64,000 nt of DNA from Acidobacteriaceae bacterium. Its GTDB lineage: Bacteria > Acidobacteriota > Terriglobia > Terriglobales > Acidobacteriaceae. Of this stretch, positions 1 to 64,000 are shown piece by piece. The notes under the pieces are model-generated. The model was not told where the DNA came from. It saw nothing but the letters and a program-made list of their open reading frames with translations, and made no database searches. How positions within the stretch are numbered: the first letter of the stretch is position 1; each line of letters starts with the position of its first letter. Both the position numbers and the translations under genes were made by a program. Location of the stretch: contig PLXE01000091.1 of NCBI GenBank assembly GCA_003151335.1, positions 1 through 64,000 on the forward strand, in the 5' to 3' direction.

Positions 1-24
1 AGCATCCTGCTTAGTAATTGCCAT
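1..24 (-). CDS. Partial CDS, first 8 codons only
   Basis: On the minus strand an ATG at 24-22 opens a frame reading MAITKQDA that runs off the window edge. A strong ribosome binding site (GGAGG, complement of about 31-35) sits 6 bases upstream, so this is probably the true start of a leftward gene. Eight residues are too few to identify the product. It is not part of the rightward hydrogenase operon. Confidence 0.5.
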
Positions 25-655
25 GGGGGCCTCCGAATCGATGAACGTAATTTGCGTGTATGGGGAGAAAGCGCGGACGCAACTTGGGCTGCTTCACAAT
101 GCAGCGGCGGGCAGTAAACTCAGTTGGCAACTACGATGCCGCCTTCCACATGAACACGCACTAACTCTTAGGCAGCGATTATGACCGGCTCCAATTTCAG
201 CATGTGCTCATTTCCGCGCCAAGACTAGTGCGCAGGTCACAACCGGTTGTGAGCGAAGACGCGAAAGGCCATGGCCAGGGAACAGGGCACAGGGACTAGC
301 AGGTAGGAATTGGCTAATGACGATGAGCTTTTGCGCGCGTCTCGGTATCTGTCAAAACCCAGCCACTATCCACTGCCTTGTACGACAGCAACAGAATTCC
401 TACAATGCTGGCCGATATGAGGTTTGCGGGGGTGCCTGCGCGGTAGCGTTCGAGGTTTGAGTTGGGCGCCCGAGGGAGAAAGTATGGGCTGCGCCAGAAG
501 ACAGAGATGGCAACCTCATTTCTTCATCGCTAAATACCCCACCAAAGCAATATATCGACGATATGTGGCTGGTGATCGGCCTCTTACTCCCCAGCCGCTG
601 CCTGCAAAGGCGTCACAGGCCTTTGTGCGCCAGCCCAGCAGGCAATGCGCATCGG
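25..655. other. Non-coding stretch
   Basis: About 630 bases lie between the start of the leftward partial gene and the stop of the leftward hydrogenase protease. An open frame exists at 424-747 on the plus strand but it is arginine-rich, overlaps the protease antisense and has no recognisable domain. I see no RNA gene, repeat or terminator here that I could defend. Confidence 0.4.
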
Positions 656-1186
656 CTACTTGCGGAGCGGTTCCCACCAAGCCTTGGCTTGGGCAGGTGA
701 ACCTTTATTCGCGTACTGAACCCCAAGCCGATCGAGTTCGACGATAACTAATAGGATCGCGTGGTCGACCGCTTTCCGCACGGGTTCACTCAGTCCCGGC
801 CCAGAGTCAAATTGTTGTCCGCTTATTCCGATCAGTAACAAATCCTCAGGAGCTCGCCCGACCATGTCGGCAAGGAATAGCGATTCTGTCAATGCCAGCG
901 AGTGAGCATCGATGCCTGTTAGCGCCGGACGATGGCGCAATATATCTTCTTTGCGGTAGAGCGTCACCGACCCCGCGGGCTCGCCAGTGCGCACCGAGTC
1001 CACCAGAATCACCGCGTCTGTAGTGGAGAGATCAGCAGCGAGATCCAGGCCACGTGTGCCCAGATCGGCGACCTCAACGCCTTCGAAAAAGTCATAGCGC
1101 GAGTCCAGCAAGCGCACGGTGTAAGGCCCAACCCCATCGTCCCCTGCTAGAACGTTCCCAATGCCGCCGATTAGAACCCGCTTCAT
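656..1186 (-). CDS. Hydrogenase maturation protease, M52 family
   Basis: This is a [NiFe]-hydrogenase maturation endopeptidase (HyaD/HoxW/HycI family, peptidase M52), which removes the C-terminal tail of the large subunit after nickel insertion. The frame opens further upstream, but ATG at 1186 starts the conserved MKRVLIGGIGN N-terminus and has an AAGG site just before it. The 176-residue length is normal. Visible motifs are GNVLAGDDGVGP near residue 10, an Asp in VADLGTRG and a His in GIDAHSLAL, matching the nickel-contacting acidic and His residues of the family. It is divergent from the hydrogenase operon that starts near 1.78 kb, and MvhA at 12109 carries the tail this enzyme would cut. 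Which hydrogenase it serves is inference. Confidence 0.9.
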   Translation of the reverse strand: MKRVLIGGIGNVLAGDDGVGPYTVRLLDSRYDFFEGVEVADLGTRGLDLAADLSTTDAVILVDSVRTGEPAGSVTLYRKEDILRHRPALTGIDAHSLALTESLFLADMVGRAPEDLLLIGISGQQFDSGPGLSEPVRKAVDHAILLVIVELDRLGVQYANKGSPAQAKAWWEPLRK

Positions 1187-1704
1187 GATGCCTTCAACTT
1201 TGACCGGGTGGCGAAATCGTTTCCATGAAAGTACTCGTCCGACATCGAAATGATCCGATTTCTGCAAATTGAACTGCAACTCTTGCCCGGGCATCGATCA
1301 GGGTTTCCCGTGCTGGGGTGTGACGACCTGACGGGAGGCCCCTCCACCTTCGACCTAAAGAGGAGCGCGGCCTGACGTTCGACGGGACAACGGCCATAAT
1401 GTATCCGGACGGCGGTATGCTTGGAGGCCCCTGTCTATTCTTGTGAGCCTTCTGTTACAACTTTAAACATACGAAACCCTGCGTACGAAGGCTGCCAGAA
1501 GACTCGGCAAAAGCCTGGGCGGCAGGTTTGATTTTGTTAGCTTGGGAGTACTGTTAGCCGCCAGTACGTAGCGCAGATCTGTAAATATAGTTCTGCCGTT
1601 ATTGTAAAGACAATTGCGCTGTGTCGGCTGGTCAGAATGGAATGGGACTGAAGCGAGGTGCCATTTTGGGAATCAGAGAAAGATAAAGAAGAGGTAAATT
1701 TAAC
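1187..1704. other. Intergenic region upstream of the hydrogenase operon
   Basis: About 500 bases between two divergent transcription units. Short open frames on the minus strand (1194-1397, 1537-1719) have no domain or ribosome binding site. The right part becomes AT-rich toward the promoter at 1705-1733. I see no gene. Confidence 0.4.
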
Positions 1705-1733
1705 TTGCTTGATATTCAATCTATTTTTATAAT
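1705..1733 (+). promoter_or_regulatory. Sigma-70-type promoter of the MarR/hydrogenase operon
   Basis: TTGCTT at 1705-1710 and a perfect TATAAT at 1728-1733 are separated by 17 bases, in an AT-rich patch 50 bases before the MarR start codon. The spacer contains TTGATATTCAA (1709-1719), a dyad with TTGA/TCAA arms. This could be an operator for the adjacent MarR-type regulator; operator function is inference. Confidence 0.55.
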
Positions 1734-1782
1734 TTAGTCAGGTTGACCTCATCGCCTACTCCTTATTCGACGAGGGTGTGCC

Positions 1783-2406
1783 ATGGCTCGAAGCGGGAGA
1801 ACGGGCTCCATTCAACAGTTCCTGGGAAGTGCCCACCTCTTCTCCTCCGCGTTGACCGAAATCCTTCAAAACCGTTTGTTGTGGGAAGCAGGCGCCACGA
1901 ATCTGAGTTTTTCGCAGTTGAAGCTCCTGCAATTACTCGCGATTACCGAAACCCAGACCATAGGCGAATTGGCTGCATTTCTCGGGGTGAGCAACGCCGC
2001 GGCAAGCAAGACAGTGGAGAAACTGGTTCAGAGCGGTTGGGTGTCTCGTACTACAGCGGAAAGCGACAGACGAACAGCGCACGTTGCCCTGACACGTCGG
2101 GCCCATCATTTGCTTGCGGTCTATGAGCGGAAGCGTCAGCAAAAACTGGCAAAGGTGTTCGACAAGGCATCTTTGGAGGAGTTGCGGAGGATGGCCACGC
2201 TCATGGACCAGATTACGGTCGAGATGGTGAATCACAGCGCGAAGCCCGAGGACATCTGTCTGCACTGCGGAATTTATTTTCGAGACAAGTGCCTGGTTCG
2301 TGATTTAGGTGGACACAGTTGCCTGTACCGGCGGCGGGCAAAAATCACGAGCGAGCGGGGGGCGCGGCGGAATGAAAATTGTGCCATGAAGTTGACACTC
2401 AAGTAG
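1783..2406 (+). CDS. MarR-family transcriptional regulator with C-terminal Cys cluster
   Basis: The first 150 residues or so form a winged-helix MarR domain: an N-terminal helix, IGELAAFLGVSNAAASKTVEKL as helix-turn-helix, then a DRRTAHVALT wing. The C-terminus is unusual: after residue 155 four cysteines follow in the order C-x2-C-x7-C-x9-C (ICLHCGIYF...KCLV...HSC), then a basic tail. Such clusters commonly bind zinc or an Fe-S cluster; here a redox or metal switch is inferred. The gene precedes the hydrogenase/Hdr/ETF run by 52 bases in the same direction, so it is likely the operon's own regulator. ATG at 1783 has a GAGGGTG site upstream. Confidence 0.8.
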   Translation: MARSGRTGSIQQFLGSAHLFSSALTEILQNRLLWEAGATNLSFSQLKLLQLLAITETQTIGELAAFLGVSNAAASKTVEKLVQSGWVSRTTAESDRRTAHVALTRRAHHLLAVYERKRQQKLAKVFDKASLEELRRMATLMDQITVEMVNHSAKPEDICLHCGIYFRDKCLVRDLGGHSCLYRRRAKITSERGARRNENCAMKLTLK

Positions 2407-2458
2407 TTGGTGTACAGCGTACGGAACCGGTCAGGCGTCCGGTTCGGAAAGTGCTCCG

Positions 2459-3604
2459 ATGTCAGCCTTGGCTGGTCGGTTGCATTTGGATGGTTGGCGC
2501 TGGGTATTCCTGGTGATGATTTCCGGAGGGGCCGTTGCGAGCTTTTTGGCAGCGGGACACGGGCTGGGAGCCACAACGCGGCTCAGCGATGCAATTCCTT
2601 GGGGTCTCTGCCTCGGGTTGAATGTCTTCTGCGGCATCGCCTTGGCGGCAGGCGCGCTGACATGGGCAATCGTTGCTTTTGTTGTGGGTGGCGGCGACTG
2701 GCGAATCGTCGGGCGGGCGAGCCTCTTGACCGGGTCAATCGGTTACGTTGTCGCGATGCTGGGGGCCATCGCCAATGAAGCCCCCAACAACCACTTGCTT
2801 TCAACGCTGATCCGCGGATGGACACCGCGGTCGATTCTATCGGGAGCAGCTTGGACCTGTTTGCTGCTGGCCGCCCTGTTGTTCATTGAGTTCCTGCCTG
2901 ATCACTCTTTCCGGCTAATCCGTAAGTGGTGGTTTGTGAAATTCCAGCGACTGGAACTGCCACTGCTGTTCCTGGTCACAATTTTGGCGGTGCTTCATCA
3001 ATTCGGCTTGAGCCGCCTGATCGTGCTTGCTGGAACACGGTTCTCTCCCCTGTGGTTGGGTCCCAGTTTGTCCATGATCTTCTACACGTCTTCGGTGCTG
3101 GGGGCGCTCGCGGTACTCCTTTTCGCTTCCTGGAGGAGTTGGGTTGCTTTCGGTAAAACGCTTCCTTTGCCGGTGCTGCCGGTAATCGCGCGCGCCCTCA
3201 CAGCCGCGGCATTCGTTTATCTGCTCGTAAGACTGATGGACTTACTGGAACGTGGGCTGTTCTCATCCCTGTTCACCATGACGCGCGAAGGCCTGCTGCT
3301 CCTGCTGGAGATTGTCGTCCTCCTCATCGGGATGATGTGGATCAAGGGCAATGAGCATAAACCGCGCGAACTGTTTGTTGGTTCCGCCCTGATCATCGCG
3401 GGGGTAATGGCAAATCGCCTCAATACCGCGATTACCGCGCTCGAAGCCGGGACAGGCCAGAATTACTTGCCGCGTTGGGGCGAATTCCTGATCGCCTACA
3501 GCTTGGTGGCAGTGGGCGTGGGGGCTTTCGCTTTGGCAGTGAAGCATCTGTCCGTCTTGTCAGAAGTCGATGCGGGAACACAAGCCAGTTTTTCTTTTGG
3601 GTAG
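2459..3604 (+). CDS. NrfD/HybB-type integral membrane subunit
   Basis: A 381-residue polytopic protein with about ten hydrophobic helices, of the NrfD/PsrC/HybB family that passes electrons between periplasmic or cytoplasmic Fe-S partners and quinone. The late motif NRLNTAITALEAG followed by LPRWGEFLIA is close to the HybB signature. No HybA-like ferredoxin gene accompanies it, so its electron partner is probably one of the Fe-S proteins downstream. It begins 52 bases after the MarR gene and ends 8 bases before the HdrD-like gene. GGAAAG precedes the ATG at 2459. Family assignment is firm; the partner is inference. Confidence 0.8.
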   Translation: MSALAGRLHLDGWRWVFLVMISGGAVASFLAAGHGLGATTRLSDAIPWGLCLGLNVFCGIALAAGALTWAIVAFVVGGGDWRIVGRASLLTGSIGYVVAMLGAIANEAPNNHLLSTLIRGWTPRSILSGAAWTCLLLAALLFIEFLPDHSFRLIRKWWFVKFQRLELPLLFLVTILAVLHQFGLSRLIVLAGTRFSPLWLGPSLSMIFYTSSVLGALAVLLFASWRSWVAFGKTLPLPVLPVIARALTAAAFVYLLVRLMDLLERGLFSSLFTMTREGLLLLLEIVVLLIGMMWIKGNEHKPRELFVGSALIIAGVMANRLNTAITALEAGTGQNYLPRWGEFLIAYSLVAVGVGAFALAVKHLSVLSEVDAGTQASFSFG

Positions 3605-3612
3605 GTGCACCG

Positions 3613-4833
3613 ATGGGTACTGCAAGCCACAATATTGCTACGCAATCAAAAACGCTGCCGTGCGAGATGACCTTGGAGAACCTTACCGAGTTTCCCGAGG
3701 GCAGGCGCGTCTTGACCTGCATTCAGTGCGGGACTTGCGCCGGCACGTGCCCCTACGGGGAACTGATGCAGTACCCGCCGCGGCGCATTATCGGCATGTT
3801 GCGCGCTGGGGAGTTGGAGAAAGTCTTTACCAGCGACAGTCTGCTGGAATGTGTTGCCTGCTATGCGTGCACGGCGAAGTGTCCTCGCGGGATCGATCTC
3901 ACGGGCGTGCTTTTGCCGTTAATTAAGGAGCAAGTACTCTTGCATCTGCCGGTGATGCCAGCAGAGTTACAGAAGGCGTTGGAAAACAAGCTCCGCTATG
4001 GGAACCCCATGGGAGAATCGCCGCGAAAGCGCGCCGCCTGGGTGAAAACCGCCGGCGTGCCTGTTCGTATCCTGTCCGAAGATCCCCGCCCGGCAGAAGT
4101 CCTCTGGTACGTTGAGTGCTATACCTCCTACCATCCACGGGGACAGGACAACGCGCGCGCCACCGCGCGGCTGCTGCACGCTCTGGGGATTGATTTCGCA
4201 ATCCTGGGCAACGAGGAGAAATGCGCCGGTGAATGCGGCCGTCTGTCCTGGGAACGCGGACTGTACAACACCCTCATGGAATACAACATGCTGGTGTTCG
4301 CGAAATACCAGTTCAAGATGATCGTCACTTCCTGCCCACACGCTTACGACGCGTTCCGCTACCGCTACCCGATCGTGGGCTTCAATTACAGGATCAGCCC
4401 GGTACCACCTTTTTTCGCGCAATATCTTCCACAGCTCAAGTCCATCCTAAAGCGCAATCTGAACTACACCGTCACCTACCACGACTCCTGCTGCCTGGGC
4501 CGTCACAACAATTTGTATGAAGAACCTCGTGCCCTGCTGCGAGCCATTCCGGGCGTCAAGCTGGTGGAGATGGTCCACAACCGCGTGAATACCATCTGCT
4601 GTGGCGGGGGAGGCGGCGGCATGTGGCTGGACACGTATTACAAGACCAAAGGTATCGAACGGCTGTCTGAGCGGCGCGTCAAGGAAGCCATTGCTACTGG
4701 AGCGGACGTCCTGGCTGTGGCCTGTCCCTACGAAGTTTCGCGGTTTGAAGATGCTCTCAAAGTGTTGGGTCACGAAAAGAAGATGATCGTCCGCGACATC
4801 ACCGAACTGCTGGCCGAAGCCATAGAGGTATAA
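3613..4833 (+). CDS. Soluble HdrD-like Fe-S oxidoreductase (HdrC+HdrB fusion type)
   Basis: This 406-residue protein joins two [4Fe-4S] ferredoxin motifs (Cys36/39/42/46 and Cys80/83/86/90) to two CCG domains, the layout of heterodisulfide reductase HdrD or fused HdrCB. The second CCG domain is complete (TYHDSCCLGRHN about 288-299 and CCGGGGGG from 329). The first is partly altered: Cys169, KCAGECGR (204-208) and SCPHAYD (241) lack the usual CPHC second Cys. It has no membrane segment. A longer open frame begins at 3475 but overlaps the previous gene, so ATG at 3613 is preferred. It sits 3 bases before EtfB and probably stands in for HdrBC as electron acceptor or donor of the HdrA unit. Confidence 0.85.
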   Translation: MGTASHNIATQSKTLPCEMTLENLTEFPEGRRVLTCIQCGTCAGTCPYGELMQYPPRRIIGMLRAGELEKVFTSDSLLECVACYACTAKCPRGIDLTGVLLPLIKEQVLLHLPVMPAELQKALENKLRYGNPMGESPRKRAAWVKTAGVPVRILSEDPRPAEVLWYVECYTSYHPRGQDNARATARLLHALGIDFAILGNEEKCAGECGRLSWERGLYNTLMEYNMLVFAKYQFKMIVTSCPHAYDAFRYRYPIVGFNYRISPVPPFFAQYLPQLKSILKRNLNYTVTYHDSCCLGRHNNLYEEPRALLRAIPGVKLVEMVHNRVNTICCGGGGGGMWLDTYYKTKGIERLSERRVKEAIATGADVLAVACPYEVSRFEDALKVLGHEKKMIVRDITELLAEAIEV

Positions 4834-4836
4834 ACC

Positions 4837-5622
4837 ATGAAGATCATTGTGCTACTCAAAATGGTCCCCGACGTAGTCGAAGAACTGGAAGTCGCCGCCG
4901 ATGGCAAAACCCTTGATAGCGAGTTTCTGCGCCTAATAGCGAACGAACTCGACGCTCAGGCGCTGGAAGAGGCACTGCTTCTGAAGGAGAAATACACCGG
5001 GACCGTGACCGTCGTGTCCTTGGACGCTCCCGAGGTGGATGATGCTCTGTTTACCGCCCTGGCCAAGGGCGCCGATCGAGCAATCAAAATCACCGGCGGC
5101 GACGGAGCGCTCGGCACTCGTGCGGGAGCCTATCTCCTGGCACAGGCGCTTTCCACCATTCAAGGCTTGTTGCCTGCCGACCTCATCCTTACCGGAGCGC
5201 AGGCGATTGACGATCTCGACGGACTCACCGCTCCCTTGATCTCGCACCTGTTGCGATTGCCGCAACTCGGGATTGTCACAAAGGTGAGCGTGGACACTGC
5301 CGCCGGAGTCGCAACCGTATTGCGAGAGTTCCCCGGCGGAGTCCGCGGTGAGTACGAAATCAAGCTGCCCGCAGTGCTTGGAATCCAGGCAGCCGAGAAG
5401 CCACCGCGCTATGTGCCGGTGGCCAAAGTGCGGGCGGCCATGAAATCCCAGGTGATCCACTCCGTGCCCGCTCCCATGATGGCCGATGGCGGTGTTGCCT
5501 TATTGCAAGTAGCGGCGATGGCCAAGCCCGAAGTAACCGAGCACGCGCAGATGCTCCGAGGCTCTCCGGAAGAGATTGCCGATCAACTCTGCGAGATTCT
5601 GGCCGCTCGCGGCCTGGTCTAG
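4837..5622 (+). CDS. etfB: Electron transfer flavoprotein, beta subunit
   Basis: A full-length 261-residue EtfB. The N-terminus MKIIVLLKMVPD, the central LTGAQAIDDLDG and the GGVRGEYEIKLPAVLGIQ stretch are typical of the beta subunit, which binds AMP or a second FAD and pairs with EtfA. Partner dehydrogenases are not in the window. It lies between the HdrD-like gene and EtfA with 3- and 11-base gaps, so the pair is co-transcribed with Fe-S proteins of the EtfD/Hdr class. Whether it is a bifurcating ETF cannot be settled by eye. Confidence 0.93.
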   Translation: MKIIVLLKMVPDVVEELEVAADGKTLDSEFLRLIANELDAQALEEALLLKEKYTGTVTVVSLDAPEVDDALFTALAKGADRAIKITGGDGALGTRAGAYLLAQALSTIQGLLPADLILTGAQAIDDLDGLTAPLISHLLRLPQLGIVTKVSVDTAAGVATVLREFPGGVRGEYEIKLPAVLGIQAAEKPPRYVPVAKVRAAMKSQVIHSVPAPMMADGGVALLQVAAMAKPEVTEHAQMLRGSPEEIADQLCEILAARGLV

Positions 5623-5633
5623 AAAGGGGGCCT

Positions 5634-6623
5634 ATGGCAGGCAATGTTTGGGTACTCGCTGAACAGTGGAGAGGCCAGCTCTCTGAGATTACGTACGAAG
5701 TCCTGGCGCTGGGTAAGGAGCTGGCCACCGCTCTGGGATGTGATCTTCAGGCGGTGCTCCTCGGTCACAACGTCAAGCCGCTGGCTGCGAGTTTGGGCAA
5801 GGCGGATTCCGTGCTTTGCCTCGACCATTCTGCGCTGGCCACGCCGGTGGCCGAGATCTTCGCCCACGCCTTGACGCCGATCATACGCGCCAGGAGTCCA
5901 CAAGCCATCCTGATGCCGCTTACCAACGTGAGTTTGGGAGTTGCGTCTCTTCTGGCCGAGGAGCTTGGGATTGGCTGTGTCAATTTCTGCCGGGATGTGC
6001 GAGCGGTGGATGGCAGCCTGCAAACCCGATCCGTCCTCTACGGCGGCAAGATGGAGGCCATCGTCAAGCCCGCGCAGAGACCTGCGATTCTGGGCATCTT
6101 GCCCGGGGTTCGTCCGCCTGACGAGGGGCTGGCTGAAACCGTGCCGCCCATCGAAGACGTGACCGTAGATGTGCAAGAGTCATCCAGCATTCGCTGGAAA
6201 CGCTACATCGAGCCTGAAATCGGTGATGTTGATATCAGCAAACAGGAAGTCCTGGTATCGGTGGGCCGGGGGCTTCAGTCCCCCGATAATGTCGCCGTGG
6301 CAGCGGAGCTGGCCGAAGCATTGGGTGGCGCGGTGTGCGGGTCGCGTCCGGTGATTGATCAGGGTTGGCTGCCGCTTTCCCGGCAGGTGGGCAAGTCTGG
6401 AGTGGTGGTGAAGCCGAAGCTGTACCTGGCAGCCGGTATCAGCGGCGCGCCGGAGCATGTGGAAGGCATGAAGAACAGCGAACTCATCATTGCCATCAAC
6501 ACCGATGAGCAGGCGCCCATCTTCCACGTGGCGCAATATGGCATCGCCGCCGACGTTATGGATCTGCTGCCCGCGCTCACCGAGGCAGTGCGCAGCCGGA
6601 AAGAGGTCAAAAGCCATGCCTGA
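5634..6623 (+). CDS. etfA: Electron transfer flavoprotein, alpha subunit
   Basis: A 329-residue EtfA with the C-terminal FAD domain clearly visible: GSRPVIDQGWLP, QVGKSGVVVKPKLYLAAGIS, and the AINTDEQAPIF / YGIAADV block. It forms the ETF heterodimer with the preceding gene. GGGGG lies four bases before the ATG. The stop overlaps the start of the next gene by 8 bases (ATGCCTGA), showing tight translational coupling to the membrane EtfD-like protein, the expected electron acceptor of an ETF feeding the membrane. Confidence 0.93.
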   Translation: MAGNVWVLAEQWRGQLSEITYEVLALGKELATALGCDLQAVLLGHNVKPLAASLGKADSVLCLDHSALATPVAEIFAHALTPIIRARSPQAILMPLTNVSLGVASLLAEELGIGCVNFCRDVRAVDGSLQTRSVLYGGKMEAIVKPAQRPAILGILPGVRPPDEGLAETVPPIEDVTVDVQESSSIRWKRYIEPEIGDVDISKQEVLVSVGRGLQSPDNVAVAAELAEALGGAVCGSRPVIDQGWLPLSRQVGKSGVVVKPKLYLAAGISGAPEHVEGMKNSELIIAINTDEQAPIFHVAQYGIAADVMDLLPALTEAVRSRKEVKSHA

Positions 6624-8580
6624 TCCGGCGATTTTCAACTATTTCGGAGTGCCGGGATACTCATTGCTGTGGTTGCTCACCTTGATCTCCTTTCTTGTCT
6701 TCGGGAGACAGGTGACGCGCCATGTTAGAGTCCTGGCACACGCACGCGCCGAGAATCGCTGGGACCAGATTGGCAAGCGGATCGGGCTGGTAGTGACCAA
6801 CGTGCTGGGTCAGCGGCGGCTCTTCGATGAACCGTTGATTGGTGCCGCTCATTTTGTGATCTTCTGGGCTTTTGTTCTTTACGCCACCACATTTTTCTGG
6901 AGTTTGTTCCGAGGTCTGGTCCCTGCTATGGCCATTCCGTATCCCGACGAAGTAGCCTGGATCGCCACTTCGGTGCAGGTGATAGGGGTGTTGGCGGTCG
7001 TCGCGCTGTGTGTGGCAGCAGTGCGGCGATACATCTTCACACCGGTGAGTCTGGAGCGATCGTGGGATGCGGCGATCATTCTTCTCCTCATCGCCCTCGT
7101 TCTACTGTCCTCGCTTGCCGGTGCTGGATTCCGAGCATTGGCGGCCACAGAAGGAGAATCTTCTAGGTCCGTAGGCGGCTTCTTGGGTGGACTGTTTGCC
7201 TATCTTGGTGTCAGCCCCGCCCATGCGCCGACTCTTTATCTGGCGGCTTGGTGGATCCACATGATCACGGTGCTTGGATTCCTGGCCTACCTGCCATACT
7301 CCAAGCACCTTCATCTGCTGGCTTCGCCCTTCAGCGTCTTCTTTGCTTCGCTGCAGCCCAGCAAGATGCCGCCAGCGTCCGAAGGAGCCTCCCGCTTGGA
7401 AGAATTCACCTGGCGGGAACTTTTCAGCGGGTTGGCATGCGCCGAGTGCGGCCGCTGCGACCGCGCATGTCCCAGTTTTGATTGCGGGGACCCGCTGTCT
7501 CCGAAGCAGCTTATCCATCACGTCAAGGAGCTTGTACTGACGCTGGATTCTGTATCAAGCCATGGCAAGACGTTTCTGGGCGATGTGGTCCGGCCAGAAG
7601 ACATCTGGGCCTGCACGACCTGTGCCTCATGCATGGACCGCTGCCCGGTCTTCAACGAACACATCCCCCTTGTGATGGAGATGCGGCGGAAGCTTGTCTC
7701 GGAAGGCCAGGTCCCGCCAGGTCTCCCGGAGGCGCTGAACAACCTGGCGCGTTATGGCAACTCCTTCGGGCAGTCGGAACGCAAGCGTGCCGTGTGGACC
7801 CAGAGCCTGGGTTTCAAGCCCAAAGACGCGCGCAAGGAAACGGTGCAGTGGCTGTGGTACCTGGGCGAGTACGCCTGTTATCACCCGGGGCTGCAGAGCA
7901 TCACGCGATCGCTGGCTCGCACTTTGTATGCCGCTAAAGTGGATTACGGCATTGTCTATGAGTCCGAGCGGAACTCGGGCAACGACGTGCGCCGGGTTGG
8001 CGAAGAAGGGCTCTTCGAGCTATTGCGGCAGAAGAACACCGCCATGCTGCAACAGGCGCACTTCGACGGTCTATTCACCACGGATCCGCATGTCTACAAC
8101 ACATTCAAGAATGAATACCCAGAGCTGAACCATGGCCGGCATCCTATCCGTCACTACACGGAACTGCTGGCGACTCTGTTTGATCATGGTGAGTTGAAGG
8201 CGGCGCGCAAGCTGCCCTACCGGGTGACCTACCACGATCCCTGTTATCTCGGCCGCTACAACGGAGTCTACGATGCGCCGCGAAGGGTGCTGCAGGCCAT
8301 TGGGGTGGAACTGGCGGAGATGCCTCGTTCCCGTCGGCAGAGCTTCTGCTGTGGCGGAGGCGGTGGTCGTATCTGGATGGAAGAGGCTGGCCAGGCGCAC
8401 TCTCGCCCCAGCGAAAGCCGGGTGCGCGAGGCCGCCAGTCTGGATGGAGTTCGTTACCTGGTGGTGACGTGTCCGAAAGACTACGTCATGTTCACCGATG
8501 CTCTGAAGACTACGGGACTGGAAGGCAAGTTGTTGGTTAAGGACATTGCCGAACTCGTGGAGGAAGCGGTTGCAGCTTAG
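6616..8580 (+). CDS. Membrane-bound EtfD/HdrD-like Fe-S oxidoreductase
   Basis: This 654-residue protein starts with about five or six membrane helices (roughly residues 15-245, NarI/HdrE-like), then two [4Fe-4S] motifs (CAECGRCDRACP and CTTCASCMDRCP), then two CCG domains. This is the EtfD or fused HdrED layout, which takes ETF electrons to the quinone pool. The second CCG domain is intact (YHDPCYLGRYN, CCGGGGGR). The first has lost its ligands: where the family has C-x-GD and TCPHC it has RNSGND and TDPHV, so only one noncubane-type cluster is likely. The ATG at 6616 overlaps etfA by 8 bases. It is a paralogue of the soluble protein at 3613 (shared RYGN...RKRA.W linker). Confidence 0.85.
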   Translation: MPDPAIFNYFGVPGYSLLWLLTLISFLVFGRQVTRHVRVLAHARAENRWDQIGKRIGLVVTNVLGQRRLFDEPLIGAAHFVIFWAFVLYATTFFWSLFRGLVPAMAIPYPDEVAWIATSVQVIGVLAVVALCVAAVRRYIFTPVSLERSWDAAIILLLIALVLLSSLAGAGFRALAATEGESSRSVGGFLGGLFAYLGVSPAHAPTLYLAAWWIHMITVLGFLAYLPYSKHLHLLASPFSVFFASLQPSKMPPASEGASRLEEFTWRELFSGLACAECGRCDRACPSFDCGDPLSPKQLIHHVKELVLTLDSVSSHGKTFLGDVVRPEDIWACTTCASCMDRCPVFNEHIPLVMEMRRKLVSEGQVPPGLPEALNNLARYGNSFGQSERKRAVWTQSLGFKPKDARKETVQWLWYLGEYACYHPGLQSITRSLARTLYAAKVDYGIVYESERNSGNDVRRVGEEGLFELLRQKNTAMLQQAHFDGLFTTDPHVYNTFKNEYPELNHGRHPIRHYTELLATLFDHGELKAARKLPYRVTYHDPCYLGRYNGVYDAPRRVLQAIGVELAEMPRSRRQSFCCGGGGGRIWMEEAGQAHSRPSESRVREAASLDGVRYLVVTCPKDYVMFTDALKTTGLEGKLLVKDIAELVEEAVAA

Positions 8581-8595
8581 GTAGGAGCACTTCCC

Positions 8596-10593
8596 ATGGC
8601 AGAGAGCAAGGACATCGATCGCAACGGCGTGCAGATTGGAGTGTACGTCTGTCATTGCGGCACGAATATCGCCGGAACTGTAGATGTAAAGGCCCTGACC
8701 GAGTATGCCGCCACTTTGCCGGGCGTCACCATGGCGCGTAACTACAAGTATGTATGCTCCACGCCGGGCCAGGAACTGATCAAGCGCGACATCCACGAAC
8801 TCGGACTCAATCGCATTGTCGTGGCAGCATGCTCACCGTGTCTGCACGAGAAGACTTTCCGTAACGTCGTGGCCGAAGCGGGACTCAACCCCTACTACTT
8901 CCAGATGGTGAATATCCGGGAGCACGACTCCTGGGTGCACACCGACAAGCGGGCGGCCACGGAGAAGGGTAAGGATCTCATCCGCGCTGCCGTGCGCCGT
9001 GTGCGGCTGCATAAGCCCCTGGAGAGGAAGCGCGTCTCTATCAATCCGGCAGTGCTGATCGTGGGCGGAGGTATTGCCGGTATTCACGCAGCGCTGACCA
9101 TGGCCAATGCCGGCAAGCACGTCTATCTCGTCGAGCGCGACGCCACCATCGGCGGGCACATGGCGATGTTTGACAAGACGTTCCCCACCCTCGACTGCGC
9201 CGCTTGCATCCTCACGCCGAAGATGACCGCCGTGAAGTCCCATCACAATATCACTTTGTGGACCTTGTCCGAGGTCACTCAGGTGGACGGCTACGTCGGC
9301 AACTACCAGGTGACGATCAAGCATAAGCCACGCTACGTGATTGAAGATGCGTGCGTGGGTTGCATGGAGTGCATTGACGCCTGCGTCTACAAGCAGGCCA
9401 AGGTGCCCGACGAGTTCAACATGTACCTCGGCAAGCGCAAGCCAATCTACATTCCATTTCCGCAGGCCGTCCCCCAGGTGGTGGTCATTGATCGGGAAAG
9501 CTGTATCGAGTTCAAGTCAGGCAAATGTAAGAAGACTTGCGTGGAGGTCTGTGCCGACCGCAAAGCCATTGATTTCAAGCAGCAGGAAACCACCGAAACA
9601 ATCGAGGTGGGGACCATCATCCTGGCCACCGGATTCTTTACGTTTGACGCCAAGCGTGTTCCCTATTATGGCTACGGAATCTACCCCAACGTGTACACGG
9701 GGCTCGAAGTCGAGCGCCTGATCAACGCCGCCGGGCCCACCAACGGAGAGGTGATCCTACGGGACGGTCGGAAACCACAGAGAGTGGCCATTGTCCACTG
9801 TGTTGGCAGCCGCGACGAGAACACGAATCGGTACTGTTCCAGGGTTTGCTGCATGTACTCCCTGAAGCTGGCCCATCTGATTAAGGAAAAGACTGAGGCG
9901 GAAGTTTTCAACTTCTACATCGACATGCGTACCCCAGGTAAAGGCTTCGAGGAGTTCTACAACCGCGTGGCCGATGAAGGGACGCACTTCGTACGCGGCC
10001 GTGTGGCTGACATCTACCCTAATCCTGGAGATGGCGGCCGTTTGCTCGTCTGCGCCGAAGACACCCTTATGAGCACGGTGCGCAAAATCCCCGTGGATAT
10101 GGTCGTGCTTTCCACCGGACTGGAGCCGCAGGCCGACGCCCAGGATGTCCGCCGCCGTTTTCACATAACCTGTTCAACCGAAGGCTTCTTCCTGGAACGC
10201 CATCCTAAGCTGGCTCCGGTGAACACCTTCACTGACGGCGTCTTCTTGGCGGGATGCTGCCAGGGTCCTAAGGATATTCCCGACACGGTAGCGCAGGCAG
10301 GCGCCGCCGCGGCAGAAGCCCTGGCCTTAATCGACATCGGCTACATCGAACAGGAGCCGAACACCGCCCATGTCCTGGAAGAGGTCTGCTCAGGTTGCAA
10401 GACGTGTATCCCACTCTGTCCCTATCAAGCCATATCGTTCGCGGAGAACAAGAAGAAGGCCGAGATCAACGAGGTGCTCTGCAAGGGCTGTGGGACCTGC
10501 GTCGCTTCATGCCCGTCTGGATCGGTCCAGCAGAACCTGTTCGAGGATGAGCAGATCTTTGCCGAAATCGAGGGGTTACTAGCCTATGCCTGA
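8596..10593 (+). CDS. hdrA: HdrA-type heterodisulfide reductase subunit A
   Basis: A 665-residue HdrA, the FAD subunit that in methanogens performs flavin-based electron bifurcation between H2, ferredoxin and heterodisulfide. It has an N-terminal Cys domain (VYVCHCGTN, AACSPCLHE), the thioredoxin-reductase-like FAD domain with VGGGIAG near residue 156, an inserted ferredoxin segment (CVGCMECIDAC near 252) and two C-terminal [4Fe-4S] motifs near 598 and 629 (CSGCKTCIPLCP, CKGCGTCVASCP). AGGAG precedes the ATG at good spacing. The stop overlaps mvhD by 8 bases. No hdrB or hdrC follows; the fused Fe-S proteins upstream are the likely replacements. Confidence 0.93.
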   Translation: MAESKDIDRNGVQIGVYVCHCGTNIAGTVDVKALTEYAATLPGVTMARNYKYVCSTPGQELIKRDIHELGLNRIVVAACSPCLHEKTFRNVVAEAGLNPYYFQMVNIREHDSWVHTDKRAATEKGKDLIRAAVRRVRLHKPLERKRVSINPAVLIVGGGIAGIHAALTMANAGKHVYLVERDATIGGHMAMFDKTFPTLDCAACILTPKMTAVKSHHNITLWTLSEVTQVDGYVGNYQVTIKHKPRYVIEDACVGCMECIDACVYKQAKVPDEFNMYLGKRKPIYIPFPQAVPQVVVIDRESCIEFKSGKCKKTCVEVCADRKAIDFKQQETTETIEVGTIILATGFFTFDAKRVPYYGYGIYPNVYTGLEVERLINAAGPTNGEVILRDGRKPQRVAIVHCVGSRDENTNRYCSRVCCMYSLKLAHLIKEKTEAEVFNFYIDMRTPGKGFEEFYNRVADEGTHFVRGRVADIYPNPGDGGRLLVCAEDTLMSTVRKIPVDMVVLSTGLEPQADAQDVRRRFHITCSTEGFFLERHPKLAPVNTFTDGVFLAGCCQGPKDIPDTVAQAGAAAAEALALIDIGYIEQEPNTAHVLEEVCSGCKTCIPLCPYQAISFAENKKKAEINEVLCKGCGTCVASCPSGSVQQNLFEDEQIFAEIEGLLAYA

Positions 10594-11104
10594 TGTAAGT
10601 TCCAACCTGTCACAAGCTGTGCCGCTCGAGGCTGAACAGCCAGCTTTCGAACCCAGAGTAGTGGCCTTCTTTTGTACCTGGTGCACCTACATGGCGGCCG
10701 ATCTCGCCGGCACTTCACGCATGAAGTATGCCCCCAATGTGCGGGTAATTCGAGTGATGTGCTCAGGACGCATCGATCCCCAGTTCGTGCTGGCGGCTTT
10801 CGCTAACGGCGCGGACGGCGTGCTTATCGGCGGATGCCATCCCGGTGACTGCCATTACCAGGAAGGCAATTACAACTGCCTGCGCCGCGTCCGCCTGCTT
10901 AAGCGCGTACTCGAGGAACTGGGCATCGAAGAGGACCGCTTTCGCTTGGAATGGATTTCAGCGGCCGAAGGCGATCGAGTGCGAGTGGTCATCAATGACA
11001 TGGTGGAGAAGCTGCGGGCGCTCGGGCCGCTACAGATGAAGAAGGAAGTGGCGCTCCGACCGCTCAGCCCGGAGGAGCATGCGCTGCAGGAGGTGGCCGT
11101 ATGA
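10586..11104 (+). CDS. mvhD: MvhD-like [2Fe-2S] hydrogenase delta subunit
   Basis: A 172-residue MvhD/FrhD-like adaptor that carries electrons from the [NiFe] hydrogenase to HdrA through a [2Fe-2S] cluster. Conserved cysteines are visible in FFCTWCTYMAAD, VMCSGRIDP and GCHPGDCHYQEGN. The N-terminal extension and the C-terminal 30 residues are variable in the family. It starts inside the end of hdrA (8-base overlap) and overlaps mvhG by the ATGA at 11101, so HdrA-MvhD-MvhG are strongly coupled. Confidence 0.93.
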   Translation: MPDVSSNLSQAVPLEAEQPAFEPRVVAFFCTWCTYMAADLAGTSRMKYAPNVRVIRVMCSGRIDPQFVLAAFANGADGVLIGGCHPGDCHYQEGNYNCLRRVRLLKRVLEELGIEEDRFRLEWISAAEGDRVRVVINDMVEKLRALGPLQMKKEVALRPLSPEEHALQEVAV

Positions 11105-12072
11105 CACGGGAAAAACCGAAAATTGCCTTCTACTGGTGCGCATCCTGCGGTGGCTGTGAGGAGGCTGTGGTTGACTTGGCAGAGGAAATCCTCGATGTGG
11201 TCGCCGCCGCGGACATCGTGTTCTGGCCGGTCGCGCTCGACTTCAAACGCCGCGACGTCGAGCAGATGCCAGATGGCTCCATTCTGGCGACATTCCTGAA
11301 CGGCGCAATCCGTACGTCGGAACAGGAAGAGATGGCCAAACTGCTGCGCCGCAAATCGAAGTTGCTTGTGGCCTTTGGCTCGTGCTCACACCTGGGCGGC
11401 ATTCCCGGACTCGCCAATCTTTTCACTCGCGAGAGCATCCTGCAGACGGTGTATTTCGAAACCCCCACCACTGAGAATCCTGAATGTGTACTTCCTGGCG
11501 TACCAGGGAAAGATGGGAACGGTAAACTTACGCTCCCTTACTTCTCGGAGCGGGTTCGCGCGCTCGACCAGGTTGTCGAGGTCGACTACTACCTGCCCGG
11601 CTGCCCGCCGCTGCCGAGGATTATCACGCGCGCCGTGGCGACGCTGCTCGGGGAACATCTGCCGGATAAGGGAAGTGTTCTCGCTCCTGATGAAGCGCTT
11701 TGCACCGAATGTCCACGTAAGGATTCCAAGCCGGAAAAAATTGCGCTGAAGTCATTCAAGCGGCCGCAGGAGATCCTGATCGACGAAACCCAATGCCTGC
11801 TTGCGCAGGGGTTGCTGTGCCTGGGACCGGCAACTCGCGCGGGATGCGAGGCGCCTTGCGTACAGGGCAACATGCCTTGCACCGGTTGCTGCGGTCCACC
11901 AGGACGAGTGCGGGACCAGGGAGCCAAGGCACTGTCGGCGATCGCCTCGCTAGTGGACAGCCAGGATGAACAGGAAATTGATACCGTCCTGGCTAGTATT
12001 CCGGACCCAGTCGGCACTTTCTATCGCTACAGCCTGCCGGCTTCGCTGCTGGCACACAGCCGTAAGGTTTAG
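11101..12072 (+). CDS. mvhG: [NiFe] hydrogenase small subunit, MvhG type
   Basis: A 323-residue small subunit with no twin-arginine signal, so cytoplasmic. The proximal-cluster ligands are seen in CASCGGCEE (about residue 13), GSCSHLGG and LPGCPP. The C-terminal half holds many more cysteines (LCTECPRK, AGCEAPCVQ, PCTGCCGP) for two further Fe-S clusters, consistent with group 3 enzymes. It relays electrons from MvhA to MvhD. It overlaps mvhD by four bases and precedes mvhA by 36 bases. Confidence 0.92.
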   Translation: MTREKPKIAFYWCASCGGCEEAVVDLAEEILDVVAAADIVFWPVALDFKRRDVEQMPDGSILATFLNGAIRTSEQEEMAKLLRRKSKLLVAFGSCSHLGGIPGLANLFTRESILQTVYFETPTTENPECVLPGVPGKDGNGKLTLPYFSERVRALDQVVEVDYYLPGCPPLPRIITRAVATLLGEHLPDKGSVLAPDEALCTECPRKDSKPEKIALKSFKRPQEILIDETQCLLAQGLLCLGPATRAGCEAPCVQGNMPCTGCCGPPGRVRDQGAKALSAIASLVDSQDEQEIDTVLASIPDPVGTFYRYSLPASLLAHSRKV

Positions 12073-12108
12073 ACCTGATCAGGAAAAAGTTCTGTTTTGA
12101 GGTGTCTC

Positions 12109-13677
12109 ATGGCCGATGCAACAACTGCCGAAAAAGCATGGAGCCAAGCCGCCAAAAAAGCGGGCGAACAATATCTTCATCGCCGCATCACCATTGACCC
12201 AGTGACGCGTCTGGAGGGCCACGGCAAGATCGAAGTCTTTCTCGACGATGCTGGCGAGGTGGATCGCGCCTATTTCCAGGTACCAGAGCTGCGAGGCTTC
12301 GAAAAGTTCGTGCAAGGCCGTCCGGTTGAAGAGATGCCGCAGATCACATCGCGCATCTGTGGGGTGTGTCCCACGGCGCACCACATGGCGGCAACCAAAG
12401 CGCTAGACGCCGTCTACCATGTCGAACCACCTGAGGCGGCGAAGAAGATCCGTGAACTCCTGTACTCCACTTTCATGGTCGAGGACCACACTCTTCACTT
12501 CTACTACCTTGGCGGACCCGATTTCGTTGTCGGTCCCGATGCTGCGCCATCGCAACGCAACATCCTGGGGGTGATACAGGCTGTCGGCATCGAGAACGCA
12601 AAAAAGGTAATTAGCATGCGCCGCCGTTTGCGCGAACTGATTGCTCTGGTGGGCGGCAAGCCGGTACATCCGGTCTTCGGACTTCCCGGCGGGGTCGCCA
12701 AACGTTTCACCCCGGACATGCAGAAGCAGTTCCAGGAAGCGGCCGAAGATGCCGTGGCCTTTGCCGCATTCACGCTCAAGGTTTTCGATGATCTTGTACT
12801 CAGCAAGCGTGAATACCTCGAACTCATCACCTCCGCCGACTACACCCATCGCACCTATTACATGGGGCTGGTTGACGACGAGAATCATGTCAACTTCTAT
12901 GATGGCAACATCCGTATCGTTACGCCGGATGGGCAGGAGTGGAAGAAGTTCCCGGGAACAGATTATGCCGAGGTTATCGCCGAGCATGTCGAACCTTGGA
13001 GCTATGCGAAGTTCTGCTACTTGAAATCCCTGGGCTGGAACGGCTTCGCTGACGGCAACGATACGAGCATTTACAGCGTCGCGCCTCTGGCGCGCCTAAA
13101 TGCTTCCGATGGCATGGCCACGCCGCTCGCCCAAGAGCAATATCGCCGCTTCTTCACGACTCTGGGCGGCAAGCCTGTGCACCATACTCTGGCCAATCAC
13201 TGGGCTCGGTTGGTGGAGCTGCTGTACGCCGCTGAGCGCATGCGCGAGCTGGCGCATGACGACCGCCTGCTCGCTCCCGAATACCGGCTGCTGCCGACCG
13301 CACTCCCGACCGAAGGAGTCGGAGTCGTGGAAGCACCACGCGGAACGCTCATCCACCACTATCACACTGACGAGCATGGAATCGTTCTGCGCGCGAACCT
13401 CATCGTGGCCACTCAGAACAACTCGGCGCGCATTGCCCTGAGCGTGGACAAAGCGGCCAAGGGCTTGATCCATGGCGACGACGTTCCAGAAGCAGTGTTG
13501 AACAAAATCGAGATGGCATTCCGCGCATACGACCCTTGCAACGCGTGCGCGACTCACGCCTTCCCTGGAGAAACGGGGCTGGGTGTCAGAGTGCATGATG
13601 GTAAAGGAAATGTGATTGCCGAGTTACGACGCGATCATAATGGTCAAGTAACCAAGAACCGATCAGTTCGGAGGTGA
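12109..13677 (+). CDS. mvhA: [NiFe] hydrogenase large subunit, MvhA type
   Basis: The catalytic subunit, 522 residues from the ATG at 12109, which has GAGGTG five bases upstream; a TTG in frame at 12097 is a weaker start. Nickel ligands are present as RICGVC (residues 83-88) and DPCNACATH (475-483), with VTRLEGHGKIEVFLDD near the N-terminus. Both motifs use cysteine, so this is [NiFe], not [NiFeSe]. A 39-residue tail follows the final His and should be removed by an M52 protease such as the one at 656-1186. Order and Cys pattern point to group 3 (HdrA-linked, F420-non-reducing type). H2 uptake or evolution cannot be read from sequence. Confidence 0.93.
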   Translation: MADATTAEKAWSQAAKKAGEQYLHRRITIDPVTRLEGHGKIEVFLDDAGEVDRAYFQVPELRGFEKFVQGRPVEEMPQITSRICGVCPTAHHMAATKALDAVYHVEPPEAAKKIRELLYSTFMVEDHTLHFYYLGGPDFVVGPDAAPSQRNILGVIQAVGIENAKKVISMRRRLRELIALVGGKPVHPVFGLPGGVAKRFTPDMQKQFQEAAEDAVAFAAFTLKVFDDLVLSKREYLELITSADYTHRTYYMGLVDDENHVNFYDGNIRIVTPDGQEWKKFPGTDYAEVIAEHVEPWSYAKFCYLKSLGWNGFADGNDTSIYSVAPLARLNASDGMATPLAQEQYRRFFTTLGGKPVHHTLANHWARLVELLYAAERMRELAHDDRLLAPEYRLLPTALPTEGVGVVEAPRGTLIHHYHTDEHGIVLRANLIVATQNNSARIALSVDKAAKGLIHGDDVPEAVLNKIEMAFRAYDPCNACATHAFPGETGLGVRVHDGKGNVIAELRRDHNGQVTKNRSVRR

Positions 13678-13836
13678 TCGCTTAACGCGCAAGTGCTTAT
13701 GAACGATTGGCTTCAATAACAGACTTGCCATTTCGCTGGAGCGAAGATCAGCGACGTGGAAAATACCAACTGCGGAAGCGTGCTTCACGTGCAACGACTC
13801 GGCGAGCCTATTGACAGATCCAGAGGAGGGGTTCGC

Positions 13837-14301
13837 ATGATACACACAGTTGAACCGATTCTCAGAGGGAACCCGTTCTTCGAAGGCTTGGAAGAAAAGC
13901 ACGTCGAATCGATCGGCGGATGCGCTCGGAGCGTTCTCTTTGAGCAAGGACAGGTCATCTTCCATGAAGGTGAGCCAGCGGACCAATTTTACGTTATCCG
14001 CGAAGGCCTGGTGTCAATACAGTTCATGATTCCTCATAGGGGTCTGACCACCGTGCAATCGGTGGGCGAGGGAGATGTGCTGGGGTGGTCCTGGCTGTTT
14101 CCTCCCTATCGCTGGCATTTTGACGCGCGGGCGCAGCAGTCGACATACGCGCTGGCGTTTGATGCGAAGCGCCTGCGAAGCATGTGCGAAGAGGACCACG
14201 ATCTGGGCTACGAGATGTTCAGGCGGTTTATGCAGGTTGTCACCGAGCGCCTGGAGGCCACGAGATTGCAACTATTGGATGTTTATGACAGCCATAAGTG
14301 A
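13837..14301 (+). CDS. Single cyclic-nucleotide-binding-domain protein
   Basis: A 154-residue protein that is almost entirely one CRP-type cNMP-binding beta-roll: VLFEQGQVIFHEGEPADQFY, a glycine-rich GEGDVLGWSWLF turn and the following helix. No DNA-binding helix-turn-helix follows, so it is not a classic CRP/FNR factor. ATG at 13837 has a very strong GAGGAGGGG site six bases upstream; an in-frame ATG at 13756 lacks one. It follows mvhA by 159 bases in the same direction and may sense a ligand or dock to an enzyme of this system, which is inference. Confidence 0.8.
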   Translation: MIHTVEPILRGNPFFEGLEEKHVESIGGCARSVLFEQGQVIFHEGEPADQFYVIREGLVSIQFMIPHRGLTTVQSVGEGDVLGWSWLFPPYRWHFDARAQQSTYALAFDAKRLRSMCEEDHDLGYEMFRRFMQVVTERLEATRLQLLDVYDSHK

Positions 14302-14487
14302 GTAAAAAAGATCTATTATTTGACTTAGGTTAACAATCGGACACTGAGGGAATAAGGGGTTTTTAATGGCGACGACAGGAGAGCGTAAAAGGGCAGCGCG
14401 GGTTCCCGAAGCATTCAGGGTGTGGGGGTTTGACCGCAAAACATATCCAAAGTTCCTTAAATGGTTGGCTACCCCGCAAGGCGCTGA

Positions 14488-14682
14488 GCCATCATCCACT
14501 CAATGGTGAACGGCTTGGCCTCGCGCGAAGTAGGCGGCAAGAAGGTCATATTGCCCGTTTGGCACGATGTCGGGTTCGACGATGTGAGGGGATATTCACC
14601 AACGCTGGCAGATCGCGTGGCCGTGAGTACCAACGAGGGGTTGGAAAGAGTAGTGGAGCGATTGCTGCTGGCGATGAAGTGA
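14488..14682 (+). pseudogene. TIR-domain protein, C-terminal fragment
   Basis: After an in-frame stop at 14485 the frame reads into GLASREVGGKKVILPVWHDV, then YSPTLADRVAVST and a short amphipathic helix, ending with TGA at 14680. This is the C-terminal third of a bacterial TIR domain (the ELxGL.xRE...K.ILPVWH block). The N-terminal part with the nucleotide site is absent; an ATG at 14503 exists but would start inside the fold. A 47-codon frame at 14366-14509 with an AAGGGG site overlaps it in another frame and shows no similarity I recognise. It is a remnant, probably of a defence or NADase gene. Confidence 0.6.
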
Positions 14683-15197
14683 CCCAGCCCGTCTCGCTGA
14701 GTGTGCTCCACGTCTAACAATCGGCTCCCAAGTGCCGCTTACTGACCCGATTCTCCTTGCCCAAAATCTTGTGTTATTGGGCAGGCGAGTAAGGCTCCGA
14801 CTGTCATCGCAGAATCAGGAACTTGCGACAAGTAATTCAGCAGGGCAATTGGGCAAGCCGCAGAGCGCCTTTTGAGCATTGCCATTGCTTGCATTGACCA
14901 GGATGCTGCTGGCAGACTCGGCGTCAAATCGAATCCTCGCCAAACCTTGTCCGCACCAGCCATGGGCCTGGCATCCGGGATGGGAGTCGGCCTTTCCATT
15001 TTTCCCTCACTCTCCCCTGCGGCACAGATCACTGACAAACCACCAGCCGCAGGCGTGAAATTGTAACGGCTGCCGGTCGAGAGGGGATTTCCGGCCTTTT
15101 TTCACGGGGGGTACGCGCCGGCAAGTCCAGAGTGGACCGACGGTCTCCGGAATTGCAGCCCCAGCCGCCCCAGCCCCAAGGCGCGAAAGGAGACGCC
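14683..15197. other. Non-coding or degraded stretch
   Basis: About 500 bases after the TIR fragment. Open frames on both strands (14872-15066 plus, 14739-15038 minus) have no recognisable domain and poor starts. A small hairpin with GCCGG/CCGGC arms at 15072-15095 followed by six T could be a weak terminator. I see no supported gene. Confidence 0.4.
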
Positions 15198-16295
15198 ATG
15201 CGTAGAATCCTGGTAGCAACTTTGCTCCTTCTCTTCCCGATGAGTTTTCCTCCGGCAGCGGCCCAATCGACCCCGGAAACTTCCGTCAACCCTCCGAGTG
15301 CCTCGGCTGCAGCCCACGCCAGTTTCGCTGAGGACTATCTGATCCTCATACCGAAACTCAAAAAGGAAGAGATTAGCCTATTGCTGAACGATGCAGCCAA
15401 GAAGGGGTATCGGTTCGCCGGCGCTGCTCTGGGCGGCCACATGTTCACCGTCATGTCGCGCCCGAAAGGCTGGTCAGGCGGTGCGCGCTACGAGTACTCA
15501 ATCATCACCGCCAATTGAGGATCGACGCTCGACAAGGAACTCACCGCAGCCTACCAGGATGGTTGGCGGCTGCGCGAGTTGATCGGCATCGACTTCACTA
15601 GGCCGCCGTTCCTCCACTTGGCCGTGCTCGAGAAAGAGATCGGTAAGCCGGCTGGGGCCGAGGAGGTCCGCCTGGTGCACGCGCAGATGCCCTCCACCCT
15701 CGAAAAGGGACTTCAGCAAGCCGCTTCAGAAGGATTCCGGTTCGCGGGCATCAGCGACAACCTCTGGGGCCTCAGCGCCGTCATGACGCGGCCAGCAGGC
15801 GTGAAACCGGAGGCGCGCTTCTCCTACCGCCTCACGCGCCATCCGGAAGAAGTGGCCGCCGAGGGCTATCGTCCGGTGAAGACGTTCCACGCGGTCATCG
15901 CCGGAGAGGCGATTCTCGAGAGGGATGCGCAGATGGCTCCCGAAAAGGTCTCCTTGAAGCTGATCGCGCCGTGGCGCATCTCCACGTTGGTTCGGCAACT
16001 GCAGGAGGCCGAGTCCGGTGGATATCGTTGGGTGGCGATGGACAGTCTTAGGAGCACCCTGTGGGTCAAGTACCCGGACAGTCCGGAAGGCGGGTATTCG
16101 TACTTTGTGATCAAAATGGAGCCAGGCAGCCCGGGAGAGGATCTGGAAGCCCACTCGTTCGTCACATCCGACAGCGAGGGGAAGTGGGTCCCGGTTGCGG
16201 CGAAAGAGTTGGAAGGCAACTCGTTTGTGGCTGTCCACGCCGCTTCGACGTCTGAGTATCAGCTTGTGTTCGAGAGACCTCGGCAGCCTAATTAG
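15198..16295 (+). pseudogene. Secreted repeat protein interrupted by one in-frame TGA
   Basis: Reading one frame from ATG 15198 to TAG 16295 gives 366 codons broken only by TGA at 15516-15518 (..IITAN-stop-GSTLDKEL..). The start has AAAGGAGA upstream and a signal peptide ending near AAAQS. The body repeats a unit with an amphipathic helix and a strand: LLLNDAAKKGYRFAGAAL, LEKGLQQAASEGFRFAGI and VRQLQEAESGGYRWVAM, each followed by a strand ending in Y/F-S. I do not recognise a named family; the repeat recalls small DUF4177-like folds. The stop is most simply a nonsense mutation, for example of a Trp or Arg codon. Confidence 0.65.
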
Positions 16296-16672
16296 CTTTT
16301 GGTTATGGCACAAAATACAACGGATTGCGGGCTAAGAAGACCCGCCTGAAAGTGCTGAGTGAAGGGAAAAAGGTCATGCTTCGATAAGGCATGTGGGACG
16401 TAGCGGGACCCAGTTCCGGACGGCTTGTCGGCTACCCTTCCCCAATCCGCACAATAGATTTGCTCGACGCAGGTAAGCCGTGGAAAGGATTGCGCCGGTG
16501 AGATTGGCTCGTGCGAGATTGGCTGACGAGAGCTCAGTACCACCCCAATGCGAAGATGCCTCCCGCCCAGCAATACACAATTGAGAGCTGGACGGGAGAC
16601 CAAGTTGGGCTCGTCAAGTATGTAATGAAGGGTTCTGGCGAGAATGTGCTTGTCAGTTTCGAAGCGAAGTAA
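16292..16672 (+). pseudogene. Degraded gene remnant with in-frame TAA and TGA
   Basis: The frame through 16292-16672 reads protein-like sequence (YGTKYNGLRAKKTRLKVL, then GRLVGYPSPIRTIDLLDAGK, then QQYTIESWTGDQVGLVKYVM) but is cut by TAA at 16385 and TGA at 16499 and has no start or signal peptide. It ends with TAA at 16670. The continuous, polar and aromatic composition across both stops suggests the C-terminal part of a decayed secreted gene. Family unknown. It fills the gap between two genes coding for secreted proteins. Confidence 0.45.
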
Positions 16673-16688
16673 GTTTGGGAAAAAAGTC

Positions 16689-18707
16689 ATGAAAAAGAGA
16701 TCTGTGTTCTCCATAGTGTTGCTAACTGTCATTATGAGCTTGCCTGTTACAGCTCAGAAAGGCACGGACAATAATCCTGAATCCCAAGAACTGCCGGGAG
16801 CCCAAGCTCCCCGACTGGAGACCCTCGCTTCGCCACCGAACGGTATCGTAGTCTCCGAACTGGTGGTGGCCGAGATCCTCAAGGAGCTCGACTCGAGCCG
16901 ACCTTTGCCGCAGACGTTTCCCTCCGGCCTCGGAAAGCTCCAGCTGCGGTTGGTCCTGACCTACCGGGGCGTTCCTCCGGCCAGCATTCGATTCTCGATC
17001 GAGACCCGATCGGGACCACTGCAGGTCGCCGGATACCGATCCGTGATCCGCAAGACCGGAGAGCTGACGCTCAAGCAGGATCTCGAAGCGCCATCGGGCC
17101 TCTTCGCCGATGGTCCTTACCGCCTCCGATTGATGATCGACGAGCAGCCGGTGGCGCAGCTCAACTGGACGATGGGCGGTGCGGCGCCGACGACGTCGGG
17201 TGCCGCTGCGATGGCGGCTCCACCAGGCGTCCTGACAAGGGCGCACTCCGACCGCGTGACGCAATTGGCGATCACGCCGGACCAGAGCACGCTGGTCTCT
17301 TCGGCGTGGGACAAGACTGTCAAGGTCTGGTCGATGGCCAATCAGAAGCCGATCAAGACGTTGAAGATCCCTAGTGGCAACGTCTACTGCCTCGCCATCT
17401 CGCCGGACGGTAAGACTCTGGTCACCGGGAGCCACAACGACGCGATTCGACTCTGGTCGCTTCCGTCCGCCGAGCCGTCTGGCGAGCTCGAGGCGGAGGA
17501 CGGCAGCGCGACGGCCATGGCGATCAGCTCGGATGGAGGTGTTCTGGTGGTCGGCTACGGAACCGCGACGATCAAGCTGTGGAGCCTTCCCGAGCGGCGG
17601 GTTCTCGCGAAATTGCGAGCCGGCTCCGGTGTCGAGTCCCTGGCCGTGACACCCGACAGCAAGATCCTGGTCGCCGGATCGTTCGGGTCCATAGAGCTCT
17701 GGTCGCTGCCCGAAGCGAAGCCGATCGGCAAGCTCGCGACTCCGAAGTACTTGGTGAACGGGCTGGCCATTACGCCGGACGGCTCGATCCTCGCGTCCGC
17801 CTCGGAATCAGAGCCGGCGATTCGGCTCTGGTCGCTGCCGACGGGCAGGCCGATCACAGTTCTCGAGGGCCACAAGGAAGGAGTCAACGCCCTCGCGATC
17901 ACCCCGGACGGTGCCCTTCTGCTCTCCGGTTCCGCGGACAACACGATCGGCGTGTGGTCGCTGGCGGAGCGGAAGCTGTCGACCGTGCTGACGGGTCACA
18001 CGGCCGACATCTTCTCCCTGGCAATCACTCCGGACGGCAACACGCTGGCTGCCGGCGACGAGAGCGGCAGCGTCAATCTCTGGGACCTGAAGTCTCGGAG
18101 CTTGCGCGGCTCGCTGCGCGGAGATGCCTACGAAGATGATGATGTATCAAGTCTCCTGTTTGCTCCTTCGGAGGCGGGTGTTGGGACAGTGGGTCCATCA
18201 AAAGCATCGCCGGCCAACGGCCTGCAGAAGTACTCCGACGCGACGAACAGACTGTCGTTCAGCTATCCAGCCGCATGGAAGCAGATCACGCCGGCCGAGG
18301 CAAACCGGGTTATGGGAGCGAGCCCCTCGAAATATCTGACCGCCGTTCTCTACGACCCCAAGGACTGGACGCAAAACGTCAACGTGCAGGTGCTGTCTCC
18401 AGTTGCGGCTCAGAACCTTACCAAGGAAGCCTACGGAGAGTTTTTGAAAGAGTTAGATCGAGATTTCTCAGGTCGGCCGGGGTTCCGGAAGGTATCTGCC
18501 AGCGTAGGACCACTGTCGGACATGGCCGCGCTTCAGTACGTCAATGAGTGGACCCGTCCGGACGGGGTCCGTCTGCGCCAGAAACAACTACGGACCGGTA
18601 AAGGTGGGAGAGAGATAGCCATCACCTTTACTTCCAGAGCTGACAGGTACGAGGAAGTAGACAAGGCGTGTTTCAATATCATCTTGGAGACTCTGAAGCT
18701 GGAATGA
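16689..18707 (+). CDS. Secreted seven-bladed WD40 protein
   Basis: From ATG 16689 the 672-residue product has a signal peptide (KKRSVFSIVLL... cut near VTAQ), an N-terminal beta-rich domain, then seven WD repeats between about residues 185 and 480, each with a L(A/T)ITPDG core and a closing (L/V)WSL or LWDL. Seven blades make one complete propeller. The last 165 residues form another domain beginning YSDATNRLSFSYPAAW, resembling PsbP-like secreted domains. Such proteins are abundant in Acidobacteria; a binding or scaffold role outside the cytoplasm is inferred. It is intact although its neighbours are broken. Confidence 0.75.
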   Translation: MKKRSVFSIVLLTVIMSLPVTAQKGTDNNPESQELPGAQAPRLETLASPPNGIVVSELVVAEILKELDSSRPLPQTFPSGLGKLQLRLVLTYRGVPPASIRFSIETRSGPLQVAGYRSVIRKTGELTLKQDLEAPSGLFADGPYRLRLMIDEQPVAQLNWTMGGAAPTTSGAAAMAAPPGVLTRAHSDRVTQLAITPDQSTLVSSAWDKTVKVWSMANQKPIKTLKIPSGNVYCLAISPDGKTLVTGSHNDAIRLWSLPSAEPSGELEAEDGSATAMAISSDGGVLVVGYGTATIKLWSLPERRVLAKLRAGSGVESLAVTPDSKILVAGSFGSIELWSLPEAKPIGKLATPKYLVNGLAITPDGSILASASESEPAIRLWSLPTGRPITVLEGHKEGVNALAITPDGALLLSGSADNTIGVWSLAERKLSTVLTGHTADIFSLAITPDGNTLAAGDESGSVNLWDLKSRSLRGSLRGDAYEDDDVSSLLFAPSEAGVGTVGPSKASPANGLQKYSDATNRLSFSYPAAWKQITPAEANRVMGASPSKYLTAVLYDPKDWTQNVNVQVLSPVAAQNLTKEAYGEFLKELDRDFSGRPGFRKVSASVGPLSDMAALQYVNEWTRPDGVRLRQKQLRTGKGGREIAITFTSRADRYEEVDKACFNIILETLKLE

Positions 18708-18778
18708 AGGGCTCTCAATTCCTCGTAGGCCAAAACGCGGCGTGGGGCCACAAGACAGGGTGTAAGGGAGGAGGAGTT

Positions 18779-19283
18779 ATGTTGATCTGGCGTAGAGTCG
18801 CACTATGGTTCTTCTGCGGGGCCGTCTTGGCTGGCCTAACAGTCGAGATTCTTTCTCAGACTAGCTAGGAGTTCTCCGCTCAAGATTCTCTCGGCGAAAC
18901 GTGGCGAAAGTTATCAGGAATCTAATGAGCATCCTGAGATTCCTTTTACCAATCCCCCGAAGCTTACGCCTAAGAATCCGAAAACGCACCTCATTGTAGT
19001 CGTGAGCCTTGGCGGGATTTCTGGCGACGAGTTCTCCACCATCAGTAAGACAAAGAAACCGTACCTAAAGGCAGGAGAGCGACGCTACGACTTCAGCGCA
19101 ATGGTTTACGGGGGGGGAAAGAAGACGTACGACGCCAAAGGCAATCTTATTCCGGAGTGGAAAAACAGCGATATCAAACTGGCTGCCGCCGTGCCTCGAC
19201 AGACACTGAATTTCACGCTGTTTATCGGGGACTATCCTCCCCTGGAATTTAAGGCCGAAGAGCAAGTTCCGCTACTATTATAG
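18779..19283 (+). pseudogene. Secreted protein gene with a frameshift
   Basis: ATG 18779 has GGGAGGAG upstream and encodes a signal-peptide-like segment (LIWRRVALWFFCG...) that stops at 18868. A second frame, open from 18840 with no start of its own, continues to 19283 with protein-like sequence (NPPKLTPKNPKTHLIVVVSL, YDFSAMVYGGGKKTYDAKGN). Moving from the first frame to the second near 18840-18868 gives one plausible secreted protein of about 165 residues, so a small indel is inferred. The family is not recognised. The next gene starts 12 bases later. Confidence 0.5.
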
Positions 19284-19295
19284 GAGGAAACACAA

Positions 19296-19772
19296 ATGAT
19301 GCGTCGAGCTCTAGTGGACACGGCTTTGGTGGCGTTGTTGCTCTGGGGGTGTGTGCTCCCCGGCCAAAGTGGCAAGAAATGGTCCGAGCAGGACTTTGAG
19401 TCGGCGCTCAGTTTCTTCAACGGCGGCGGAAGCTTGGCGTTTCGTCTAACGCCACCGGCCGATCCCGACAAGGAGACCACGTGAAAGGTTCTGATTCTTC
19501 GACCCAGGGGATCTACGAAGGCTTCTACCCAGCTCGGCATTGCCGAATTGGGTCCGAAATCCAAGGTGTCCTCTGCTCAGAGAGTGTTCGACCTGATTAC
19601 CTCCGATCGCGGCACCATCGTTGAGTTCTTGCGCCGTTACGCCGACCGGATGGAGACGGAACAACTTGAGGCACAGCTGGTCGCCATGTCCCCGGTCAAA
19701 CAGGGGGACAGTGTCCCAATAAAGGCCGCAGTGTCCCTAACAAGAAAGGGTCTGCTGGATCTCATTAAGTAA
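19296..19772 (+). pseudogene. Lipoprotein-like gene interrupted by one in-frame TGA
   Basis: ATG 19296 follows AGGAGG at good spacing and encodes a hydrophobic leader with a possible lipobox (LLLWGC). The frame meets TGA at 19482-19484 and then stays open to TAA at 19772, 159 codons in all (..PDKETT-stop-KVLILRP..). The second half has charged amphipathic helices (VEFLRRYADRMETEQLEAQL). No family is recognised. It is the second gene in this stretch broken by a single TGA. Confidence 0.5.
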
Positions 19773-19895
19773 AGCCGTTCGATGTCCAGGAACTGGCCAC
19801 AGCGCTAGGGAAGCGCTAATCGAGTTTCGCTGCACCCAGGGGGAACGGCTAGGCGGGTCCTCATAGAACACTGTCGCCAGGCACAAGGAGGAACA

Positions 19896-20594
19896 ATGTC
19901 AACCCTAAGAATCAGTCGCCGTGCGCGCCTTGCAGCGCTGATAATCGCATTCCTGTTGGTGGGCAGGCTTCCAGCGGCTTCGCAATCCTATGTTGTGGCT
20001 GCCTCGTCGGTCCAGAAGCAGGGCGCCACCAAGAACGTTATGGTTGAACTGCACCACTCGAAAAACGGTTTCTACAGCGACATCACCGCTCTGGAAGGAG
20101 CCGAGTTTGCGCTAATGGAGGTGGCCACCTCCCGGTCTAAGTTTGATTGGAAAGATAGCACCGGGAAAGTCTTCGACCTTGCCCTTCCCGAGTTCTCGCC
20201 GGGCGACCGTAACATCACGATCAAGATTGATGCCGGGGTTGGATTCAACGAGCTGCTGGGCCTCAAGTTTCTCGATCCGGTCGTGATCAACGTTGCCAGC
20301 GACGGCGCCATCGAATCCGACCGCGCCGGCGTCCGCGCCATCGCCTTCCAGGGGAGCGCTGTGCATTCCGACTGTTTCTTGGGCGCAGCTCAGAAGGAGG
20401 GAGTTTACTCGATCGGGGGCTTCAGCCACGCCCCGATGGCACGTGACGGTTCCATGGTGCGCACACCCGGTGAGATGATGGAGTGCCACCTGGAATTGAC
20501 GGGAGAAGATGGGGCGGAGTATGTCTCGCAGAAGGTCAAGTCCGGGGACCACCTGCGCATTCTCTTCGTTCCAGCCGTATCCGGCCGACAATGA
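19896..20594 (+). CDS. Secreted protein of unknown function
   Basis: A 232-residue protein with a strong start (AAGGAGGAAC before ATG 19896), a basic then hydrophobic signal peptide ending near PAASQS, and a beta-rich body without membrane segments. Three cysteines are not arranged in a known motif. I do not recognise the family. It is complete, in contrast to the two broken genes before it, and is followed at once by a hairpin terminator. Confidence 0.55.
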   Translation: MSTLRISRRARLAALIIAFLLVGRLPAASQSYVVAASSVQKQGATKNVMVELHHSKNGFYSDITALEGAEFALMEVATSRSKFDWKDSTGKVFDLALPEFSPGDRNITIKIDAGVGFNELLGLKFLDPVVINVASDGAIESDRAGVRAIAFQGSAVHSDCFLGAAQKEGVYSIGGFSHAPMARDGSMVRTPGEMMECHLELTGEDGAEYVSQKVKSGDHLRILFVPAVSGRQ

Positions 20595-20637
20595 TTCCCA
20601 ATGGAATCATCGCAGCCGGGAGGTCCGCTGCCTTTTT
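20591..20637 (+). terminator. Double hairpin terminator
   Basis: ATGATTCC (20591-20598) and GGAATCAT (20603-20610) form a perfect 8-bp stem with a CAAT loop that includes the stop codon of the preceding gene. A second short stem GCAGC/GCTGC (20612-20616, 20627-20631) is followed by CTTTTTC. The second stem and T run look like an intrinsic terminator. Confidence 0.5.
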
Positions 20638-20959
20638 CGCGCCTGTCTGCAAAAGGTTGAGTTGATGCGTCCGGACGACCGCAGTAGAACTGGACACGGA
20701 AGTTAAGTAGGCTAGGGGCCTCCTGCTAGTTATTCCCGGCGTCATTTTCTCAGTCTGGTTTTCACTATCGTTTGTGTTGCCCACGGCCGAGGGCGTCTCA
20801 GGCAGTGCGGCTCTGCGACGGAGCAAACTGCTTGTCCAAGGAAAGTGGTGGGCCGTACTCTGGAGGTTAGTAGCCGTCCAACTGCTCGTAGGGTTCCTTT
20901 ATATTACCGCAGGGGTCATTCCGGTAGCACTTGGCGCGGAGTGGCCCGGCTCTCCGCGC
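20638..20959. other. Non-coding or degraded stretch
   Basis: About 320 bases between the terminator and the kinase fragment. A frame open from 20774 runs into the kinase fragment and contains a hydrophobic segment ([16 protein letters not shown]), but the junction with the kinase motif at 20960 is abrupt. I see no independent gene. Confidence 0.35.
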
Positions 20960-21082
20960 CATCGCAGCGGCGTGGTGCACCGCGATTTGAAGCCCGGCAA
21001 CATCATGCTGACCAAGACCGGGGCCAAGCTGATGGACTTCGGTCTGGCAAAGCAGGCGGTGGCCAGCGCGACCGCGCTTGTG
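20960..21082 (+). pseudogene. Serine/threonine protein kinase fragment (catalytic loop)
   Basis: The frame contains [18 protein letters not shown] and [10 protein letters not shown], the catalytic loop (HRD) and DFG magnesium loop of Hanks-type kinases. Only about 40 residues remain; the glycine-rich ATP loop and the C-lobe are absent on either side. The wording is typical of the large Acidobacteria kinase family. It is a relic of a deleted pkn gene, followed directly by a terminator. Confidence 0.75.
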
Positions 21083-21092
21083 GGTAAGTCTC

Positions 21093-21123
21093 AGCCCGTG
21101 ACTCCTCACGGGCTGTGCTTTTT
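21093..21123 (+). terminator. Rho-independent terminator
   Basis: AGCCCGTGA (21093-21101) and TCACGGGCT (21106-21114) form a perfect 9-bp stem around a CTCC loop, followed by GTGCTTTTT. It sits just after the kinase fragment. Confidence 0.75.
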
Positions 21124-21317
21124 GCGGCTAGAGTCTGTGTCAAGTGAATATTCCTGCCTTGTTCACTGCCGCAATTCGCCCTCGGCATGAGGCTGCACCC
21201 ACCGCCCGGAAAGGTAGTACATAAGGTAGGGAAAGGTAGTGCAGGTAGTACAGCTTCGGTACCCGTCACATTTGGGCTGTGGCGTAACCAACTGACAATG
21301 CGGGGCTAATGGCTAAT

Positions 21318-21390
21318 CCTACTTTTTCCGACCGAGCCTACTTTTTTCGGAAAATGTCATGTTTTTGTCGGAAATGTCGGAAAAGTAGGG
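21318..21390. repeat. Large inverted repeat
   Basis: CCTACTTTTTCCGAC (21318-21332) is matched by GTCGGAAAAGTAGG (21377-21390) on the opposite strand with one bulged base. The arms enclose 44 bases that contain a third CCTACTTTTTTCGG word and the first copy of the ATGTCATG direct repeat. No T run follows, so it is unlike an ordinary terminator. Confidence 0.55.
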
Positions 21391-21530
21391 TGCCCGTGAT
21401 AGCTTCGTGTCGGGCTGCAAGTTACCGGAGACCAATGACTTACCTACCGGGATGCGCGCCGGTAGCGCGAGGCAGGCGATGCCGGAAAGTCGGGGAAATC
21501 GACAAAATGTCATGTTTTTGTACGAAATGT
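21351..21530. repeat. Pair of 27-bp direct repeats
   Basis: Copies at 21351-21377 and 21504-21530 both begin AAAATGTCATGTTTTTGT and end GAAATGT; they differ at two of 27 positions and are 153 bases apart. They lie in the gene-free left part of the integrase-bearing segment. Possible binding sites for an element protein or remnants of a small repeat family. Confidence 0.55.
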
Positions 21531-21968
21531 TAGAAATCCGAGGAAAAACCGGGGCCAGGATGCGCTACGCCGTCCAGCTTTACGCGCGGGGGCGACGTGT
21601 TGCGAAACCCTTATCTGGGTGCCGATCCGCACCGCGCTGAGAGGGCCTCCGATACGGCCTCCTTTCCGTGCTCGCGCGCGACCAGCATCCGGCGGAACGG
21701 TGCAGAGAAACAATCAAAGAATCAAGTTTGTGGCCGACGAAAAGGCGCTCGCAGTAGCGCATAAGTTGCGGTCTGAGAATGAGATCGGCGCGATTAGGCA
21801 GAGTTGAAAAACTTGATTATCAATCAAAGAAATCAAGTCCGGCCAAGCGAGGCGCGCGCGGCCCGCCATCGCCGCATGTAACGGGATGCTCCCACCGTGC
21901 TCCCACGGTAGTCCCACCGTATTGCCCCGCCATCCTTGTCCGCACTAAATTCGCAGTATTGGAGGCTT

Positions 21969-22241
21969 ATGCCAACCCCCCTCTCGTTTGAGAAGAAGAA
22001 AGAAATCTACGAGACCGCGCAAGCCAATCCAGGACTCTCCAACCGCAGACTGGCCGCGCTGCTTGGAGCTTTGGAACTGCCCGAAATCATGCGTCTCGGT
22101 ATTGCGCAGCACGGCGCTCGAATGAAGGAAATCCGTAATCGCGGTTTCCGAGTGATCAACGAACTGGAAAGCGTTGATGGAGTGCTGCACTCCCGCTATC
22201 ACTTGCTCTTTGACCCTGAGCGGGATGGAGAGCAGCAGTGA
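21969..22241 (+). CDS. Small mobile-element protein, possible HTH
   Basis: Ninety residues from ATG 21969, preceded by GGAGG at five bases. The N-terminus (FEKKKEIYETAQANPGLSNR, then RLAALLGALELP) looks like a helix-turn-helix, with a short charged C-terminal half. No family is recognised. It overlaps the next gene by ATGA, so the two are one operon on the integrated segment. Confidence 0.55.
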   Translation: MPTPLSFEKKKEIYETAQANPGLSNRRLAALLGALELPEIMRLGIAQHGARMKEIRNRGFRVINELESVDGVLHSRYHLLFDPERDGEQQ

Positions 22242-22822
22242 AACAGCCGTCCATCACCCTCAGTGAACCGTTTCCGCTCCTAGATCCGGGCTGGTATGTC
22301 GCTGTCTGTCCCGAGGCGACATTTGCCTGGGCGCGGCAGTGGAAGAAGTGGATTGCGCGGCTTGTGCTTGAGCCGCAAGACTATGCGGGACGCCCGTACA
22401 CAGGACGACTCTGCTGCTTCCTCGGGCTCGGCAAAGACCCACAGAACCCCCACGCTGGGCCACAGAGCCGCTTTCGGCGTCTCTTTGTGGAGGTGAACGG
22501 CGGACAGCCTCCAGGCGCAAAGGCGGGCATGGAGGTTTTTTTTGGGATTCTGTATGACATCGAAGTTGTAACGGTGAAAACGGATCGAGAGGGCAGACCC
22601 CGCCCGTTAGAGCACTGGTACAGCATCGTGCGCGAGATTCATCCTTGCAAGGCGAATCCAGAAGCTGTGCGAACCCTTCAACCCCTTAACACTGTACCCT
22701 TCAACACTTCAACACAGGCAACACCTACAACCGACCAACACAGCAACACTGCTAACACCCCCTTGGCAGAAGAGGGGAAAAGGCGCCGCAAAAAGAAAAG
22801 CGCGCAAGACGAGTTTGGGTAG
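22238..22822 (+). CDS. Mobile-element protein of unknown function
   Basis: A 194-residue protein with an N-terminal globular part (LLDPGWYVAVCPEATFAWAR, RLCCFLGLGKDP) and a basic, threonine/asparagine-rich disordered tail ending in a lysine/arginine block (EEGKRRRKKKS). A similar style of protein occurs in plasmids and integrative elements, but I cannot name a function. It is translationally coupled to the gene before it. Confidence 0.55.
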   Translation: MKQPSITLSEPFPLLDPGWYVAVCPEATFAWARQWKKWIARLVLEPQDYAGRPYTGRLCCFLGLGKDPQNPHAGPQSRFRRLFVEVNGGQPPGAKAGMEVFFGILYDIEVVTVKTDREGRPRPLEHWYSIVREIHPCKANPEAVRTLQPLNTVPFNTSTQATPTTDQHSNTANTPLAEEGKRRRKKKSAQDEFG

Positions 22823-23125
22823 TGAGCATTTCGACCAAAAGCATAACTACCCCGAAGGCGGGGCCAGTCTCAAAGGCTGGCCCTGCTTGGCAACAGGTAA
22901 GACACGGCCAGGAGCGTCCGCAATGATTGTTCTCGGATTAAGGGCCATGTTCGATTTTGATGGAACTGTAGTGCGACGCATACCGCACCCCTCCCACACC
23001 GTCCCGCAAGCGGCCCTGTTCGTCGAAACTCGGCCCTCTTCGGATGAAACGCGCAGGATTGTTAGTCCGCTGCGTCGGTGCAAGTCGCCACACGGCAATA
23101 CGTTACAAAGGGGTGTGACTGCATC
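22823..23125. other. Intergenic stretch in the mobile element
   Basis: About 300 bases. A hairpin GGGCCAG (22861-22867) / CTGGCCC (22877-22883) has no T run after it. An overlapping open frame 22815-23129 has no ribosome binding site or domain. Nothing else is supported. Confidence 0.35.
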
Positions 23126-23368
23126 GTGACTGATTTCGCACGCCGTGAATACGCCGATTTGCCGTCCATGCCGGTCAGCCGCGCAAAGCGGTTGCTGCGC
23201 ACGCGAGAGGCAGCCGCGTACTTGTCGCTCAGCGCATGGAAACTGCGCAGCCTAGTTGCGGACGGCCAATTGCCAGTAGTCCAAGCAGACGACAGTTCCC
23301 CGTTCCTTTTCGACGTGCGAGACCTCGACAGTTGGGCCGAACGGCACAAACGCATCTGCAGCATTTGA
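23126..23368 (+). CDS. Excisionase-like helix-turn-helix protein
   Basis: The core RLLRTREAAAYLSLSAWKLR followed by LVADGQLPVVQ and FLFDVRDLDSWAE is the MerR-like excisionase/HTH_17 fold that binds att-region DNA. The length is 80 residues from GTG at 23126, which has an AGGGG site about 11 bases upstream; the frame is open to another GTG at 23078 and has an ATG inside at 23168. It lies 0.3 kb before the integrase, where excisionase or element regulators usually sit. Confidence 0.7.
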   Translation: MTDFARREYADLPSMPVSRAKRLLRTREAAAYLSLSAWKLRSLVADGQLPVVQADDSSPFLFDVRDLDSWAERHKRICSI

Positions 23369-23441
23369 CTTCTTCGGTTTTGCGCGTCTTCTTGACATCT
23401 TTCTTTCTAGGAAGTAAGATTCGCATGGAAGGAGGTAATTA

Positions 23442-23672
23442 GTGCAAATGTCGAAGAAGAAACCACTCACGGCAGCCGAGCTGCAAAGCATGGGCGGTAA
23501 GGCCAGGGCGGCCGCTCTTTCCAAAGCGGAACGCTCTGAGATTGCCAGCAAGGCTGGTAAGGCCAGAGCCGCAAGTCTGAGCGCAGCCGAGCGTTCACAA
23601 ATTGCCCAGAAAGCCGTTGCTGCCCGGGAGGAGAAGAGGCGCGCAGCGCAAAAGAAAGGTGGTACGAAATGA
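23442..23672 (+). CDS. Small lysine/alanine-rich KGG-like protein
   Basis: A 76-residue basic protein made of two near repeats: MGGKARAAALSKAERSEIA and AGKARAASLSAAERSQIAQ, then a lysine/arginine tail. The pattern recalls KGG and histone-H1-like DNA-binding repeats. GGAGGT lies five bases before a GTG (23442); an ATG two codons later is possible. The stop overlaps the integrase start (ATGA at 23669), so it is co-expressed with the recombinase, perhaps as a DNA-architectural helper, which is inference. Confidence 0.65.
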   Translation: MQMSKKKPLTAAELQSMGGKARAAALSKAERSEIASKAGKARAASLSAAERSQIAQKAVAAREEKRRAAQKKGGTK

Positions 23673-24823
23673 GTAGGCCGAAGGGAACAGGCTGCATTTA
23701 TCAACGCCCGGACAGTTCCGTTTGGTGGATCAAGTATTCACGGAACGGCAAGGACTTCCGGGAGTCCACTCACACAGACAACAAGCGGAAAGCGGAGCGG
23801 ATGTTAAAACAGCGCGTCGCGGAACTCGTCACGGGTACATTCCCCGGATTGCATGTTGAGCGGGTCCGCGTTGACGAATTGGCAGACGACTTTCTCCGCG
23901 AGTACCGAATCAACAATCGGAAGTCACGTGACGATGCCGAAGCTCGGTGGAGCCTGCATCTCAAGCCGTTCTTTGCTGCGACGAGGGGGGTTGACGTATC
24001 GAGCGGACTGATTGCCCGGTACATTGATACGCGCCAAGGAGAAGGGGCTGCAAACGCGACTATCAACCGCGAGTTAGCTGCACTCAAGCGGATGTTTCGT
24101 CTGGCCCAACAGGCGACTCCGCCGAAGGTGCTCCGCACTCCGGCATTTCCGAAACTGACTGAGAACAACGCCCGCACGGGATTTCTGACCGACGCACAGC
24201 GCGACGCTCTGGCCGCCCAGTGCGCGATTGTCGGTTTGTGGCTGCGGACGATGTACGAAGTCGGTTGCACCTATGGATGGCGGGTAAGCGAAGTCAAAGG
24301 GCTGCGCGTTCGTCACGTTGACATCGGCGCACACACGATCCGGCTTGATCCGGGCACGACAAAGAACGGACAGGGCCGCGTCGTGACATTTGAGCCGCAA
24401 TCAACCCTCTGTGAACTCCTGGCCGCGTGTGTTCAAGGAAAGTCTGCCGATGATTTCGTGATTACCCGCGAGAATGGGAAGCCGGTACGAGACTTCCGCG
24501 ACACTTGGGTGAAAGTCTGCAAGGCTGCCGGCTCTCCGGGTCTGCTGTTCCACGATCTGCGGCGTACCGCTGCGCGCAATCTCAGGCGTGCGGGCGTAGC
24601 AGAGAACGTCATTATGCAGATTGGCGGATGGCGGACTCGTAGCGTGTTCGACAGGTACGCGATTATCACTGAAAACGACATTGTAGATGCGGTTCGCAAG
24701 TTGGAGGTCGACCGCAAGCAACGAGAGACCGTTGCGGTCGAAATCGCAGCGATCAGTCACGAATCAGTCACGAAATCAACCCCAGTACAGACTCGGGTTG
24801 CAAACGCAAAGCTGCTAAACTAA
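23669..24823 (+). CDS. Tyrosine-type site-specific integrase
   Basis: A 384-residue phage-type integrase with an N-terminal arm-binding segment (GCIYQRPDSSVWWIKYSRNG), a SAM-like core-binding domain and the catalytic domain. The catalytic residues are visible: Arg in GWRVSEV (about 206), HDLRRTAARNL (about 295), GGWRTRSVFDRY with the nucleophilic Tyr near 330. It ends only 24 bases before the 5' end of tRNA-Leu, in the same direction. That placement is unusual, because elements that enter a tRNA 3' end normally lie on its 3' side. Confidence 0.92.
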   Translation: MSRPKGTGCIYQRPDSSVWWIKYSRNGKDFRESTHTDNKRKAERMLKQRVAELVTGTFPGLHVERVRVDELADDFLREYRINNRKSRDDAEARWSLHLKPFFAATRGVDVSSGLIARYIDTRQGEGAANATINRELAALKRMFRLAQQATPPKVLRTPAFPKLTENNARTGFLTDAQRDALAAQCAIVGLWLRTMYEVGCTYGWRVSEVKGLRVRHVDIGAHTIRLDPGTTKNGQGRVVTFEPQSTLCELLAACVQGKSADDFVITRENGKPVRDFRDTWVKVCKAAGSPGLLFHDLRRTAARNLRRAGVAENVIMQIGGWRTRSVFDRYAIITENDIVDAVRKLEVDRKQRETVAVEIAAISHESVTKSTPVQTRVANAKLLN

Positions 24824-24847
24824 GCTGTATCACAACCTTCCGATTAG

Positions 24848-24937
24848 GCCGGGATGGCGGAACTGGCAGACGCAGCGGACTCAAAATCCGCCGAGGCTTA
24901 TCACCTCGTGGGGGTTCGACCCCCCCTCCCGGCACCA
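24848..24937 (+). tRNA. tRNA-Leu (anticodon CAA)
   Basis: A 90-base class II tRNA with CCA encoded. Acceptor arms GCCGGGA (24848) and TCCCGGC (24927-24933) pair fully; the anticodon stem GCGGA/TCCGC closes a CTCAAAA loop giving anticodon CAA; a long variable arm and a GGGGG/CCCCC T stem with TTCGACC loop follow. It is probably an integration target, since an integrase abuts its 5' side and a copy of its 3' end occurs at 28587-28616. Confidence 0.95.
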
Positions 24938-25175
24938 GTCCTAAACCCTTAGTATCACTGTCTAGCTGGCGCTAGTTCACCGCACGGGATGCGGGAGTCT
25001 TTGCCGAAATCTCTTCCTTGTGCCCAATTTGTGCCCTTATCTGCTGCCGCATACAGATTCAGTGCATGAGTCTGCCAAACACGTCCTGTGGCTAGGATTA
25101 TGGACCATGGAGACTGAAGTTGTCGGCCTGATTCCAGTTTCGTAGTCGCCGACCATGCATCCGGGACCTCGCCCC

Positions 25176-26012
25176 TCAGAGTGCGGCCGTGCAATTTCGC
25201 CCAGCACTCTTAGCCGCGTACAAGGCAGTATCGGCGATTGCCAAAATCTCTTTTTCAGCGACGGTGCTGGCCGTCGTAACCGTCACCCCGATGCTGGCCG
25301 TGACCAGGATTTCGGCGCCGGCTGCCAGAACTGGGCGTTCGGCGACTACCGCTCGAATTCTTTCCGCGCTTTGCAGGGCTTGGTTCTTGTCGCAGCCGGG
25401 CAGCACAACCAGGAACTCTTCGCCTCCGTAGCGCCCCACGAGGTCATAGGAACGGACAACCTCGCTGATGCGGCGTGCAACTTCCCTCAGGACCACATCG
25501 CCAGCCAGATGTCCGTAGGTGTCATTGATCTTCTTAAAGTGGTCCAGGTCAAGCATCAAAAGACCGGTTGGGCTTTGGGAACGGCTCGCGCGCTCGATTT
25601 CACGCTGCAGCAGGTCGAGCAGTGCACCCCGGTTCCAAATTCCGGTAGGTACGTCGTGAGTGGCCTGAAAGCGGAGCTCTTCGCGGGCTTGAATCAGACC
25701 CTTCTGGAGAGTGAGGATACGTCTTCCCACTCTTAGCCGCGCCCGCAGTTCGCTGCGGTCGAATGGCTTGGTCAAATGATCGTCCGCCCCTGCCTCCAGG
25801 CCCGTGACCACATCCTCTGCATCGTCCTTGGCCGTGACTAGCAGGATGTATTGGTAAGGAGTTGTCTGGCGCTCTCGAATTCTGCGGCATAGCTCCAAGC
25901 CATCAATTCCCGGCATCACCCAGTCCAGGATCAGTAGTTCAGGAGGACGCTCTTGCTGCAGGAGCACAGGATCAGAGAATTGCCGCCGTCGGCAGGAGTG
26001 TCGGCGGGCCAC
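25176..26012 (-). CDS. Diguanylate cyclase (GGDEF) with N-truncated receiver domain
   Basis: The C-terminal part is a complete GGDEF domain making cyclic di-GMP: TGIWNRGALLDLL, LDLDHFKKINDTYGH and the active-site GGEEF in LVGRYGGEEFLVVLPG. An RSYD motif five residues upstream fits the inhibitory RxxD site. In front is a response-regulator receiver domain with phospho-acceptor LILDWVMPGIDG and later KPFDRSEL, but its first 35 or so residues, with the acidic pair, are missing. The frame there (MARRHSC...) reads into sequence shared antisense-free with the neighbouring YfiR-like gene, suggesting a deletion. The start is therefore uncertain and phosphorylation control may be lost. Confidence 0.8.
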   Translation of the reverse strand: MARRHSCRRRQFSDPVLLQQERPPELLILDWVMPGIDGLELCRRIRERQTTPYQYILLVTAKDDAEDVVTGLEAGADDHLTKPFDRSELRARLRVGRRILTLQKGLIQAREELRFQATHDVPTGIWNRGALLDLLQREIERASRSQSPTGLLMLDLDHFKKINDTYGHLAGDVVLREVARRISEVVRSYDLVGRYGGEEFLVVLPGCDKNQALQSAERIRAVVAERPVLAAGAEILVTASIGVTVTTASTVAEKEILAIADTALYAAKSAGRNCTAAL

Positions 26013-26197
26013 TCCACCAGCTGAGCGAAATGAAAAAGAAACGCAGCCTTCATGCGATATTCATCTATCGTTGACTGTGCCCACGCTGTTCCCGGGCCGG
26101 TTGCCTGAAATACCGCGGCGAACAGGACCACCGACCACAGCGCGAGCCGGTGGGCCCGCAGGGCGGCAAACAATCCGGAATTCGCTTTCCTAATCAC
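25931..26197 (-). pseudogene. YfiR-like (DUF4154) gene, C-terminally truncated
   Basis: The 88-codon frame starts with a signal peptide (LALWSVVLFAAVFQATG, cut near AWAQS) followed by the YfiR hallmark YRMKAAFLFHFAQLVEWPAD. Normal family members continue for another 120 residues or so; here the homology ends near NSLILC and the frame runs into sequence belonging to the receiver domain of the next gene. YfiR is a periplasmic repressor of diguanylate cyclases. It follows the TonB receptor, so a receptor-YfiR-cyclase operon has probably lost an internal piece. Confidence 0.7.
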
Positions 26198-26245
26198 CTG
26201 TCCAGAGTCCCGTGTTGGCCGTATGACTCAATTGCACTCACCTTT

Positions 26246-28312
26246 TCAGAACTGCCAGGCAATCTTGGCGTAGGCGCTGCGCTTGATCATGCTGGGCAAG
26301 ATCGTCGAATCCGGGCCCATGTATTCCAGGTGATGGTCCCGCAGCAGATTTTCTCCGGCCACAGTGATGGAGAACCTTTCTGCCGGCTGCCACGTGAGAT
26401 TTGTATCCAGACGTGTGTAGGAAGGAACCCCCTGGGCCCAGAGACGTCCCACAAAGTAGGCTGACGTATTCCACGACCACTTGCCTGGCAAATCCACATG
26501 CGAGCGCAACTGGGCCTGATGGTTCGGGCTGCCTCCTTCCGCTCCTGCGGCGGTGGTCAGATCTTGGCTCAAGGCATCGCGGTGGATGTGCATTGTCAAG
26601 AACGAATAGCCTGGGCTAAGGCTCCAACGGTCGACCACCCTCCAATTCGCGGACACTTCCAGGCCGTGGGTCTCACCGTGCTCTAGGTTGGAAAAAAATC
26701 TCGGAATGACGACGTGTAAAGGTGGCGGACTGGTCTCGAGGAAGGGAGTTCCGGGTTCCAGGGAAACCAAGTCATTGTAATGGTTGAAGAAGACCGTGGC
26801 GTCCAGCGAGAACCGGCTTGTCAGTTGGGTCCGATAGCCGGCTTCGACAGTGCGCACGACCTCGTTCTTGAAACCGGGATTGCCAAAGATGCTGATGAGC
26901 AGCGGAAGCCCGTCCGGCCCCGGCAGGACGGCGCTGTTGACTCGGATGTTGGTGTCGCTCCGCGCTGGCGTTCGTTCGGCCTGGGATACTGCTGCCCAGA
27001 GCATGTTTCGATTGCTTAGGGTCCAACTGATGCGAGCGCTCGGCTGCAATCCGAAACCCGTATAGTCGTTGTGCTCGAGTTTGACGCCCAGACTGAGGTA
27101 GACGCGGTCGGCCAGGATGGCGATCTCGTCTTGAGCGAAACAGCTAAACATCTGCGTCGTCCGGGATGCAGGATTGAACGATATCCGCGGTGTAGTCAAG
27201 GTTTGATCGGAACTCACACGATAAGCGCCTCCCCAGACAAAATCGTGGCGCTCACCCCAGCCCACATGGTGCTGAAAATCCACATCGAACGTGTTCAGCC
27301 CGATACCATAGGTGCCGTCGCCGCGGGTGCTGCGATCAAAATAGACTTGCAGGGACGTTTCCGAATGGGGTGATACGACATGGTTCCACCTGGATAACAG
27401 GTTCCAGCCGGAAAAACGGTCGTTGAGCGGCAGGGCTCCGTTCACTGGCGGAGAGATGGAGACCACCGAACTGGCTATCTCTCCCGCATTTCCACTGTGG
27501 GCATCGCCCTCCACTGTGATGGAGTCCCGAGCCGAGGCATTGGCATCGACACGAAACCCCCCTTGGACGATGGTCCAGTCATCGTTACCATTGCCGCCCG
27601 CTACGCCGGGAAAGTGGTTGTAAGCAAAACCATCGGCAAAGACGCGATACGCCGTATTACTGCCAAACTTCCCCCCGTAACGAGCAATCCCGCCCGCCCG
27701 ATCGGATGTCCCTACGCCTTGGGTAAGCAATCCGCCCTGAGTGTCGCCGGCCTTCTTGGTGGTGATATTGATCACTCCGTTGACCGCGTTGGCTCCCCAT
27801 ACGGTGGCGCCGGGTCCCCGTATGACCTCGATGCGATCAATGTTCTCCAAAGGCACGTCCTGTGCATCCCAAAACACTCCGGACAGCATGGGCGAATACA
27901 CCGTCCGGCCGTCGATCAGAACCAAGAGCTTGTTCGAATACTGCCCGTTGAAGCCTCGGATGCTGATGGCCCATTTGCTGGCGTTAATCTGGGCCACATC
28001 CACTCCTGGAACCATGCGCAGCAGGTCGGGTATGTTGGTTGCGCTAGAATGCCGAATGTCGTTCTGGGTAATGACAAAGACCGCCGCCGCAGTCCGTGAC
28101 AACCTTTGTTCTTTCTTGGCGACGGAAGTCACCTCGATGTTCATCAGGTCTTCGAGGTTCACCTTGGTAAGATCGGGTGGCGTGGCCTGCCCGGGCGCTG
28201 CCTGGGATGCCAGGAACAGGAAGAACAGAACTGACCCCAGGATCGCGTACCTTCCCAAGACTAGACGCCCCGCACCATCCCTTCTGACATCTCTCCCTTG
28301 TCGCTCAAACAC
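26246..28312 (-). CDS. TonB-dependent outer membrane receptor
   Basis: A 688-residue receptor with an N-terminal hydrophobic leader (GSVLFFLFLASQA), a plug domain (FVITQNDIRHSSATNIPDLL, then RGFNGQYSNKLLVLIDGRTV and EVIRGPGATVWGANAVNGVI) and a 22-strand-type barrel ending in a terminal aromatic (KIAWQF). The plug wording is of the colicin I receptor/vitamin B12 class, but the substrate cannot be told. It is the first gene of a leftward operon with YfiR-like and GGDEF genes, a known arrangement in which a receptor feeds c-di-GMP signalling; that role here is inference. No cobalamin riboswitch is evident upstream. Confidence 0.88.
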   Translation of the reverse strand: MFERQGRDVRRDGAGRLVLGRYAILGSVLFFLFLASQAAPGQATPPDLTKVNLEDLMNIEVTSVAKKEQRLSRTAAAVFVITQNDIRHSSATNIPDLLRMVPGVDVAQINASKWAISIRGFNGQYSNKLLVLIDGRTVYSPMLSGVFWDAQDVPLENIDRIEVIRGPGATVWGANAVNGVINITTKKAGDTQGGLLTQGVGTSDRAGGIARYGGKFGSNTAYRVFADGFAYNHFPGVAGGNGNDDWTIVQGGFRVDANASARDSITVEGDAHSGNAGEIASSVVSISPPVNGALPLNDRFSGWNLLSRWNHVVSPHSETSLQVYFDRSTRGDGTYGIGLNTFDVDFQHHVGWGERHDFVWGGAYRVSSDQTLTTPRISFNPASRTTQMFSCFAQDEIAILADRVYLSLGVKLEHNDYTGFGLQPSARISWTLSNRNMLWAAVSQAERTPARSDTNIRVNSAVLPGPDGLPLLISIFGNPGFKNEVVRTVEAGYRTQLTSRFSLDATVFFNHYNDLVSLEPGTPFLETSPPPLHVVIPRFFSNLEHGETHGLEVSANWRVVDRWSLSPGYSFLTMHIHRDALSQDLTTAAGAEGGSPNHQAQLRSHVDLPGKWSWNTSAYFVGRLWAQGVPSYTRLDTNLTWQPAERFSITVAGENLLRDHHLEYMGPDSTILPSMIKRSAYAKIAWQF

Positions 28313-28586
28313 GACACTCTCTCCCTTAAGGCCCCTATCGGCACGGTCTCGATGGAAGTACAGTGGACAGCACCTCGGACGAAGCCAGGTCCGCCGCAGG
28401 ACCAGCTGGGCCGGATTTGCCGGAGAGCTGTCCCTCGGTCCTGCGATTGGAATCGCAACCGGATTACTTTCGTAAGTTGGGGTCGAGATTGTGACGATGG
28501 ATGACAGACTTCAGGAGAATGGCATACACGAATCCACTGCGAAGCTCTTCGCCCACGGGTCGGGCCAGAGCGACGCCGTTCGGCCC
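28313..28586. other. Upstream region of the TonB receptor
   Basis: About 270 bases before the tRNA-derived repeat. CCCACGGG and CCCGTGGG (28551-28558, 28584-28591) form an 8-bp dyad next to that repeat. I see no gene and no known riboswitch; arginine-rich open frames here look spurious. Confidence 0.35.
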
Positions 28587-28616
28587 GTGGGGGTTCGATT
28601 CCCCCTCCCGGCACCA
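28587..28616 (+). repeat. Copy of the tRNA-Leu 3' end (att-like)
   Basis: Thirty bases matching 24908-24937 of the tRNA-Leu gene at 28 positions, including the whole T arm, acceptor 3' strand and CCA. The two differences change the T loop from TTCGACC to TTCGATT, both normal in tRNAs. No matching 5' acceptor strand (GCCGGGA) lies upstream, so it is not a complete tRNA. A direct copy of a tRNA end 3.7 kb downstream is the usual footprint of an element integrated at the tRNA. Confidence 0.7.
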
Positions 28617-28814
28617 ACTTCTACCCTGGTTCAAGAGTTGAACCGGCGCGCCCATCGGCAGCCCTGGCGCCTCCCGCCGCTGGCGACGTGTTCCCGAGAG
28701 AGCGGGAACCGACTCTCGTACCGGCCCACATGAGATCGCAATTCCCACTCAATTTGAGTCTGAACTCGTGTATAGTGTTCGCTCAATCATTTCAATCTCC
28801 TCGGGGATCTTGCC

Positions 28815-29492
28815 ATGTCAACTGCATCGCTGACTGTTCCACGTGTGTCCCGGTTCAAACCGAAGTATCTGCTGATTGGGCTGTTTGGGCTAATGGTGGC
28901 CTATGTGCTCGGCCACAACGAGAGCTTCCTAGTGAATCCGAACGCCCCGGTGTGGCAGCACTACCAGCCGTTCAAATGGTGGTTGTTGCCGCATGGGATC
29001 GCCGGAGCGTGCGCGTTTGTGCTTGCCCCCATGCAGTTCTCCGATCGGCTACGCCAGCGCTATACGAAACTGCATCGTGTGTCAGGAAGGGTTTACGTTG
29101 CCGGCGCGTTCATCGCCGGCCCGCTCGGGATCTATATCGCGGCCTTACAAGAGCGATTGGGAGCTCCGCGTTTTTTCAGCATGATCGCCGTGGCGCACGG
29201 CAGCTTGTGGATGCTGACCACCGGGATCGCCTTTGCGTTCATCCTCAAGCGAAAGATTCAGCAGCACCGTCAGTGGATGACCCGCAGCTTTGCCGTGGGC
29301 CCTGGGGTCTTTGTAGGAGCGCGCGTGGTGCTGGGTGTGACCGGCTTGGAAAAGATGGGTCCTGCGGCGGTCGAAACCGTGGTGTATATGTGTCTGGCGT
29401 TCTCCATCGTCTTGGCCGACATCGTGCTGCAAGTGCAGGAGCAGCAGCGTTCGCGTCCCGCCGCCCGCGCCGCCAAGGCAGTTGCAGCGTAG
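28815..29492 (+). CDS. DUF2306-type membrane protein
   Basis: A 225-residue protein with about six hydrophobic helices. The pattern HGIAGACAFVLAPMQFSDRL, HRVSGRVYVAGA and the later HRQWMTRSFA fits the DUF2306 family, in which conserved His and Arg residues lie at helix ends; some relatives are linked to heme or respiratory proteins but no function is set. It stands alone between the TonB unit and meaB. A weak 7-bp hairpin GGAAGGC/GCCTTCC (29492-29514) follows without a T run. Confidence 0.7.
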   Translation: MSTASLTVPRVSRFKPKYLLIGLFGLMVAYVLGHNESFLVNPNAPVWQHYQPFKWWLLPHGIAGACAFVLAPMQFSDRLRQRYTKLHRVSGRVYVAGAFIAGPLGIYIAALQERLGAPRFFSMIAVAHGSLWMLTTGIAFAFILKRKIQQHRQWMTRSFAVGPGVFVGARVVLGVTGLEKMGPAAVETVVYMCLAFSIVLADIVLQVQEQQRSRPAARAAKAVAA

Positions 29493-29569
29493 GAAGGCTG
29501 GCGCCTTGCCTTCCGGCCTTACCGTGACTCCTTCACCTGCTGGTAATCTTGTCTGTTGGTACTTAATTC

Positions 29570-30535
29570 TTGACCTCGAACAACCACATCCAGGAACTTG
29601 TCCGGCGAATTCGCGCGGGAGAGCCGCGGGCTTTGGCGCGTGGTATTTCCATTGTTGAAGACCACGGCGCACAATCCACCGAACTGCTGAAGGCGCTGTT
29701 TCCCTATAGTGGCAAGGCCGTACTGCTGGGTATGACGGGCTCGCCGGGCGCGGGCAAGAGCACGCTGGTGGACCAGGTGGCGCACGCCTACCGCAAGCAA
29801 GGGAAGACGATTGGCATTGTCGCGGTCGATCCCACCAGCCCGTTCAGCGGCGGCGCAATTCTCGGCGATCGCATTCGCATGCAATCGCACCACGCCGATC
29901 CCGGAATTTACATCCGCAGCATGGCCACGCGCGGCTCGCTTGGCGGCTTGGCCAGCACCACTGCTGATGTCGCGACGGTGCTCGACGCCAGCGGCCGCGA
30001 TATTGTCATGATCGAGACCGTCGGCGTCGGCCAGGACGAGGTGGACATCGTGCGGCTGGCGGATGTGACCGTCGTGGTGCTGGTGCCCGGCATGGGCGAC
30101 GATGTGCAGACCATCAAGGCCGGCATCATGGAGATCGCCGACATTTTCGTCATCAACAAGGCGGACCGCGATGGCGCCGAGCGGGTGGAGCGCGAGATTC
30201 GCGCCATGCAGACGCTGGCCGTGCGCAAAGACAATTGGACGCCTCCCATCGTGAAGACCGTGGCCACCACTGGGACTGGCACTGTCGAATTGCTGGCGGC
30301 AATTGAAAAGTATCGCGCTTATCTCCAGCAGGACGGCCGCGCACGTGCCCGCCGCATCGACAACTGGCGCCAGCGCATCGCCGAGATGTTGCGCGACGCG
30401 CTTTTCCAGCGGGTGCTGGCGTATTACCTCAGCGAAGGCGAGGCCACGCGCTATGCCGCCGAAGTTGCCGAACATAAGCGCGACCCGTATTCTCTGGTAG
30501 AGAAGATCATCGACAATTTAGGGAAGCCAGAATGA
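29570..30535 (+). CDS. meaB: Methylmalonyl-CoA mutase-associated GTPase MeaB
   Basis: A 321-residue G3E-type GTPase (MeaB/ArgK) that guards cobalamin loading of methylmalonyl-CoA mutase. The P-loop GMTGSPGAGKST, the VAVDPTSPFSGGAILGDRIR stretch, ETVGVGQDE and NKAD base-recognition motif are all present. The start is TTG at 29570 without an obvious ribosome binding site, yet the N-terminal sequence from there fits the family. It overlaps the epimerase gene by ATGA. The mutase itself is not in the window. Confidence 0.92.
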   Translation: MTSNNHIQELVRRIRAGEPRALARGISIVEDHGAQSTELLKALFPYSGKAVLLGMTGSPGAGKSTLVDQVAHAYRKQGKTIGIVAVDPTSPFSGGAILGDRIRMQSHHADPGIYIRSMATRGSLGGLASTTADVATVLDASGRDIVMIETVGVGQDEVDIVRLADVTVVVLVPGMGDDVQTIKAGIMEIADIFVINKADRDGAERVEREIRAMQTLAVRKDNWTPPIVKTVATTGTGTVELLAAIEKYRAYLQQDGRARARRIDNWRQRIAEMLRDALFQRVLAYYLSEGEATRYAAEVAEHKRDPYSLVEKIIDNLGKPE

Positions 30536-30939
30536 ATCAAATTGATCATCTCGGCATCGCCGTGAAGTCGCTGGCGGAGGCCAGGAAGTTTTACGAAAAG
30601 CTGGGGCTGCAAGTGATGCCGGAAGAGACGGTGGAAGCGGAGAAGGTGCGGCTGGCCATGGTGCCGATCGGCGAAAGCCGCCTGGAGTTGCTGGAGCCGA
30701 CTTCGCCGGACTCGCCCATCGGGAAGTTCCTCGCCAAACGCGGCGAAGGACTGCACCATGTCGCGCTGCACATCAGCGATCTAGCCGGCACCGTCGAGCG
30801 GCTGAAATCCTCGGGAACGCGCCTGGTCTCCGACGAGATCAAAATTGGCGCGGGCGGACATCTCTACATTTTCGTTCACCCTTCCAGCGCTGGAGGCGTG
30901 CTGCTGGAACTGGTGGAAGACGCTCCTGTGGGCGTCTGA
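30532..30939 (+). CDS. mce: Methylmalonyl-CoA epimerase
   Basis: A 135-residue glyoxalase/VOC-fold protein interconverting (R)- and (S)-methylmalonyl-CoA. The first metal-binding strand IDHLGIAVKSL, the GEGLHHVALHISDL centre with its His, and the final LLELVE glutamate are visible. It is coupled to meaB by a four-base overlap, which supports the propionate/methylmalonyl role. tsaB starts one base after its stop. Confidence 0.9.
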   Translation: MNQIDHLGIAVKSLAEARKFYEKLGLQVMPEETVEAEKVRLAMVPIGESRLELLEPTSPDSPIGKFLAKRGEGLHHVALHISDLAGTVERLKSSGTRLVSDEIKIGAGGHLYIFVHPSSAGGVLLELVEDAPVGV

Positions 30940-30940
30940 A

Positions 30941-31630
30941 ATGCTGATCGTCTCGGTCGATACGTCGGGCCGCAAGGGAAGCATCGCGCTGTGCCGCGGC
31001 GATGGTGATAGTTTCGAAGTCCTGCAACTGACTTCCCTCGAGGGCGGCACTTACTCGGCGCAATTGCTGCCGCGAATTGCGGAAGCGCTCCAGCAGAACA
31101 ATCTCAGCAAGACGGAGGTCGATGGCTTCGTCGTCGTCTCCGGTCCCGGCTCGTTTACCGGCTTGCGGGTTGGTTTGTCCACGGTGAAAGGGCTTTGCGA
31201 AGTGCTGCGCAAGCCGCTGGCGACGGTCTCCATGCTGGAAGCCATGGTGCTCACGCATGGATCAGCGGGCGAAAGCGCGGTCGCCCTGTTGGACGCCGGC
31301 CGGGGTGAGATCTACGTCGGCGAATACCGGCTTGCTTCCGGCCGCGCAACTCTGGCTAGCGAGTACATTGCGAAATTGGACGAATTCGCCGCGCAACCTC
31401 CGGCCGGCAGCGACAATCTTCTCGCGGCGGACGAGAAAGTTGCCGAAGCGTTACAAGCCGAGAACCGCAAGGTCATTTTGGTCGCGCCGGTCAATGCGAG
31501 CGAGATTGGCCGCATCGGCATTCGTAAGCTGCTGGCGGGAGAAACTGCCGACCCCGCCACCATCGACGTCAATTACATCCGCCGGTCCGACGCAGAGATA
31601 TTCTCGGCGGCGAGGAAAACGCAGTGCTGA
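30941..31630 (+). CDS. tsaB: tRNA threonylcarbamoyladenosine protein TsaB
   Basis: From ATG 30941 the 229-residue protein shows the ASKHA fold of TsaB: MLIVSVDTSGRKGSIAL at the start and the diagnostic VSGPGSFTGLRVGLS. It partners TsaD in making t6A37 in ANN-reading tRNAs. The longer open frame from 30845 overlaps the epimerase and is not used. It is followed by rimI with a 7-base overlap, a common gene order. Confidence 0.9.
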   Translation: MLIVSVDTSGRKGSIALCRGDGDSFEVLQLTSLEGGTYSAQLLPRIAEALQQNNLSKTEVDGFVVVSGPGSFTGLRVGLSTVKGLCEVLRKPLATVSMLEAMVLTHGSAGESAVALLDAGRGEIYVGEYRLASGRATLASEYIAKLDEFAAQPPAGSDNLLAADEKVAEALQAENRKVILVAPVNASEIGRIGIRKLLAGETADPATIDVNYIRRSDAEIFSAARKTQC

Positions 31631-32109
31631 TCCGTCCGGCTACTCCTGACGATGTACCTTCGATCCGCGCGCTCGAGCGCCAGGCCGAGACCGCGGCACA
31701 TTGGGCCGAGCGCGAATATGACGCGTTGTTTGCCGCGGAAGCTCCACCGCGAGTCACGCTGGTCGCAACTTCCGAAACAGAGGCCGGCCGCGTGATCGGC
31801 TTCGTCATCGCGCGTTGCGCTACCGCCGAATGGGAAATTGAAAATGTGGTTGTAGCCCCGGAAAAACGCAATCGCGGGGTAGGCATCAAAATAATTCGGG
31901 AGCTGCTGTTGCAAGCCCAGTCCGCAGGAGCCACTTCCGTGCTATTGGAAGTGCGGGAATCGAACCTGGCGGCGCGCCGACTCTATGAAAAGCTTGGGTT
32001 TAGCCCGCACGGGCGACGGAGCAACTATTACCACCAGCCTGAAGAAGATGCGCTGTTATTGTGTTTTTCTGTTACAAATCTGCGACAATTTGGTCTTGAA
32101 GCAGAATAG
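31624..32109 (+). CDS. rimI: RimI-like ribosomal protein N-acetyltransferase
   Basis: A 161-residue GNAT acetyltransferase starting with GTG at 31624 inside tsaB. Motif A VVAPEKRNRGVGIKIIREL binds acetyl-CoA and LEVRESNLAARRLYEKLGF is the classic RimI C-terminal motif. RimI acetylates the N-terminal Ala of ribosomal protein S18. The tsaB-rimI neighbourhood supports the call. Confidence 0.87.
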   Translation: MLIRPATPDDVPSIRALERQAETAAHWAEREYDALFAAEAPPRVTLVATSETEAGRVIGFVIARCATAEWEIENVVVAPEKRNRGVGIKIIRELLLQAQSAGATSVLLEVRESNLAARRLYEKLGFSPHGRRSNYYHQPEEDALLLCFSVTNLRQFGLEAE

Positions 32110-32156
32110 GTCCTATGCTAGCGTTTGCATTTTGCATCTCTCCGGAGGTTCACTGA

Positions 32157-32384
32157 ATGGCAACTCAGGTACGCGATCAGCTTCTTGCCAGCAACGATGA
32201 ATTCCGTCGCCTGGCGGATGAGCACTCGCAATATTCGCAGCGCCTCGATAATTTGATCCAGAAAAAATATCTTTCTGAAGATGAAAAACTCGAGGAAGTA
32301 CGACTCAAGAAGCTGAAGCTCCGCCTGAAAGACCAGATGGAGAGTTTGGAACAGAAGTTCCGGACCGGCCACTTGGTCGTTTAG
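32157..32384 (+). CDS. YdcH-like (DUF465) small coiled-coil protein
   Basis: A 75-residue, highly charged helical protein with a long coiled coil (LDNLIQKKYLSEDEKLEEVR, LKKLKLRLKDQMESLEQKF), matching the YdcH/DUF465 family. Function is unknown. A GGAGG site lies 8 bases before the ATG. Length fits the family. Confidence 0.8.
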   Translation: MATQVRDQLLASNDEFRRLADEHSQYSQRLDNLIQKKYLSEDEKLEEVRLKKLKLRLKDQMESLEQKFRTGHLVV

Positions 32385-32540
32385 TCAGCATCAAGCCCTT
32401 CCTCGCGGCGGTAAAGACCGGATTCTTTGTCGCCCCGCTCTAGCTGTACCTTCTGCCTCAAGCTCCGCACTACGTCTAGTTTCTTCGATTTTTCCCTACT
32501 GTGTGTCTCACAGCACACCACGCGAGATACGGCCAGGCTC

Positions 32541-32546
32541 TATAAT
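32541..32546 (+). promoter_or_regulatory. -10 element before psd
   Basis: A perfect TATAAT ends 11 bases before the psd ATG at 32558, which would place the transcript start about five bases from the start codon. There is no clear -35 element at 17 bases and no Shine-Dalgarno site, so a near-leaderless mRNA is possible. Confidence 0.35.
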
Positions 32547-32557
32547 CTAAACAACCC

Positions 32558-33229
32558 ATGGTTCGCGACGGAATCTATTACGGGCTGGCCCTTATCGCGG
32601 TGGCCGTGCTGGTGGGATGGTTGACCCTGCCCGCTTTGGCGGTCATTCCGTTGCTGCTGGCCGCATTTTTCCTGTGGTTCTTTCGCGATCCCGAGCGCCC
32701 GATTCCGGCGGCCGAAGGCGCCATCGTTTCTCCCGCCGACGGCAAGGTGACGGAGATTTCCACCTTCGCGGAAAATGGCGAGCCGCAGACCCGGATCAGC
32801 ATTTTCCTGAATGTATTCGACGTGCATGTCAATCGCTCCCCGGTCGCTGGTGTCATCACAGACGTAAAGTACCGCAAGGGAAAGTTCGGCAACGCCATGG
32901 GACAAATTTCAGCCGAAGAAAACGAGCAAAACGTCGTCACCGTCCAAGGGGATGCGGGTACCGTAGTGTTTAAGCAGATTGCCGGTCTGCTGGCCCGCCG
33001 GATTGTCTTCACCAAGAAGATCGGCGATCATGTGGCGCGCGGCGAGCGGGTGGGGCTGATCAAGTTCGGCTCCCGCACCGACGTGATCTTCACGGCTGAA
33101 GCTGAGATGCAAGTGCGCGTGGGCGACCACGTGAAGGGTGGCTCCAGTGTTCTGGCTGTGGCCCAGCGCCGCGCGGTCCAGATCGTTGGGGACCCCGGCT
33201 CCCGGCAGAGTGTCGCGGAGGTGCGATGA
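32558..33229 (+). CDS. psd: Phosphatidylserine decarboxylase proenzyme
   Basis: A 223-residue short-type (archaeal/Acidobacteria style) Psd making phosphatidylethanolamine. Two hydrophobic helices come first, then [37 protein letters not shown] and the self-cleavage site [11 protein letters not shown], where the serine near residue 171 becomes the pyruvoyl group. The stop overlaps the start of pssA (ATGA at 33226), the natural partner enzyme. Confidence 0.93.
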
Positions 33230-34095
33230 GCGAGCAGCCGATGCTACAGGGAGGCGATTCTTCTGAGCCGCGCCGGATGCGCAAGGGACTGTACATCCTT
33301 CCTTCCGTGTTCACGGCTGGCAACATAGCCGCGGGGTATTACGCCATCTCGCAAGCCATCCAGGGGACCGCTTCCGACCCGTGGCACTTCGATCACGCCG
33401 CCAAGGCCATCGGCTTCGCCATTGTGTTCGATTTTTTCGACGGCGGCATTGCGCGGCTGACCAACACCACCAGCGCCTTTGGCCGGGAACTGGACTCCAT
33501 GGCCGACGTGATCGCATTCGGCGTGGCGCCCGCGATTCTGGCGTGGATGTGGGGCTTCCGTATGCTGCCGCTGGCTGGCGATCCCGACCTTCGCAACCGC
33601 GTGATTCAGTTGGGAGCCATCGCGACCTTTGTGTTTCTGCTGGCCGGGGCGTCCCGTCTGGCCCGGTTCAACATCCAAGTGAATCCCCAGCCCTCGAATC
33701 CCGGCCGCCCGGGACGTAAGTACTTCGTGGGAATGCCCATTCCGGCTGGCGCAGGAACGGTCGCCGCTGTCGTCCACCTGGTGCAAGGGAATCCGCTGCA
33801 GTACTGGTGGCTTTCCATCGGATGGGGCGTCTTCGTCTTCGCTCTGGCTTTCCTCATGGTGAGCACCTGGCGCTTCTTGAGCTTGAAAGGCATTAATCTC
33901 CGCCAGCCGCAGAATTTTCGCTGGATGATCGTGATCGGGCTGGTCATGGCGCTAATCTTGTTTTCTTCGCAATATGTACTCTTCTTGCTAGCGCTGGTCT
34001 ATATTCTCTCCGGGGTGCTGGCCCGGCTTTCGTTTGTATTCCGGCGGCCCACCGTGCCGCCTCCTCCACCTCAAGACGAGGCCACGCACGCTTGA
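33226..34095 (+). CDS. pssA: CDP-diacylglycerol-serine O-phosphatidyltransferase
   Basis: A 289-residue membrane enzyme making phosphatidylserine from CDP-diacylglycerol and serine. The CDP-alcohol phosphotransferase motif is complete: DGGIARLTN...[10 protein letters not shown]. About seven membrane helices are visible. It is coupled to psd upstream, so both steps to phosphatidylethanolamine are made together. The C-terminal proline-rich tail ([11 protein letters not shown]) is disordered. Confidence 0.93.
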
Positions 34096-34153
34096 TGAAA
34101 ATGAGCCAAACCGCACCGCTGGTGTTTTCCCCGGCGGACGACATTGAGGCGCT

Positions 34154-35173
34154 ATGTTTCGCGTAGCGATTGTAGGCGCCGGCACTCTGAAGGGTCGGGA
34201 ATTGAAGGACGTCCTCAGCGACCGCAACTTTCCCGCGACCGACATCCGTCTGCTCGATGACGATGAGTCGCTCGGCCAACTTGAGGCGGTGGGCGAAGAA
34301 CCCACCTTCATCCAGAGCGTCCTGCCTGAGCACCTGGAGAACGTGGACTTCACCTTCTTTGCCGGGGATGAAACCTTCACCCGTAATACGTGGCCGATGG
34401 CGCGCAAGGCGGGTAGCGACATCATCGACCTGTCCTACGGACTGGAGAACGAGAAGGGTGTCTTGCTGCGCGCGCCCTGGGTGGAGCGCGAGCTGGGCCT
34501 TGGTCCGCGCGTGGACTTTACCCCAGTGCCGGTGGCCATTGCTCATCCCGCTGCCGTGGTGCTGGCGCTGTTGATGCTGCGCGCGCAGAAGGTGGGCAAA
34601 ATCGCGCGCGCCGTCGCTACCGTCTTCCAGCCCGCTTCGGAGTACGGCAAGCGTGGCATGGACGAATTGCACGAGCAAACCGTGAACCTGCTCGCCTTCC
34701 AGCAGTTGCCGAAGGCCGTGTTCGACGGGCAAGTGGCCTTCAATTTAATTGATCGTTACGGCGAAAAGGCGGTATCCTCGCTGAATTCAGCGGAGAGTCG
34801 TATTCAGCAACACTTTCACAAACTGGTGGGCGAGCGGCTGGCCGTGCCTTCGTTGATGCTTCTGCAAGCGCCTATCTTTCACGGCCATGCCTTCTCGCTT
34901 TATCTTGAGTTGGAGCAGGCGGCGCAGACGGAAGAGTTGACGGCAGCGCTTTCCGGCGAGCACGTTGACCTGCTGCAAAGCGCGGACGAATCGCCGAGCA
35001 ACGTGAATGCTGCGGGACAGGAGCAGGTCCAGGTATTTGCGCGTCGCGATTCGCAACGGCCTACCGGCTTCTGGCTATGGGCCGCATCGGACAATCTGCG
35101 GATTGCGTCCCTGACTGCCGTGGAATGCGCCGAAAGCATGATCGCCGCCCGTCCGCGGGGGACTGTCCAATGA
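34154..35173 (+). CDS. ASADH-like protein lacking the catalytic cysteine
   Basis: A 339-residue protein with the layout of aspartate-semialdehyde dehydrogenase: an N-terminal Rossmann fold (FRVAIVGAGTLKGRELKDVL), then a dimerisation domain (HEQTVNLLAFQQLPK, FHGHAFSLYLELE). At the place where true enzymes have an NCS/GC catalytic Cys there is TPVPVAIAHPAAVVLALLM, with no Cys nearby. So it is probably not an active dehydrogenase. It lies between pssA and the LptE-like gene and overlaps the latter by four bases, hinting at an envelope-related role; that is inference. Confidence 0.75.
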   Translation: MFRVAIVGAGTLKGRELKDVLSDRNFPATDIRLLDDDESLGQLEAVGEEPTFIQSVLPEHLENVDFTFFAGDETFTRNTWPMARKAGSDIIDLSYGLENEKGVLLRAPWVERELGLGPRVDFTPVPVAIAHPAAVVLALLMLRAQKVGKIARAVATVFQPASEYGKRGMDELHEQTVNLLAFQQLPKAVFDGQVAFNLIDRYGEKAVSSLNSAESRIQQHFHKLVGERLAVPSLMLLQAPIFHGHAFSLYLELEQAAQTEELTAALSGEHVDLLQSADESPSNVNAAGQEQVQVFARRDSQRPTGFWLWAASDNLRIASLTAVECAESMIAARPRGTVQ

Positions 35174-35712
35174 CTGCATTTCAAGTCGCGCGCCGGACAG
35201 TGCTTGCAGGCATCGCTGTGCTGCTGCTGGTCACCGCAGGTTGCGGTTACCACACGGGTGGCCAGGCGGCCCGCTTGCCTACCGACCTTCACACCCTGTA
35301 TGTGCCGACCTTCATTAACGGAACCTCAATCTACCGCATCGAACAAACCATCACGGAAGACGTGATTCGCGAATTACACGACCGGACCCACTACCGCGTC
35401 GTGACCACCAATGCGGATGGCGCCGCCGATGCCACCCTGAACGGCACGGTCACCTCTGCCATCATAGTTCCGATGACCTACGACCCTGCCACAGGCCGCA
35501 TCTCCTCGGGCATGGTGGCGGTCTCGATGAAGGCGTCGCTGGTCACTAGCAAGGGCAAGGTGCTGTGGGAGAATCCCAATTATGTTTACCGCGAGCAGTA
35601 CCAGGTTTCGCGGGATGCCCCCAGTTTTTTCGAGGAAGAGGAGCCGGCCTTGGGCCGCATTGCCAAGAGTTTTGCCAAGACGCTGGTCAGCGACATCCTG
35701 GAGGCCTACTAA
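35170..35712 (+). CDS. lptE: LPS-assembly lipoprotein LptE-like
   Basis: A 180-residue lipoprotein with lipobox VTAGC (Cys25) followed by GYHTGGQAARLP, LYVPTFINGTSIYRIEQTIT and a long beta-sheet, the pattern of LptE/RlpB, which plugs LptD during LPS export. The start ATG at 35170 overlaps the previous stop (ATGA) and holA begins one base after its stop, the familiar lptE-holA order. This supports a Gram-negative outer membrane. Confidence 0.85.
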   Translation: MTAFQVARRTVLAGIAVLLLVTAGCGYHTGGQAARLPTDLHTLYVPTFINGTSIYRIEQTITEDVIRELHDRTHYRVVTTNADGAADATLNGTVTSAIIVPMTYDPATGRISSGMVAVSMKASLVTSKGKVLWENPNYVYREQYQVSRDAPSFFEEEEPALGRIAKSFAKTLVSDILEAY

Positions 35713-36837
35713 GTGCGCAGTTTTGCCGCTTCGGACCGCTTCGTGGCCGACGTGAAGGCGCGCAAAATGGCGCCGGGGTATGTCTTCATCGGCGATGAGA
35801 CGTTTTTCCGCAAGCGTTGCCGCGACGCCATCCTGCAACACCTGGTGCCGGTGGAGGTGCGGGAACTCAGCGTCTATGACATGGACCTGAGCGAGGTGGA
35901 ACTGCAGCACATTCTCGATCAAGCGCGCACTCCTTCGCTGATGTCGCCGTTCCAGGTTTTCTTCATTCGCGGCGTCAAGAACCTTTACGGGCGCGGCAAA
36001 CACGACGACGAATTCGGCGCCATCGAAGACTACTTCAAAGATCCCAACCCGGATGCGCTGCTCATCTTCGTGGCCGATCACATCAGCATTCCCACCGACG
36101 TGCGCCGCATGGACCTGACCGACAAAGACCGCTACGAGCGCATCCGTGAAACCCTGGGCGAGTATTGCAAGCTGCTCGAGTTCGCCCGCGTGGACGAAGG
36201 CGACGCCGTGAAATGGGCGATGGAGACCGCCAGCGCCGAGGACGTGACGCTGGACAACGATGCCGCGCGCGAGTTGGTGGACTCTCTGGGAGGCGACATG
36301 ATGATGGTCGCCAACGAACTGGAGAAGCTGGTTCTTTTCGTCGGCGACAAAAAGCGGATTACCCTGGGCGATGTCGAGACCCTGGTGCTCGCTGCCAAGC
36401 AACGGTCGTTCTACGAATTGACCGACGCCATCTCGGCACGCGACCGCGCCCGGGCCCTGGGCGTGCTCGACGCTATCCTCAGCACCGGCGATGGCGAGGA
36501 AGCGGCCATCGGCCACCTGTACATGCTGGCGCGCACCTTCCGCCAGATGCTGGTCATCCTGGAACGGAACGTGCGCGACTCGCGCGCATTGTGGCAGGTC
36601 CTTTGGCAGGGCTTTCGCATTCCACCGTTCGCCGCGGAAGACATTATCCGGCAGGCGCGGCGCTACAAATCGCGTCGCGAACTGACCAGCGCCATCCGCC
36701 GCGTGGCGCGCGCCGACCTGGCTTTGCGCTCCAATCCTCCCAGCAAGCGGCTTATCCTGGAGAACCTTGTTCTTGACCTGACCGCGGAACCGAAGTTGCC
36801 GGAGGCTGGCTGGCTGCAAGGCGAGCTGCCTGTATAG
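35713..36837 (+). CDS. holA: DNA polymerase III subunit delta
   Basis: A 374-residue HolA, the clamp-opening subunit of the loader complex. The N-terminus APGYVFIGDETFFRKRCRDA, the central LLEFARVDEGDAVKWA block and the late ELTDAISARDRARALGVL / LYMLARTFRQML segments fit delta. The start is GTG at 35713, directly after lptE. It is the last gene of the rightward run and is convergent with the FAD oxidoreductase. Confidence 0.9.
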   Translation: MRSFAASDRFVADVKARKMAPGYVFIGDETFFRKRCRDAILQHLVPVEVRELSVYDMDLSEVELQHILDQARTPSLMSPFQVFFIRGVKNLYGRGKHDDEFGAIEDYFKDPNPDALLIFVADHISIPTDVRRMDLTDKDRYERIRETLGEYCKLLEFARVDEGDAVKWAMETASAEDVTLDNDAARELVDSLGGDMMMVANELEKLVLFVGDKKRITLGDVETLVLAAKQRSFYELTDAISARDRARALGVLDAILSTGDGEEAAIGHLYMLARTFRQMLVILERNVRDSRALWQVLWQGFRIPPFAAEDIIRQARRYKSRRELTSAIRRVARADLALRSNPPSKRLILENLVLDLTAEPKLPEAGWLQGELPV

Positions 36838-36840
36838 CGG

Positions 36841-38259
36841 TCACAGTCGCGACAGCGCCAATCGGGCGGCGTTGTACCCGCACATGCCATGCACCCCGCC
36901 GCCCGGTGGAGTGGAAGAAGAGCAGAGATAGATATCGCGGGCCGAAGTTGCATATTGCCGCCGGGTTGGACGAAACAGGAATTGCCGAAGATTCATCGCT
37001 CCCCCGCCGATGTCTCCGCCTACAAGATTAGCGTCCATGCTCTCCAGTGATGCCGGAGTGAGCACCCGCCGCGCCAGAATGCAGTCGTGGAACCCCGGCG
37101 CGAAACGCTCGATCTGCGCCTCCAGGCGGTCAAGCATGTCGAACTGCGAAGCGTTCGGCACGTGGCAATAAGTCCACGCGGTATGTTTCCCTTGCGGGGC
37201 GCGCGTAGGGTCGAACAAACTGGGCTGCGCCAGCAAAACAAATGGACGCGCGGCATGGTGCCCATGCCGCATGGTTTCCTCCGACGCTGCAATCTCCTCC
37301 AGTGTGCCCCCCAGATGCACGGTTGCGGCGCGCAAGCATTCGGCGGCCCTCCACGGAATCGGGCTCGACAGGGCGTAGTCAACTTTGAAGACGCCAGGGC
37401 CGTAACCATACTTCTCCAGTTGTCGCCGATATTCCGTTGACAGCCGGTCGCCCGCCATCCCCAGCAACTGGCGCGGCGTCACATCGCAGAGGGTGACATC
37501 ATAGTCACCCATGGCGGCGAGGTTCTCAATGCGGGTGGACGGGTGGAGCGTGCCTCCCAGGCTGGCAAGATATCCGCACAGCGCGTTGGTGATGGATTGC
37601 GCGCCACCGCGCGGGATGGGCCACCCCACGGCATGTGCTGCCGCGCCCAGCATCACCCCAAAGGAGGCGCTCAGCGGCTCGTCGAGGGCAAGAACGGAAT
37701 GTGCCGCCAGTCCGGCGAAGAGCGCCTTGGTTCTCGCGCTGTGAAACCAATGTTCGGCAATCGCGGTTGCCGAGGGAAATCCGACCAGCCCCAAATGCGC
37801 GAGCAGCAGGGGATGCCGGGTAAGCAAATGGACCGGCCGCAGCACTTCGGGAGCGAGTTCAGCCCAGCGCTGGGCAAACGGACCCATCAGCCTGCGCCAC
37901 TGCTTGCCATCTTCCCCAAGGGCAGCTTCGGCGGCGCCAAGATCGCGCTCCAACATCACCGCTGTACCGTCGTCGAGCGGATGCGCCAACGGCGCCGGCG
38001 GGTGGATCCATTCCAGGCCATGGTCGCGCAAGGGCAGCGAAGAGAAGAATGGCGATCCCGCAGCCATGGGGTGTACTGCGGAACCGAAATCGTGGAGGAA
38101 TCCCGGCAGGGTGAGCGCCATGGTGCGCGCGGCGCCGCCGGGCTGCGCCTCCGCCTCGAATACATCCACTTGCAAGCCTGCCTGGGCGAGGACGATGGCT
38201 GCCGCCAGACCGTTGGGGCCTGCGCCGATCACAGCGGCTCGTCGTGGCGTCGCAGGCAT
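36841..38259 (-). CDS. FAD-dependent oxidoreductase, phytoene desaturase-like
   Basis: A 472-residue protein with an N-terminal dinucleotide fold (AAVIGAGPNGLAAAIVLAQAG, then VDVFEAEAQPGGAARTM) and a C-terminal FAD-closing motif (SSTPPGGGVHGMCGYNAARL). This is the CrtI/NAD(P)-FAD amine-oxidoreductase class annotated as phytoene dehydrogenase-related. No carotenoid genes are near, so the substrate is unknown. ATG at 38259 begins the conserved fold; the frame extends to a GTG at 38331 with no better ribosome binding site. It converges on holA with a 3-base gap. Confidence 0.82.
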   Translation of the reverse strand: MPATPRRAAVIGAGPNGLAAAIVLAQAGLQVDVFEAEAQPGGAARTMALTLPGFLHDFGSAVHPMAAGSPFFSSLPLRDHGLEWIHPPAPLAHPLDDGTAVMLERDLGAAEAALGEDGKQWRRLMGPFAQRWAELAPEVLRPVHLLTRHPLLLAHLGLVGFPSATAIAEHWFHSARTKALFAGLAAHSVLALDEPLSASFGVMLGAAAHAVGWPIPRGGAQSITNALCGYLASLGGTLHPSTRIENLAAMGDYDVTLCDVTPRQLLGMAGDRLSTEYRRQLEKYGYGPGVFKVDYALSSPIPWRAAECLRAATVHLGGTLEEIAASEETMRHGHHAARPFVLLAQPSLFDPTRAPQGKHTAWTYCHVPNASQFDMLDRLEAQIERFAPGFHDCILARRVLTPASLESMDANLVGGDIGGGAMNLRQFLFRPTRRQYATSARDIYLCSSSTPPGGGVHGMCGYNAARLALSRL

Positions 38260-38736
38260 AGAGGATAGTTTAGCTTGCTGCTTCCGCCAATCCAAAAAGC
38301 GGCGGCGGAAAGGATGCGGGGTCAGCTGCACACGCTAGAGCGGATTATGAGTGGATCTGGCAGAACGGGACGCGCGGCGCTTTAGCTTGACTATTCCGAG
38401 AATCGCACGCTTTGAAAGGGCACGGCTAAACAGGCTGCGGAAAAAGTCGACCGCATCTCGATTTGAAGGGCGCACCTTTAGGTGCGCCGTTGTAAACCCT
38501 TTGTGCTTGTCATTCCGAGGGGCTTCAGCCCGGAGGAATCTGCGGTTTCTTCCATGACGACGACTTTTTCCGCAGCCCGTCTAGCCGTGCCGGTAAGCGA
38601 GACGGCGAAAATCATCTACCACCCTTTGGCTTCGCTCAGGGCAGGCTCCGACACAGAAGGCACGGAGGTTCGATTTCCATAGAGTTCTTCTCCGTGATCT
38701 CCGTGCCTCCGTGGTTAATTTTCATTTCCTAGCTGA
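38260..38736. other. Intergenic stretch with dispersed repeats
   Basis: About 480 bases without a supported gene. It holds a GGCGCACC/GGTGCGCC hairpin near 38469-38488, a copy of the TGTCATYCCGA repeat (38508-38548), and at 38691-38717 the word TCCGTG(ATCTCCGTGCCTCC)GTGG, a common bacterial intergenic repeat. Between them lies GGCTTCGCTCAGGGCAGGCT, another repeat-like word. Confidence 0.45.
38508..38548 (+). repeat. Dispersed palindromic repeat, copy 1
   Basis: Runs from TGTCATTCCGAGG through GGCTTCAGCC to GGAGGAATCTGCGGTTT. It shares the TGTCATYCCGA start and GGRAYCTGC end with copies at 53673, 60903 and 61211, with variable centres. Such short mobile palindromes are frequent in Acidobacteria. 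Confidence 0.6.
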
Positions 38737-40626
38737 TCACTGCGGCAACAATCGCAAGCGGCGCACGGCCAGGCCGGTCATGCGCGCGTCGTCGCTCAAA
38801 CCGGCGGCCACGGACGAACCCGCTCCGCTCACGCGCAATCGAATGACTAGGGGAAGCGCCTTGTTCAGCGCTTTGCGGCTCAGCACCATTCGGTAGGTCT
38901 GGTATTCCGGCGCGCCACTCTTGAATCGGAAACTCCACTTGCCGGCGGGCACGTCGTTCACCAGCACTTCCACATCAACTGCTGGATTCTTTTCGCTCAC
39001 AAACGCTGCGGCGACAGCTTCCATCGTTAAGTCCGAGTTCACGGCTACACCAAGGTCGATCGTGAGCCCAGCTTGTTCCGTGGTCCATGTCCCCCAAGGT
39101 TCCGGCTGCCACCAGCCGCCGGTTTCATAAGGGACCGCGTTGCCGCCATCTCTGAAGTCGATCCACTGACCAAGTTCGTATGGGCTGGTCTTGGGCAGGA
39201 CCGCCAGATAAGGGCTGTAATCGATGTGGAAGCGTTGCAGGTGCGGCAAGGCCGAAGGAATACGAGGGTCGAAGGGATAAAAGGAAGTGCCCGGCGGCAG
39301 CAGGATGGCCTGCACCTTGCCTTCATCGGCATACACAATGCTCAACGGCATCAGCGGCCACTCGGCATGCATGGCGAGCATCGGCTGCCCGCCCAGCGTC
39401 CGACGCGACAGCAGACTGTCTCCGAAGGGTACCAGCCCGGTTTGGGTTCGCAGTTCCGAGCGCAGGACGGTCAGCATGAGCGACCATTGCGCGCTGGCAA
39501 CCACGCTCCAAGCCGATTGGCAGATGCCTAACACCGCAGCGATGACAAACAGTCGCTTGTATTTCCTCGTGTCTACTTGCACAAGGCCGAAATACACAGC
39601 CAGAAAAGCGGCTGCCAGTGCCAACGGAACACTGGCGTTCATCGTCCTGGCAACAATGTGCTCGTCGAGGCTGGTCAATTCCGGATGGATAAGAATGAAA
39701 GATGGAATCGCCAACGAGCAAGCTACGGCAAGTCCCACCAGCACATTGAGCGTCTTCTTGTAGATCGCTGGAATCAATACGATCAGCGCGCACAGAATGA
39801 GGACGATCCATGAAACTCGCGCGCCAATGTGGCGATAGTGAAAAATGAACAGCAGGCCTTTGAAGAAATCCGCGCGCTGCGTGGGATCGCGAGGAAAGAT
39901 GATCGCCAGCATGGCGAAGATAACTCCCAGGCTGTACCAGGCGCCGAAGGCGACTGTGAGCCATTTCTCCCGCGGGCTCTTCGCAATCGCACGCCGCCGG
40001 TAGATGCAGGCCCCCACCAGAGCCAAGCCGAACATCGCCATGGTCTCGTAGCAAAGAACCAGCGGGGCCGACACGACGATCATCGCGGCAAGATCGAACC
40101 ACCCGAATTCGCGCGGACATAGCAGTCCAAACAGCGCTGCCCAGAACAGTGCGCTCATCAGATGGGTTTCGGAAATGAGATAGCCTTCGCTGTTCATGGT
40201 GCCGGCAAAGAGCGAGAGCAGCGGGAAAAGCACATAGCGTTTGTCGCGGGCAAACCGGTAACAGAGTAGGAGGCTGAGCGGCTTGAACGAAAACAGCGTC
40301 ACACCGAAGACAACAGACAGGACCCTCAAGCTGCGAACGCCCAAGCGCGCCGCGAAGAGCGTGGGGAGTTGCTGGTAACTGAAAGCCCCGAGACGCCCGA
40401 CGAAAAAATCGTTCCAAGTATTGTTATTTAAGTGGGTGATGTGGTTTTCGGCGAGCAGTCTAAGCAGCAGCCACGAGCCATCGCCGAACAGGTGCCTGCC
40501 AGTCGCAATCGCCACCCAAGCCTGGGAAAGATACGCAGCAGCAGCTATCGCCACCAGCGTCTTCACGGGTGTCTCAATCGACCTCAATCCGACGGGCCGT
40601 TCCGGCGCAATCACTGTGTTGTCCAA
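38737..40626 (-). CDS. Polytopic membrane protein with C-terminal beta domain
   Basis: A 629-residue protein with roughly ten to twelve membrane helices across the first 400 residues and a soluble C-terminal part containing GGWWQPEPWGTWTTEQ and a beta-sandwich (VEVLVNDVPAGKWSFRF). The shape recalls GT-C glycosyltransferases, but I cannot point to their acidic catalytic motif. It starts with TTG at 40626 and overlaps the anti-sigma gene stop by 16 bases, so it belongs to the sigma/anti-sigma operon. Function unknown. Confidence 0.65.
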   Translation of the reverse strand: MDNTVIAPERPVGLRSIETPVKTLVAIAAAAYLSQAWVAIATGRHLFGDGSWLLLRLLAENHITHLNNNTWNDFFVGRLGAFSYQQLPTLFAARLGVRSLRVLSVVFGVTLFSFKPLSLLLCYRFARDKRYVLFPLLSLFAGTMNSEGYLISETHLMSALFWAALFGLLCPREFGWFDLAAMIVVSAPLVLCYETMAMFGLALVGACIYRRRAIAKSPREKWLTVAFGAWYSLGVIFAMLAIIFPRDPTQRADFFKGLLFIFHYRHIGARVSWIVLILCALIVLIPAIYKKTLNVLVGLAVACSLAIPSFILIHPELTSLDEHIVARTMNASVPLALAAAFLAVYFGLVQVDTRKYKRLFVIAAVLGICQSAWSVVASAQWSLMLTVLRSELRTQTGLVPFGDSLLSRRTLGGQPMLAMHAEWPLMPLSIVYADEGKVQAILLPPGTSFYPFDPRIPSALPHLQRFHIDYSPYLAVLPKTSPYELGQWIDFRDGGNAVPYETGGWWQPEPWGTWTTEQAGLTIDLGVAVNSDLTMEAVAAAFVSEKNPAVDVEVLVNDVPAGKWSFRFKSGAPEYQTYRMVLSRKALNKALPLVIRLRVSGAGSSVAAGLSDDARMTGLAVRRLRLLPQ

Positions 40627-41801
40627 GTGACTCCACCATCCGTTGTCGCCCAGCGTGTCCCGCTGTCGGAAGCCACGATTCCGTGTTGCAGATCGTCGAA
40701 GCGAATGAAAACGATAGCGCCGGTCTCAACGTTGGAATTTGCAGCGAGTGAAACTTTGCTCCAATGTTCGCCGCCATCGGGTGAGTGGAAGAGCGCACCG
40801 CCATGGCCGCCAGCCCACACGTCGCTTCCCATGACCGCCACCGCATGAAAGATAACAGGTTGATCGTCGAGCACGCGAGTCCATTGGTTGGCAGCCATCG
40901 AGCGCTCGAGGTGGCCGTTGGGGCCGATGCGCCATTGCGGCCGTACCGCGCTCACCGCTTTCATTGCCGTCCCGGATTTGCCGAACGTCAGCGGAGCGCG
41001 CTGCTGTAGTTGCAGTGATTGCGCGGTTTCACTCTTCTGCGCGGATTCACCTTCCACGTATGTACTCTGCGGACGGGCCTCGGGCACCGCCGCATTGCTT
41101 ACGCCACCGACAGCGGCGCCGGCAGTTGCTGGTGAAGCCGTCGCTCGCGCAGCAGGCTGCGCCGTTGGCGCGGACGGGAGTGCGTCGCCGGCGTCACGAG
41201 CGATCGTAGTTGCTTCAGGGACCTTTTTAGCTGGCGCCGCCGTTATCTGGCGCGGCGCAGTTTTTGCGAGTATCGCGGGAACAGGGGTCTTCGCGGCAGG
41301 CTTTTGCGAACTTGGAACGGCCGCGGATTGCTGCGCCTGTGGACTTGCCGGCGCGGGACGATTGCCGTCAACCGTGAGCGGCGCGGTCTGATATCCGTTG
41401 GTGGCTCGCCGGAACTGCAGAACCAGCCCCGTCGAGACGAGCAACGCAGCAGCCGCAACCGAGACGGCCCACCGGGTTCGAATTGTCCATCTACGGCGAG
41501 ACGCCTCAGCCCGAGCAGTATCCAGGCGTGAAGTAGCGGCGTAAACTGGCATTGTGGCCGCTCGACCCGCGGCGACCAGCCTCCTACCGTCACCGACCTC
41601 ATCTTCGGCTGCATTGCTCGCCAGGAACACGATCTCCCGGCATTCTGCACACTGCGCCAGATGATGCGTCACCACCTCGCTCTCTCCCGGAGCCAAGGTG
41701 CGCTCCATGAACGAGGTGAGCACGTCAGGCGAAGGATGAACGTCGCCAACCGCTTGCCGGGCCAGCGCGTTTCGCAGCGGCTTGGGAATTTCCTGGTTCA
41801 T
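40611..41801 (-). CDS. Anti-sigma-like zinc-finger protein with YCF48-type C-terminus
   Basis: A 396-residue protein whose N-terminus has the anti-sigma zinc-finger motif HHLAQCAEC (H-x3-C-x2-C), then one membrane helix (AVSVAAAALLVSTGLVLQF), a long Ala/Pro/Thr-rich stalk, and a C-terminal repeat region (MGSDVWAGGHGGALFHSPDG, GIVASDSGTRWATTDGGVTW) of the YCF48/BNR type. It starts two bases after the sigma factor gene, so it likely holds that sigma factor at the membrane and senses something with its outer beta-propeller-like domain. The sensing role is inference. Confidence 0.8.
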   Translation of the reverse strand: MNQEIPKPLRNALARQAVGDVHPSPDVLTSFMERTLAPGESEVVTHHLAQCAECREIVFLASNAAEDEVGDGRRLVAAGRAATMPVYAATSRLDTARAEASRRRWTIRTRWAVSVAAAALLVSTGLVLQFRRATNGYQTAPLTVDGNRPAPASPQAQQSAAVPSSQKPAAKTPVPAILAKTAPRQITAAPAKKVPEATTIARDAGDALPSAPTAQPAARATASPATAGAAVGGVSNAAVPEARPQSTYVEGESAQKSETAQSLQLQQRAPLTFGKSGTAMKAVSAVRPQWRIGPNGHLERSMAANQWTRVLDDQPVIFHAVAVMGSDVWAGGHGGALFHSPDGGEHWSKVSLAANSNVETGAIVFIRFDDLQHGIVASDSGTRWATTDGGVTWTTQ

Positions 41802-41803
41802 CC

Positions 41804-42754
41804 TTAGTTCCCGCTCTTCTCTTTATAGAACGATAAATCTTCCGTTCCTTGCCTTAAAGTTTCGCGCACGGGCACGCGCAGATCGCGGACATCCACGTCC
41901 TGCATGGCCTCGTCCGCCTGTCGCGGAGACATTCCCGCTACAATCATCCGTTTGCGAATGCGCTTGCGCAATTCCGACGTCACCCGCTCCAGCTTGCGGC
42001 TGATGGTGGACTCATGCACGCCTTGCAGTTTGGCAATTTCCGCCAGCGTCCGGCGGTCAAGATAATAGGCGGCCAGCAGAAAACGCTCTTCGGCGGCCAG
42101 CGTCGCCAGCTCTTCCGCAGCGGCGGTCTCGGCGCGAGGGTCGGTGACGCTGAGATCCGGCTCAGCGGCCTCAAATTGTTGCCCCTCGTCCAACGCCGCG
42201 TCCAGACTGGTTTCGCGCCGGGTGGCCCGGTACAGGTTGACATACTCCTGCGCGACCACGGTCCGCAGCCATCCTTGCAGCGAACCTCGTCCCTGATAGG
42301 AGCGGAGTTTGGAAGTCCGCTGCTGTCCCTTGGCGTCCACCCCATAGAGCGCCGCATACAGCGAGTCCGCCAAGCCCCGGGCGACGCTTTCTTCCTGCGC
42401 GATCTTGTAGGCCGACTCGTACAACGTAGCGCGATAACGATTGAGGAACACTTCCCACGCGTGATTGTCTCCGGCGGCGCAGGCACGCGCCAGCACCAAC
42501 TCTTCCAGCCGCAAGGTTGCAAGAAAATCGCTCACCGCGATTTCCGCTGCGGCGTTATTCCTATTCCCATTCCCATTCCCATTCCCATTCCCATTCCATT
42601 GACACACAACTTCCGCGAGAATCTCCGCCAGGCCGGCCGGCGACATGCCAAACTGCGGTGCGCCACAACCCTCATAGTGATGCGCAGAGAACTCCCCGAT
42701 TATCGCTACCACCTGCGGATTGAGCGGAGCGGAAACCGGAGCGGACGCCATCAA
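41804..42754 (-). CDS. ECF-type RNA polymerase sigma factor
   Basis: A 316-residue sigma factor. Region 2 is around residues 90-190 (LARACAAGDNHAWEVFLNRY, LRSYQGRGSLQGWLRTVVAQ) and region 4 near 235-285 (LLAAYYLDRRTLAEIAKLQG, then VHESTISRKLERV). The first 85 residues form an extra N-terminal part with an Asn-Gly repeat coded by a 6-base tandem repeat. It heads a leftward operon with the anti-sigma gene and a membrane protein. Confidence 0.85.
   Translation of the reverse strand: MMASAPVSAPLNPQVVAIIGEFSAHHYEGCGAPQFGMSPAGLAEILAEVVCQWNGNGNGNGNGNRNNAAAEIAVSDFLATLRLEELVLARACAAGDNHAWEVFLNRYRATLYESAYKIAQEESVARGLADSLYAALYGVDAKGQQRTSKLRSYQGRGSLQGWLRTVVAQEYVNLYRATRRETSLDAALDEGQQFEAAEPDLSVTDPRAETAAAEELATLAAEERFLLAAYYLDRRTLAEIAKLQGVHESTISRKLERVTSELRKRIRKRMIVAGMSPRQADEAMQDVDVRDLRVPVRETLRQGTEDLSFYKEKSGN
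42558..42599. repeat. Hexanucleotide tandem repeat inside the sigma factor
   Basis: Seven units of ATTCCY/ATTCCA (mostly ATTCCC) lie end to end. On the coding strand they read AATGGG, giving alternating Asn-Gly in the N-terminal linker of the sigma factor. Units are six bases, so gain or loss changes linker length but not the frame. Confidence 0.85.
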
Positions 42755-42841
42755 GCGAATCGTATCAATTCGGGTGCAAGAAGAACACTGTGCAGCGTTC
42801 TCTGGTTAGAAGAGACGCTCCAGCGTCTTCGGAGGTCAACC

Positions 42842-43930
42842 GTGAATTTCAGAATCCTGGCGTCGTTCGCTTCGGCCATGCTGGCGGCAACATTCGCTGC
42901 CGCCGGAAACCCAGCACATTCCGAGCTGCATGTCCTGTCACCCGTTACCCGAGGAAACCTGACTATCTTCCCAGTCGTCGGAGGCGCGGAGAACGACACG
43001 GGCCGCCTGCTGACGCTCGATGAAGGACTGCGCTCCGGCGCGGTTGTAGTAACCGAGGCGGGTTCGCTTCGGGGATTGGTGCGGCCAGGCTCGTCGCCGC
43101 CGCGGCAATCCGGCGACGCGGTGAACCGCCTGGTCCTGATCAACAATTCCGCCCATCCTCTGCTTCTGCTCGCCGGCGAGGTGGTGACCGGCGGCAAGCA
43201 GGACCGGGTGATCGGGGTGGACCGCATCGTTCCGCCCAAGTCAGACCCCATTGATCTGTCGGTGTTCTGCGTTGAGCCGGGACGCTGGGTGGCCTCGTCC
43301 GAGCACTTCGGCTCGATGAAATCGCAGATGGCGCAGCCCAGCGTGCGCACCCCGGCGATGGCCGACCGCAATCAGCAGAAGGTGTGGGCAGAGGTAGGCT
43401 CGGCGGTCGCAGGCATGGCGAGGGCAGTTCCGCAAGCCAGCGGTTCCATGCACGCGTCCACCTCGTATGCCAAGGCAATGGAAAATCCCGACGTGCAGAA
43501 GAAAGTTGAATCCGTCGCTGCCGATTACGATGGGATGCTGCGCGAGTTGAAGAAGGAAGGCGCGAAAGGCGTGGTGGTCGCCATCAATGGACGCATCCTG
43601 TGGGCCGACGTTTTCGCCAGCACCGAACTGCTGGAAAAATACTGGCAGAAGCTCATCCGGTCGTACGCCGCCGATTCACTGACAACGGTCGGCGAAGGCG
43701 GTAAGGCCGATCAGAAGTTGGCGCAGCTATTTCTCGACCAGCTCCACGGAAACCGTGAGGTCACGGAGACGGAGCCGGGACTGTTCCGCCGCACCGAAAT
43801 CAGTGGCGATGGCTATCGGGTTTTCAGCTTGACCTCGCTGGTGTCGAGGCCGGAGTACACTGTCCACCTTGCCAAGATGGTGTACAGCGGCAATGAGCGG
43901 CCAGGAGTGTATCCGACAATGTATCGGTAG
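42842..43930 (+). CDS. Secreted ARPP-1-domain protein
   Basis: A 362-residue protein from GTG 42842, which has GGAGGT seven bases upstream; the frame is open far to the left but that part is antisense to the sigma gene. It has a signal peptide (ILASFASAMLAATFAAAG) and the ARPP-1 (DUF6569) hallmark LLLLAGEVVTGGKQDRVIGV followed by RIVPPKS. The family has no known enzyme activity. It is divergent from the sigma factor gene, 87 bases away, and may share its control region. Confidence 0.75.
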   Translation: MNFRILASFASAMLAATFAAAGNPAHSELHVLSPVTRGNLTIFPVVGGAENDTGRLLTLDEGLRSGAVVVTEAGSLRGLVRPGSSPPRQSGDAVNRLVLINNSAHPLLLLAGEVVTGGKQDRVIGVDRIVPPKSDPIDLSVFCVEPGRWVASSEHFGSMKSQMAQPSVRTPAMADRNQQKVWAEVGSAVAGMARAVPQASGSMHASTSYAKAMENPDVQKKVESVAADYDGMLRELKKEGAKGVVVAINGRILWADVFASTELLEKYWQKLIRSYAADSLTTVGEGGKADQKLAQLFLDQLHGNREVTETEPGLFRRTEISGDGYRVFSLTSLVSRPEYTVHLAKMVYSGNERPGVYPTMYR

Positions 43931-43951
43931 TAGACTGTTGTGACGTAAACG

Positions 43952-43988
43952 AAAAATCCCCATCCAAGCAACACCGGCTTGGATGGGG
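43952..43988 (-). terminator. Intrinsic terminator of the leftward small membrane gene
   Basis: CCCCATCCAAGC (43958-43969) and GCTTGGATGGGG (43977-43988) form a perfect 12-bp stem with a 7-base loop. Read on the minus strand it is followed by ATTTTTC, fitting the end of the gene at 44067-44399. It may also stop the rightward gene ending at 43930, although no T run follows on that side. Confidence 0.7.
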
Positions 43989-44066
43989 CACCCTCAGGAT
44001 GATTGGCTGGGCCACCCGCCATAGAAAACTCGGCGGCGCTTAATTTTGATGAACCACAACCCTTTC

Positions 44067-44399
44067 TTATGATGGTCGCCTAGGCCACCCGCCTTTCCAG
44101 AGCCAAATCATGAATCTAACCGTACCTCCAACAACCGATGTTCCGAATGCCACATACAGCAAAGAGAAAAGGTACGGCGCCCGAAGCCACAAGAGTTTCA
44201 ATGTCTCTGACTCAGCAACGCATGTTAATACCAGACCGAAGCATGTGAGCCCTATGGTAGCGCTAAGTAGAACCTTCTGCTTCTCGGGAGTTATACCTCC
44301 CGTTACCATAGCCCATACGATTCCGACTAAGTAAAAAGCCCACGGGGCAACAAAAGAAAATATGATATCCTGCGCGACTGAAAGTGTATTTATTTGCAT
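44067..44399 (-). CDS. Small membrane protein of unknown function
   Basis: A 110-residue protein with three clear hydrophobic helices (FSFVAPWAFYLVGIVWAMV, LLSATIGLTCFGLVLTCV, LFSLLYVAFGTSVVGGTV) and a short basic C-terminus. No family is recognised. Base composition is lower in G+C than its neighbours, and a terminator lies 80 bases beyond its stop, which supports it being a real, possibly acquired gene. Confidence 0.55.
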   Translation of the reverse strand: MQINTLSVAQDIIFSFVAPWAFYLVGIVWAMVTGGITPEKQKVLLSATIGLTCFGLVLTCVAESETLKLLWLRAPYLFSLLYVAFGTSVVGGTVRFMIWLWKGGWPRRPS

Positions 44400-44498
44400 T
44401 CCACGATAAACCCATAGATAACAGTTCCTAAGTCATAAACAGCCTTTGCAGCACCAACATAAGAAGCCGCCTTCGACGCCGCCTGCTTGCCGTGTGCC

Positions 44499-44531
44499 CC
44501 ACCCAAGCTGGGTCTGGGCTTGCTTGGGTGG
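44499..44531. repeat. CCACCCAAGC hairpin repeat
   Basis: CCACCCAAGC (44499-44508) and GCTTGGGTGG (44522-44531) pair over ten bases around a 13-base loop. The arms resemble those of the terminator at 43958-43988 (CCATCCAAGC), suggesting one small palindrome family in this stretch. No T run follows on either strand. Confidence 0.5.
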
Positions 44532-44589
44532 CGTAGTTCTCCCTTTTCACGCACATAATCCACGAGTCCGCTACCCGATTCAAGGCGCG

Positions 44590-46944
44590 CTACTGCACTT
44601 CGAAGTCGGCGCTTCGCGGCGGCGAAGTGTTGCCGGCGGAGTCCACCGCCTTTAGCTCCAGACGATACGATCCCGGCGGAAGTGTATCCACCGGCAGCTT
44701 CAGCCCCATGGGAACCAGCGCACTCCCAGCTTTCACGTCCTTGGCTGCGATACCACTCTCAAACTTCTTTTCACCGGACTTACGGTCGATGACGGCCATC
44801 TTGACCCCGACTTTGGCAGGAGGGTTGGCGCTGGTCAGAAGCGAGTCGTAGATTTCTACATAAAATCCGGCGTGATCGCTCTTCTTGAACTGGTCGCTTC
44901 CGGAAGGTACCAGCTGCACTCCCTGGGTCACGAGTGGAGTGCGGTCCTCGAGCAGCGCGGCATCCAGACGCTCTCCCATCTGCGAAACCGGGTGAATGTC
45001 CTTGCTCAGGGCGACCGCACTCAGGGTGAATTGCTTGCCGTCATAGGGGTCAATCACCAGCGGCAACTCCAGTTTCGCGAAGCTGTCGGCGCCGTGGGGG
45101 TTGAACACCACCTTCAAGTTGTAATGACCCGAGGCGACATCGAATTGGGTCTCGTAATGTGCTGGCTTGGAGTTGAATTCCTCCACTTCCTTCTTGTCCT
45201 CGAAGGTGAGGCTGAGGGTGTCGCTGAATCGCGCCGCCACTGTTCCATCCAGCTTGTAGGCAAGGCCGACAACATTGGCCGTACCGTGCAGCTTGCCGTT
45301 CTGCTTTTCGAACTTGATGGTGTTTGGCGGGACCTCGATTGCCAGGTTCACGCGCGCCGTGTTCACCGAAGTGTAGAAGAAAGGAGCCAGCATGGAAGCC
45401 GCGATAGTCCCCGGCTGCGAACCGGTAATGCGGTCCTGCAACTGCTTTTCTTCCGGCTTGCCCGCGAGCATGTCCGTGGATCGCACATTGCAGTAGCCGC
45501 TGCGCCAGCGGGAGACCGTTCCGCTGCGCTCGACCTTGACTTTCAGCGTGTGGCAGGCGCCTTCCTCAGACGGAGGCGGCGCATACCCCAGCACGTAATA
45601 CTCAGTTTGCTCCCGCGCGATTTTCTGCATACCGCCCAGCAGATCGTTGGAATTGACGATCACGAAACCGCCCGTGCCTTGGGCCAGTTGATAGAGGACT
45701 TGCTGGTTTTCGACGACATTGGGAATCGTCGGAATGAGTTGTTGGGACTGACTGTAGGGGTTGCGGCCATACATATTCGGGTTATTGACGTAGGGGCCGC
45801 CGCCGCGATTGCCACCCGTTCCGGTGCCGCCTCCACCGCCCTTGCCACCCCCGCCCGTTCCGGTGCCGCCTCCGCCCTTGCCACCCCCGCCGGTTCCACC
45901 GCCGCCAGTTCCGCCCCCGCCACCCCCGCGTCCTCCTCCTCCGCCACCGCCCCCGCCGCCGCGCTGCACGTAAACCAGACGGGCGGGCTGGCCCTGGTCC
46001 TCTGCAGAGTAGTCAAGGGTTGCGGTGACAAGCCGCGCAGGCAAGTCGTTGGGAATGGTCTGCAAACGCGCGGAACCAGGGGTTGCGGACCCCGGCGCGA
46101 CCAAACCGCGAACGTCAATGGGATAGACGGCCACATTGGCCTTGTTGCAGGCGTCAATTACCGCCATCAGTTCGGACTGCCGTTCAAAGTAATCGGGTGT
46201 GCCGGGCGTGATGGGGAAGCCAGCGGTCAGCAGCACCAGGGTCTTTCGGTCCGGCACCGAAGCCAGGCTCTTGGCGACACTGCGCAAGGCGAGCAGCAGG
46301 GTGCGCGCCCCAAAATTGGCTTCGGCATTTCCTAGCTGCGGCGCGCCGAGCGACGCAACTTCCTGGGGTTGCGCGTTGGGCGACACGCTGGAAAACTTCA
46401 CGCCACGCACCACTTGCTTTAACCGCTGGGCGTCGGCCGTGAAGTTGAGGGCAACGTTCAGGGTGCCCCCGAAGTTCATGATTGCCATGTAGCGGTCGGG
46501 CCCTGCGTTGGCTTCGATGAACTTCACCGCCGCGTCGCGCGCCCTGGCCTGATCGCCGAAGCTCATGGTGGAGTTGTCAAACAGCAGCACCAGGTAATGG
46601 CGATGATTCTCGGAGGGAGCCGAGGAGCCGGATTCAGCCGAGAAACTCTTGATCGGCTGCTCCTTGTTGTCTTCCCAAACTTTGAAATCTTTGGCGGTCA
46701 GACCGCTGACGTAGTGTCCACCTTTGTCGGTGACGATGGTGTCCACCAGGACCAGACGCGTTTCCGCCTTGAAGACCGGGATAGGACCGCCGGCGGGAGG
46801 CGAGGCCTGGTTCTGCCCCGGCCCTGGCTGGGCTTGGGGTTGCGTCTGCTGGGCATGCGCCAAGATGGCGACGTCCGCGAAGCTTAAGCTCATGCAGGCG
46901 ATGACCACTATGAATGCTGCTAACCACAGGCGACGAGTTTGCAT
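44590..46944 (-). CDS. VWFA-related Acidobacteria secreted protein with glycine-rich insert
   Basis: A 784-residue secreted protein from ATG 46944, which has GAGGTG six bases upstream. The signal peptide is followed by the VWFA-related domain typical of Acidobacteria: VFKAETRLVLVDTIVTDKGG, the MIDAS-like LLFDNSTMSFGD, and VLLTAGFPITPG. A tract of about 60 mostly glycine residues (GGGGGRGGG and GTGGGG units) interrupts it near 45805-45960. The C-terminal half is beta-rich. MIDAS metal binding suggests adhesion or protein binding outside the cell. It follows the related gene at 46970 in one leftward operon. Confidence 0.85.
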   Translation of the reverse strand: MQTRRLWLAAFIVVIACMSLSFADVAILAHAQQTQPQAQPGPGQNQASPPAGGPIPVFKAETRLVLVDTIVTDKGGHYVSGLTAKDFKVWEDNKEQPIKSFSAESGSSAPSENHRHYLVLLFDNSTMSFGDQARARDAAVKFIEANAGPDRYMAIMNFGGTLNVALNFTADAQRLKQVVRGVKFSSVSPNAQPQEVASLGAPQLGNAEANFGARTLLLALRSVAKSLASVPDRKTLVLLTAGFPITPGTPDYFERQSELMAVIDACNKANVAVYPIDVRGLVAPGSATPGSARLQTIPNDLPARLVTATLDYSAEDQGQPARLVYVQRGGGGGGGGGGRGGGGGGTGGGGTGGGGKGGGGTGTGGGGKGGGGGTGTGGNRGGGPYVNNPNMYGRNPYSQSQQLIPTIPNVVENQQVLYQLAQGTGGFVIVNSNDLLGGMQKIAREQTEYYVLGYAPPPSEEGACHTLKVKVERSGTVSRWRSGYCNVRSTDMLAGKPEEKQLQDRITGSQPGTIAASMLAPFFYTSVNTARVNLAIEVPPNTIKFEKQNGKLHGTANVVGLAYKLDGTVAARFSDTLSLTFEDKKEVEEFNSKPAHYETQFDVASGHYNLKVVFNPHGADSFAKLELPLVIDPYDGKQFTLSAVALSKDIHPVSQMGERLDAALLEDRTPLVTQGVQLVPSGSDQFKKSDHAGFYVEIYDSLLTSANPPAKVGVKMAVIDRKSGEKKFESGIAAKDVKAGSALVPMGLKLPVDTLPPGSYRLELKAVDSAGNTSPPRSADFEVQ

Positions 46945-46969
46945 ATAACACCTCAGCACGTTCGAGCAC

Positions 46970-48805
46970 TTACGGAATTTTGATGGCGCCGTTTTGTGCC
47001 GTTAATTGTCCTTCCTCATCACGCACTACCAGCCGCACCATATAGTTGCCGGGCTTTACGTCGAAGCTGCTTTTCAAAGTCACCCCCGCAGCCAGCTTGC
47101 TGCCCAAGGTCTCATCTTTCCAACGCATCTCCAGCGTCTTCTGATTGCCGCTGACATAGTTGCCGTTACGATCGAACAATACCGCGACCACGGTCAGACT
47201 GTTGTTGTTGCGGCCGTCCGCTTTGCGATAGTGCAGGTGGCGGACGTCGAGCCTGACCAGGACCGAGAGCCTGGCATCGTCGTCGCTGGTCTTGAAGAAC
47301 TGGGTGTGCAACTCGACGGGAAGATCGTGCAACTCTTCCTGGGAAAAAACCTCATCCCTTATCTGCTCTTTGGCCTGCTCGGCGGCGTTAGTCGCCTGCC
47401 TGGGAGCATAGTAGCCCTTGCGGGCCTGGATGTTCAGCTTTTGGCCTTTGACTGTGACCTTCAGATTATGAAAGCGGCCGTCGAATTTCAGGTCCTGCGG
47501 GGAAAAGGCAAGCAGATAAGAGTATTCCGGTGGCGTAGCCAGTCGCCGGAGACCGCCTTCAAAGTCGTTGCTGTTCTGGATGAACGTGCCTCCGGTGGCA
47601 TAGGCAAGTTCGGAAAGCACGTCGGCATTCGCCAACGCTTCCTGATGCATGTATTGCATCATTAACCCGCCAATACTCGGGCTCGGCGCTCGACTGGCGC
47701 TGATGTCCGGCATTATCGTGTACAGACCCCGGGCATCCAAGGCGCTGATGATGACACCCGAATGCAGCGCTCGGTCTGCAATTTCCATCTGCTCTTGCAG
47801 TTGGTCGGGATTATAAAAACCAGGCGAGACCAGAATAATGCTGCGCTGGCCGGGCATGGCGGCTATCCTTCGCACGACATCTTTCAAGGTGGCGAGGGAA
47901 ACCTGGGTTTCATGGTCTCCCAGATCCAGTTCGCGCATTACGGCCGCCTGCGCCATCTGCTGCGCGCTTCTGAGCTGGTTGATATCACCGTTAAATTCGC
48001 AATCCAAAGTGTCCTGGGCGACAACCTGCAACGCCTGGGCGTCGTGTTTGTTCTGTACCTGGTCCGCCAGGTAGTACGAGACGTCCGGGCACTCCTGCAC
48101 CCCGGAGCCGGTGATAGGGCGCGGCTGTAAGCGGTTCAGGGTCGCGTGCAGCTTGTCGCGGTCGTCGGTGAAGTCGAGTTGCGTCTGGCCAGACGTAGTA
48201 AAGATGGCAACCCGGTCTGTGGACTGCAAGGTTTGCAGGTTACGCCCAGCCGCATTTCTCACCTGTGCCAAGTCGCCAAACTTCAGATGAATGTCGTCGA
48301 AAAGGAAAATGACGTAACGCAACGGTAAGCCGGGAGCCGCGTCGTCGGGGTCTGTTCCCGCATTCGTGCGCTTTGCGACTGGCTTGGCGCCTGCGTGCTC
48401 CATGAAGAATTTCGAGATGACCTGGGGCTTGCCATTGTCGGTAAGCTGGAAATCTTCTTGTCGCAGGTTGCCCACGGCTTTTCCATAGGCATCGCGAACC
48501 ACCACCCGCACTTCGACCAGATTGACCCTCACCTTGAAGGTGGTCGAGGTCTCTTCTCGCGTGGACATTTCAGGCGCATTCGCATTGATTGTTTGCGGCG
48601 TGGCAGGCGGGCCCGGCGGCGAAGATTGCGGTGTTGATGTAGAGCTGGCCGCTGAGCCTGACTGGGCAGCCGGCGCAGGAGTCGTGGTTTGTTGCGCCGC
48701 CATCGCCACCCCGGACAGCACCAGCGTCAGCCATGTGACTACGGCGGCCCGGCACTTGCAAGGGCAAACTTCCCTGGTGACGAGGAATAAGAGGCAAGAG
48801 AGCAC
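46970..48805 (-). CDS. VWFA-related Acidobacteria secreted protein
   Basis: A 611-residue secreted protein starting with GTG at 48805 (GGAG six bases before). After a leader and a Ser/Pro/Thr-rich stretch comes the VWFA-related core: FKVRVNLVEVRVVVRDAYGK, LRQEDFQLTDNGKPQVI, the MIDAS-like FLFDDIHLKFGDL and IILVSPGFYNPDQL. The C-terminus is beta-rich. It is the first gene of a two-gene operon with a paralogue and is divergent from rnpB. Family membership is clear; ligand unknown. Confidence 0.85.
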   Translation of the reverse strand: MLSCLLFLVTREVCPCKCRAAVVTWLTLVLSGVAMAAQQTTTPAPAAQSGSAASSTSTPQSSPPGPPATPQTINANAPEMSTREETSTTFKVRVNLVEVRVVVRDAYGKAVGNLRQEDFQLTDNGKPQVISKFFMEHAGAKPVAKRTNAGTDPDDAAPGLPLRYVIFLFDDIHLKFGDLAQVRNAAGRNLQTLQSTDRVAIFTTSGQTQLDFTDDRDKLHATLNRLQPRPITGSGVQECPDVSYYLADQVQNKHDAQALQVVAQDTLDCEFNGDINQLRSAQQMAQAAVMRELDLGDHETQVSLATLKDVVRRIAAMPGQRSIILVSPGFYNPDQLQEQMEIADRALHSGVIISALDARGLYTIMPDISASRAPSPSIGGLMMQYMHQEALANADVLSELAYATGGTFIQNSNDFEGGLRRLATPPEYSYLLAFSPQDLKFDGRFHNLKVTVKGQKLNIQARKGYYAPRQATNAAEQAKEQIRDEVFSQEELHDLPVELHTQFFKTSDDDARLSVLVRLDVRHLHYRKADGRNNNSLTVVAVLFDRNGNYVSGNQKTLEMRWKDETLGSKLAAGVTLKSSFDVKPGNYMVRLVVRDEEGQLTAQNGAIKIP

Positions 48806-48912
48806 AACAAACTCCAGTAGGGCCTAGCAATGCTGTGACGTAAATCCTATTCCGCTACCCGCCAGAGTACCAGTAATCAATTCGCAGAAGAAAAGATCCG
48901 TTCTCAACGATC

Positions 48913-48918
48913 TATAAT
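48913..48918 (+). promoter_or_regulatory. -10 element of rnpB
   Basis: A perfect TATAAT lies 9 bases before the first paired base of RNase P RNA. No good -35 hexamer is seen at standard spacing. Confidence 0.5.
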
Positions 48919-48927
48919 TACAGTGTT

Positions 48928-49378
48928 AGCTGCTGGGCCGGACGGTCGCTGCCGGCCCGCGAACACTGGTCGTCCGTTTCGGCGGCCCGCTTCGGCGGGA
49001 GAGCAGGTGGCGTGGGCAGACAGAGGAAAGTCCGAACTCCACAGAGCAATGTGCCGGATAACGTCCGGGCGGCGGCGTTCAAGCGTCGTTGACGGAAAGT
49101 GCCACAGAAAACATACCGCCCCGCCTCACGGCTGGGTAAGGGTGAAAAGGTGCGGTAAGAGCGCACCGCGCCGTCAGTAATGACGGTGGCAGGGAAAACC
49201 CCACACGGAGCAAGACCAAATAGGGGAGGAGCGTCCGCTTCGGCGGGCGCACGTGCCGGCTCGGTGCGTCACAACTTCCGGGTAGGTCGCTAGAGCCGCA
49301 CAGTAATGCGCGGCCCAGAGGAATGACCGTCGTGCCGCTTCGGCGGCACACAGAATTCGGCTTACAGGCCCGGCAGCT
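48928..49378 (+). ncRNA. rnpB: RNase P RNA, bacterial class A
   Basis: About 451 bases whose ends pair as helix P1 (AGCTGCTGGGCC with GGCCCGGCAGCT). Universal core segments are all present in order: GAGGAAAGTCCGAACTCC, AGTGCCACAGAAAACATACC, GGGTGAAAAGGTGCGGTAAG, CCCACACGGAGCAAGACCAA and AGAATTCGGCTTACA. Several TTCGGCGG tetraloop hairpins cap the variable stems. This is the catalytic RNA that trims tRNA 5' leaders. Confidence 0.97.
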
Positions 49379-49490
49379 ATCTATTCTCGCAGCCCGTACG
49401 ACCGCAAACACCAAGCCCCTGCAACGACTCCCGCCAGACGTTCCTGCAGTCCAAAATCACTCGCTAATTTGATGTAAGCTTTAGCTAGCG

Positions 49491-50864
49491 ATGAAATCCC
49501 CAGCCACACTTCGCCCGCGCGAAAATCGCACCCAGTTTATCAGCGGACTCTACGGCGACCTGATGGAGAATGGCATTCGCTATTTTTTCCCCGGAGCGAC
49601 GCTGGAACGCTTAGCGGGCGGCCCGGAGCGGATGCCGGGCCTGCTGGGCGCGGTGCCTAGCGGAGGCCAGGTCGAATTCGAGTGGCTGGGGGCGGGCTAC
49701 TCGCTGACCGTAAGTTCGAATCTGTCGGACCAGGAACGGCGGCTGCTGCGCAGCATCGGCATGGTGCTTTCCGCGCGCTATCAGCTGATCACCAACCAGG
49801 CGCTGGCGGCGCAGAGTTTTCAGCTCTTCCGCGGATTGCCTGAGGACCGGTTTGTCTCGGCCTTCCTCGATCCTTCTCCGCACACCAGCGGCGAAGCCAT
49901 TGCCGGCGTGCCCGATCGCATTGCCGATGCCATCGAAGTGTTGCGCATTAGCAGCATGAGCACCTACGAGAACCGCCGCATTGCCACCGGAGTGTTGCTG
50001 TTTGGCTCCATGCCGGAGCCGTGTCATGAACCGCCGCAGACGCCGGACTGGGCCCTGCGCTATTCCCACGAGCTGACCACCATCCGCAGTTTCCATCGTT
50101 TGTGCGATGGCTTGCAGACTCTCGCCCTGGTTGGCCGCGACGGCCTGCTGGCGGAATTGATCGACGTGCACGAATGGACCGAGCCCTATCGCGACATGCC
50201 GCTGCCGGTGCCGACCTCGGCACGCTACGGCGACCACTGCCGCGCCACTTTGTGCGGCGGACATATCTGCCTCATCCTGTCGCCCAACGGCGAGGTCAAA
50301 ATTTTCTCCGATGGCGTGCCCGTCTTCCGCTTTCTCGACGGCAAATGGCGGCTGGTGGATGCGCGCTATCGTTACGAGATGTGGAAGAACGCCATCGGTC
50401 ATACCGAACTGGCGGAGCGCCTGTTTGCCGTGGCCCTGAACCTTACCGAGAGCCGCCGGGGCGCGCTGTTCGTGGTGCTCGACGATCCTGAGTCGGCGCG
50501 GGCGCTGGTGTCGCAGCCTGATCTGCTCGAGCACATGAATCACCAGCCGGTGGCGGAGGGAATTTCCAGCAAGGACCAGTTGCATTATCTGCTGCGCGAC
50601 AAGAGCATCTTCGACTTCCCTTCTACCGTGTTGGAGAACATTGCCCGCATCGATGGCGCCGTGGTGCTCACTTCCCAGGCCAACCTGCTGGCCTTTGGCG
50701 CCATTCTGCACCATCATTCCAGCGAAGAAGCCATTAACCGTCCGGTCGAAGGCGGACGCACTACCGCCGCCATCGCCGCTTCGCGCTATGGCACGGCCCT
50801 GAAAATCAGCGAGGACGGCCTGGTCTCCATGTATCGCGAAGGGCGCTGCCTGTGGGAGATGTAG
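49491..50864 (+). CDS. Diadenylate-cyclase-like (DAC) domain protein with altered active site
   Basis: A 457-residue protein. The last 140 residues resemble the DisA_N/DAC domain that makes cyclic di-AMP: RRGALFVVLDD (about 322), RIDGAVVLTSQANLLAFGAI with the DGA motif (about 388), and GGRTTAAIAASRYGTALKIS (about 423), which stands at the RHR motif but reads RTT. The first 300 residues are a separate alpha/beta region of a kind seen as sensor domains fused to DAC. DGA is kept while RHR is changed, so catalysis is doubtful and nucleotide sensing is possible. It is a lone gene after rnpB. Confidence 0.65.
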   Translation: MKSPATLRPRENRTQFISGLYGDLMENGIRYFFPGATLERLAGGPERMPGLLGAVPSGGQVEFEWLGAGYSLTVSSNLSDQERRLLRSIGMVLSARYQLITNQALAAQSFQLFRGLPEDRFVSAFLDPSPHTSGEAIAGVPDRIADAIEVLRISSMSTYENRRIATGVLLFGSMPEPCHEPPQTPDWALRYSHELTTIRSFHRLCDGLQTLALVGRDGLLAELIDVHEWTEPYRDMPLPVPTSARYGDHCRATLCGGHICLILSPNGEVKIFSDGVPVFRFLDGKWRLVDARYRYEMWKNAIGHTELAERLFAVALNLTESRRGALFVVLDDPESARALVSQPDLLEHMNHQPVAEGISSKDQLHYLLRDKSIFDFPSTVLENIARIDGAVVLTSQANLLAFGAILHHHSSEEAINRPVEGGRTTAAIAASRYGTALKISEDGLVSMYREGRCLWEM

Positions 50865-50916
50865 ATTCAGGGAATAGGGGTTAGGGGCTAGTAAATTCTG
50901 TTGAAGGACGGGCGCG

Positions 50917-51669
50917 ATTCAAAACTTAATCCGTTGGTCGCTGCGGTTTGGAGTACTGTTCCTATCGGTCATTGCAGCCGCCGAGACCGCGGCCGCGCCT
51001 GTACCCTGCCCAGCCGCGAACAACCTGGCCGTTGCCGATGTGGTCGCGCGCTTGATGGGCCGCAACGCCGAGCGCGCGCGAGACTTGCTCAGTTTCCAGG
51101 CGACACGCAACTACCAATTGCACTACACCGGTTTTCCTTCGTCGCTCGCCGCCGAGATGCAGGTGAAGGTTTCCTACACCGCGCCGGGCACGAAGCAGTT
51201 CACGATTGAATCGGAATCCGGCTCCAAGCTCATCCTTAGCCGCGTCCTCCACCGCCTATTGGAATCGGAAAAGGAATCCGGGTCTGACGCAGCCAATCGT
51301 GCGGCGGTAGCCCTTACCACCGCCAACTACACTTTCTCCTTGTTGGGTTGTGCGCCCGGCGACGGCCCGCCCCTGTACGTCATGCAGGTCGCGCCCCTGC
51401 GTGACAATAAGTATCTGTACCGGGGAACGGTGTGGATCGATGCGACCGACTTTGCGGTGACGCGGATTGAGGCGCAACCGGCGAAAAACCCGTCATTCTG
51501 GACCAAGCGCTCGGTGATCGATCACGAGTATAAGAAAGTGGGCGGCTTCTACCTGCCGGCGTTGAACCGCACGGTCACCGATGTTCGCCTTGGCGGCCAG
51601 GCGGTGCTCACCATCCGCTATCAGGACTACAAAGTGTCGGCGGCAGAGAATGTCGCGGACCCGCGATGA
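50917..51669 (+). CDS. Secreted lipoprotein-sorting-like protein with non-standard start
   Basis: The body (SFQATRNYQLHYTGFPSSLA, IESESGSKLILSRVL, GTVWIDATDFAVTRIEA) looks like an outer-membrane lipoprotein-sorting (LolA-like) beta fold. A convincing signal peptide (LRFGVLFLSVIAAAETAAAP) lies upstream of the first standard start (GTG 51040), yet between the TGA at 50902 and that GTG the frame has no ATG, GTG or TTG. ATT at 50917, with GAAGGA upstream, is the best start that includes the signal peptide. Either ATT initiation or a lost ATG is possible. Exact function unknown. Confidence 0.55.
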   Translation: MQNLIRWSLRFGVLFLSVIAAAETAAAPVPCPAANNLAVADVVARLMGRNAERARDLLSFQATRNYQLHYTGFPSSLAAEMQVKVSYTAPGTKQFTIESESGSKLILSRVLHRLLESEKESGSDAANRAAVALTTANYTFSLLGCAPGDGPPLYVMQVAPLRDNKYLYRGTVWIDATDFAVTRIEAQPAKNPSFWTKRSVIDHEYKKVGGFYLPALNRTVTDVRLGGQAVLTIRYQDYKVSAAENVADPR

Positions 51670-51747
51670 GCAGTCCTGAGGGCTGTACAATTAGTCGGTT
51701 TCGGACCAATGGCATACAGCGCCGCGTCAAGAGAGGGGAGACGTTTC

Positions 51748-51993
51748 ATGCCTGTTGAACAGCCGCACAGTGCAACGCACCGGTTCACCGTCATCTTCGA
51801 GAAGGAGGACGAGGGAGGGTACCACGTTTTCTGTCCGACGTTACCGGGTTGCCACACCCAGAGTGAATCGGTCGAAGAGGGCATCCCTCGCATTCGCGAG
51901 GCGATTCAACTTTATGTAGATAGCCTGATCGAAGATGGGCTTCCAATCCCTCAAGAGGACATTTTTATCGCGCCGATCGAGATTACCGCGTGA
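51748..51993 (+). CDS. hicB: HicB-type antitoxin
   Basis: An 81-residue protein with the HicB partial RNase H fold: FTVIFEKEDEGGYHVFCPTL, PGCHTQSESVEEGIPRIREA and IQLYVDSLIEDGLPIP. ATG at 51748 has a GGGGAG site 7 bases before. It precedes and overlaps the hicA reading frame by four bases (GTGA), the reverse of the classic hicA-hicB order but common for this subgroup. The short form lacks a DNA-binding domain. Confidence 0.85.
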   Translation: MPVEQPHSATHRFTVIFEKEDEGGYHVFCPTLPGCHTQSESVEEGIPRIREAIQLYVDSLIEDGLPIPQEDIFIAPIEITA

Positions 51994-52219
51994 GTCCGAA
52001 ACTTCCGGCCGTGACGAGAAAGAGGTTGCGCGTATCGCTCAACGGCTCGGCTTCAAGTTCCGCCGCCAAACGGGCAGTCACGCGATTTACGTGTGCTCTG
52101 AGGACCATCGCCGTGTGGTCATTCCGATGCACGCCGGTAGAGACCTCAAGCCGAAAACGCTGCGAGGCATTATTGAGGATCTAGGTCTTACTGTGGAAGA
52201 GTTTCAGAGAATGCTCTGA
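51990..52219 (+). pseudogene. hicA: HicA-type toxin gene with a one-base frameshift
   Basis: GTG at 51990 overlaps the hicB stop and begins MSPKLPAVT, the usual HicA N-terminus, but then runs out of frame. The rest of HicA (KEVARIAQRLGFKFRRQTGS, SHAIYVCSEDHRRVVIPMHA, then the KTLRGIIEDLGL end) continues in a different frame to 52219. Between GTG ACG (ends 52016) and AAA GAG (from 52019) only two bases remain where three are expected, so one base was deleted. The mRNA-cleaving toxin, with its G-S-H catalytic His, is probably not made from the hicB-coupled start. Confidence 0.75.
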
Positions 52220-52264
52220 AGGGTAGCGGAGGAGACCTTCCGATATTTGCCCTTTTCTTGCCGC

Positions 52265-52708
52265 CTAGCTCTGTCCCGAAATCTTTAGCTTCAGGTCTTC
52301 GGGAATGCGGTCGCGAATCTCTTCCGGAAGCTTTTCCAGTCCGCGGCGGGCGCCGATCAAAGCAACATCTTTCACCACCAGCGGGGCCGGGGTCGCAACG
52401 GCGACCAGCAGCCACAGCAGCATGGAGAGCAGGAACCCGCCCAGCGCGCCGATTTCCAGCAGAAACGCGTGGCTTGGTTTGAAGTGGCGAATCACCCCAT
52501 AGGCGAGGAGAAAAACGAACATGGATATCGAGGCCAGCGCCATGAGCCCGATATCGATGCCGCGATGCAGGCGCTGCCGCGAGCGGCAGAACTCACACTC
52601 CACCAGGTGCGCCTCGTAGTCACCGCGCATTTCGGGAGCGAGACCAGAGATGTCGTAGCGCCAGCCGGCAAGGATTTTGCCGATGACGCGGTCAGTACAT
52701 GGTGTCAT
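52265..52708 (-). CDS. Zinc-finger membrane protein
   Basis: A 147-residue protein from ATG 52708. Near the start it has H-x3-C-x2-C (EAHLVECEFCRSR) as in anti-sigma zinc fingers, then two membrane helices (GLMALASISMFVFLLAYGVI, GALGGFLLSMLLWLLVAVAT) and a charged helical tail ending LKLKISGQS. No sigma gene is adjacent, so anti-sigma function is only a suggestion. It lies downstream of the metallo-hydrolase gene in the same direction. Confidence 0.6.
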   Translation of the reverse strand: MTPCTDRVIGKILAGWRYDISGLAPEMRGDYEAHLVECEFCRSRQRLHRGIDIGLMALASISMFVFLLAYGVIRHFKPSHAFLLEIGALGGFLLSMLLWLLVAVATPAPLVVKDVALIGARRGLEKLPEEIRDRIPEDLKLKISGQS

Positions 52709-52756
52709 CAATCCCGCCGAACCCTGCCCCGCCGCAGCGGGCACGCAGGGCGGAAA

Positions 52757-53572
52757 CTACAGTTGGACCGCAGGCAGCGGCTCATGCTGCGCCGCGAGCA
52801 GCAGCCGGTTGCGCAACAAGCTGCGCTGCTCGCCCAAGGCACGCTCGGCTGTCATCCGGGCGATCTCCGGATGATTGTTCTTCTCCGAAAGATGCGCCAG
52901 AATGAGGAACTCGGCACTTCCATCATAGTCGCCGATAAGGAATTCTGCGAGCGCACCGTTGGAGAGATGGCCGACCTGGCTCATCACCCGCTGCTTGACG
53001 CTCCAGGGGTAAGGGCCGCCGCGCAGCATCTCCAGATCGTGGTTCGACTCGATCATCAGCACGTGACAACCGCGCAGATGATCGCGCACGCTGGCGGGCA
53101 TATAGCCCAGGTCCGTGCACACGCCGATTTTGATGCCGCCGCTGCGGAAGGTGAACCCCACCGGGTCCACGGCGTCGTGCGGAATGGTGAACGGCTTCAC
53201 CGTGATGTCGCCAATCTCGAAGGCGTGGCCGGAGCGGAATAGCTCGCCGCGCTCGAGGCTGACGCGTTTGCCGCTGCAATCGCGGGCAAACTTCTGGTAC
53301 GCCTGATAGGTCTCGCCGGTAATGTAGATGGGCACCTTCAACCGCTTGGCCAGCACGCGCAGCCCGCCGACGTGGTCACTGTGCTCGTGCGTGACCAGGA
53401 TGGCGTCGATCGTGTGCGGGTCTTGCCCGCACAATAGCATGCGCCGCAGAAGTTCCTTGCAGGAGAGACCGGCGTCCACCAGCAGCCGGGTGCGGGAACT
53501 GGAGACGACGGTGCAGTTGCCTGCGCTTCCACTCGCCAGCACCGTGACCGACACCGCCATAGCCGCGAGCAT
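52757..53572 (-). CDS. MBL-fold metallo-hydrolase, YycJ/WalJ-like
   Basis: A 271-residue metallo-beta-lactamase-fold hydrolase. SVTVLASGSAGNCTVVSS at the start, THEHSDHVGGL as the metal motif, later IPHDAVDPVGF and MIESNHDLEML fit the YycJ/VicX group, linked in Firmicutes to double-strand exonuclease activity and cell-wall signalling. An internal ATG (53560) is an equally good start. The final 60 residues hold LSNGALAEFL and a His in LAHLSEKNNHP. Confidence 0.87.
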   Translation of the reverse strand: MLAAMAVSVTVLASGSAGNCTVVSSSRTRLLVDAGLSCKELLRRMLLCGQDPHTIDAILVTHEHSDHVGGLRVLAKRLKVPIYITGETYQAYQKFARDCSGKRVSLERGELFRSGHAFEIGDITVKPFTIPHDAVDPVGFTFRSGGIKIGVCTDLGYMPASVRDHLRGCHVLMIESNHDLEMLRGGPYPWSVKQRVMSQVGHLSNGALAEFLIGDYDGSAEFLILAHLSEKNNHPEIARMTAERALGEQRSLLRNRLLLAAQHEPLPAVQL

Positions 53573-53887
53573 AACTTGAACTAAGTGTTCGCGGTAGTAA
53601 CAAAGTGGTTAACGGCTGTGGAGAAGTAGTCAGTTGCCAGTGGCCAACGTTCAGACCTCATTGACTCCAGGGTGTCATCCCGACCGAGCCCGCCGCGGCG
53701 GGCGAGTGGAGGGACCTGCCGTTCGCCGCTCGTGAAATCATTCCTGTCTGAGATTCCTCCTCGAATTCCACAGCCGCCACATATTTTTGTACAGGAATTT
53801 GCTCAGGAATCTTTCTGTACACCAGTTTTTTCTCAACTGAGCCGTTGCGTGCATTTGCTCTTCTGTCTACTCTGATTGCACCCACCG
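53573..53887. other. Intergenic region before dnaB
   Basis: About 315 bases between divergent genes. It contains a TGTCATCCCGA repeat (53673-53719), and CAGTTGCCAGTGGCCAACG just before, a common low-complexity word. The dnaB promoter must lie toward 53880 but I cannot pick hexamers with confidence. Confidence 0.4.
53673..53719 (+). repeat. Dispersed palindromic repeat, copy 2
   Basis: Begins TGTCATCCCGACCGAG, has a CCGCCGCGGCGG centre and ends GTGGAGGGACCTGC. Same family as 38508, 60903 and 61211; the copy at 61211 matches it most closely in the opposite direction. Confidence 0.6.
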
Positions 53888-55258
53888 ATGGCAACCACCG
53901 ACTACAGCCTGGAACGCGGCCTGCCCGTCAGCATGGAGGCCGAGCGCTCAATCCTGGGCGCGATCCTGCTCGACAACTCGCTCTACGATCAAGCCGCTGA
54001 AAATCTCACGCCTGACGACTTTTCTCTGGACGCACATCGCCGCGTTTATTCCCGCATGCGCGACTTGCAGGAGTCGGGCCGTCCGGTGGACATGATCACG
54101 CTGGTCGAGGAACTTGACCGCCGCAAAGAAGTGGAAGCCATCGGCGGGGTGGCGTACCTGTCGTCGCTGATCGATGGCGTGCCCGACCGGCCTTCGATCG
54201 AGCACTACGTACGCATCGTGCGCAACAAGGCGCTGCTGCGCGGCCTCATCAACCTGTCGCAGAACGCCATTGCCGAAGCCATCGAGCATTCCGACGAAGC
54301 CGAAGAAGTGCTGGGCCGGGCCGAGCAGGCCATCTTCCAGCTTTCGGAGAACCGCATTGGACAGGGATTCATGAACATCCCGTCCATCATCAAAGGTTCG
54401 TTCGGCTCGCTGGAGGAGTTGTACGCGCGCGGCCAGGAAATCACCGGCCTGGCAACGCACTACACGCTGCTCGACAAGCTGACCAGCGGGCTTCAGCCTT
54501 CCGACTTGATCATCATCGCCGCGCGCCCCTCGATGGGCAAGACCGCGCTGGCCATGAACATCGCCGAGAACGCGGCGGTGCTCGACGGCAAAGTGGTGGG
54601 CGTGTTCTCGCTGGAAATGTCGCGTGAGGCGTTGCTGATGCGGATGCTCGCGTCGCACGCGCAGGTGGACTCGAAAGATTTGCGGCAGGGCTTCCTCACC
54701 AAGGAAGACATGCGCAAGCTGACGCGCGCCACCGAGCAGCTCTCGCATTCCAAGCTGTGGATTGACGATTCGCCAGGACTCTCTGTGAGCGAGATGCGCG
54801 CCAAGGCCCGCCGCTTGCGGCAGACCGAAGGGCTCGATCTGCTGATCGTGGATTACTTGCAGCTCATGTCGGCGGTGCCCATCGGCGGCAAGCGCTTCGA
54901 GAACCGGACCCAGGAAGTTTCGGCCATCTCGCGCGGGCTGAAAGCGCTGGCCAAGGAGTTGAAGGTCCCGGTGGTCGCGCTGTCGCAGTTGAGCCGCGCC
55001 CCCGAGAGCCGCGGCGGCGATCATCGGCCACAACTTTCCGACCTGCGCGAATCGGGCTCCATCGAACAGGACGCCGACGTGGTGGCCTTCATCTTCCGCG
55101 AAGAGGTGTACAAGAAAGACGATCCCGACCTCGAGGGCATGGCCGAACTCATCGTCGCCAAACAACGCAACGGCCCCACCGACATGATCAAGATGGCATT
55201 CGTCAAGCGCTACACGCGGTTCGAAAACCTGGCCAAGGAGGGAGACTTTAATCAGTGA
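53888..55258 (+). CDS. dnaB: Replicative DNA helicase DnaB
   Basis: A 456-residue DnaB with the N-terminal DnaG-binding domain (LPVSMEAERSILGAILLDN) and the RecA-like C-terminal motor: Walker A ARPSMGKTALAMNIAENAA (about 212), FSLEMSREALLMRML, Walker B LLIVDYLQLM and the LSQLSRAPESRGG / LSDLRESGSIEQDAD motifs. Length is normal and no intein is present. ATG at 53888 is preferred over a TTG at 53876. Confidence 0.96.
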   Translation: MATTDYSLERGLPVSMEAERSILGAILLDNSLYDQAAENLTPDDFSLDAHRRVYSRMRDLQESGRPVDMITLVEELDRRKEVEAIGGVAYLSSLIDGVPDRPSIEHYVRIVRNKALLRGLINLSQNAIAEAIEHSDEAEEVLGRAEQAIFQLSENRIGQGFMNIPSIIKGSFGSLEELYARGQEITGLATHYTLLDKLTSGLQPSDLIIIAARPSMGKTALAMNIAENAAVLDGKVVGVFSLEMSREALLMRMLASHAQVDSKDLRQGFLTKEDMRKLTRATEQLSHSKLWIDDSPGLSVSEMRAKARRLRQTEGLDLLIVDYLQLMSAVPIGGKRFENRTQEVSAISRGLKALAKELKVPVVALSQLSRAPESRGGDHRPQLSDLRESGSIEQDADVVAFIFREEVYKKDDPDLEGMAELIVAKQRNGPTDMIKMAFVKRYTRFENLAKEGDFNQ

Positions 55259-55338
55259 ACCTACGCTGGAGATCTTCCCTCAAGCTTCCATGTAGAATTC
55301 GGAAGTCACAGAGCGCCACGCGCCTATGGAGATAGCGA

Positions 55339-56829
55339 ATGCTCGATCTATGGCGGATACTGCTCACCCTGTTGTTCATCTTTCCCTTCTTGTCAGCGCA
55401 GGAAACACACAGCCACAGCGTGCCTGAGAAACTGGGAAAGGTATCGTTTCCGATTTCCTGCAACCCAGCGGTTCAGGAGCAATTCGATCGCGGCGTAGCT
55501 CTGCTTCACTCCTTCACTTACACGGCCGCCGAAAATGCATTTCAGGGCGTGGCCGAACGGGATCCCCGGTGCGCGATGGCACATTGGGGAATGGCGATGT
55601 CGTACTTTCGCCAGCTTTGGGACCCGCCTCTTGTGCCCGCGACCATCGCGATTGGGCAAAAAGAAATCCAGCGAGCACAGCAGCTCGCGGCGGGCTCCGA
55701 ACGCGAGCGTCAATTCATCAATGCGCTGGCCTTGATCTATCAGGACTCTGCCACGGTTCCGTACCGCACCCGGGCGTTGAAGTATGAGCACGCCATGGAA
55801 GATCTTGCTGCGGAGAACCGGAAGGATGTCGAAGCCCAGGTGTTTTACGCACTCGCACTCCTGGCGAATGCATCTGCTGCCGACAAGACGCATGCCAAGC
55901 AGAAACAGGCGGCCAATCTGCTGGAACCGCTTTATCGGACCTATCCGCAGCACCCGGGAATCCCTCACTACCTCATCCATGCCTACGACAACGCCGAACT
56001 CGCACCCAAGGGCCTCTCGGCGGCAAGAGCCTACTCGCAGATTGCACCTTCAGCGCCGCACGCTTTGCACATGCCGTCGCATATATTCACGCGGCTCGGG
56101 CTATGGGACGACTCCATCACTTCCAATCTGGCGGCACAGGAAGCGGCACACCGGCAGGGCGACACGGGAGAAGAGCTGCACGCCATGGATTATCTGGTGT
56201 ATGCCTATCTGCAGAGTGGACGCGACCAGGAAGCCGCTCAGGTCATTCAGCAGCTTACGAACATGCCGGAGCTGAACGCTGCGAACTTCAAGATCGGATA
56301 CGCCTCTACCGCGATGCCTGTTCGGTATGTGGTGGAGCGGGGTCGATGGTCTGACGCCGCTGCCATTGTGCCTCCGACGGAGGCCCCGCCTCATGTCGTC
56401 GCGATTGCGGTGTGGGCCCGCGGGCTCGGACTGGCTCGGAGCGGACACGCCCCCGAGGCGCGCGCGGAAATTGACAAGCTGCGGCAGATCGAAGCACAGC
56501 TCCGCACCTCAGGCAACGACTATTGGGCCACGCAGGTGGAGATTCTGACGCGCGAAGTCATGGCGTGGTCAGCTCAGGCGGACAACAAACTGCATGAAGC
56601 CGAAGCTTTGATGCGCGCGTCCGCCGATGAGGAGGATGCAATCGAGAAGCTTCCCGTGACACCGGGACCAATTGTTCCGGCCCGCGAACAGCTCGGCTCC
56701 TTGCTGCTGGAGCAGAATCACCCGGCTCTGGCTCTGGAAGAATTTGAGATAGCGCTCGCAAATGCTCCCGGCCGGCGCGGGGCCGTGCAGGGGGCGGCTC
56801 GGGCTGCCCAACTCTCCCGCCCAAAGTAG
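55339..56829 (+). CDS. Secreted TPR-repeat protein
   Basis: A 496-residue protein with a signal peptide (LWRILLTLLFIFPFLSAQ) and several tetratricopeptide repeats: FDRGVALLHSFTYTAAENAF, AEREPRCAMAHW-like motif RDPRCAMAHWGMAMSYFR, PHYLIHAYDNAE and a final HPALALEEFEIALANAPGR. This form is common in Acidobacteria as a secreted TPR protein; function unknown. GGAG lies 8 bases before the ATG. Confidence 0.75.
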   Translation: MLDLWRILLTLLFIFPFLSAQETHSHSVPEKLGKVSFPISCNPAVQEQFDRGVALLHSFTYTAAENAFQGVAERDPRCAMAHWGMAMSYFRQLWDPPLVPATIAIGQKEIQRAQQLAAGSERERQFINALALIYQDSATVPYRTRALKYEHAMEDLAAENRKDVEAQVFYALALLANASAADKTHAKQKQAANLLEPLYRTYPQHPGIPHYLIHAYDNAELAPKGLSAARAYSQIAPSAPHALHMPSHIFTRLGLWDDSITSNLAAQEAAHRQGDTGEELHAMDYLVYAYLQSGRDQEAAQVIQQLTNMPELNAANFKIGYASTAMPVRYVVERGRWSDAAAIVPPTEAPPHVVAIAVWARGLGLARSGHAPEARAEIDKLRQIEAQLRTSGNDYWATQVEILTREVMAWSAQADNKLHEAEALMRASADEEDAIEKLPVTPGPIVPAREQLGSLLLEQNHPALALEEFEIALANAPGRRGAVQGAARAAQLSRPK

Positions 56830-56907
56830 CCGGGTGCCCCCAGGTTCTTTTGCTTGGGCAGGTAGTTCACCCGCGAATGACTTCGCGTGACCTGGATGTA
56901 TCGTTCA

Positions 56908-57354
56908 TCACGGCTGTCCGGCGCCTGCCGCTCGCGCCTGGAGATTGGTCTGCGGACCAATGTAGCGAGCGCTTCCAAAGCCGAGAATCAGATAGCCGAT
57001 GCCGCTCAGAAGAAACAACAGAACGATGCCGAACACTGCGCTCTGACCAAATGCTTTCGCGATGTCCATGGCCACAATAATAGCGATTGCGATGTTGACC
57101 ACCGGAATGAAATACAGCAGGAGCCACCATCCCGGCCGGCCGGCAATCTGCAAGAGGATGTAGGCGTTGTAGATGGGAACCAGAATCGCCCATCCGGGCT
57201 GTCCGGCTTTCACAAAGACCTTCCATCCACCGATGACGACCACCACTACCATGGCCAGGATAACCATCAGCATTGTGCTTCCGAAGAGAGCGGCCATAAT
57301 ACCGCCCGCGGCAGAATCCTGCTGCAGTAACAGCGACGCAATTCCTGAGATCAT
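56908..57354 (-). CDS. Small polytopic membrane protein (DUF5684-like)
   Basis: A 148-residue protein from ATG 57354, which has a strong AAAGGAGA site. Three or four helices are evident (GSTMLMVILAMVVVVVIGGW, ILVPIYNAYILLQIAG, WWLLLYFIPVVNIAIAIIVA, VFGIVLLFLLSGIGYLILGF). The KAGQPGWAILVPIYNAYILL motif with GRPGWW is typical of DUF5684, seen near signal peptidase genes in other genomes. Function unknown. Confidence 0.75.
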   Translation of the reverse strand: MISGIASLLLQQDSAAGGIMAALFGSTMLMVILAMVVVVVIGGWKVFVKAGQPGWAILVPIYNAYILLQIAGRPGWWLLLYFIPVVNIAIAIIVAMDIAKAFGQSAVFGIVLLFLLSGIGYLILGFGSARYIGPQTNLQARAAGAGQP

Positions 57355-57574
57355 ATTGTCTCCTTTGTTAGGCCAGATCACTCGCGGTCGCGAGTCTTCC
57401 ATTGGGATTGCGCCGGAAGCATACACCCAGCCGGCAACCCTGCCAATCGTAAAGAGTAGCGCTCAGTACAAGCGCTCCTCTCGACCCACGCACACTGCCA
57501 TTCAGTGCAGAACGCCGCGGATTCATTGACTTTCCATGTGGTTCCTACCCTCTCTTCGTCTATAGTTCTTACAG

Positions 57575-58693
57575 ATGCGAGAACGTTACCGCCGCTGGAT
57601 GCACGACTGGGAAGCGCGCATGACCTCGCGCGACAACAATCGCGTGGTGCGTCCCTTCGAATGGGGTCCGGAATGGGCGGGCCGCTGGCCCACTCTGGAG
57701 AACTTCCCTCCGCCCCAGGAGCAGAGCGACAAAGCTGCGATGCTGGCCTATTGGTCGGCGGCCAACGATCACATCGTCGCCAACAGCGACCAGTTCTACG
57801 CCTACAAGGTCCCATCGGATTTCCGGCTGGAAAAGCGCAAGGTGGAACTCTTCCACACCGGCAGCGCCGCTCCCAAGAAGCAGCCAAAAGACGAGTTGGG
57901 CACCTTCTTGCGCTTCACCTCGCCGGTGAAGTCGCCGTATCCCGAGAACAATTGCATGAACGCGCGCTGGTTTCCGGCGAGAGGACGGCGCGCGGTGATC
58001 GTCATTCCGCAGTGGAACGCCGACGGAGTAAGTCAGAACGCGCTGTGCCGCATTTTCAATTTGCTGGGCATCTCGGCGCTACGCATGAGCATGCCGTACC
58101 ACGACATCCGCCGCCCGGCAGGACTGACGCGCGCCGACTACGCAGTTTCGGCCAACATCGGGCGCACCATTGACGCCACGCGACAGGGCATCATCGACAT
58201 TCGTTGCTGCCTCGATTGGCTGCAGCAGCGCGGCTACACCCGACTGGGCCTGGTGGGAACCAGCCTGGGCTCCTGTTACGCGTTTATCGCGGCGGCCCAC
58301 GACGCGCGCATCAGCGTCAATGTTTTCAACCATGCTTCGACGTCGTTCGGCGACGTGACCTGGACGGGACAATCGACCCGCCACATCCGCCAGGGAATCG
58401 AAAGCGTGCTGACCCAGGACGAGCTGCGCCAGGTCTGGCTGTCGATCAGTCCGATCGTGTACTTCGACAAGTTTGAGCGCTGGCCGAAGAAGTCGCTCAT
58501 GATCTATGGCCGCTACGACCTCACGTTCCTACCGGAATTCTCCACTCAGGCGGCGGGCGAGTTCCTGCGCCGCGGGCTCGACACCACTATCAAGGCGCTG
58601 CCGTGCGGTCACTACTCCCTCGGCGAAAGCCCCTACAAGTACATGGACGCCTGGCACATCTCGCGCTTCCTGGCCAAGGCGTTTGCCGGGTAG
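57575..58693 (+). CDS. Alpha/beta hydrolase
   Basis: A 372-residue alpha/beta-hydrolase. The nucleophile elbow is GTSLGSC (about residue 228), an acid candidate lies in YGRYDLTF (about 309) and the His in CGHYSLGES (about 349). The WNADGVSQNALCRIFNLLGI and MPYHDIR segments suggest the abhydrolase-18-like group rather than lipases with a lid. No signal peptide is evident. Substrate unknown. Confidence 0.75.
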   Translation: MRERYRRWMHDWEARMTSRDNNRVVRPFEWGPEWAGRWPTLENFPPPQEQSDKAAMLAYWSAANDHIVANSDQFYAYKVPSDFRLEKRKVELFHTGSAAPKKQPKDELGTFLRFTSPVKSPYPENNCMNARWFPARGRRAVIVIPQWNADGVSQNALCRIFNLLGISALRMSMPYHDIRRPAGLTRADYAVSANIGRTIDATRQGIIDIRCCLDWLQQRGYTRLGLVGTSLGSCYAFIAAAHDARISVNVFNHASTSFGDVTWTGQSTRHIRQGIESVLTQDELRQVWLSISPIVYFDKFERWPKKSLMIYGRYDLTFLPEFSTQAAGEFLRRGLDTTIKALPCGHYSLGESPYKYMDAWHISRFLAKAFAG

Positions 58694-58793
58694 GGGTCAC
58701 AGGGTGGAGCACCCCACTTGGGTTCTGTTGCCTTCGCCGTTAGAATCGAACGTTGGCATTCATGCCGCCGTTGGCGGGAAAGAGGAGTTCTTG

Positions 58794-59066
58794 ATGGCAC
58801 ACATGGTGAAGTGCGTGAAGATGGGGCGCGAAATGGAAGGTCTGGACGAACCACCGTTCGATGGCGAATTCGGACAGCGCATCTACGACAACGTTTCCAA
58901 GCTGGCCTGGGAGCAGTGGCAGGAACACATGAAGATGCTGCTCAACGAATATCGCCTGCAACCTTGGAAGAAGGAGCACCAGGAATTCATCGTGCAGCAG
59001 ATGGATGCCTACTTCTTCGGCGAAGGCGCGGAGAAGCCCAAGGAGTACGTCCCACCGAAACAGTAG
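58794..59066 (+). CDS. Fe(2+)-trafficking protein YggX
   Basis: A 90-residue YggX: VKCVKMGREMEGLDEPPFDG, then GQRIYDNVSKLAWEQWQEHM, LLNEYRLQPW and DAYFFGEGAE. The single conserved Cys near the start is present. YggX helps protect Fe-S clusters and moves iron. GAGGAG lies 8 bases before the ATG. Relevant here because many Fe-S proteins are encoded upstream, though it is far from them. Confidence 0.92.
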   Translation: MAHMVKCVKMGREMEGLDEPPFDGEFGQRIYDNVSKLAWEQWQEHMKMLLNEYRLQPWKKEHQEFIVQQMDAYFFGEGAEKPKEYVPPKQ

Positions 59067-59128
59067 CCAGTCGTCAGTTGTCAGGGTGAAGTGCAAGGTG
59101 CAAGCGAAAACTCTCAGCCGTGAAAGCT

Positions 59129-60535
59129 ATGAGCCAATCCGCCCCGTTTCGGCTGCTGCCGTCGCTCGACGAACTGCTGCGCCATCCTGTGATCGAGGCC
59201 CTGGTGCAACGCGAAGGCCGAAGCGCGACCATCGCAGCGGCCCGCGCCTCACTGGAGCAATTGCGCACCGACATCACGGCGGGCAAGCTCGACGAGGCGC
59301 AGACCAAGTCGCGACTCGATGAGTTGCCGCGGAAGGTAGAGCAAAGGTTGCGACAGTCGCTGGCCTACTCACTGCGCCCGGTTATCAACGCGACCGGCGT
59401 CATCCTGCATACCAACCTCGGACGGGCGCCGCTCAGCCGAGCCGCGCTGGAACACATAGCCGAGGTTTCGCAAGGATATTCGAACCTCGAATTCAACCTC
59501 GACACCGGCGAGCGCGGCCAGCGCGACGTTCACCTGGATCGCCTCTTTGCGAAACTGCTGAACACCGCGGAACGCGAAGTCTCGACCATCGTCGTCAATA
59601 ACAACGCCGCCGCGGTGCTGCTGGCGCTGAACTCGCTGGCCGAAGGCGGAGAGGTGCTGGCCTCGCGCGGCGAGCTGGTCGAGATTGGCGGCTCGTTCCG
59701 CATTCCCGACGTCATGGCGAAGTCGGGAGCGGTGCTGCACGAAGTGGGGACCACGAACCGCACGCGAATCGCCGACTATGAGAGCGCAGTCTCCGAACGC
59801 ACAAAGCTGTTGCTGCGCGTCCATCGCTCCAACTTCCAGATCGTCGGCTTCACGGAGCAGCCCTCGCTGGAAGAACTGGTTGCGCTGGGACGCAAGCACA
59901 ACATTCCGGTGATGGAAGATCTGGGTAGCGGAGAGATCTTCGACCTGCGCAACGTTGGCGTGCGCGGCGAGCCCATGATCGCCGACAGCTTGCGCGCGGG
60001 CGTGGATGTCGTCACCTATAGCGGAGACAAGCTGCTGGGAGGCCCGCAGGCGGGCATGATCAGCGGCGATCGCGAACTGGTGGCCAAGGTCCGCGCCAAT
60101 CCGATGTTCCGCGCCCTGCGGGTGGACAAGATGTTCTATGCCGCGCTGGAAGCGACACTGCTCGCGTATCTTCGCGAGGACTATGATTCGATTCCAGCGT
60201 TGCGCATGATGCGCCTCTCCGAAGACGTACTGGAGCGACGCGCAAAGCAGATAGCAGACCGATTGCTTGTGAGCTGTCCGAGCTTGCGGATCGAAGTTGT
60301 CGAGTCGCGGTCGGTGCTGGGCGGTGGCGCTGCTCCCGGATCGACACTGCCGACGCGCGTGCTCGCCGTGAAGAGCGCAAGCCACAATGCCGATGAACTT
60401 TGCGCGCGGCTCCGCCAGTGGGAGACGCCAATCATCGCCCGCGTGGAAGCGGGACGCGTGCTGCTCGATCTGTGCACCGTCGAGCCCCAACAGGAAGAGG
60501 CAATCGTTGTGGCCCTGGAGAGCGTGTCGCAATGA
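59129..60535 (+). CDS. selA: L-seryl-tRNA(Sec) selenium transferase
   Basis: A 468-residue SelA that converts Ser-tRNA(Sec) to Sec-tRNA(Sec). Motifs: VINATGVILHTNLGRAPLS, VNNNAAAVLLALNSLAEGGE, SRGELVEIGGSFRIPDVM and the PLP lysine in TYSGDKLLGGPQAG (about 300). A GTG three codons earlier is possible. It shows that the organism can make selenocysteine; selB, selC and selD are not in the window. In the window I see no convincing selenoprotein: MvhA and HdrA use Cys codons. Confidence 0.93.
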   Translation: MSQSAPFRLLPSLDELLRHPVIEALVQREGRSATIAAARASLEQLRTDITAGKLDEAQTKSRLDELPRKVEQRLRQSLAYSLRPVINATGVILHTNLGRAPLSRAALEHIAEVSQGYSNLEFNLDTGERGQRDVHLDRLFAKLLNTAEREVSTIVVNNNAAAVLLALNSLAEGGEVLASRGELVEIGGSFRIPDVMAKSGAVLHEVGTTNRTRIADYESAVSERTKLLLRVHRSNFQIVGFTEQPSLEELVALGRKHNIPVMEDLGSGEIFDLRNVGVRGEPMIADSLRAGVDVVTYSGDKLLGGPQAGMISGDRELVAKVRANPMFRALRVDKMFYAALEATLLAYLREDYDSIPALRMMRLSEDVLERRAKQIADRLLVSCPSLRIEVVESRSVLGGGAAPGSTLPTRVLAVKSASHNADELCARLRQWETPIIARVEAGRVLLDLCTVEPQQEEAIVVALESVSQ

Positions 60536-60567
60536 ATCGGCTTAAGGGGCGCACCGATCCCATCTGA

Positions 60568-61173
60568 ATGGCGACGGTTTACACCATCGGGCACTCCACG
60601 CGCACGCTCAACGAACTCGTGGCGGCCCTAAAGGCGCACAACATTCGAACACTCGTGGACATCCGCTCCTTTCCCATGTCGCGCCGGATGCCGCACTTCA
60701 ATCGCGAATCGCTGGAATTGGAGTTGCCAAAGCTGGGCATTGCCTACGTCTGGATAAAAGAACTTGGCGGACGGCGCAAGAAGATCCGCAATGACTCGCC
60801 CAACACCGGCCTGCGTAACGACTCATTCCGCAATTACGCCGATTACATGTTGACCGATGAATTCGCACAGGGCGTGGAGCGGTTGGTGGAGATTGCACGG
60901 CGAACCGCAGATCCCTCGGCTCCGTTCGGCCACGGCCTCACTTCGCTCGGGATGACAATCGAAAAAAGGGAAGTGAGCAACACGGCGATCATGTGCGCCG
61001 AGCGCGTGTACTTCCAATGTCACCGCATGCTGGTGAGCGACTACCTCACGGCGCATGGCCACACCATTCTGCACATTGACGACGATAAGCGTCCGTTGCG
61101 CGAGCACAAGCTGATGGCCGAAGCGCGGCTGGTGGATGGGCAGTTGCTGTACAACGCGCAGGAGTTGTTTTAG
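60568..61173 (+). CDS. DUF488 protein with a repeat-coded insertion
   Basis: A 201-residue DUF488 protein: TIGHSTRTLNELVAALKAHN, LVDIRSFPMSRRMPHFNRE, and the metal/cysteine motif MCAERVYFQCHR followed by HGHTILHIDDD. Between LVEIARR and NTAIMCAER about 25 residues (TADPSAPFGHGLTSLGMTIE) are not part of the fold and are coded by the palindromic repeat at 60903-60957. The frame stays open, so the protein can be made with a new loop. Function of DUF488 is not known. Confidence 0.8.
   Translation: MATVYTIGHSTRTLNELVAALKAHNIRTLVDIRSFPMSRRMPHFNRESLELELPKLGIAYVWIKELGGRRKKIRNDSPNTGLRNDSFRNYADYMLTDEFAQGVERLVEIARRTADPSAPFGHGLTSLGMTIEKREVSNTAIMCAERVYFQCHRMLVSDYLTAHGHTILHIDDDKRPLREHKLMAEARLVDGQLLYNAQELF
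60903..60957 (-). repeat. Dispersed palindromic repeat, copy 3, inside a gene
   Basis: Read on the minus strand it starts TGTCATCCCGAGCGAAGTGA and ends GAGGGATCTGCGGTT, the same frame of words as the intergenic copies. It lies wholly within the DUF488 gene and keeps its frame, adding a loop to the protein. Confidence 0.7.
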
Positions 61174-61376
61174 CGGTCGGCACTCAGTGCGCTGCTGAAC
61201 CAATGGGAAAGCAGGTCCCTCCGCTCGGACTAAAGTCCTCGGTCGGGATGACAATTGTGAAGGGCTGAATGAACTGGCAAGTACCGGCTGCTAAGTGCTA
61301 AGCGCCAAGTGCTAAATGCCAACTGCCGACTGCCGAATAGCGAATCTCTCCTTTCCTGCGCTACCATCAAGTACCG
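61174..61376. other. Intergenic stretch with repeat words
   Basis: Holds palindromic repeat copy 4 and, at 61280-61345, a degenerate run of short words (GCTAAGTGC, CCAAGTGC, CCAACTGCC, CGACTGCC). I see no gene. Confidence 0.4.
61211..61253 (-). repeat. Dispersed palindromic repeat, copy 4
   Basis: On the minus strand it reads TGTCATCCCGACCGAGG, a GACTTTAGTC centre and CGGAGGGACCTGC. It is intergenic and closest to copy 2 at 53673, inverted. Confidence 0.6.
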
Positions 61377-62078
61377 ATGAAACAGGCCGTCTTCCGGGAA
61401 CGCAACAAGCGGTACTATCGCGTTCTGCACGCCCCCATCTGGATTTGGGTCTTCTGGGTTGTCCCGGGATATCCGCTCACCTACGACCTCTACGCTCACG
61501 GGCCGGACCGCCGCCATTGGATTTGGCTGGCCATCGTAGTTGCGGGTGTGGCGTGGCGCGGCTTCAATGGGCGCATTCCCGGTTGTGAGCCGGCGCCGTA
61601 CATCACGCACTATGGCGTGCATCAGCCCAACTTGCCGTATCGCGTCGTGTGCTACACGGCGGCGTGGATCGACATCATCGTGCCTTACGCGCTGAACCTC
61701 ATCGGGTTGGTCGTCGCTTCCATCAACGGCCGCTGGCTGCTGCACGATCTCTATCGCTACGGCTACTATCCGCTGGCGCTGGCGGTAATTCTGGCGACGG
61801 CCCTGGACTGGACGCCGCGCGCCAAGCGCGACACCGTGGGCGAGGGCGCCGAGCGGGCCTGGTTCTACGTGGCCATCTGGACGGTGGTGCCGACCCAGGT
61901 CATCAATTGGGGCGCGTGGCGCTTTGGCAGGTTCATGGATCTGGCGCCGCTTCCGCTGGCCCGCCTTCGGTTGGCAATCTGCCTGCTCTCGACAGCTCTT
62001 TTCTTAGTCCTGGGATATGCGGAGAAACTGCCGCGCAGCCAGCGGCACTACGAAGGCGTGGCCGCGGCGGGAGTGTGA
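61377..62078 (+). CDS. Polytopic membrane protein of unknown function
   Basis: A 233-residue protein with about six membrane helices (LHAPIWIWVFWVVPGYPL, IDIIVPYALNLIGLVVASI, LRLAICLLSTALFLVLGYAE) and many aromatic residues. I do not recognise a family. It is convergent with the next gene, 19 bases apart. Confidence 0.6.
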   Translation: MKQAVFRERNKRYYRVLHAPIWIWVFWVVPGYPLTYDLYAHGPDRRHWIWLAIVVAGVAWRGFNGRIPGCEPAPYITHYGVHQPNLPYRVVCYTAAWIDIIVPYALNLIGLVVASINGRWLLHDLYRYGYYPLALAVILATALDWTPRAKRDTVGEGAERAWFYVAIWTVVPTQVINWGAWRFGRFMDLAPLPLARLRLAICLLSTALFLVLGYAEKLPRSQRHYEGVAAAGV

Positions 62079-62097
62079 GAACCAGGTTGCGGCTTGT

Positions 62098-62853
62098 CTA
62101 GGGTTGGCTCAGCCCGGAACTTGCCGGCGGAGTATTCGCGCCTGGCAACGGAGCCGGAGTAAGCCCCATGAAGGTTGTCCCCAAGAACTTCCCCTGAGCA
62201 TCAAAATTCCAGGTGAACAGCGCCGTTCCGGCATGGGCGCAGGCGTGGCAGCCATTGATCAGCGGATACCCCAGAATGAATTGCAATCCGTTGTTGGGGC
62301 CCTGTTGCGTGTTGGGCCAAGTGGTGCCGTCGCGGTCGCCGGGCCAGACGCCGACTTTAGGGAACTGGTTCTGCACGTCCTGGAATTGAAAGCTCTGTTC
62401 CATTCCCTTCTGGTCGAGCAGCTTCAGATCTTCGGCATTCACGATGGTGGGCGAGCCGTTCACCAGGAGCAGACCGTTGTTGGTGTTCGCGCGCAAGGGA
62501 TAGACGATCCAGGCGACATCCACCGGACCGACGGGGTTAAACCCGCTCATGATGCCTACGTCGCCCCCGTTCTGCCGGTAGAGCATCTCGGTAAAGGCCA
62601 CTGCGGCGGCAGGCGCTCCCGCCTTCGACATTTGGGCGATAAAGCACTCAGCAAAGCTGGGAGGTTGAGAAGCGTTGTCGCAGGCTTTGTGAGCATTGGC
62701 GAGGAAGATGGACGGCATTTGCCAGACCGCCGAGGCGCCGATCTTGTTTTCCGCGGTCCCATCTTGTCCGGTGGGAGTTTTACTTGCCTGGTTCTGCGCA
62801 ATCGCCGAACTCAGCAAAGCGGCAATTACGGCCAATTGCAGTGCTCTCCGCAT
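62098..62853 (-). CDS. Secreted protein of unknown function
   Basis: A 251-residue protein from ATG 62853 with GGAGGG seven bases upstream. A signal peptide (ALQLAVIAALLSSAIAQ) precedes a globular body with MPSIFLANAHKACDNASQPP, VAFTEMLYRQNGGDVG and a paired-Cys segment GCHACAHAG near residue 215. No family is recognised. Three or four Cys could form disulfides. Confidence 0.6.
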   Translation of the reverse strand: MRRALQLAVIAALLSSAIAQNQASKTPTGQDGTAENKIGASAVWQMPSIFLANAHKACDNASQPPSFAECFIAQMSKAGAPAAAVAFTEMLYRQNGGDVGIMSGFNPVGPVDVAWIVYPLRANTNNGLLLVNGSPTIVNAEDLKLLDQKGMEQSFQFQDVQNQFPKVGVWPGDRDGTTWPNTQQGPNNGLQFILGYPLINGCHACAHAGTALFTWNFDAQGKFLGTTFMGLTPAPLPGANTPPASSGLSQP

Positions 62854-62952
62854 GGGGCGGCCCTCCAACAGCAGGTAGTAAGTCCAATGAGCAATGTACC
62901 TGAGAGGAGAATTCGAGTCGAGACATCTTCTGCAGCGACAAGAGCGGACCGC

Positions 62953-62977
62953 AAAAAAAGGCGGCCATTTGGCCGCC
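62953..62977 (-). terminator. Terminator of the cold-shock gene
   Basis: GGCGGCC and GGCCGCC form a perfect 7-bp stem with a 4-base loop (62960-62977). On the minus strand it is followed by seven T (62959-62953). It lies 27 bases beyond the csp stop. Confidence 0.85.
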
Positions 62978-63003
62978 CTCTTGTGGAGTCTCAGCTCGGG
63001 ACC

Positions 63004-63204
63004 TTAGAGAACCTGTACGTTCTCAGCCTGCCAACCCTTGGGCCCTTTGACTACGTTGAACGAGACAGCCTGGCCTTCCTGCAAGCTGCGGAAGCCTTCC
63101 GTCTGAATCGCAGAATAGTGAACGAATACGTCTTCCCCATTCTGACGGCTGATAAAGCCGTAGCCCTTCGCGTCATTGAACCACTTAACCGTTCCTTGTT
63201 CCAT
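63004..63204 (-). CDS. Cold-shock domain protein
   Basis: A 66-residue CspA-type RNA chaperone: [20 protein letters not shown] (RNP1), then [12 protein letters not shown] (RNP2). ATG at 63204 has a GAAGGAA site about 11 bases before; the upstream open frame is not part of the domain. A 250-base gap to acpS leaves room for the long 5' leader usual for csp genes. Confidence 0.93.
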
Positions 63205-63459
63205 AGTGATACAAGTTCCTTCGATGTTGATATAGCGCAATTCGATCGGGATGTGAGGCGGCAGGGAGTGCGGTAAAGCAGGAACTGCTGCGTACAACGT
63301 CGATCAATCGAGCAACTTCATCATATCAGCCTATGCCGCAAAGCCAAAGCAATTCCTGCTCGCCGGCCTGTCCGGTCATCGAAGGAATGACAAAAACCAC
63401 TATTCTCAATATGTTACCTTGTTGGAATTGATCCGTTGGCGGACTGAGATAGTGGCTGA

Positions 63460-63855
63460 ATGATCGTAGGAACCGGCATCGACATTGCGGAGGTGGATCG
63501 CATCAAGGCCTCGATCGAGCGCTTTGGCCGGCGCTTTCTGGAGCGGGTATTTACCGCCGACGAGATTCATTACTGCGAGTCCAAAGCCAATAAGGCAGAG
63601 CGTTACGCCGGACGTTTTGCAGCCAAGGAAGCTGCCATGAAGGCCATCGGAACCGGTTGGAGCCGGGGCGTCACCTGGCACGATGTGGAAGTCCGGCGCT
63701 TCCCAGGTGGACGGCCCACGATGGCCTTTCACGGCAAGGCGGCGGAATTCTTCCAGAAACTCGGGGCGGTGCGCGCCCATCTTTCGATCACGCATACCGA
63801 GCGCCAGGCCATGGCCCAAGTCATCCTCGAATCTGACGAAGCGGTGAAAGCCTGA
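63460..63855 (+). CDS. acpS: Holo-[acyl-carrier-protein] synthase
   Basis: A 131-residue AcpS that transfers 4'-phosphopantetheine from CoA to acyl carrier protein. The metal-binding GTGIDIAEVDRI, the RVFTADEIHYCESKANKAER centre and RYAGRFAAKEAAMKAIGTG are complete, and LSITHTERQAMAQVIL closes the fold. It is about 100 bases before aroC. Confidence 0.95.
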   Translation: MIVGTGIDIAEVDRIKASIERFGRRFLERVFTADEIHYCESKANKAERYAGRFAAKEAAMKAIGTGWSRGVTWHDVEVRRFPGGRPTMAFHGKAAEFFQKLGAVRAHLSITHTERQAMAQVILESDEAVKA

Positions 63856-63955
63856 CAGTTCTGGATAAGTTATCCGCCGGTGCTTCACCGACCCACGCGA
63901 ACGGCCCACTGCTAAATCCCAACGCCATCAGCTACAATCAGCCTTTCCTATTGCT

Positions 63956-64000
63956 ATGTTGCGCTTTTCGACAGCCGGTGAGTCGCATGGGGAAGCTCTG
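63956..64000 (+). CDS. aroC: Chorismate synthase, first 15 codons
   Basis: ATG 63956 reads MLRFSTAGESHGEAL to the window end, the invariant start of chorismate synthase (RFxTAGESHG). The enzyme makes chorismate from EPSP in the shikimate pathway. Only the N-terminus is in the window. Confidence 0.85.
   Translation, partial: MLRFSTAGESHGEAL

What the first reader, a model, noticed from the sequence alone, without database searches (positions are those of the whole stretch)
656..14301. HdrA-MvhAGD hydrogenase built into one operon with ETF and two HdrD/EtfD-type proteins
The run NrfD/HybB - soluble HdrD-like - EtfBA - membrane EtfD-like - HdrA - MvhD - MvhG - MvhA is colinear with several overlaps. 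Known HdrA-Mvh complexes use separate HdrB and HdrC; here these are absent and fused Fe-S/CCG proteins sit with an ETF instead. This suggests a complex that links H2, HdrA flavin bifurcation or confurcation, ETF and the quinone pool, for example H2 evolution driven by ETF-fed electrons or H2-driven reduction of ETF. It has a dedicated regulator and protease. I know of no characterised complex with exactly this content.
Basis: partly seen in the sequence, partly recalled or inferred. Interest (0 to 1): 0.85.

Follow-up and report, generated by a model that had tools for sequence, protein, structure and literature searches.

The report
Hydrogenase wired to ETF and quinone
An uncultured acidobacterium, like genome bins of several other phyla, carries one gene block in which a hydrogen-splitting enzyme and an electron-splitting flavoprotein sit with an electron-transfer flavoprotein and its membrane outlet, probably to make strongly reduced ferredoxin from hydrogen with quinone reduction as the driving force.

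Summary
In detail: one tight operon encodes MarR, a HybB/NrfD-like membrane protein, a soluble HdrD-like protein, EtfB, EtfA, membrane EtfD, HdrA, MvhD, MvhG and MvhA; no HdrB was found in the genome. The set is conserved: of 44 HdrD loci with at least 3 kb on both sides, 42 hold EtfA+EtfB, 40 HdrA, 39 all of these with EtfD. Congeners carry canonical HdrC-HdrB-HdrA-MvhDGA. HdrA follows its partner (HdrBC or HdrD-Etf) on the tree; the hydrogenase subunits largely do not; the window is a mosaic joined at hdrA/mvhD. HdrA keeps both proposed bifurcation residues. HdrD is an HdrC+HdrB-like fusion without the first catalytic cluster; it and EtfD share an acid at the sixth ligand of the cluster thought to meet ETF. 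EtfB lacks the loop seen in bifurcating ETFs. Best reading: H2 -> MvhAGD -> HdrA, which splits electrons between ferredoxin and HdrD -> ETF -> EtfD -> menaquinone. Complex formation, bifurcation and direction are inferred. No description found in the open-licence papers searched. New variant of HdrA-based bifurcating hydrogenases.

The parts
656..1294 (-). HycI/HupD-type [NiFe]-hydrogenase maturation protease
   Evidence: PF01750 67 bits; TIGR00072 123 bits, over cut-off
1783..2406 (+). MarR-family regulator at the head of the operon
   Evidence: PF01047 49 bits
2459..3604 (+). HybB/NrfD-like integral membrane protein (quinone-site candidate), not part of the conserved cassette
   Evidence: NCBIfam HybB 1e-38 and HmcC 6e-31, both under cut-off; 72% to congener G002, where it precedes HdrC-HdrB-HdrA
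3613..4833 (+). Soluble HdrD-like protein: HdrC-like double [4Fe-4S] part fused to two CCG domains; the second CCG keeps the D2 ligand set with Glu at the sixth position, the first CCG is degenerate
   Evidence: AF2 mean pLDDT 90; Foldseek best match EtfD 9ojn, then a LutA model and HdrB chains
4837..5622 (+). EtfB; lacks the GDT(A/G)QVG loop of the bifurcating EtfB chains seen
   Evidence: PF01012
5634..6623 (+). EtfA; alpha-FAD residues conserved, cassette-typical GISGAPEHxEGM
   Evidence: PF00766 105 bits
6616..8580 (+). EtfD-like (ETF:menaquinone oxidoreductase type): both haem-b His, two [4Fe-4S] clusters, D2-type CCG with Asp at the sixth ligand, no D1 ligands
   Evidence: profile E 1e-115 to M. 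smegmatis EtfD 9ojn
8596..10593 (+). HdrA with E371/K424 (proposed bifurcation residues) and conserved cluster cysteines
10586..11104 (+). MvhD (FlpD), [2Fe-2S] adaptor between hydrogenase and HdrA
   Evidence: PF02662 185 bits
11101..12072 (+). MvhG, hydrogenase small subunit
   Evidence: PF01058; best NCBIfam VhuG, 202 bits, under cut-off
12109..13677 (+). MvhA, [NiFe]-hydrogenase large subunit with both CxxC pairs (RICGVC, DPCNAC)
   Evidence: best NCBIfam VhuA, 403 bits, under cut-off
13756..14301 (+). Cyclic-nucleotide-binding-domain protein without a Pfam DNA-binding domain
   Evidence: PF00027 only; relatives of 48-55% near the cluster in G712, G101, G108

Best explanation
A soluble HdrA-based electron-bifurcating hydrogenase whose high-potential branch ends in the quinone pool instead of a heterodisulfide. 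MvhAGD splits H2 and passes electrons through MvhD to the HdrA flavin. HdrA sends one electron to ferredoxin and the other to HdrD, which sits where HdrC-HdrB sit in the methanogen complex. HdrD passes electrons through its D2-type cluster to the alpha-FAD of the dedicated ETF; ETF carries them to the like cluster of membrane EtfD and on through its [4Fe-4S] clusters and haem b to menaquinone. Net: 2 H2 + Fd(ox) + MQ -> Fd(red) + MQH2. Shown: gene content, conservation, residue sets, module swapping. Inferred: complex formation, bifurcation, ETF as the link, direction.
For: Linkage: 39 of 44 HdrD loci with 3 kb on both sides hold EtfA, EtfB, EtfD and HdrA; of 73 HdrD loci, 31 show EtfA, EtfB, HdrA and MvhA within the fetched stretch, 30 of them EtfD. 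HdrD replaces HdrBC: its N-part matches HdrC (5odc_C 1e-21), its fold EtfD and HdrB, and congeners have HdrC-HdrB in that place. HdrA follows its outlet: the Etf label needs 3 changes on the HdrA tree against 16.0 in shuffles; on the MvhG and MvhA trees 15 vs 17.2 and 13 vs 15.2. HdrA E371 and K424 in 75 of 75 rows, the criterion reported in PMC12054007 (passages). EtfB lacks the bifurcating loop in 71 of 71 rows, which points to HdrA as the splitting site. HdrD and EtfD both have an acid at the sixth D2 ligand (77 Glu and 1 Asp of 78; Asp in the 56 of 61 rows that reach it), whereas the beta-oxidation EtfD of the same genome has CPFC. PMC13083937 argues that D1-less EtfD homologues take electrons from ETF at D2 (passages). 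Haem-b His conserved. The genome has another EtfD-EtfA locus with an acyl-CoA dehydrogenase and a third EtfA, so this ETF is an extra one. Four POR_N-domain genes offer ferredoxin users. Forward reaction -59 kJ per 2 H2 at 1 atm, -13 kJ at 10 Pa for Fd -450 mV.
Against: No biochemistry; synteny does not prove a complex. A Thermoplasmata bin has HdrD-EtfBA-HdrA-MvhDGA without EtfD, so the quinone end is not universal. 17 Etf loci also hold HdrB, so a thiol/disulfide branch can coexist. E371/K424 are equally conserved in the HdrBC-type rows of the same set and present in most HdrA of PMC12054007, so they do not prove bifurcation. EtfA by profile score is nearest to bifurcating EtfA chains (253 bits to 5ol2_A; 211 to 1o94_D). 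Mvh labels are weakly clustered, not wholly random (all three labels together as low in 6 and 3 of 200 shuffles). HdrD and EtfD are no nearer to each other than to the beta-oxidation EtfD (37, 37, 38%), so the shared acid is not explained by recent duplication. ETF could take electrons from an unlinked dehydrogenase.
Confidence: 0.5

Rival explanations
1. The same complex runs mainly in reverse: electrons from ETF (fed by acyl-CoA or other dehydrogenases) and reduced ferredoxin are confurcated in HdrA to make H2, for fermentation or syntrophy.
For: Such systems are reversible in principle (general knowledge). Several record titles name groundwater or sediment, where H2 can be very low.
Against: For Fd -450 mV the sign changes between 1 and 0.1 Pa H2, for -500 mV between 10 and 1 Pa. 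No family that looked like a substrate dehydrogenase occurs in 3 or more of 66 neighbourhoods (crude ORF picking, families read by eye, few scanned). The own genome keeps an acyl-CoA dehydrogenase beside another ETF/EtfD.
Confidence: 0.2
2. A non-bifurcating H2:ETF:quinone oxidoreductase: all electrons from H2 go through HdrA, HdrD, ETF and EtfD to menaquinone, with HdrA as a plain relay.
For: Explains ETF and EtfD without further assumptions.
Against: HdrA keeps its C-terminal ferredoxin-domain cysteines (C598-C639) and E371/K424 in 75 of 75 rows; a simpler membrane hydrogenase would do this job.
Confidence: 0.15
3. An HdrA-MvhAGD thiol-disulfide enzyme in which HdrD reduces an unknown disulfide, with ETF and EtfD merely co-transcribed for another purpose.
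For: HdrD has the HdrC-HdrB shape and three mostly conserved cysteines in its first CCG (C169 74, C204 66, C208 74 of 78); 17 Etf loci also hold HdrB.
Against: The first CCG lacks the Hdr cysteine pair (position 205 is never Cys in 78 rows; C241 only 21 of 78). EtfA+EtfB stay with HdrD in 42 of 44 loci, and the block is nearest to one relative as a whole while MvhDGA is nearest to others.
Confidence: 0.08

Closest known systems
HdrABC-MvhAGD of hydrogenotrophic methanogens (PDB 5odc)
   Same: HdrA (E 2e-213 to 5odc_A), MvhD, MvhG and MvhA; HdrD resembles HdrC+HdrB
   Different: No HdrB/HdrC; the catalytic noncubane pair is not kept; ETF and membrane EtfD in the same block
EtfD/EMO, ETF:menaquinone oxidoreductase (M. 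smegmatis EtfD 9ojn; compare HdrF3-EtfBA of Desulfobacterium autotrophicum, PMC2702500)
   Same: Membrane part, haem-b His, two [4Fe-4S], most D2 ligands, next to EtfBA
   Different: D1 ligands absent; sixth D2 ligand is Asp; tied to HdrA and a hydrogenase. In D. autotrophicum the EtfBA-hdrF3 and hdrA1-mvhA2DG genes are described as different clusters (passages)
EtfABCX of Thermotoga maritima
   Same: Couples ferredoxin reduction to menaquinone reduction with an ETF (abstract of PMC10734219 as listed)
   Different: There NADH is the donor and the ETF bifurcates; here H2 is the donor, EtfB lacks that loop, and HdrA is the candidate splitting site
sHdr sulfur-oxidising systems with EtfAB (Thermomicrobium roseum, PMC6776052)
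   Same: Hdr-type proteins proposed to pass electrons to the respiratory chain, possibly through ETF (passages)
   Different: That cluster is described with sulfur-carrier and lipoate-binding proteins and is put to sulfur-compound oxidation; no hydrogenase is named in it in the passages seen

Membership tests
HdrABC-MvhAGD (group 3c-type hydrogenase-heterodisulfide reductase) | HdrA with FAD-site Lys/Glu and cluster cysteines | tested here: met
   E371, K424 75 of 75 rows; motif cysteines 73-75 of 75
HdrABC-MvhAGD (group 3c-type hydrogenase-heterodisulfide reductase) | MvhA with both NiFe-binding CxxC pairs, plus MvhG and MvhD | tested here: met
   NCBIfam matches are under cut-off; HydDB could not be run
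HdrABC-MvhAGD (group 3c-type hydrogenase-heterodisulfide reductase) | HdrB with two CCG domains each carrying a catalytic noncubane cluster, and separate HdrC | tested here: not met
   No HdrB among the CCG proteins of the genome bin; HdrD first CCG lacks the ligands
EtfD/EMO ETF:menaquinone oxidoreductase | Membrane domain with two haem-b His and two [4Fe-4S] clusters | tested here: met
   H79, H233 invariant in 10 of 10, aligned to His78/His241; 8 Cys in 61 of 61
EtfD/EMO ETF:menaquinone oxidoreductase | D2 noncubane cluster ligands (five Cys and one His) | tested here: inconclusive
   His and four Cys kept, fifth Cys replaced by Asp
EtfD/EMO ETF:menaquinone oxidoreductase | D1 linear [3Fe-4S] ligands (mycobacterial type) | tested here: not met
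   None of the four at the aligned places; FadF and DgcB also lack them (PMC13083937)
EtfD/EMO ETF:menaquinone oxidoreductase | ETF:quinone oxidoreductase activity | not testable with these tools
   needs an assay
Bifurcating ETF (EtfABCX, Bcd-EtfAB, CarDE) | EtfB GDT(A/G)QVG loop and NPDD, as in 5ol2, 7koe, 6fah (the three bifurcating chains printed) | tested here: not met
   Neither pattern in 71 rows; that this loop marks bifurcation is recalled, not taken from a call
Electron-bifurcating enzyme | Coupled reduction of a low- and a high-potential acceptor | not testable with these tools
   needs an assay

The most novel reading that the evidence does not exclude
A widespread, undescribed class of HdrA hydrogenases that bifurcates H2 between ferredoxin and an ETF, with ETF as a mobile carrier between two homologous docking proteins (soluble HdrD, membrane EtfD) that share a carboxylate-ligated noncubane Fe-S cluster; respiration of H2 to quinone thereby pays for ferredoxin reduction in uncultured bacteria of several phyla, with an EtfD-less form in an archaeal bin.
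Probability: 0.42. Interest if true: 0.85.

Novelty: new variant of a known kind. Interest (0 to 1): 0.72.

Why it matters
If right, it adds a route by which respiring, non-methanogenic bacteria make low-potential ferredoxin from H2 by spending the drop to menaquinone, and it gives HdrA an ETF as partner. It would give a role to MvhADG-type genes in bacteria for which no heterodisulfide is known (recalled), and it puts a testable carboxylate-ligated noncubane cluster into two linked proteins. All 76 loci carry titles of genome bins, not isolates, which may be why it was not described. The natural swap of HdrCB-HdrA for HdrD-EtfBA-EtfD-HdrA in front of related hydrogenase genes makes the modular logic of HdrA complexes directly testable.

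Tried and rejected
HdrBC elsewhere in the genome: not found; an HdrD/DsrK-like protein on C64 was seen and not pursued. ETF explained by fatty-acid oxidation: the genome has another EtfD-EtfA locus with an acyl-CoA dehydrogenase (the EtfB between them is presumed from position), and no family that looked like a substrate dehydrogenase recurs in the cassette neighbourhoods (longest-first ORF picking, some of the families are antisense ORFs, most families were read by eye only). Selenocysteine in HdrD of L108: the in-frame stop lies upstream of the likely protein. NifH: only weak hits of 21-31 bits. Promoter- or terminator-like sites: no excess. The mosaic has two readings that I could not separate fully: an incoming cassette, or differential loss from a double cluster like those of G740 and G795. 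The cassette of L087 is much nearer to the window than that of L068 (EtfB 86 vs 64%, EtfA 77 vs 59%) while MvhG/MvhA are equally far (72/69 vs 70/70), which favours transfer. Passages of papers on Margulisbacteria, SEEP-SRB and archaeal HdrA do not describe this set. A review on HdrA(BC) modules (Appel et al. 2021, seen only as a reference) was not read, so the novelty claim does not cover it. Words tying the EtfB loop to bifurcation were looked for in PMC9232219 and not found in the passages shown. In one search the EtfD query was out of frame and its absence there means nothing; replace it.
Full report
What is there. The interval holds a plus-strand run of genes: MarR (1783-2406), HybB/NrfD-like membrane protein (2459-3604), HdrD-like (3613-4833), EtfB (4837-5622), EtfA (5634-6623), EtfD-like (6616-8580), HdrA (8596-10593), MvhD (10586-11104), MvhG (11101-12072), MvhA (12109-13677) and a cNMP-binding-domain protein (13756-14301); a hydrogenase protease lies opposite at 656-1294. 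From NrfD to MvhA the gaps run from -8 to 36 bases. The window is on contig C71 of a 4.65 Mb genome bin of 121 contigs. The nearest named loci with the cassette are Acidobacteriota, several titled Terriglobia; the genus of the window cannot be named with these tools.

HdrB is absent. The CCG domain occurs in seven open frames of the genome bin, two of them in this operon. I read the other five. By eye they are an EtfD on C73, two GlcF-like proteins, a FAD oxidase fused to a GlcF-like part, and a 543-aa HdrD/DsrK-like protein on C64, which I did not pursue. The C73 EtfD lies next to an EtfA, a frame of EtfB size, and an acyl-CoA dehydrogenase: an ordinary beta-oxidation layout. With a further EtfA on C75 the genome has three EtfA genes; the window's is an additional one.

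Congeners have the canonical version. Two genomes of the same genus (G001, G002) and two of the same family (G057, G046) carry HdrC-HdrB-HdrA-MvhD-MvhG-MvhA; the HdrB of G002 has CCG-type cysteine motifs in both halves. G002 also has the MarR (54%, part of the length) and NrfD (72%) genes in front. So the window differs from G002 by the block HdrD-EtfB-EtfA-EtfD-HdrA in place of HdrC-HdrB-HdrA. Two genomes of another family, G740 and G795, hold both blocks in line, with two HdrA genes: HdrD-EtfB-EtfA-EtfD-HdrA-HdrC-HdrB-HdrA-MvhD-MvhG-MvhA. In G101 the order is MvhD-MvhG-MvhA-EtfB-EtfA-EtfD-HdrD-HdrA, and the two contigs of G108 fit the same order.

The set is conserved and widespread. An alignment of 12 HdrD proteins was used for one scan of 84,980 species genomes; 76 distinct loci came back, from the best 80 of 100 stretches. 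Three are HdrC-type matches only. Of the other 73, 56 hold HdrD, EtfA and EtfB, 31 also HdrA and MvhA, and 30 of these EtfD; many contigs are short. Of 44 loci with at least 3 kb on both sides, 42 hold EtfA and EtfB, 40 HdrA, 39 all of these with EtfD. The five that miss something are L101 and L146 (no ETF pair at the threshold used; one search shows a weaker EtfB in L146), L115 (HdrA and EtfD beyond the counted range), L134 (contig ends) and L131 (no EtfD). By record title, HdrD+EtfA+EtfB occur in eleven named phyla and the set with HdrA and MvhA in eight: Acidobacteriota 10, Verrucomicrobiota 9, Planctomycetota 5, and 1 each of Zixiibacteriota, Bacteroidota, Ignavibacteriota, Thermoplasmatota and Actinomycetota, plus 2 unassigned. 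All are genome bins, so single contigs may be misplaced. Gene order differs (for example EtfB-EtfA-EtfD-HdrD-HdrA in many Verrucomicrobiota), content less so. Within the class, 13 of 399 genomes examined, the own one among them, hold a close HdrD, so it is patchy.

HdrA goes with its outlet, the hydrogenase much less. On a tree of 65 HdrA proteins, labelled by the gene upstream (47 Etf-type, 17 HdrBC-type, 1 unclear), the Etf label needs 3 changes; shuffles need 16.0. On the MvhG and MvhA trees the Etf label needs 15 and 13 changes against 17.2 and 15.2 in shuffles, with 96 and 65 of 500 shuffles as low; all labels together were as low in 6 and 3 of 200, so some clustering remains. These labels are per fetched locus and rough. 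The window shows the swap directly: its HdrA groups with L087 (90% identity) and L068 (G712, 84%) at SH-aLRT 100, its MvhG and MvhA with G001 and G002 at 100 and 99. The cassette from HdrD to HdrA is 77-90% like L087, MvhD to MvhA only 69-72%, whereas G001 and G002 give 71-72% for HdrA and 74-86% for MvhDGA. So the joint is at hdrA/mvhD. Transfer of a cassette or differential loss from a double cluster would both do this.

Residues. The counts below are over rows that include the window and 8-10 repeated contigs per family. HdrA (75 rows, HdrBC-type rows included): the ferredoxin-motif cysteines C253-C319 and C598-C639, C201, C204, C402, C414, C418, C419, C54 and C79 are kept in 74-75 rows, C19 and C21 in 73; C82, C486 and C554 vary; E371 and K424 are 75 of 75. 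They match E356 and K409 of Methanothermococcus by the 53-residue spacing and the CCMYxxK motif (the motif is recalled); PMC12054007 (passages) reports that these two were proposed to separate bifurcating from non-bifurcating HdrA, and that most HdrA have them. HdrD (78 rows): both ferredoxin-type clusters intact (77-78 of 78); of the second CCG, H243, C293, C329, C330 and C371 are 78 of 78, and the position of EtfD Cys712 is Glu in 77 and Asp in 1 (mapping by the alignment). In the first CCG C169 is kept in 74, C204 in 66 and C208 in 74, but C241 in 21, and position 205 is never Cys, so a catalytic Hdr-type cluster there is unlikely. EtfD (61 rows): both ferredoxin clusters 61 of 61; haem histidines H79 and H233 10 of 10; D2 with His and four Cys, and Asp at the sixth place in all 56 rows that reach it; no D1 ligands. 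The beta-oxidation EtfD of the same genome has CPFC there, so the acid is not general to EtfD. HdrD and EtfD are 37% identical, no nearer to each other than to that EtfD (37, 38%). ETF: EtfA keeps R238, S255, S270 and H275 in 68 of 68 and reads GISGAPEHxEGM in most rows; EtfB lacks the GDT(A/G)QVG loop of the three bifurcating chains printed (71 rows). Against this, EtfA by profile score is nearest to bifurcating EtfA chains, while EtfB is nearest to the ETF of 1o94, which I recall as non-bifurcating.

Structure. AlphaFold2 of HdrD (37 sequences) has mean pLDDT 90. Foldseek gives EtfD 9ojn first (E 1e-20), then a LutA model and HdrB chains. HdrD is thus an HdrC-HdrB-like body with EtfD-like ligand sets.

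How it works, with marks. Shown: content, conservation, modularity, residue sets. From established families: Mvh oxidises H2; HdrA splits electrons; EtfD takes electrons from ETF to menaquinone (structure and growth data in PMC13083937, passages). Inferred: HdrD docks on HdrA in the place of HdrBC and reduces ETF; ETF shuttles to EtfD; ferredoxin is the low-potential product. One ETF next to two proteins with the same altered D2 ligand fits a carrier between them. The Thermoplasmata locus without EtfD, and no full-length EtfD in the search of that 2.2 Mb bin of untold completeness, fits ETF belonging to HdrD-HdrA first. Energetics with Fd -450 mV and MQ -74 mV (values as in the abstract of PMC10734219): -59 kJ per 2 H2 at 1 atm, -13 kJ at 10 Pa, -1.5 kJ at 1 Pa; with Fd -500 mV the sign changes between 10 and 1 Pa. 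Uptake is the likely direction except at very low H2. The genome has four POR_N-domain genes and one HypD.

Known or new. Searches of the open library for the parts together (listings) returned no paper that describes this set in the passages I opened. The nearest are the methanogen HdrABC-MvhAGD, EtfD/EMO, EtfABCX and sHdr-ETF. It is not a member of HdrABC-MvhAGD in the strict sense, because HdrB and its clusters are missing, but it probably works like it on the input side. I file it as a new variant of HdrA-based bifurcating hydrogenases.

Noticed in passing
L053:3719-12976 (own genome C53): A second hydrogenase cluster: MvhG, MvhA (45% to the window's), HycI-like, a 1489-aa HdrA fusion with GltD/Nfn-like domains (Fer4_20, Pyr_redox_2), and MvhD; resembles the HdrL of PMC2702500 and the type III HdrA of PMC12054007 (passages).
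   Followed up: partly
L106, L107, L109, L110: In these four loci a gene family follows the cassette that in L107 is an [FeFe]-hydrogenase domain protein (PF02906; the other three by BLAST grouping); in L106 and L107 HdrA is matched only over about 250-270 aa. The cassette may also pair with another hydrogenase type.
   Followed up: partly
L069, L072, L136: Double clusters with two HdrA genes, one after EtfD and one after HdrB, with one set of Mvh genes downstream: a possible HdrA heterodimer with two outlets.
   Followed up: partly
L131 (Thermoplasmata archaeon): HdrD-EtfBA-HdrA-MvhDGA without EtfD; the search of that genome bin found no match to the membrane part of EtfD.
   Followed up: yes
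L048:6338-8567 and L049:6378-8559: A second, strongly diverged MvhG-MvhA pair (28-29%) beside the main MvhDGA genes in G101 and G108.
   Followed up: no
window 13756-14301: cNMP-binding-domain protein without a Pfam DNA-binding domain at the end of the operon; relatives of 48-55% near the cluster in G712, G101 and G108, weaker ones in three more regions.
   Followed up: partly
L175 (own genome C64:10491-10793): A 543-aa HdrD/DsrK-like Fe-S/CCG protein outside the operon.
   Followed up: no
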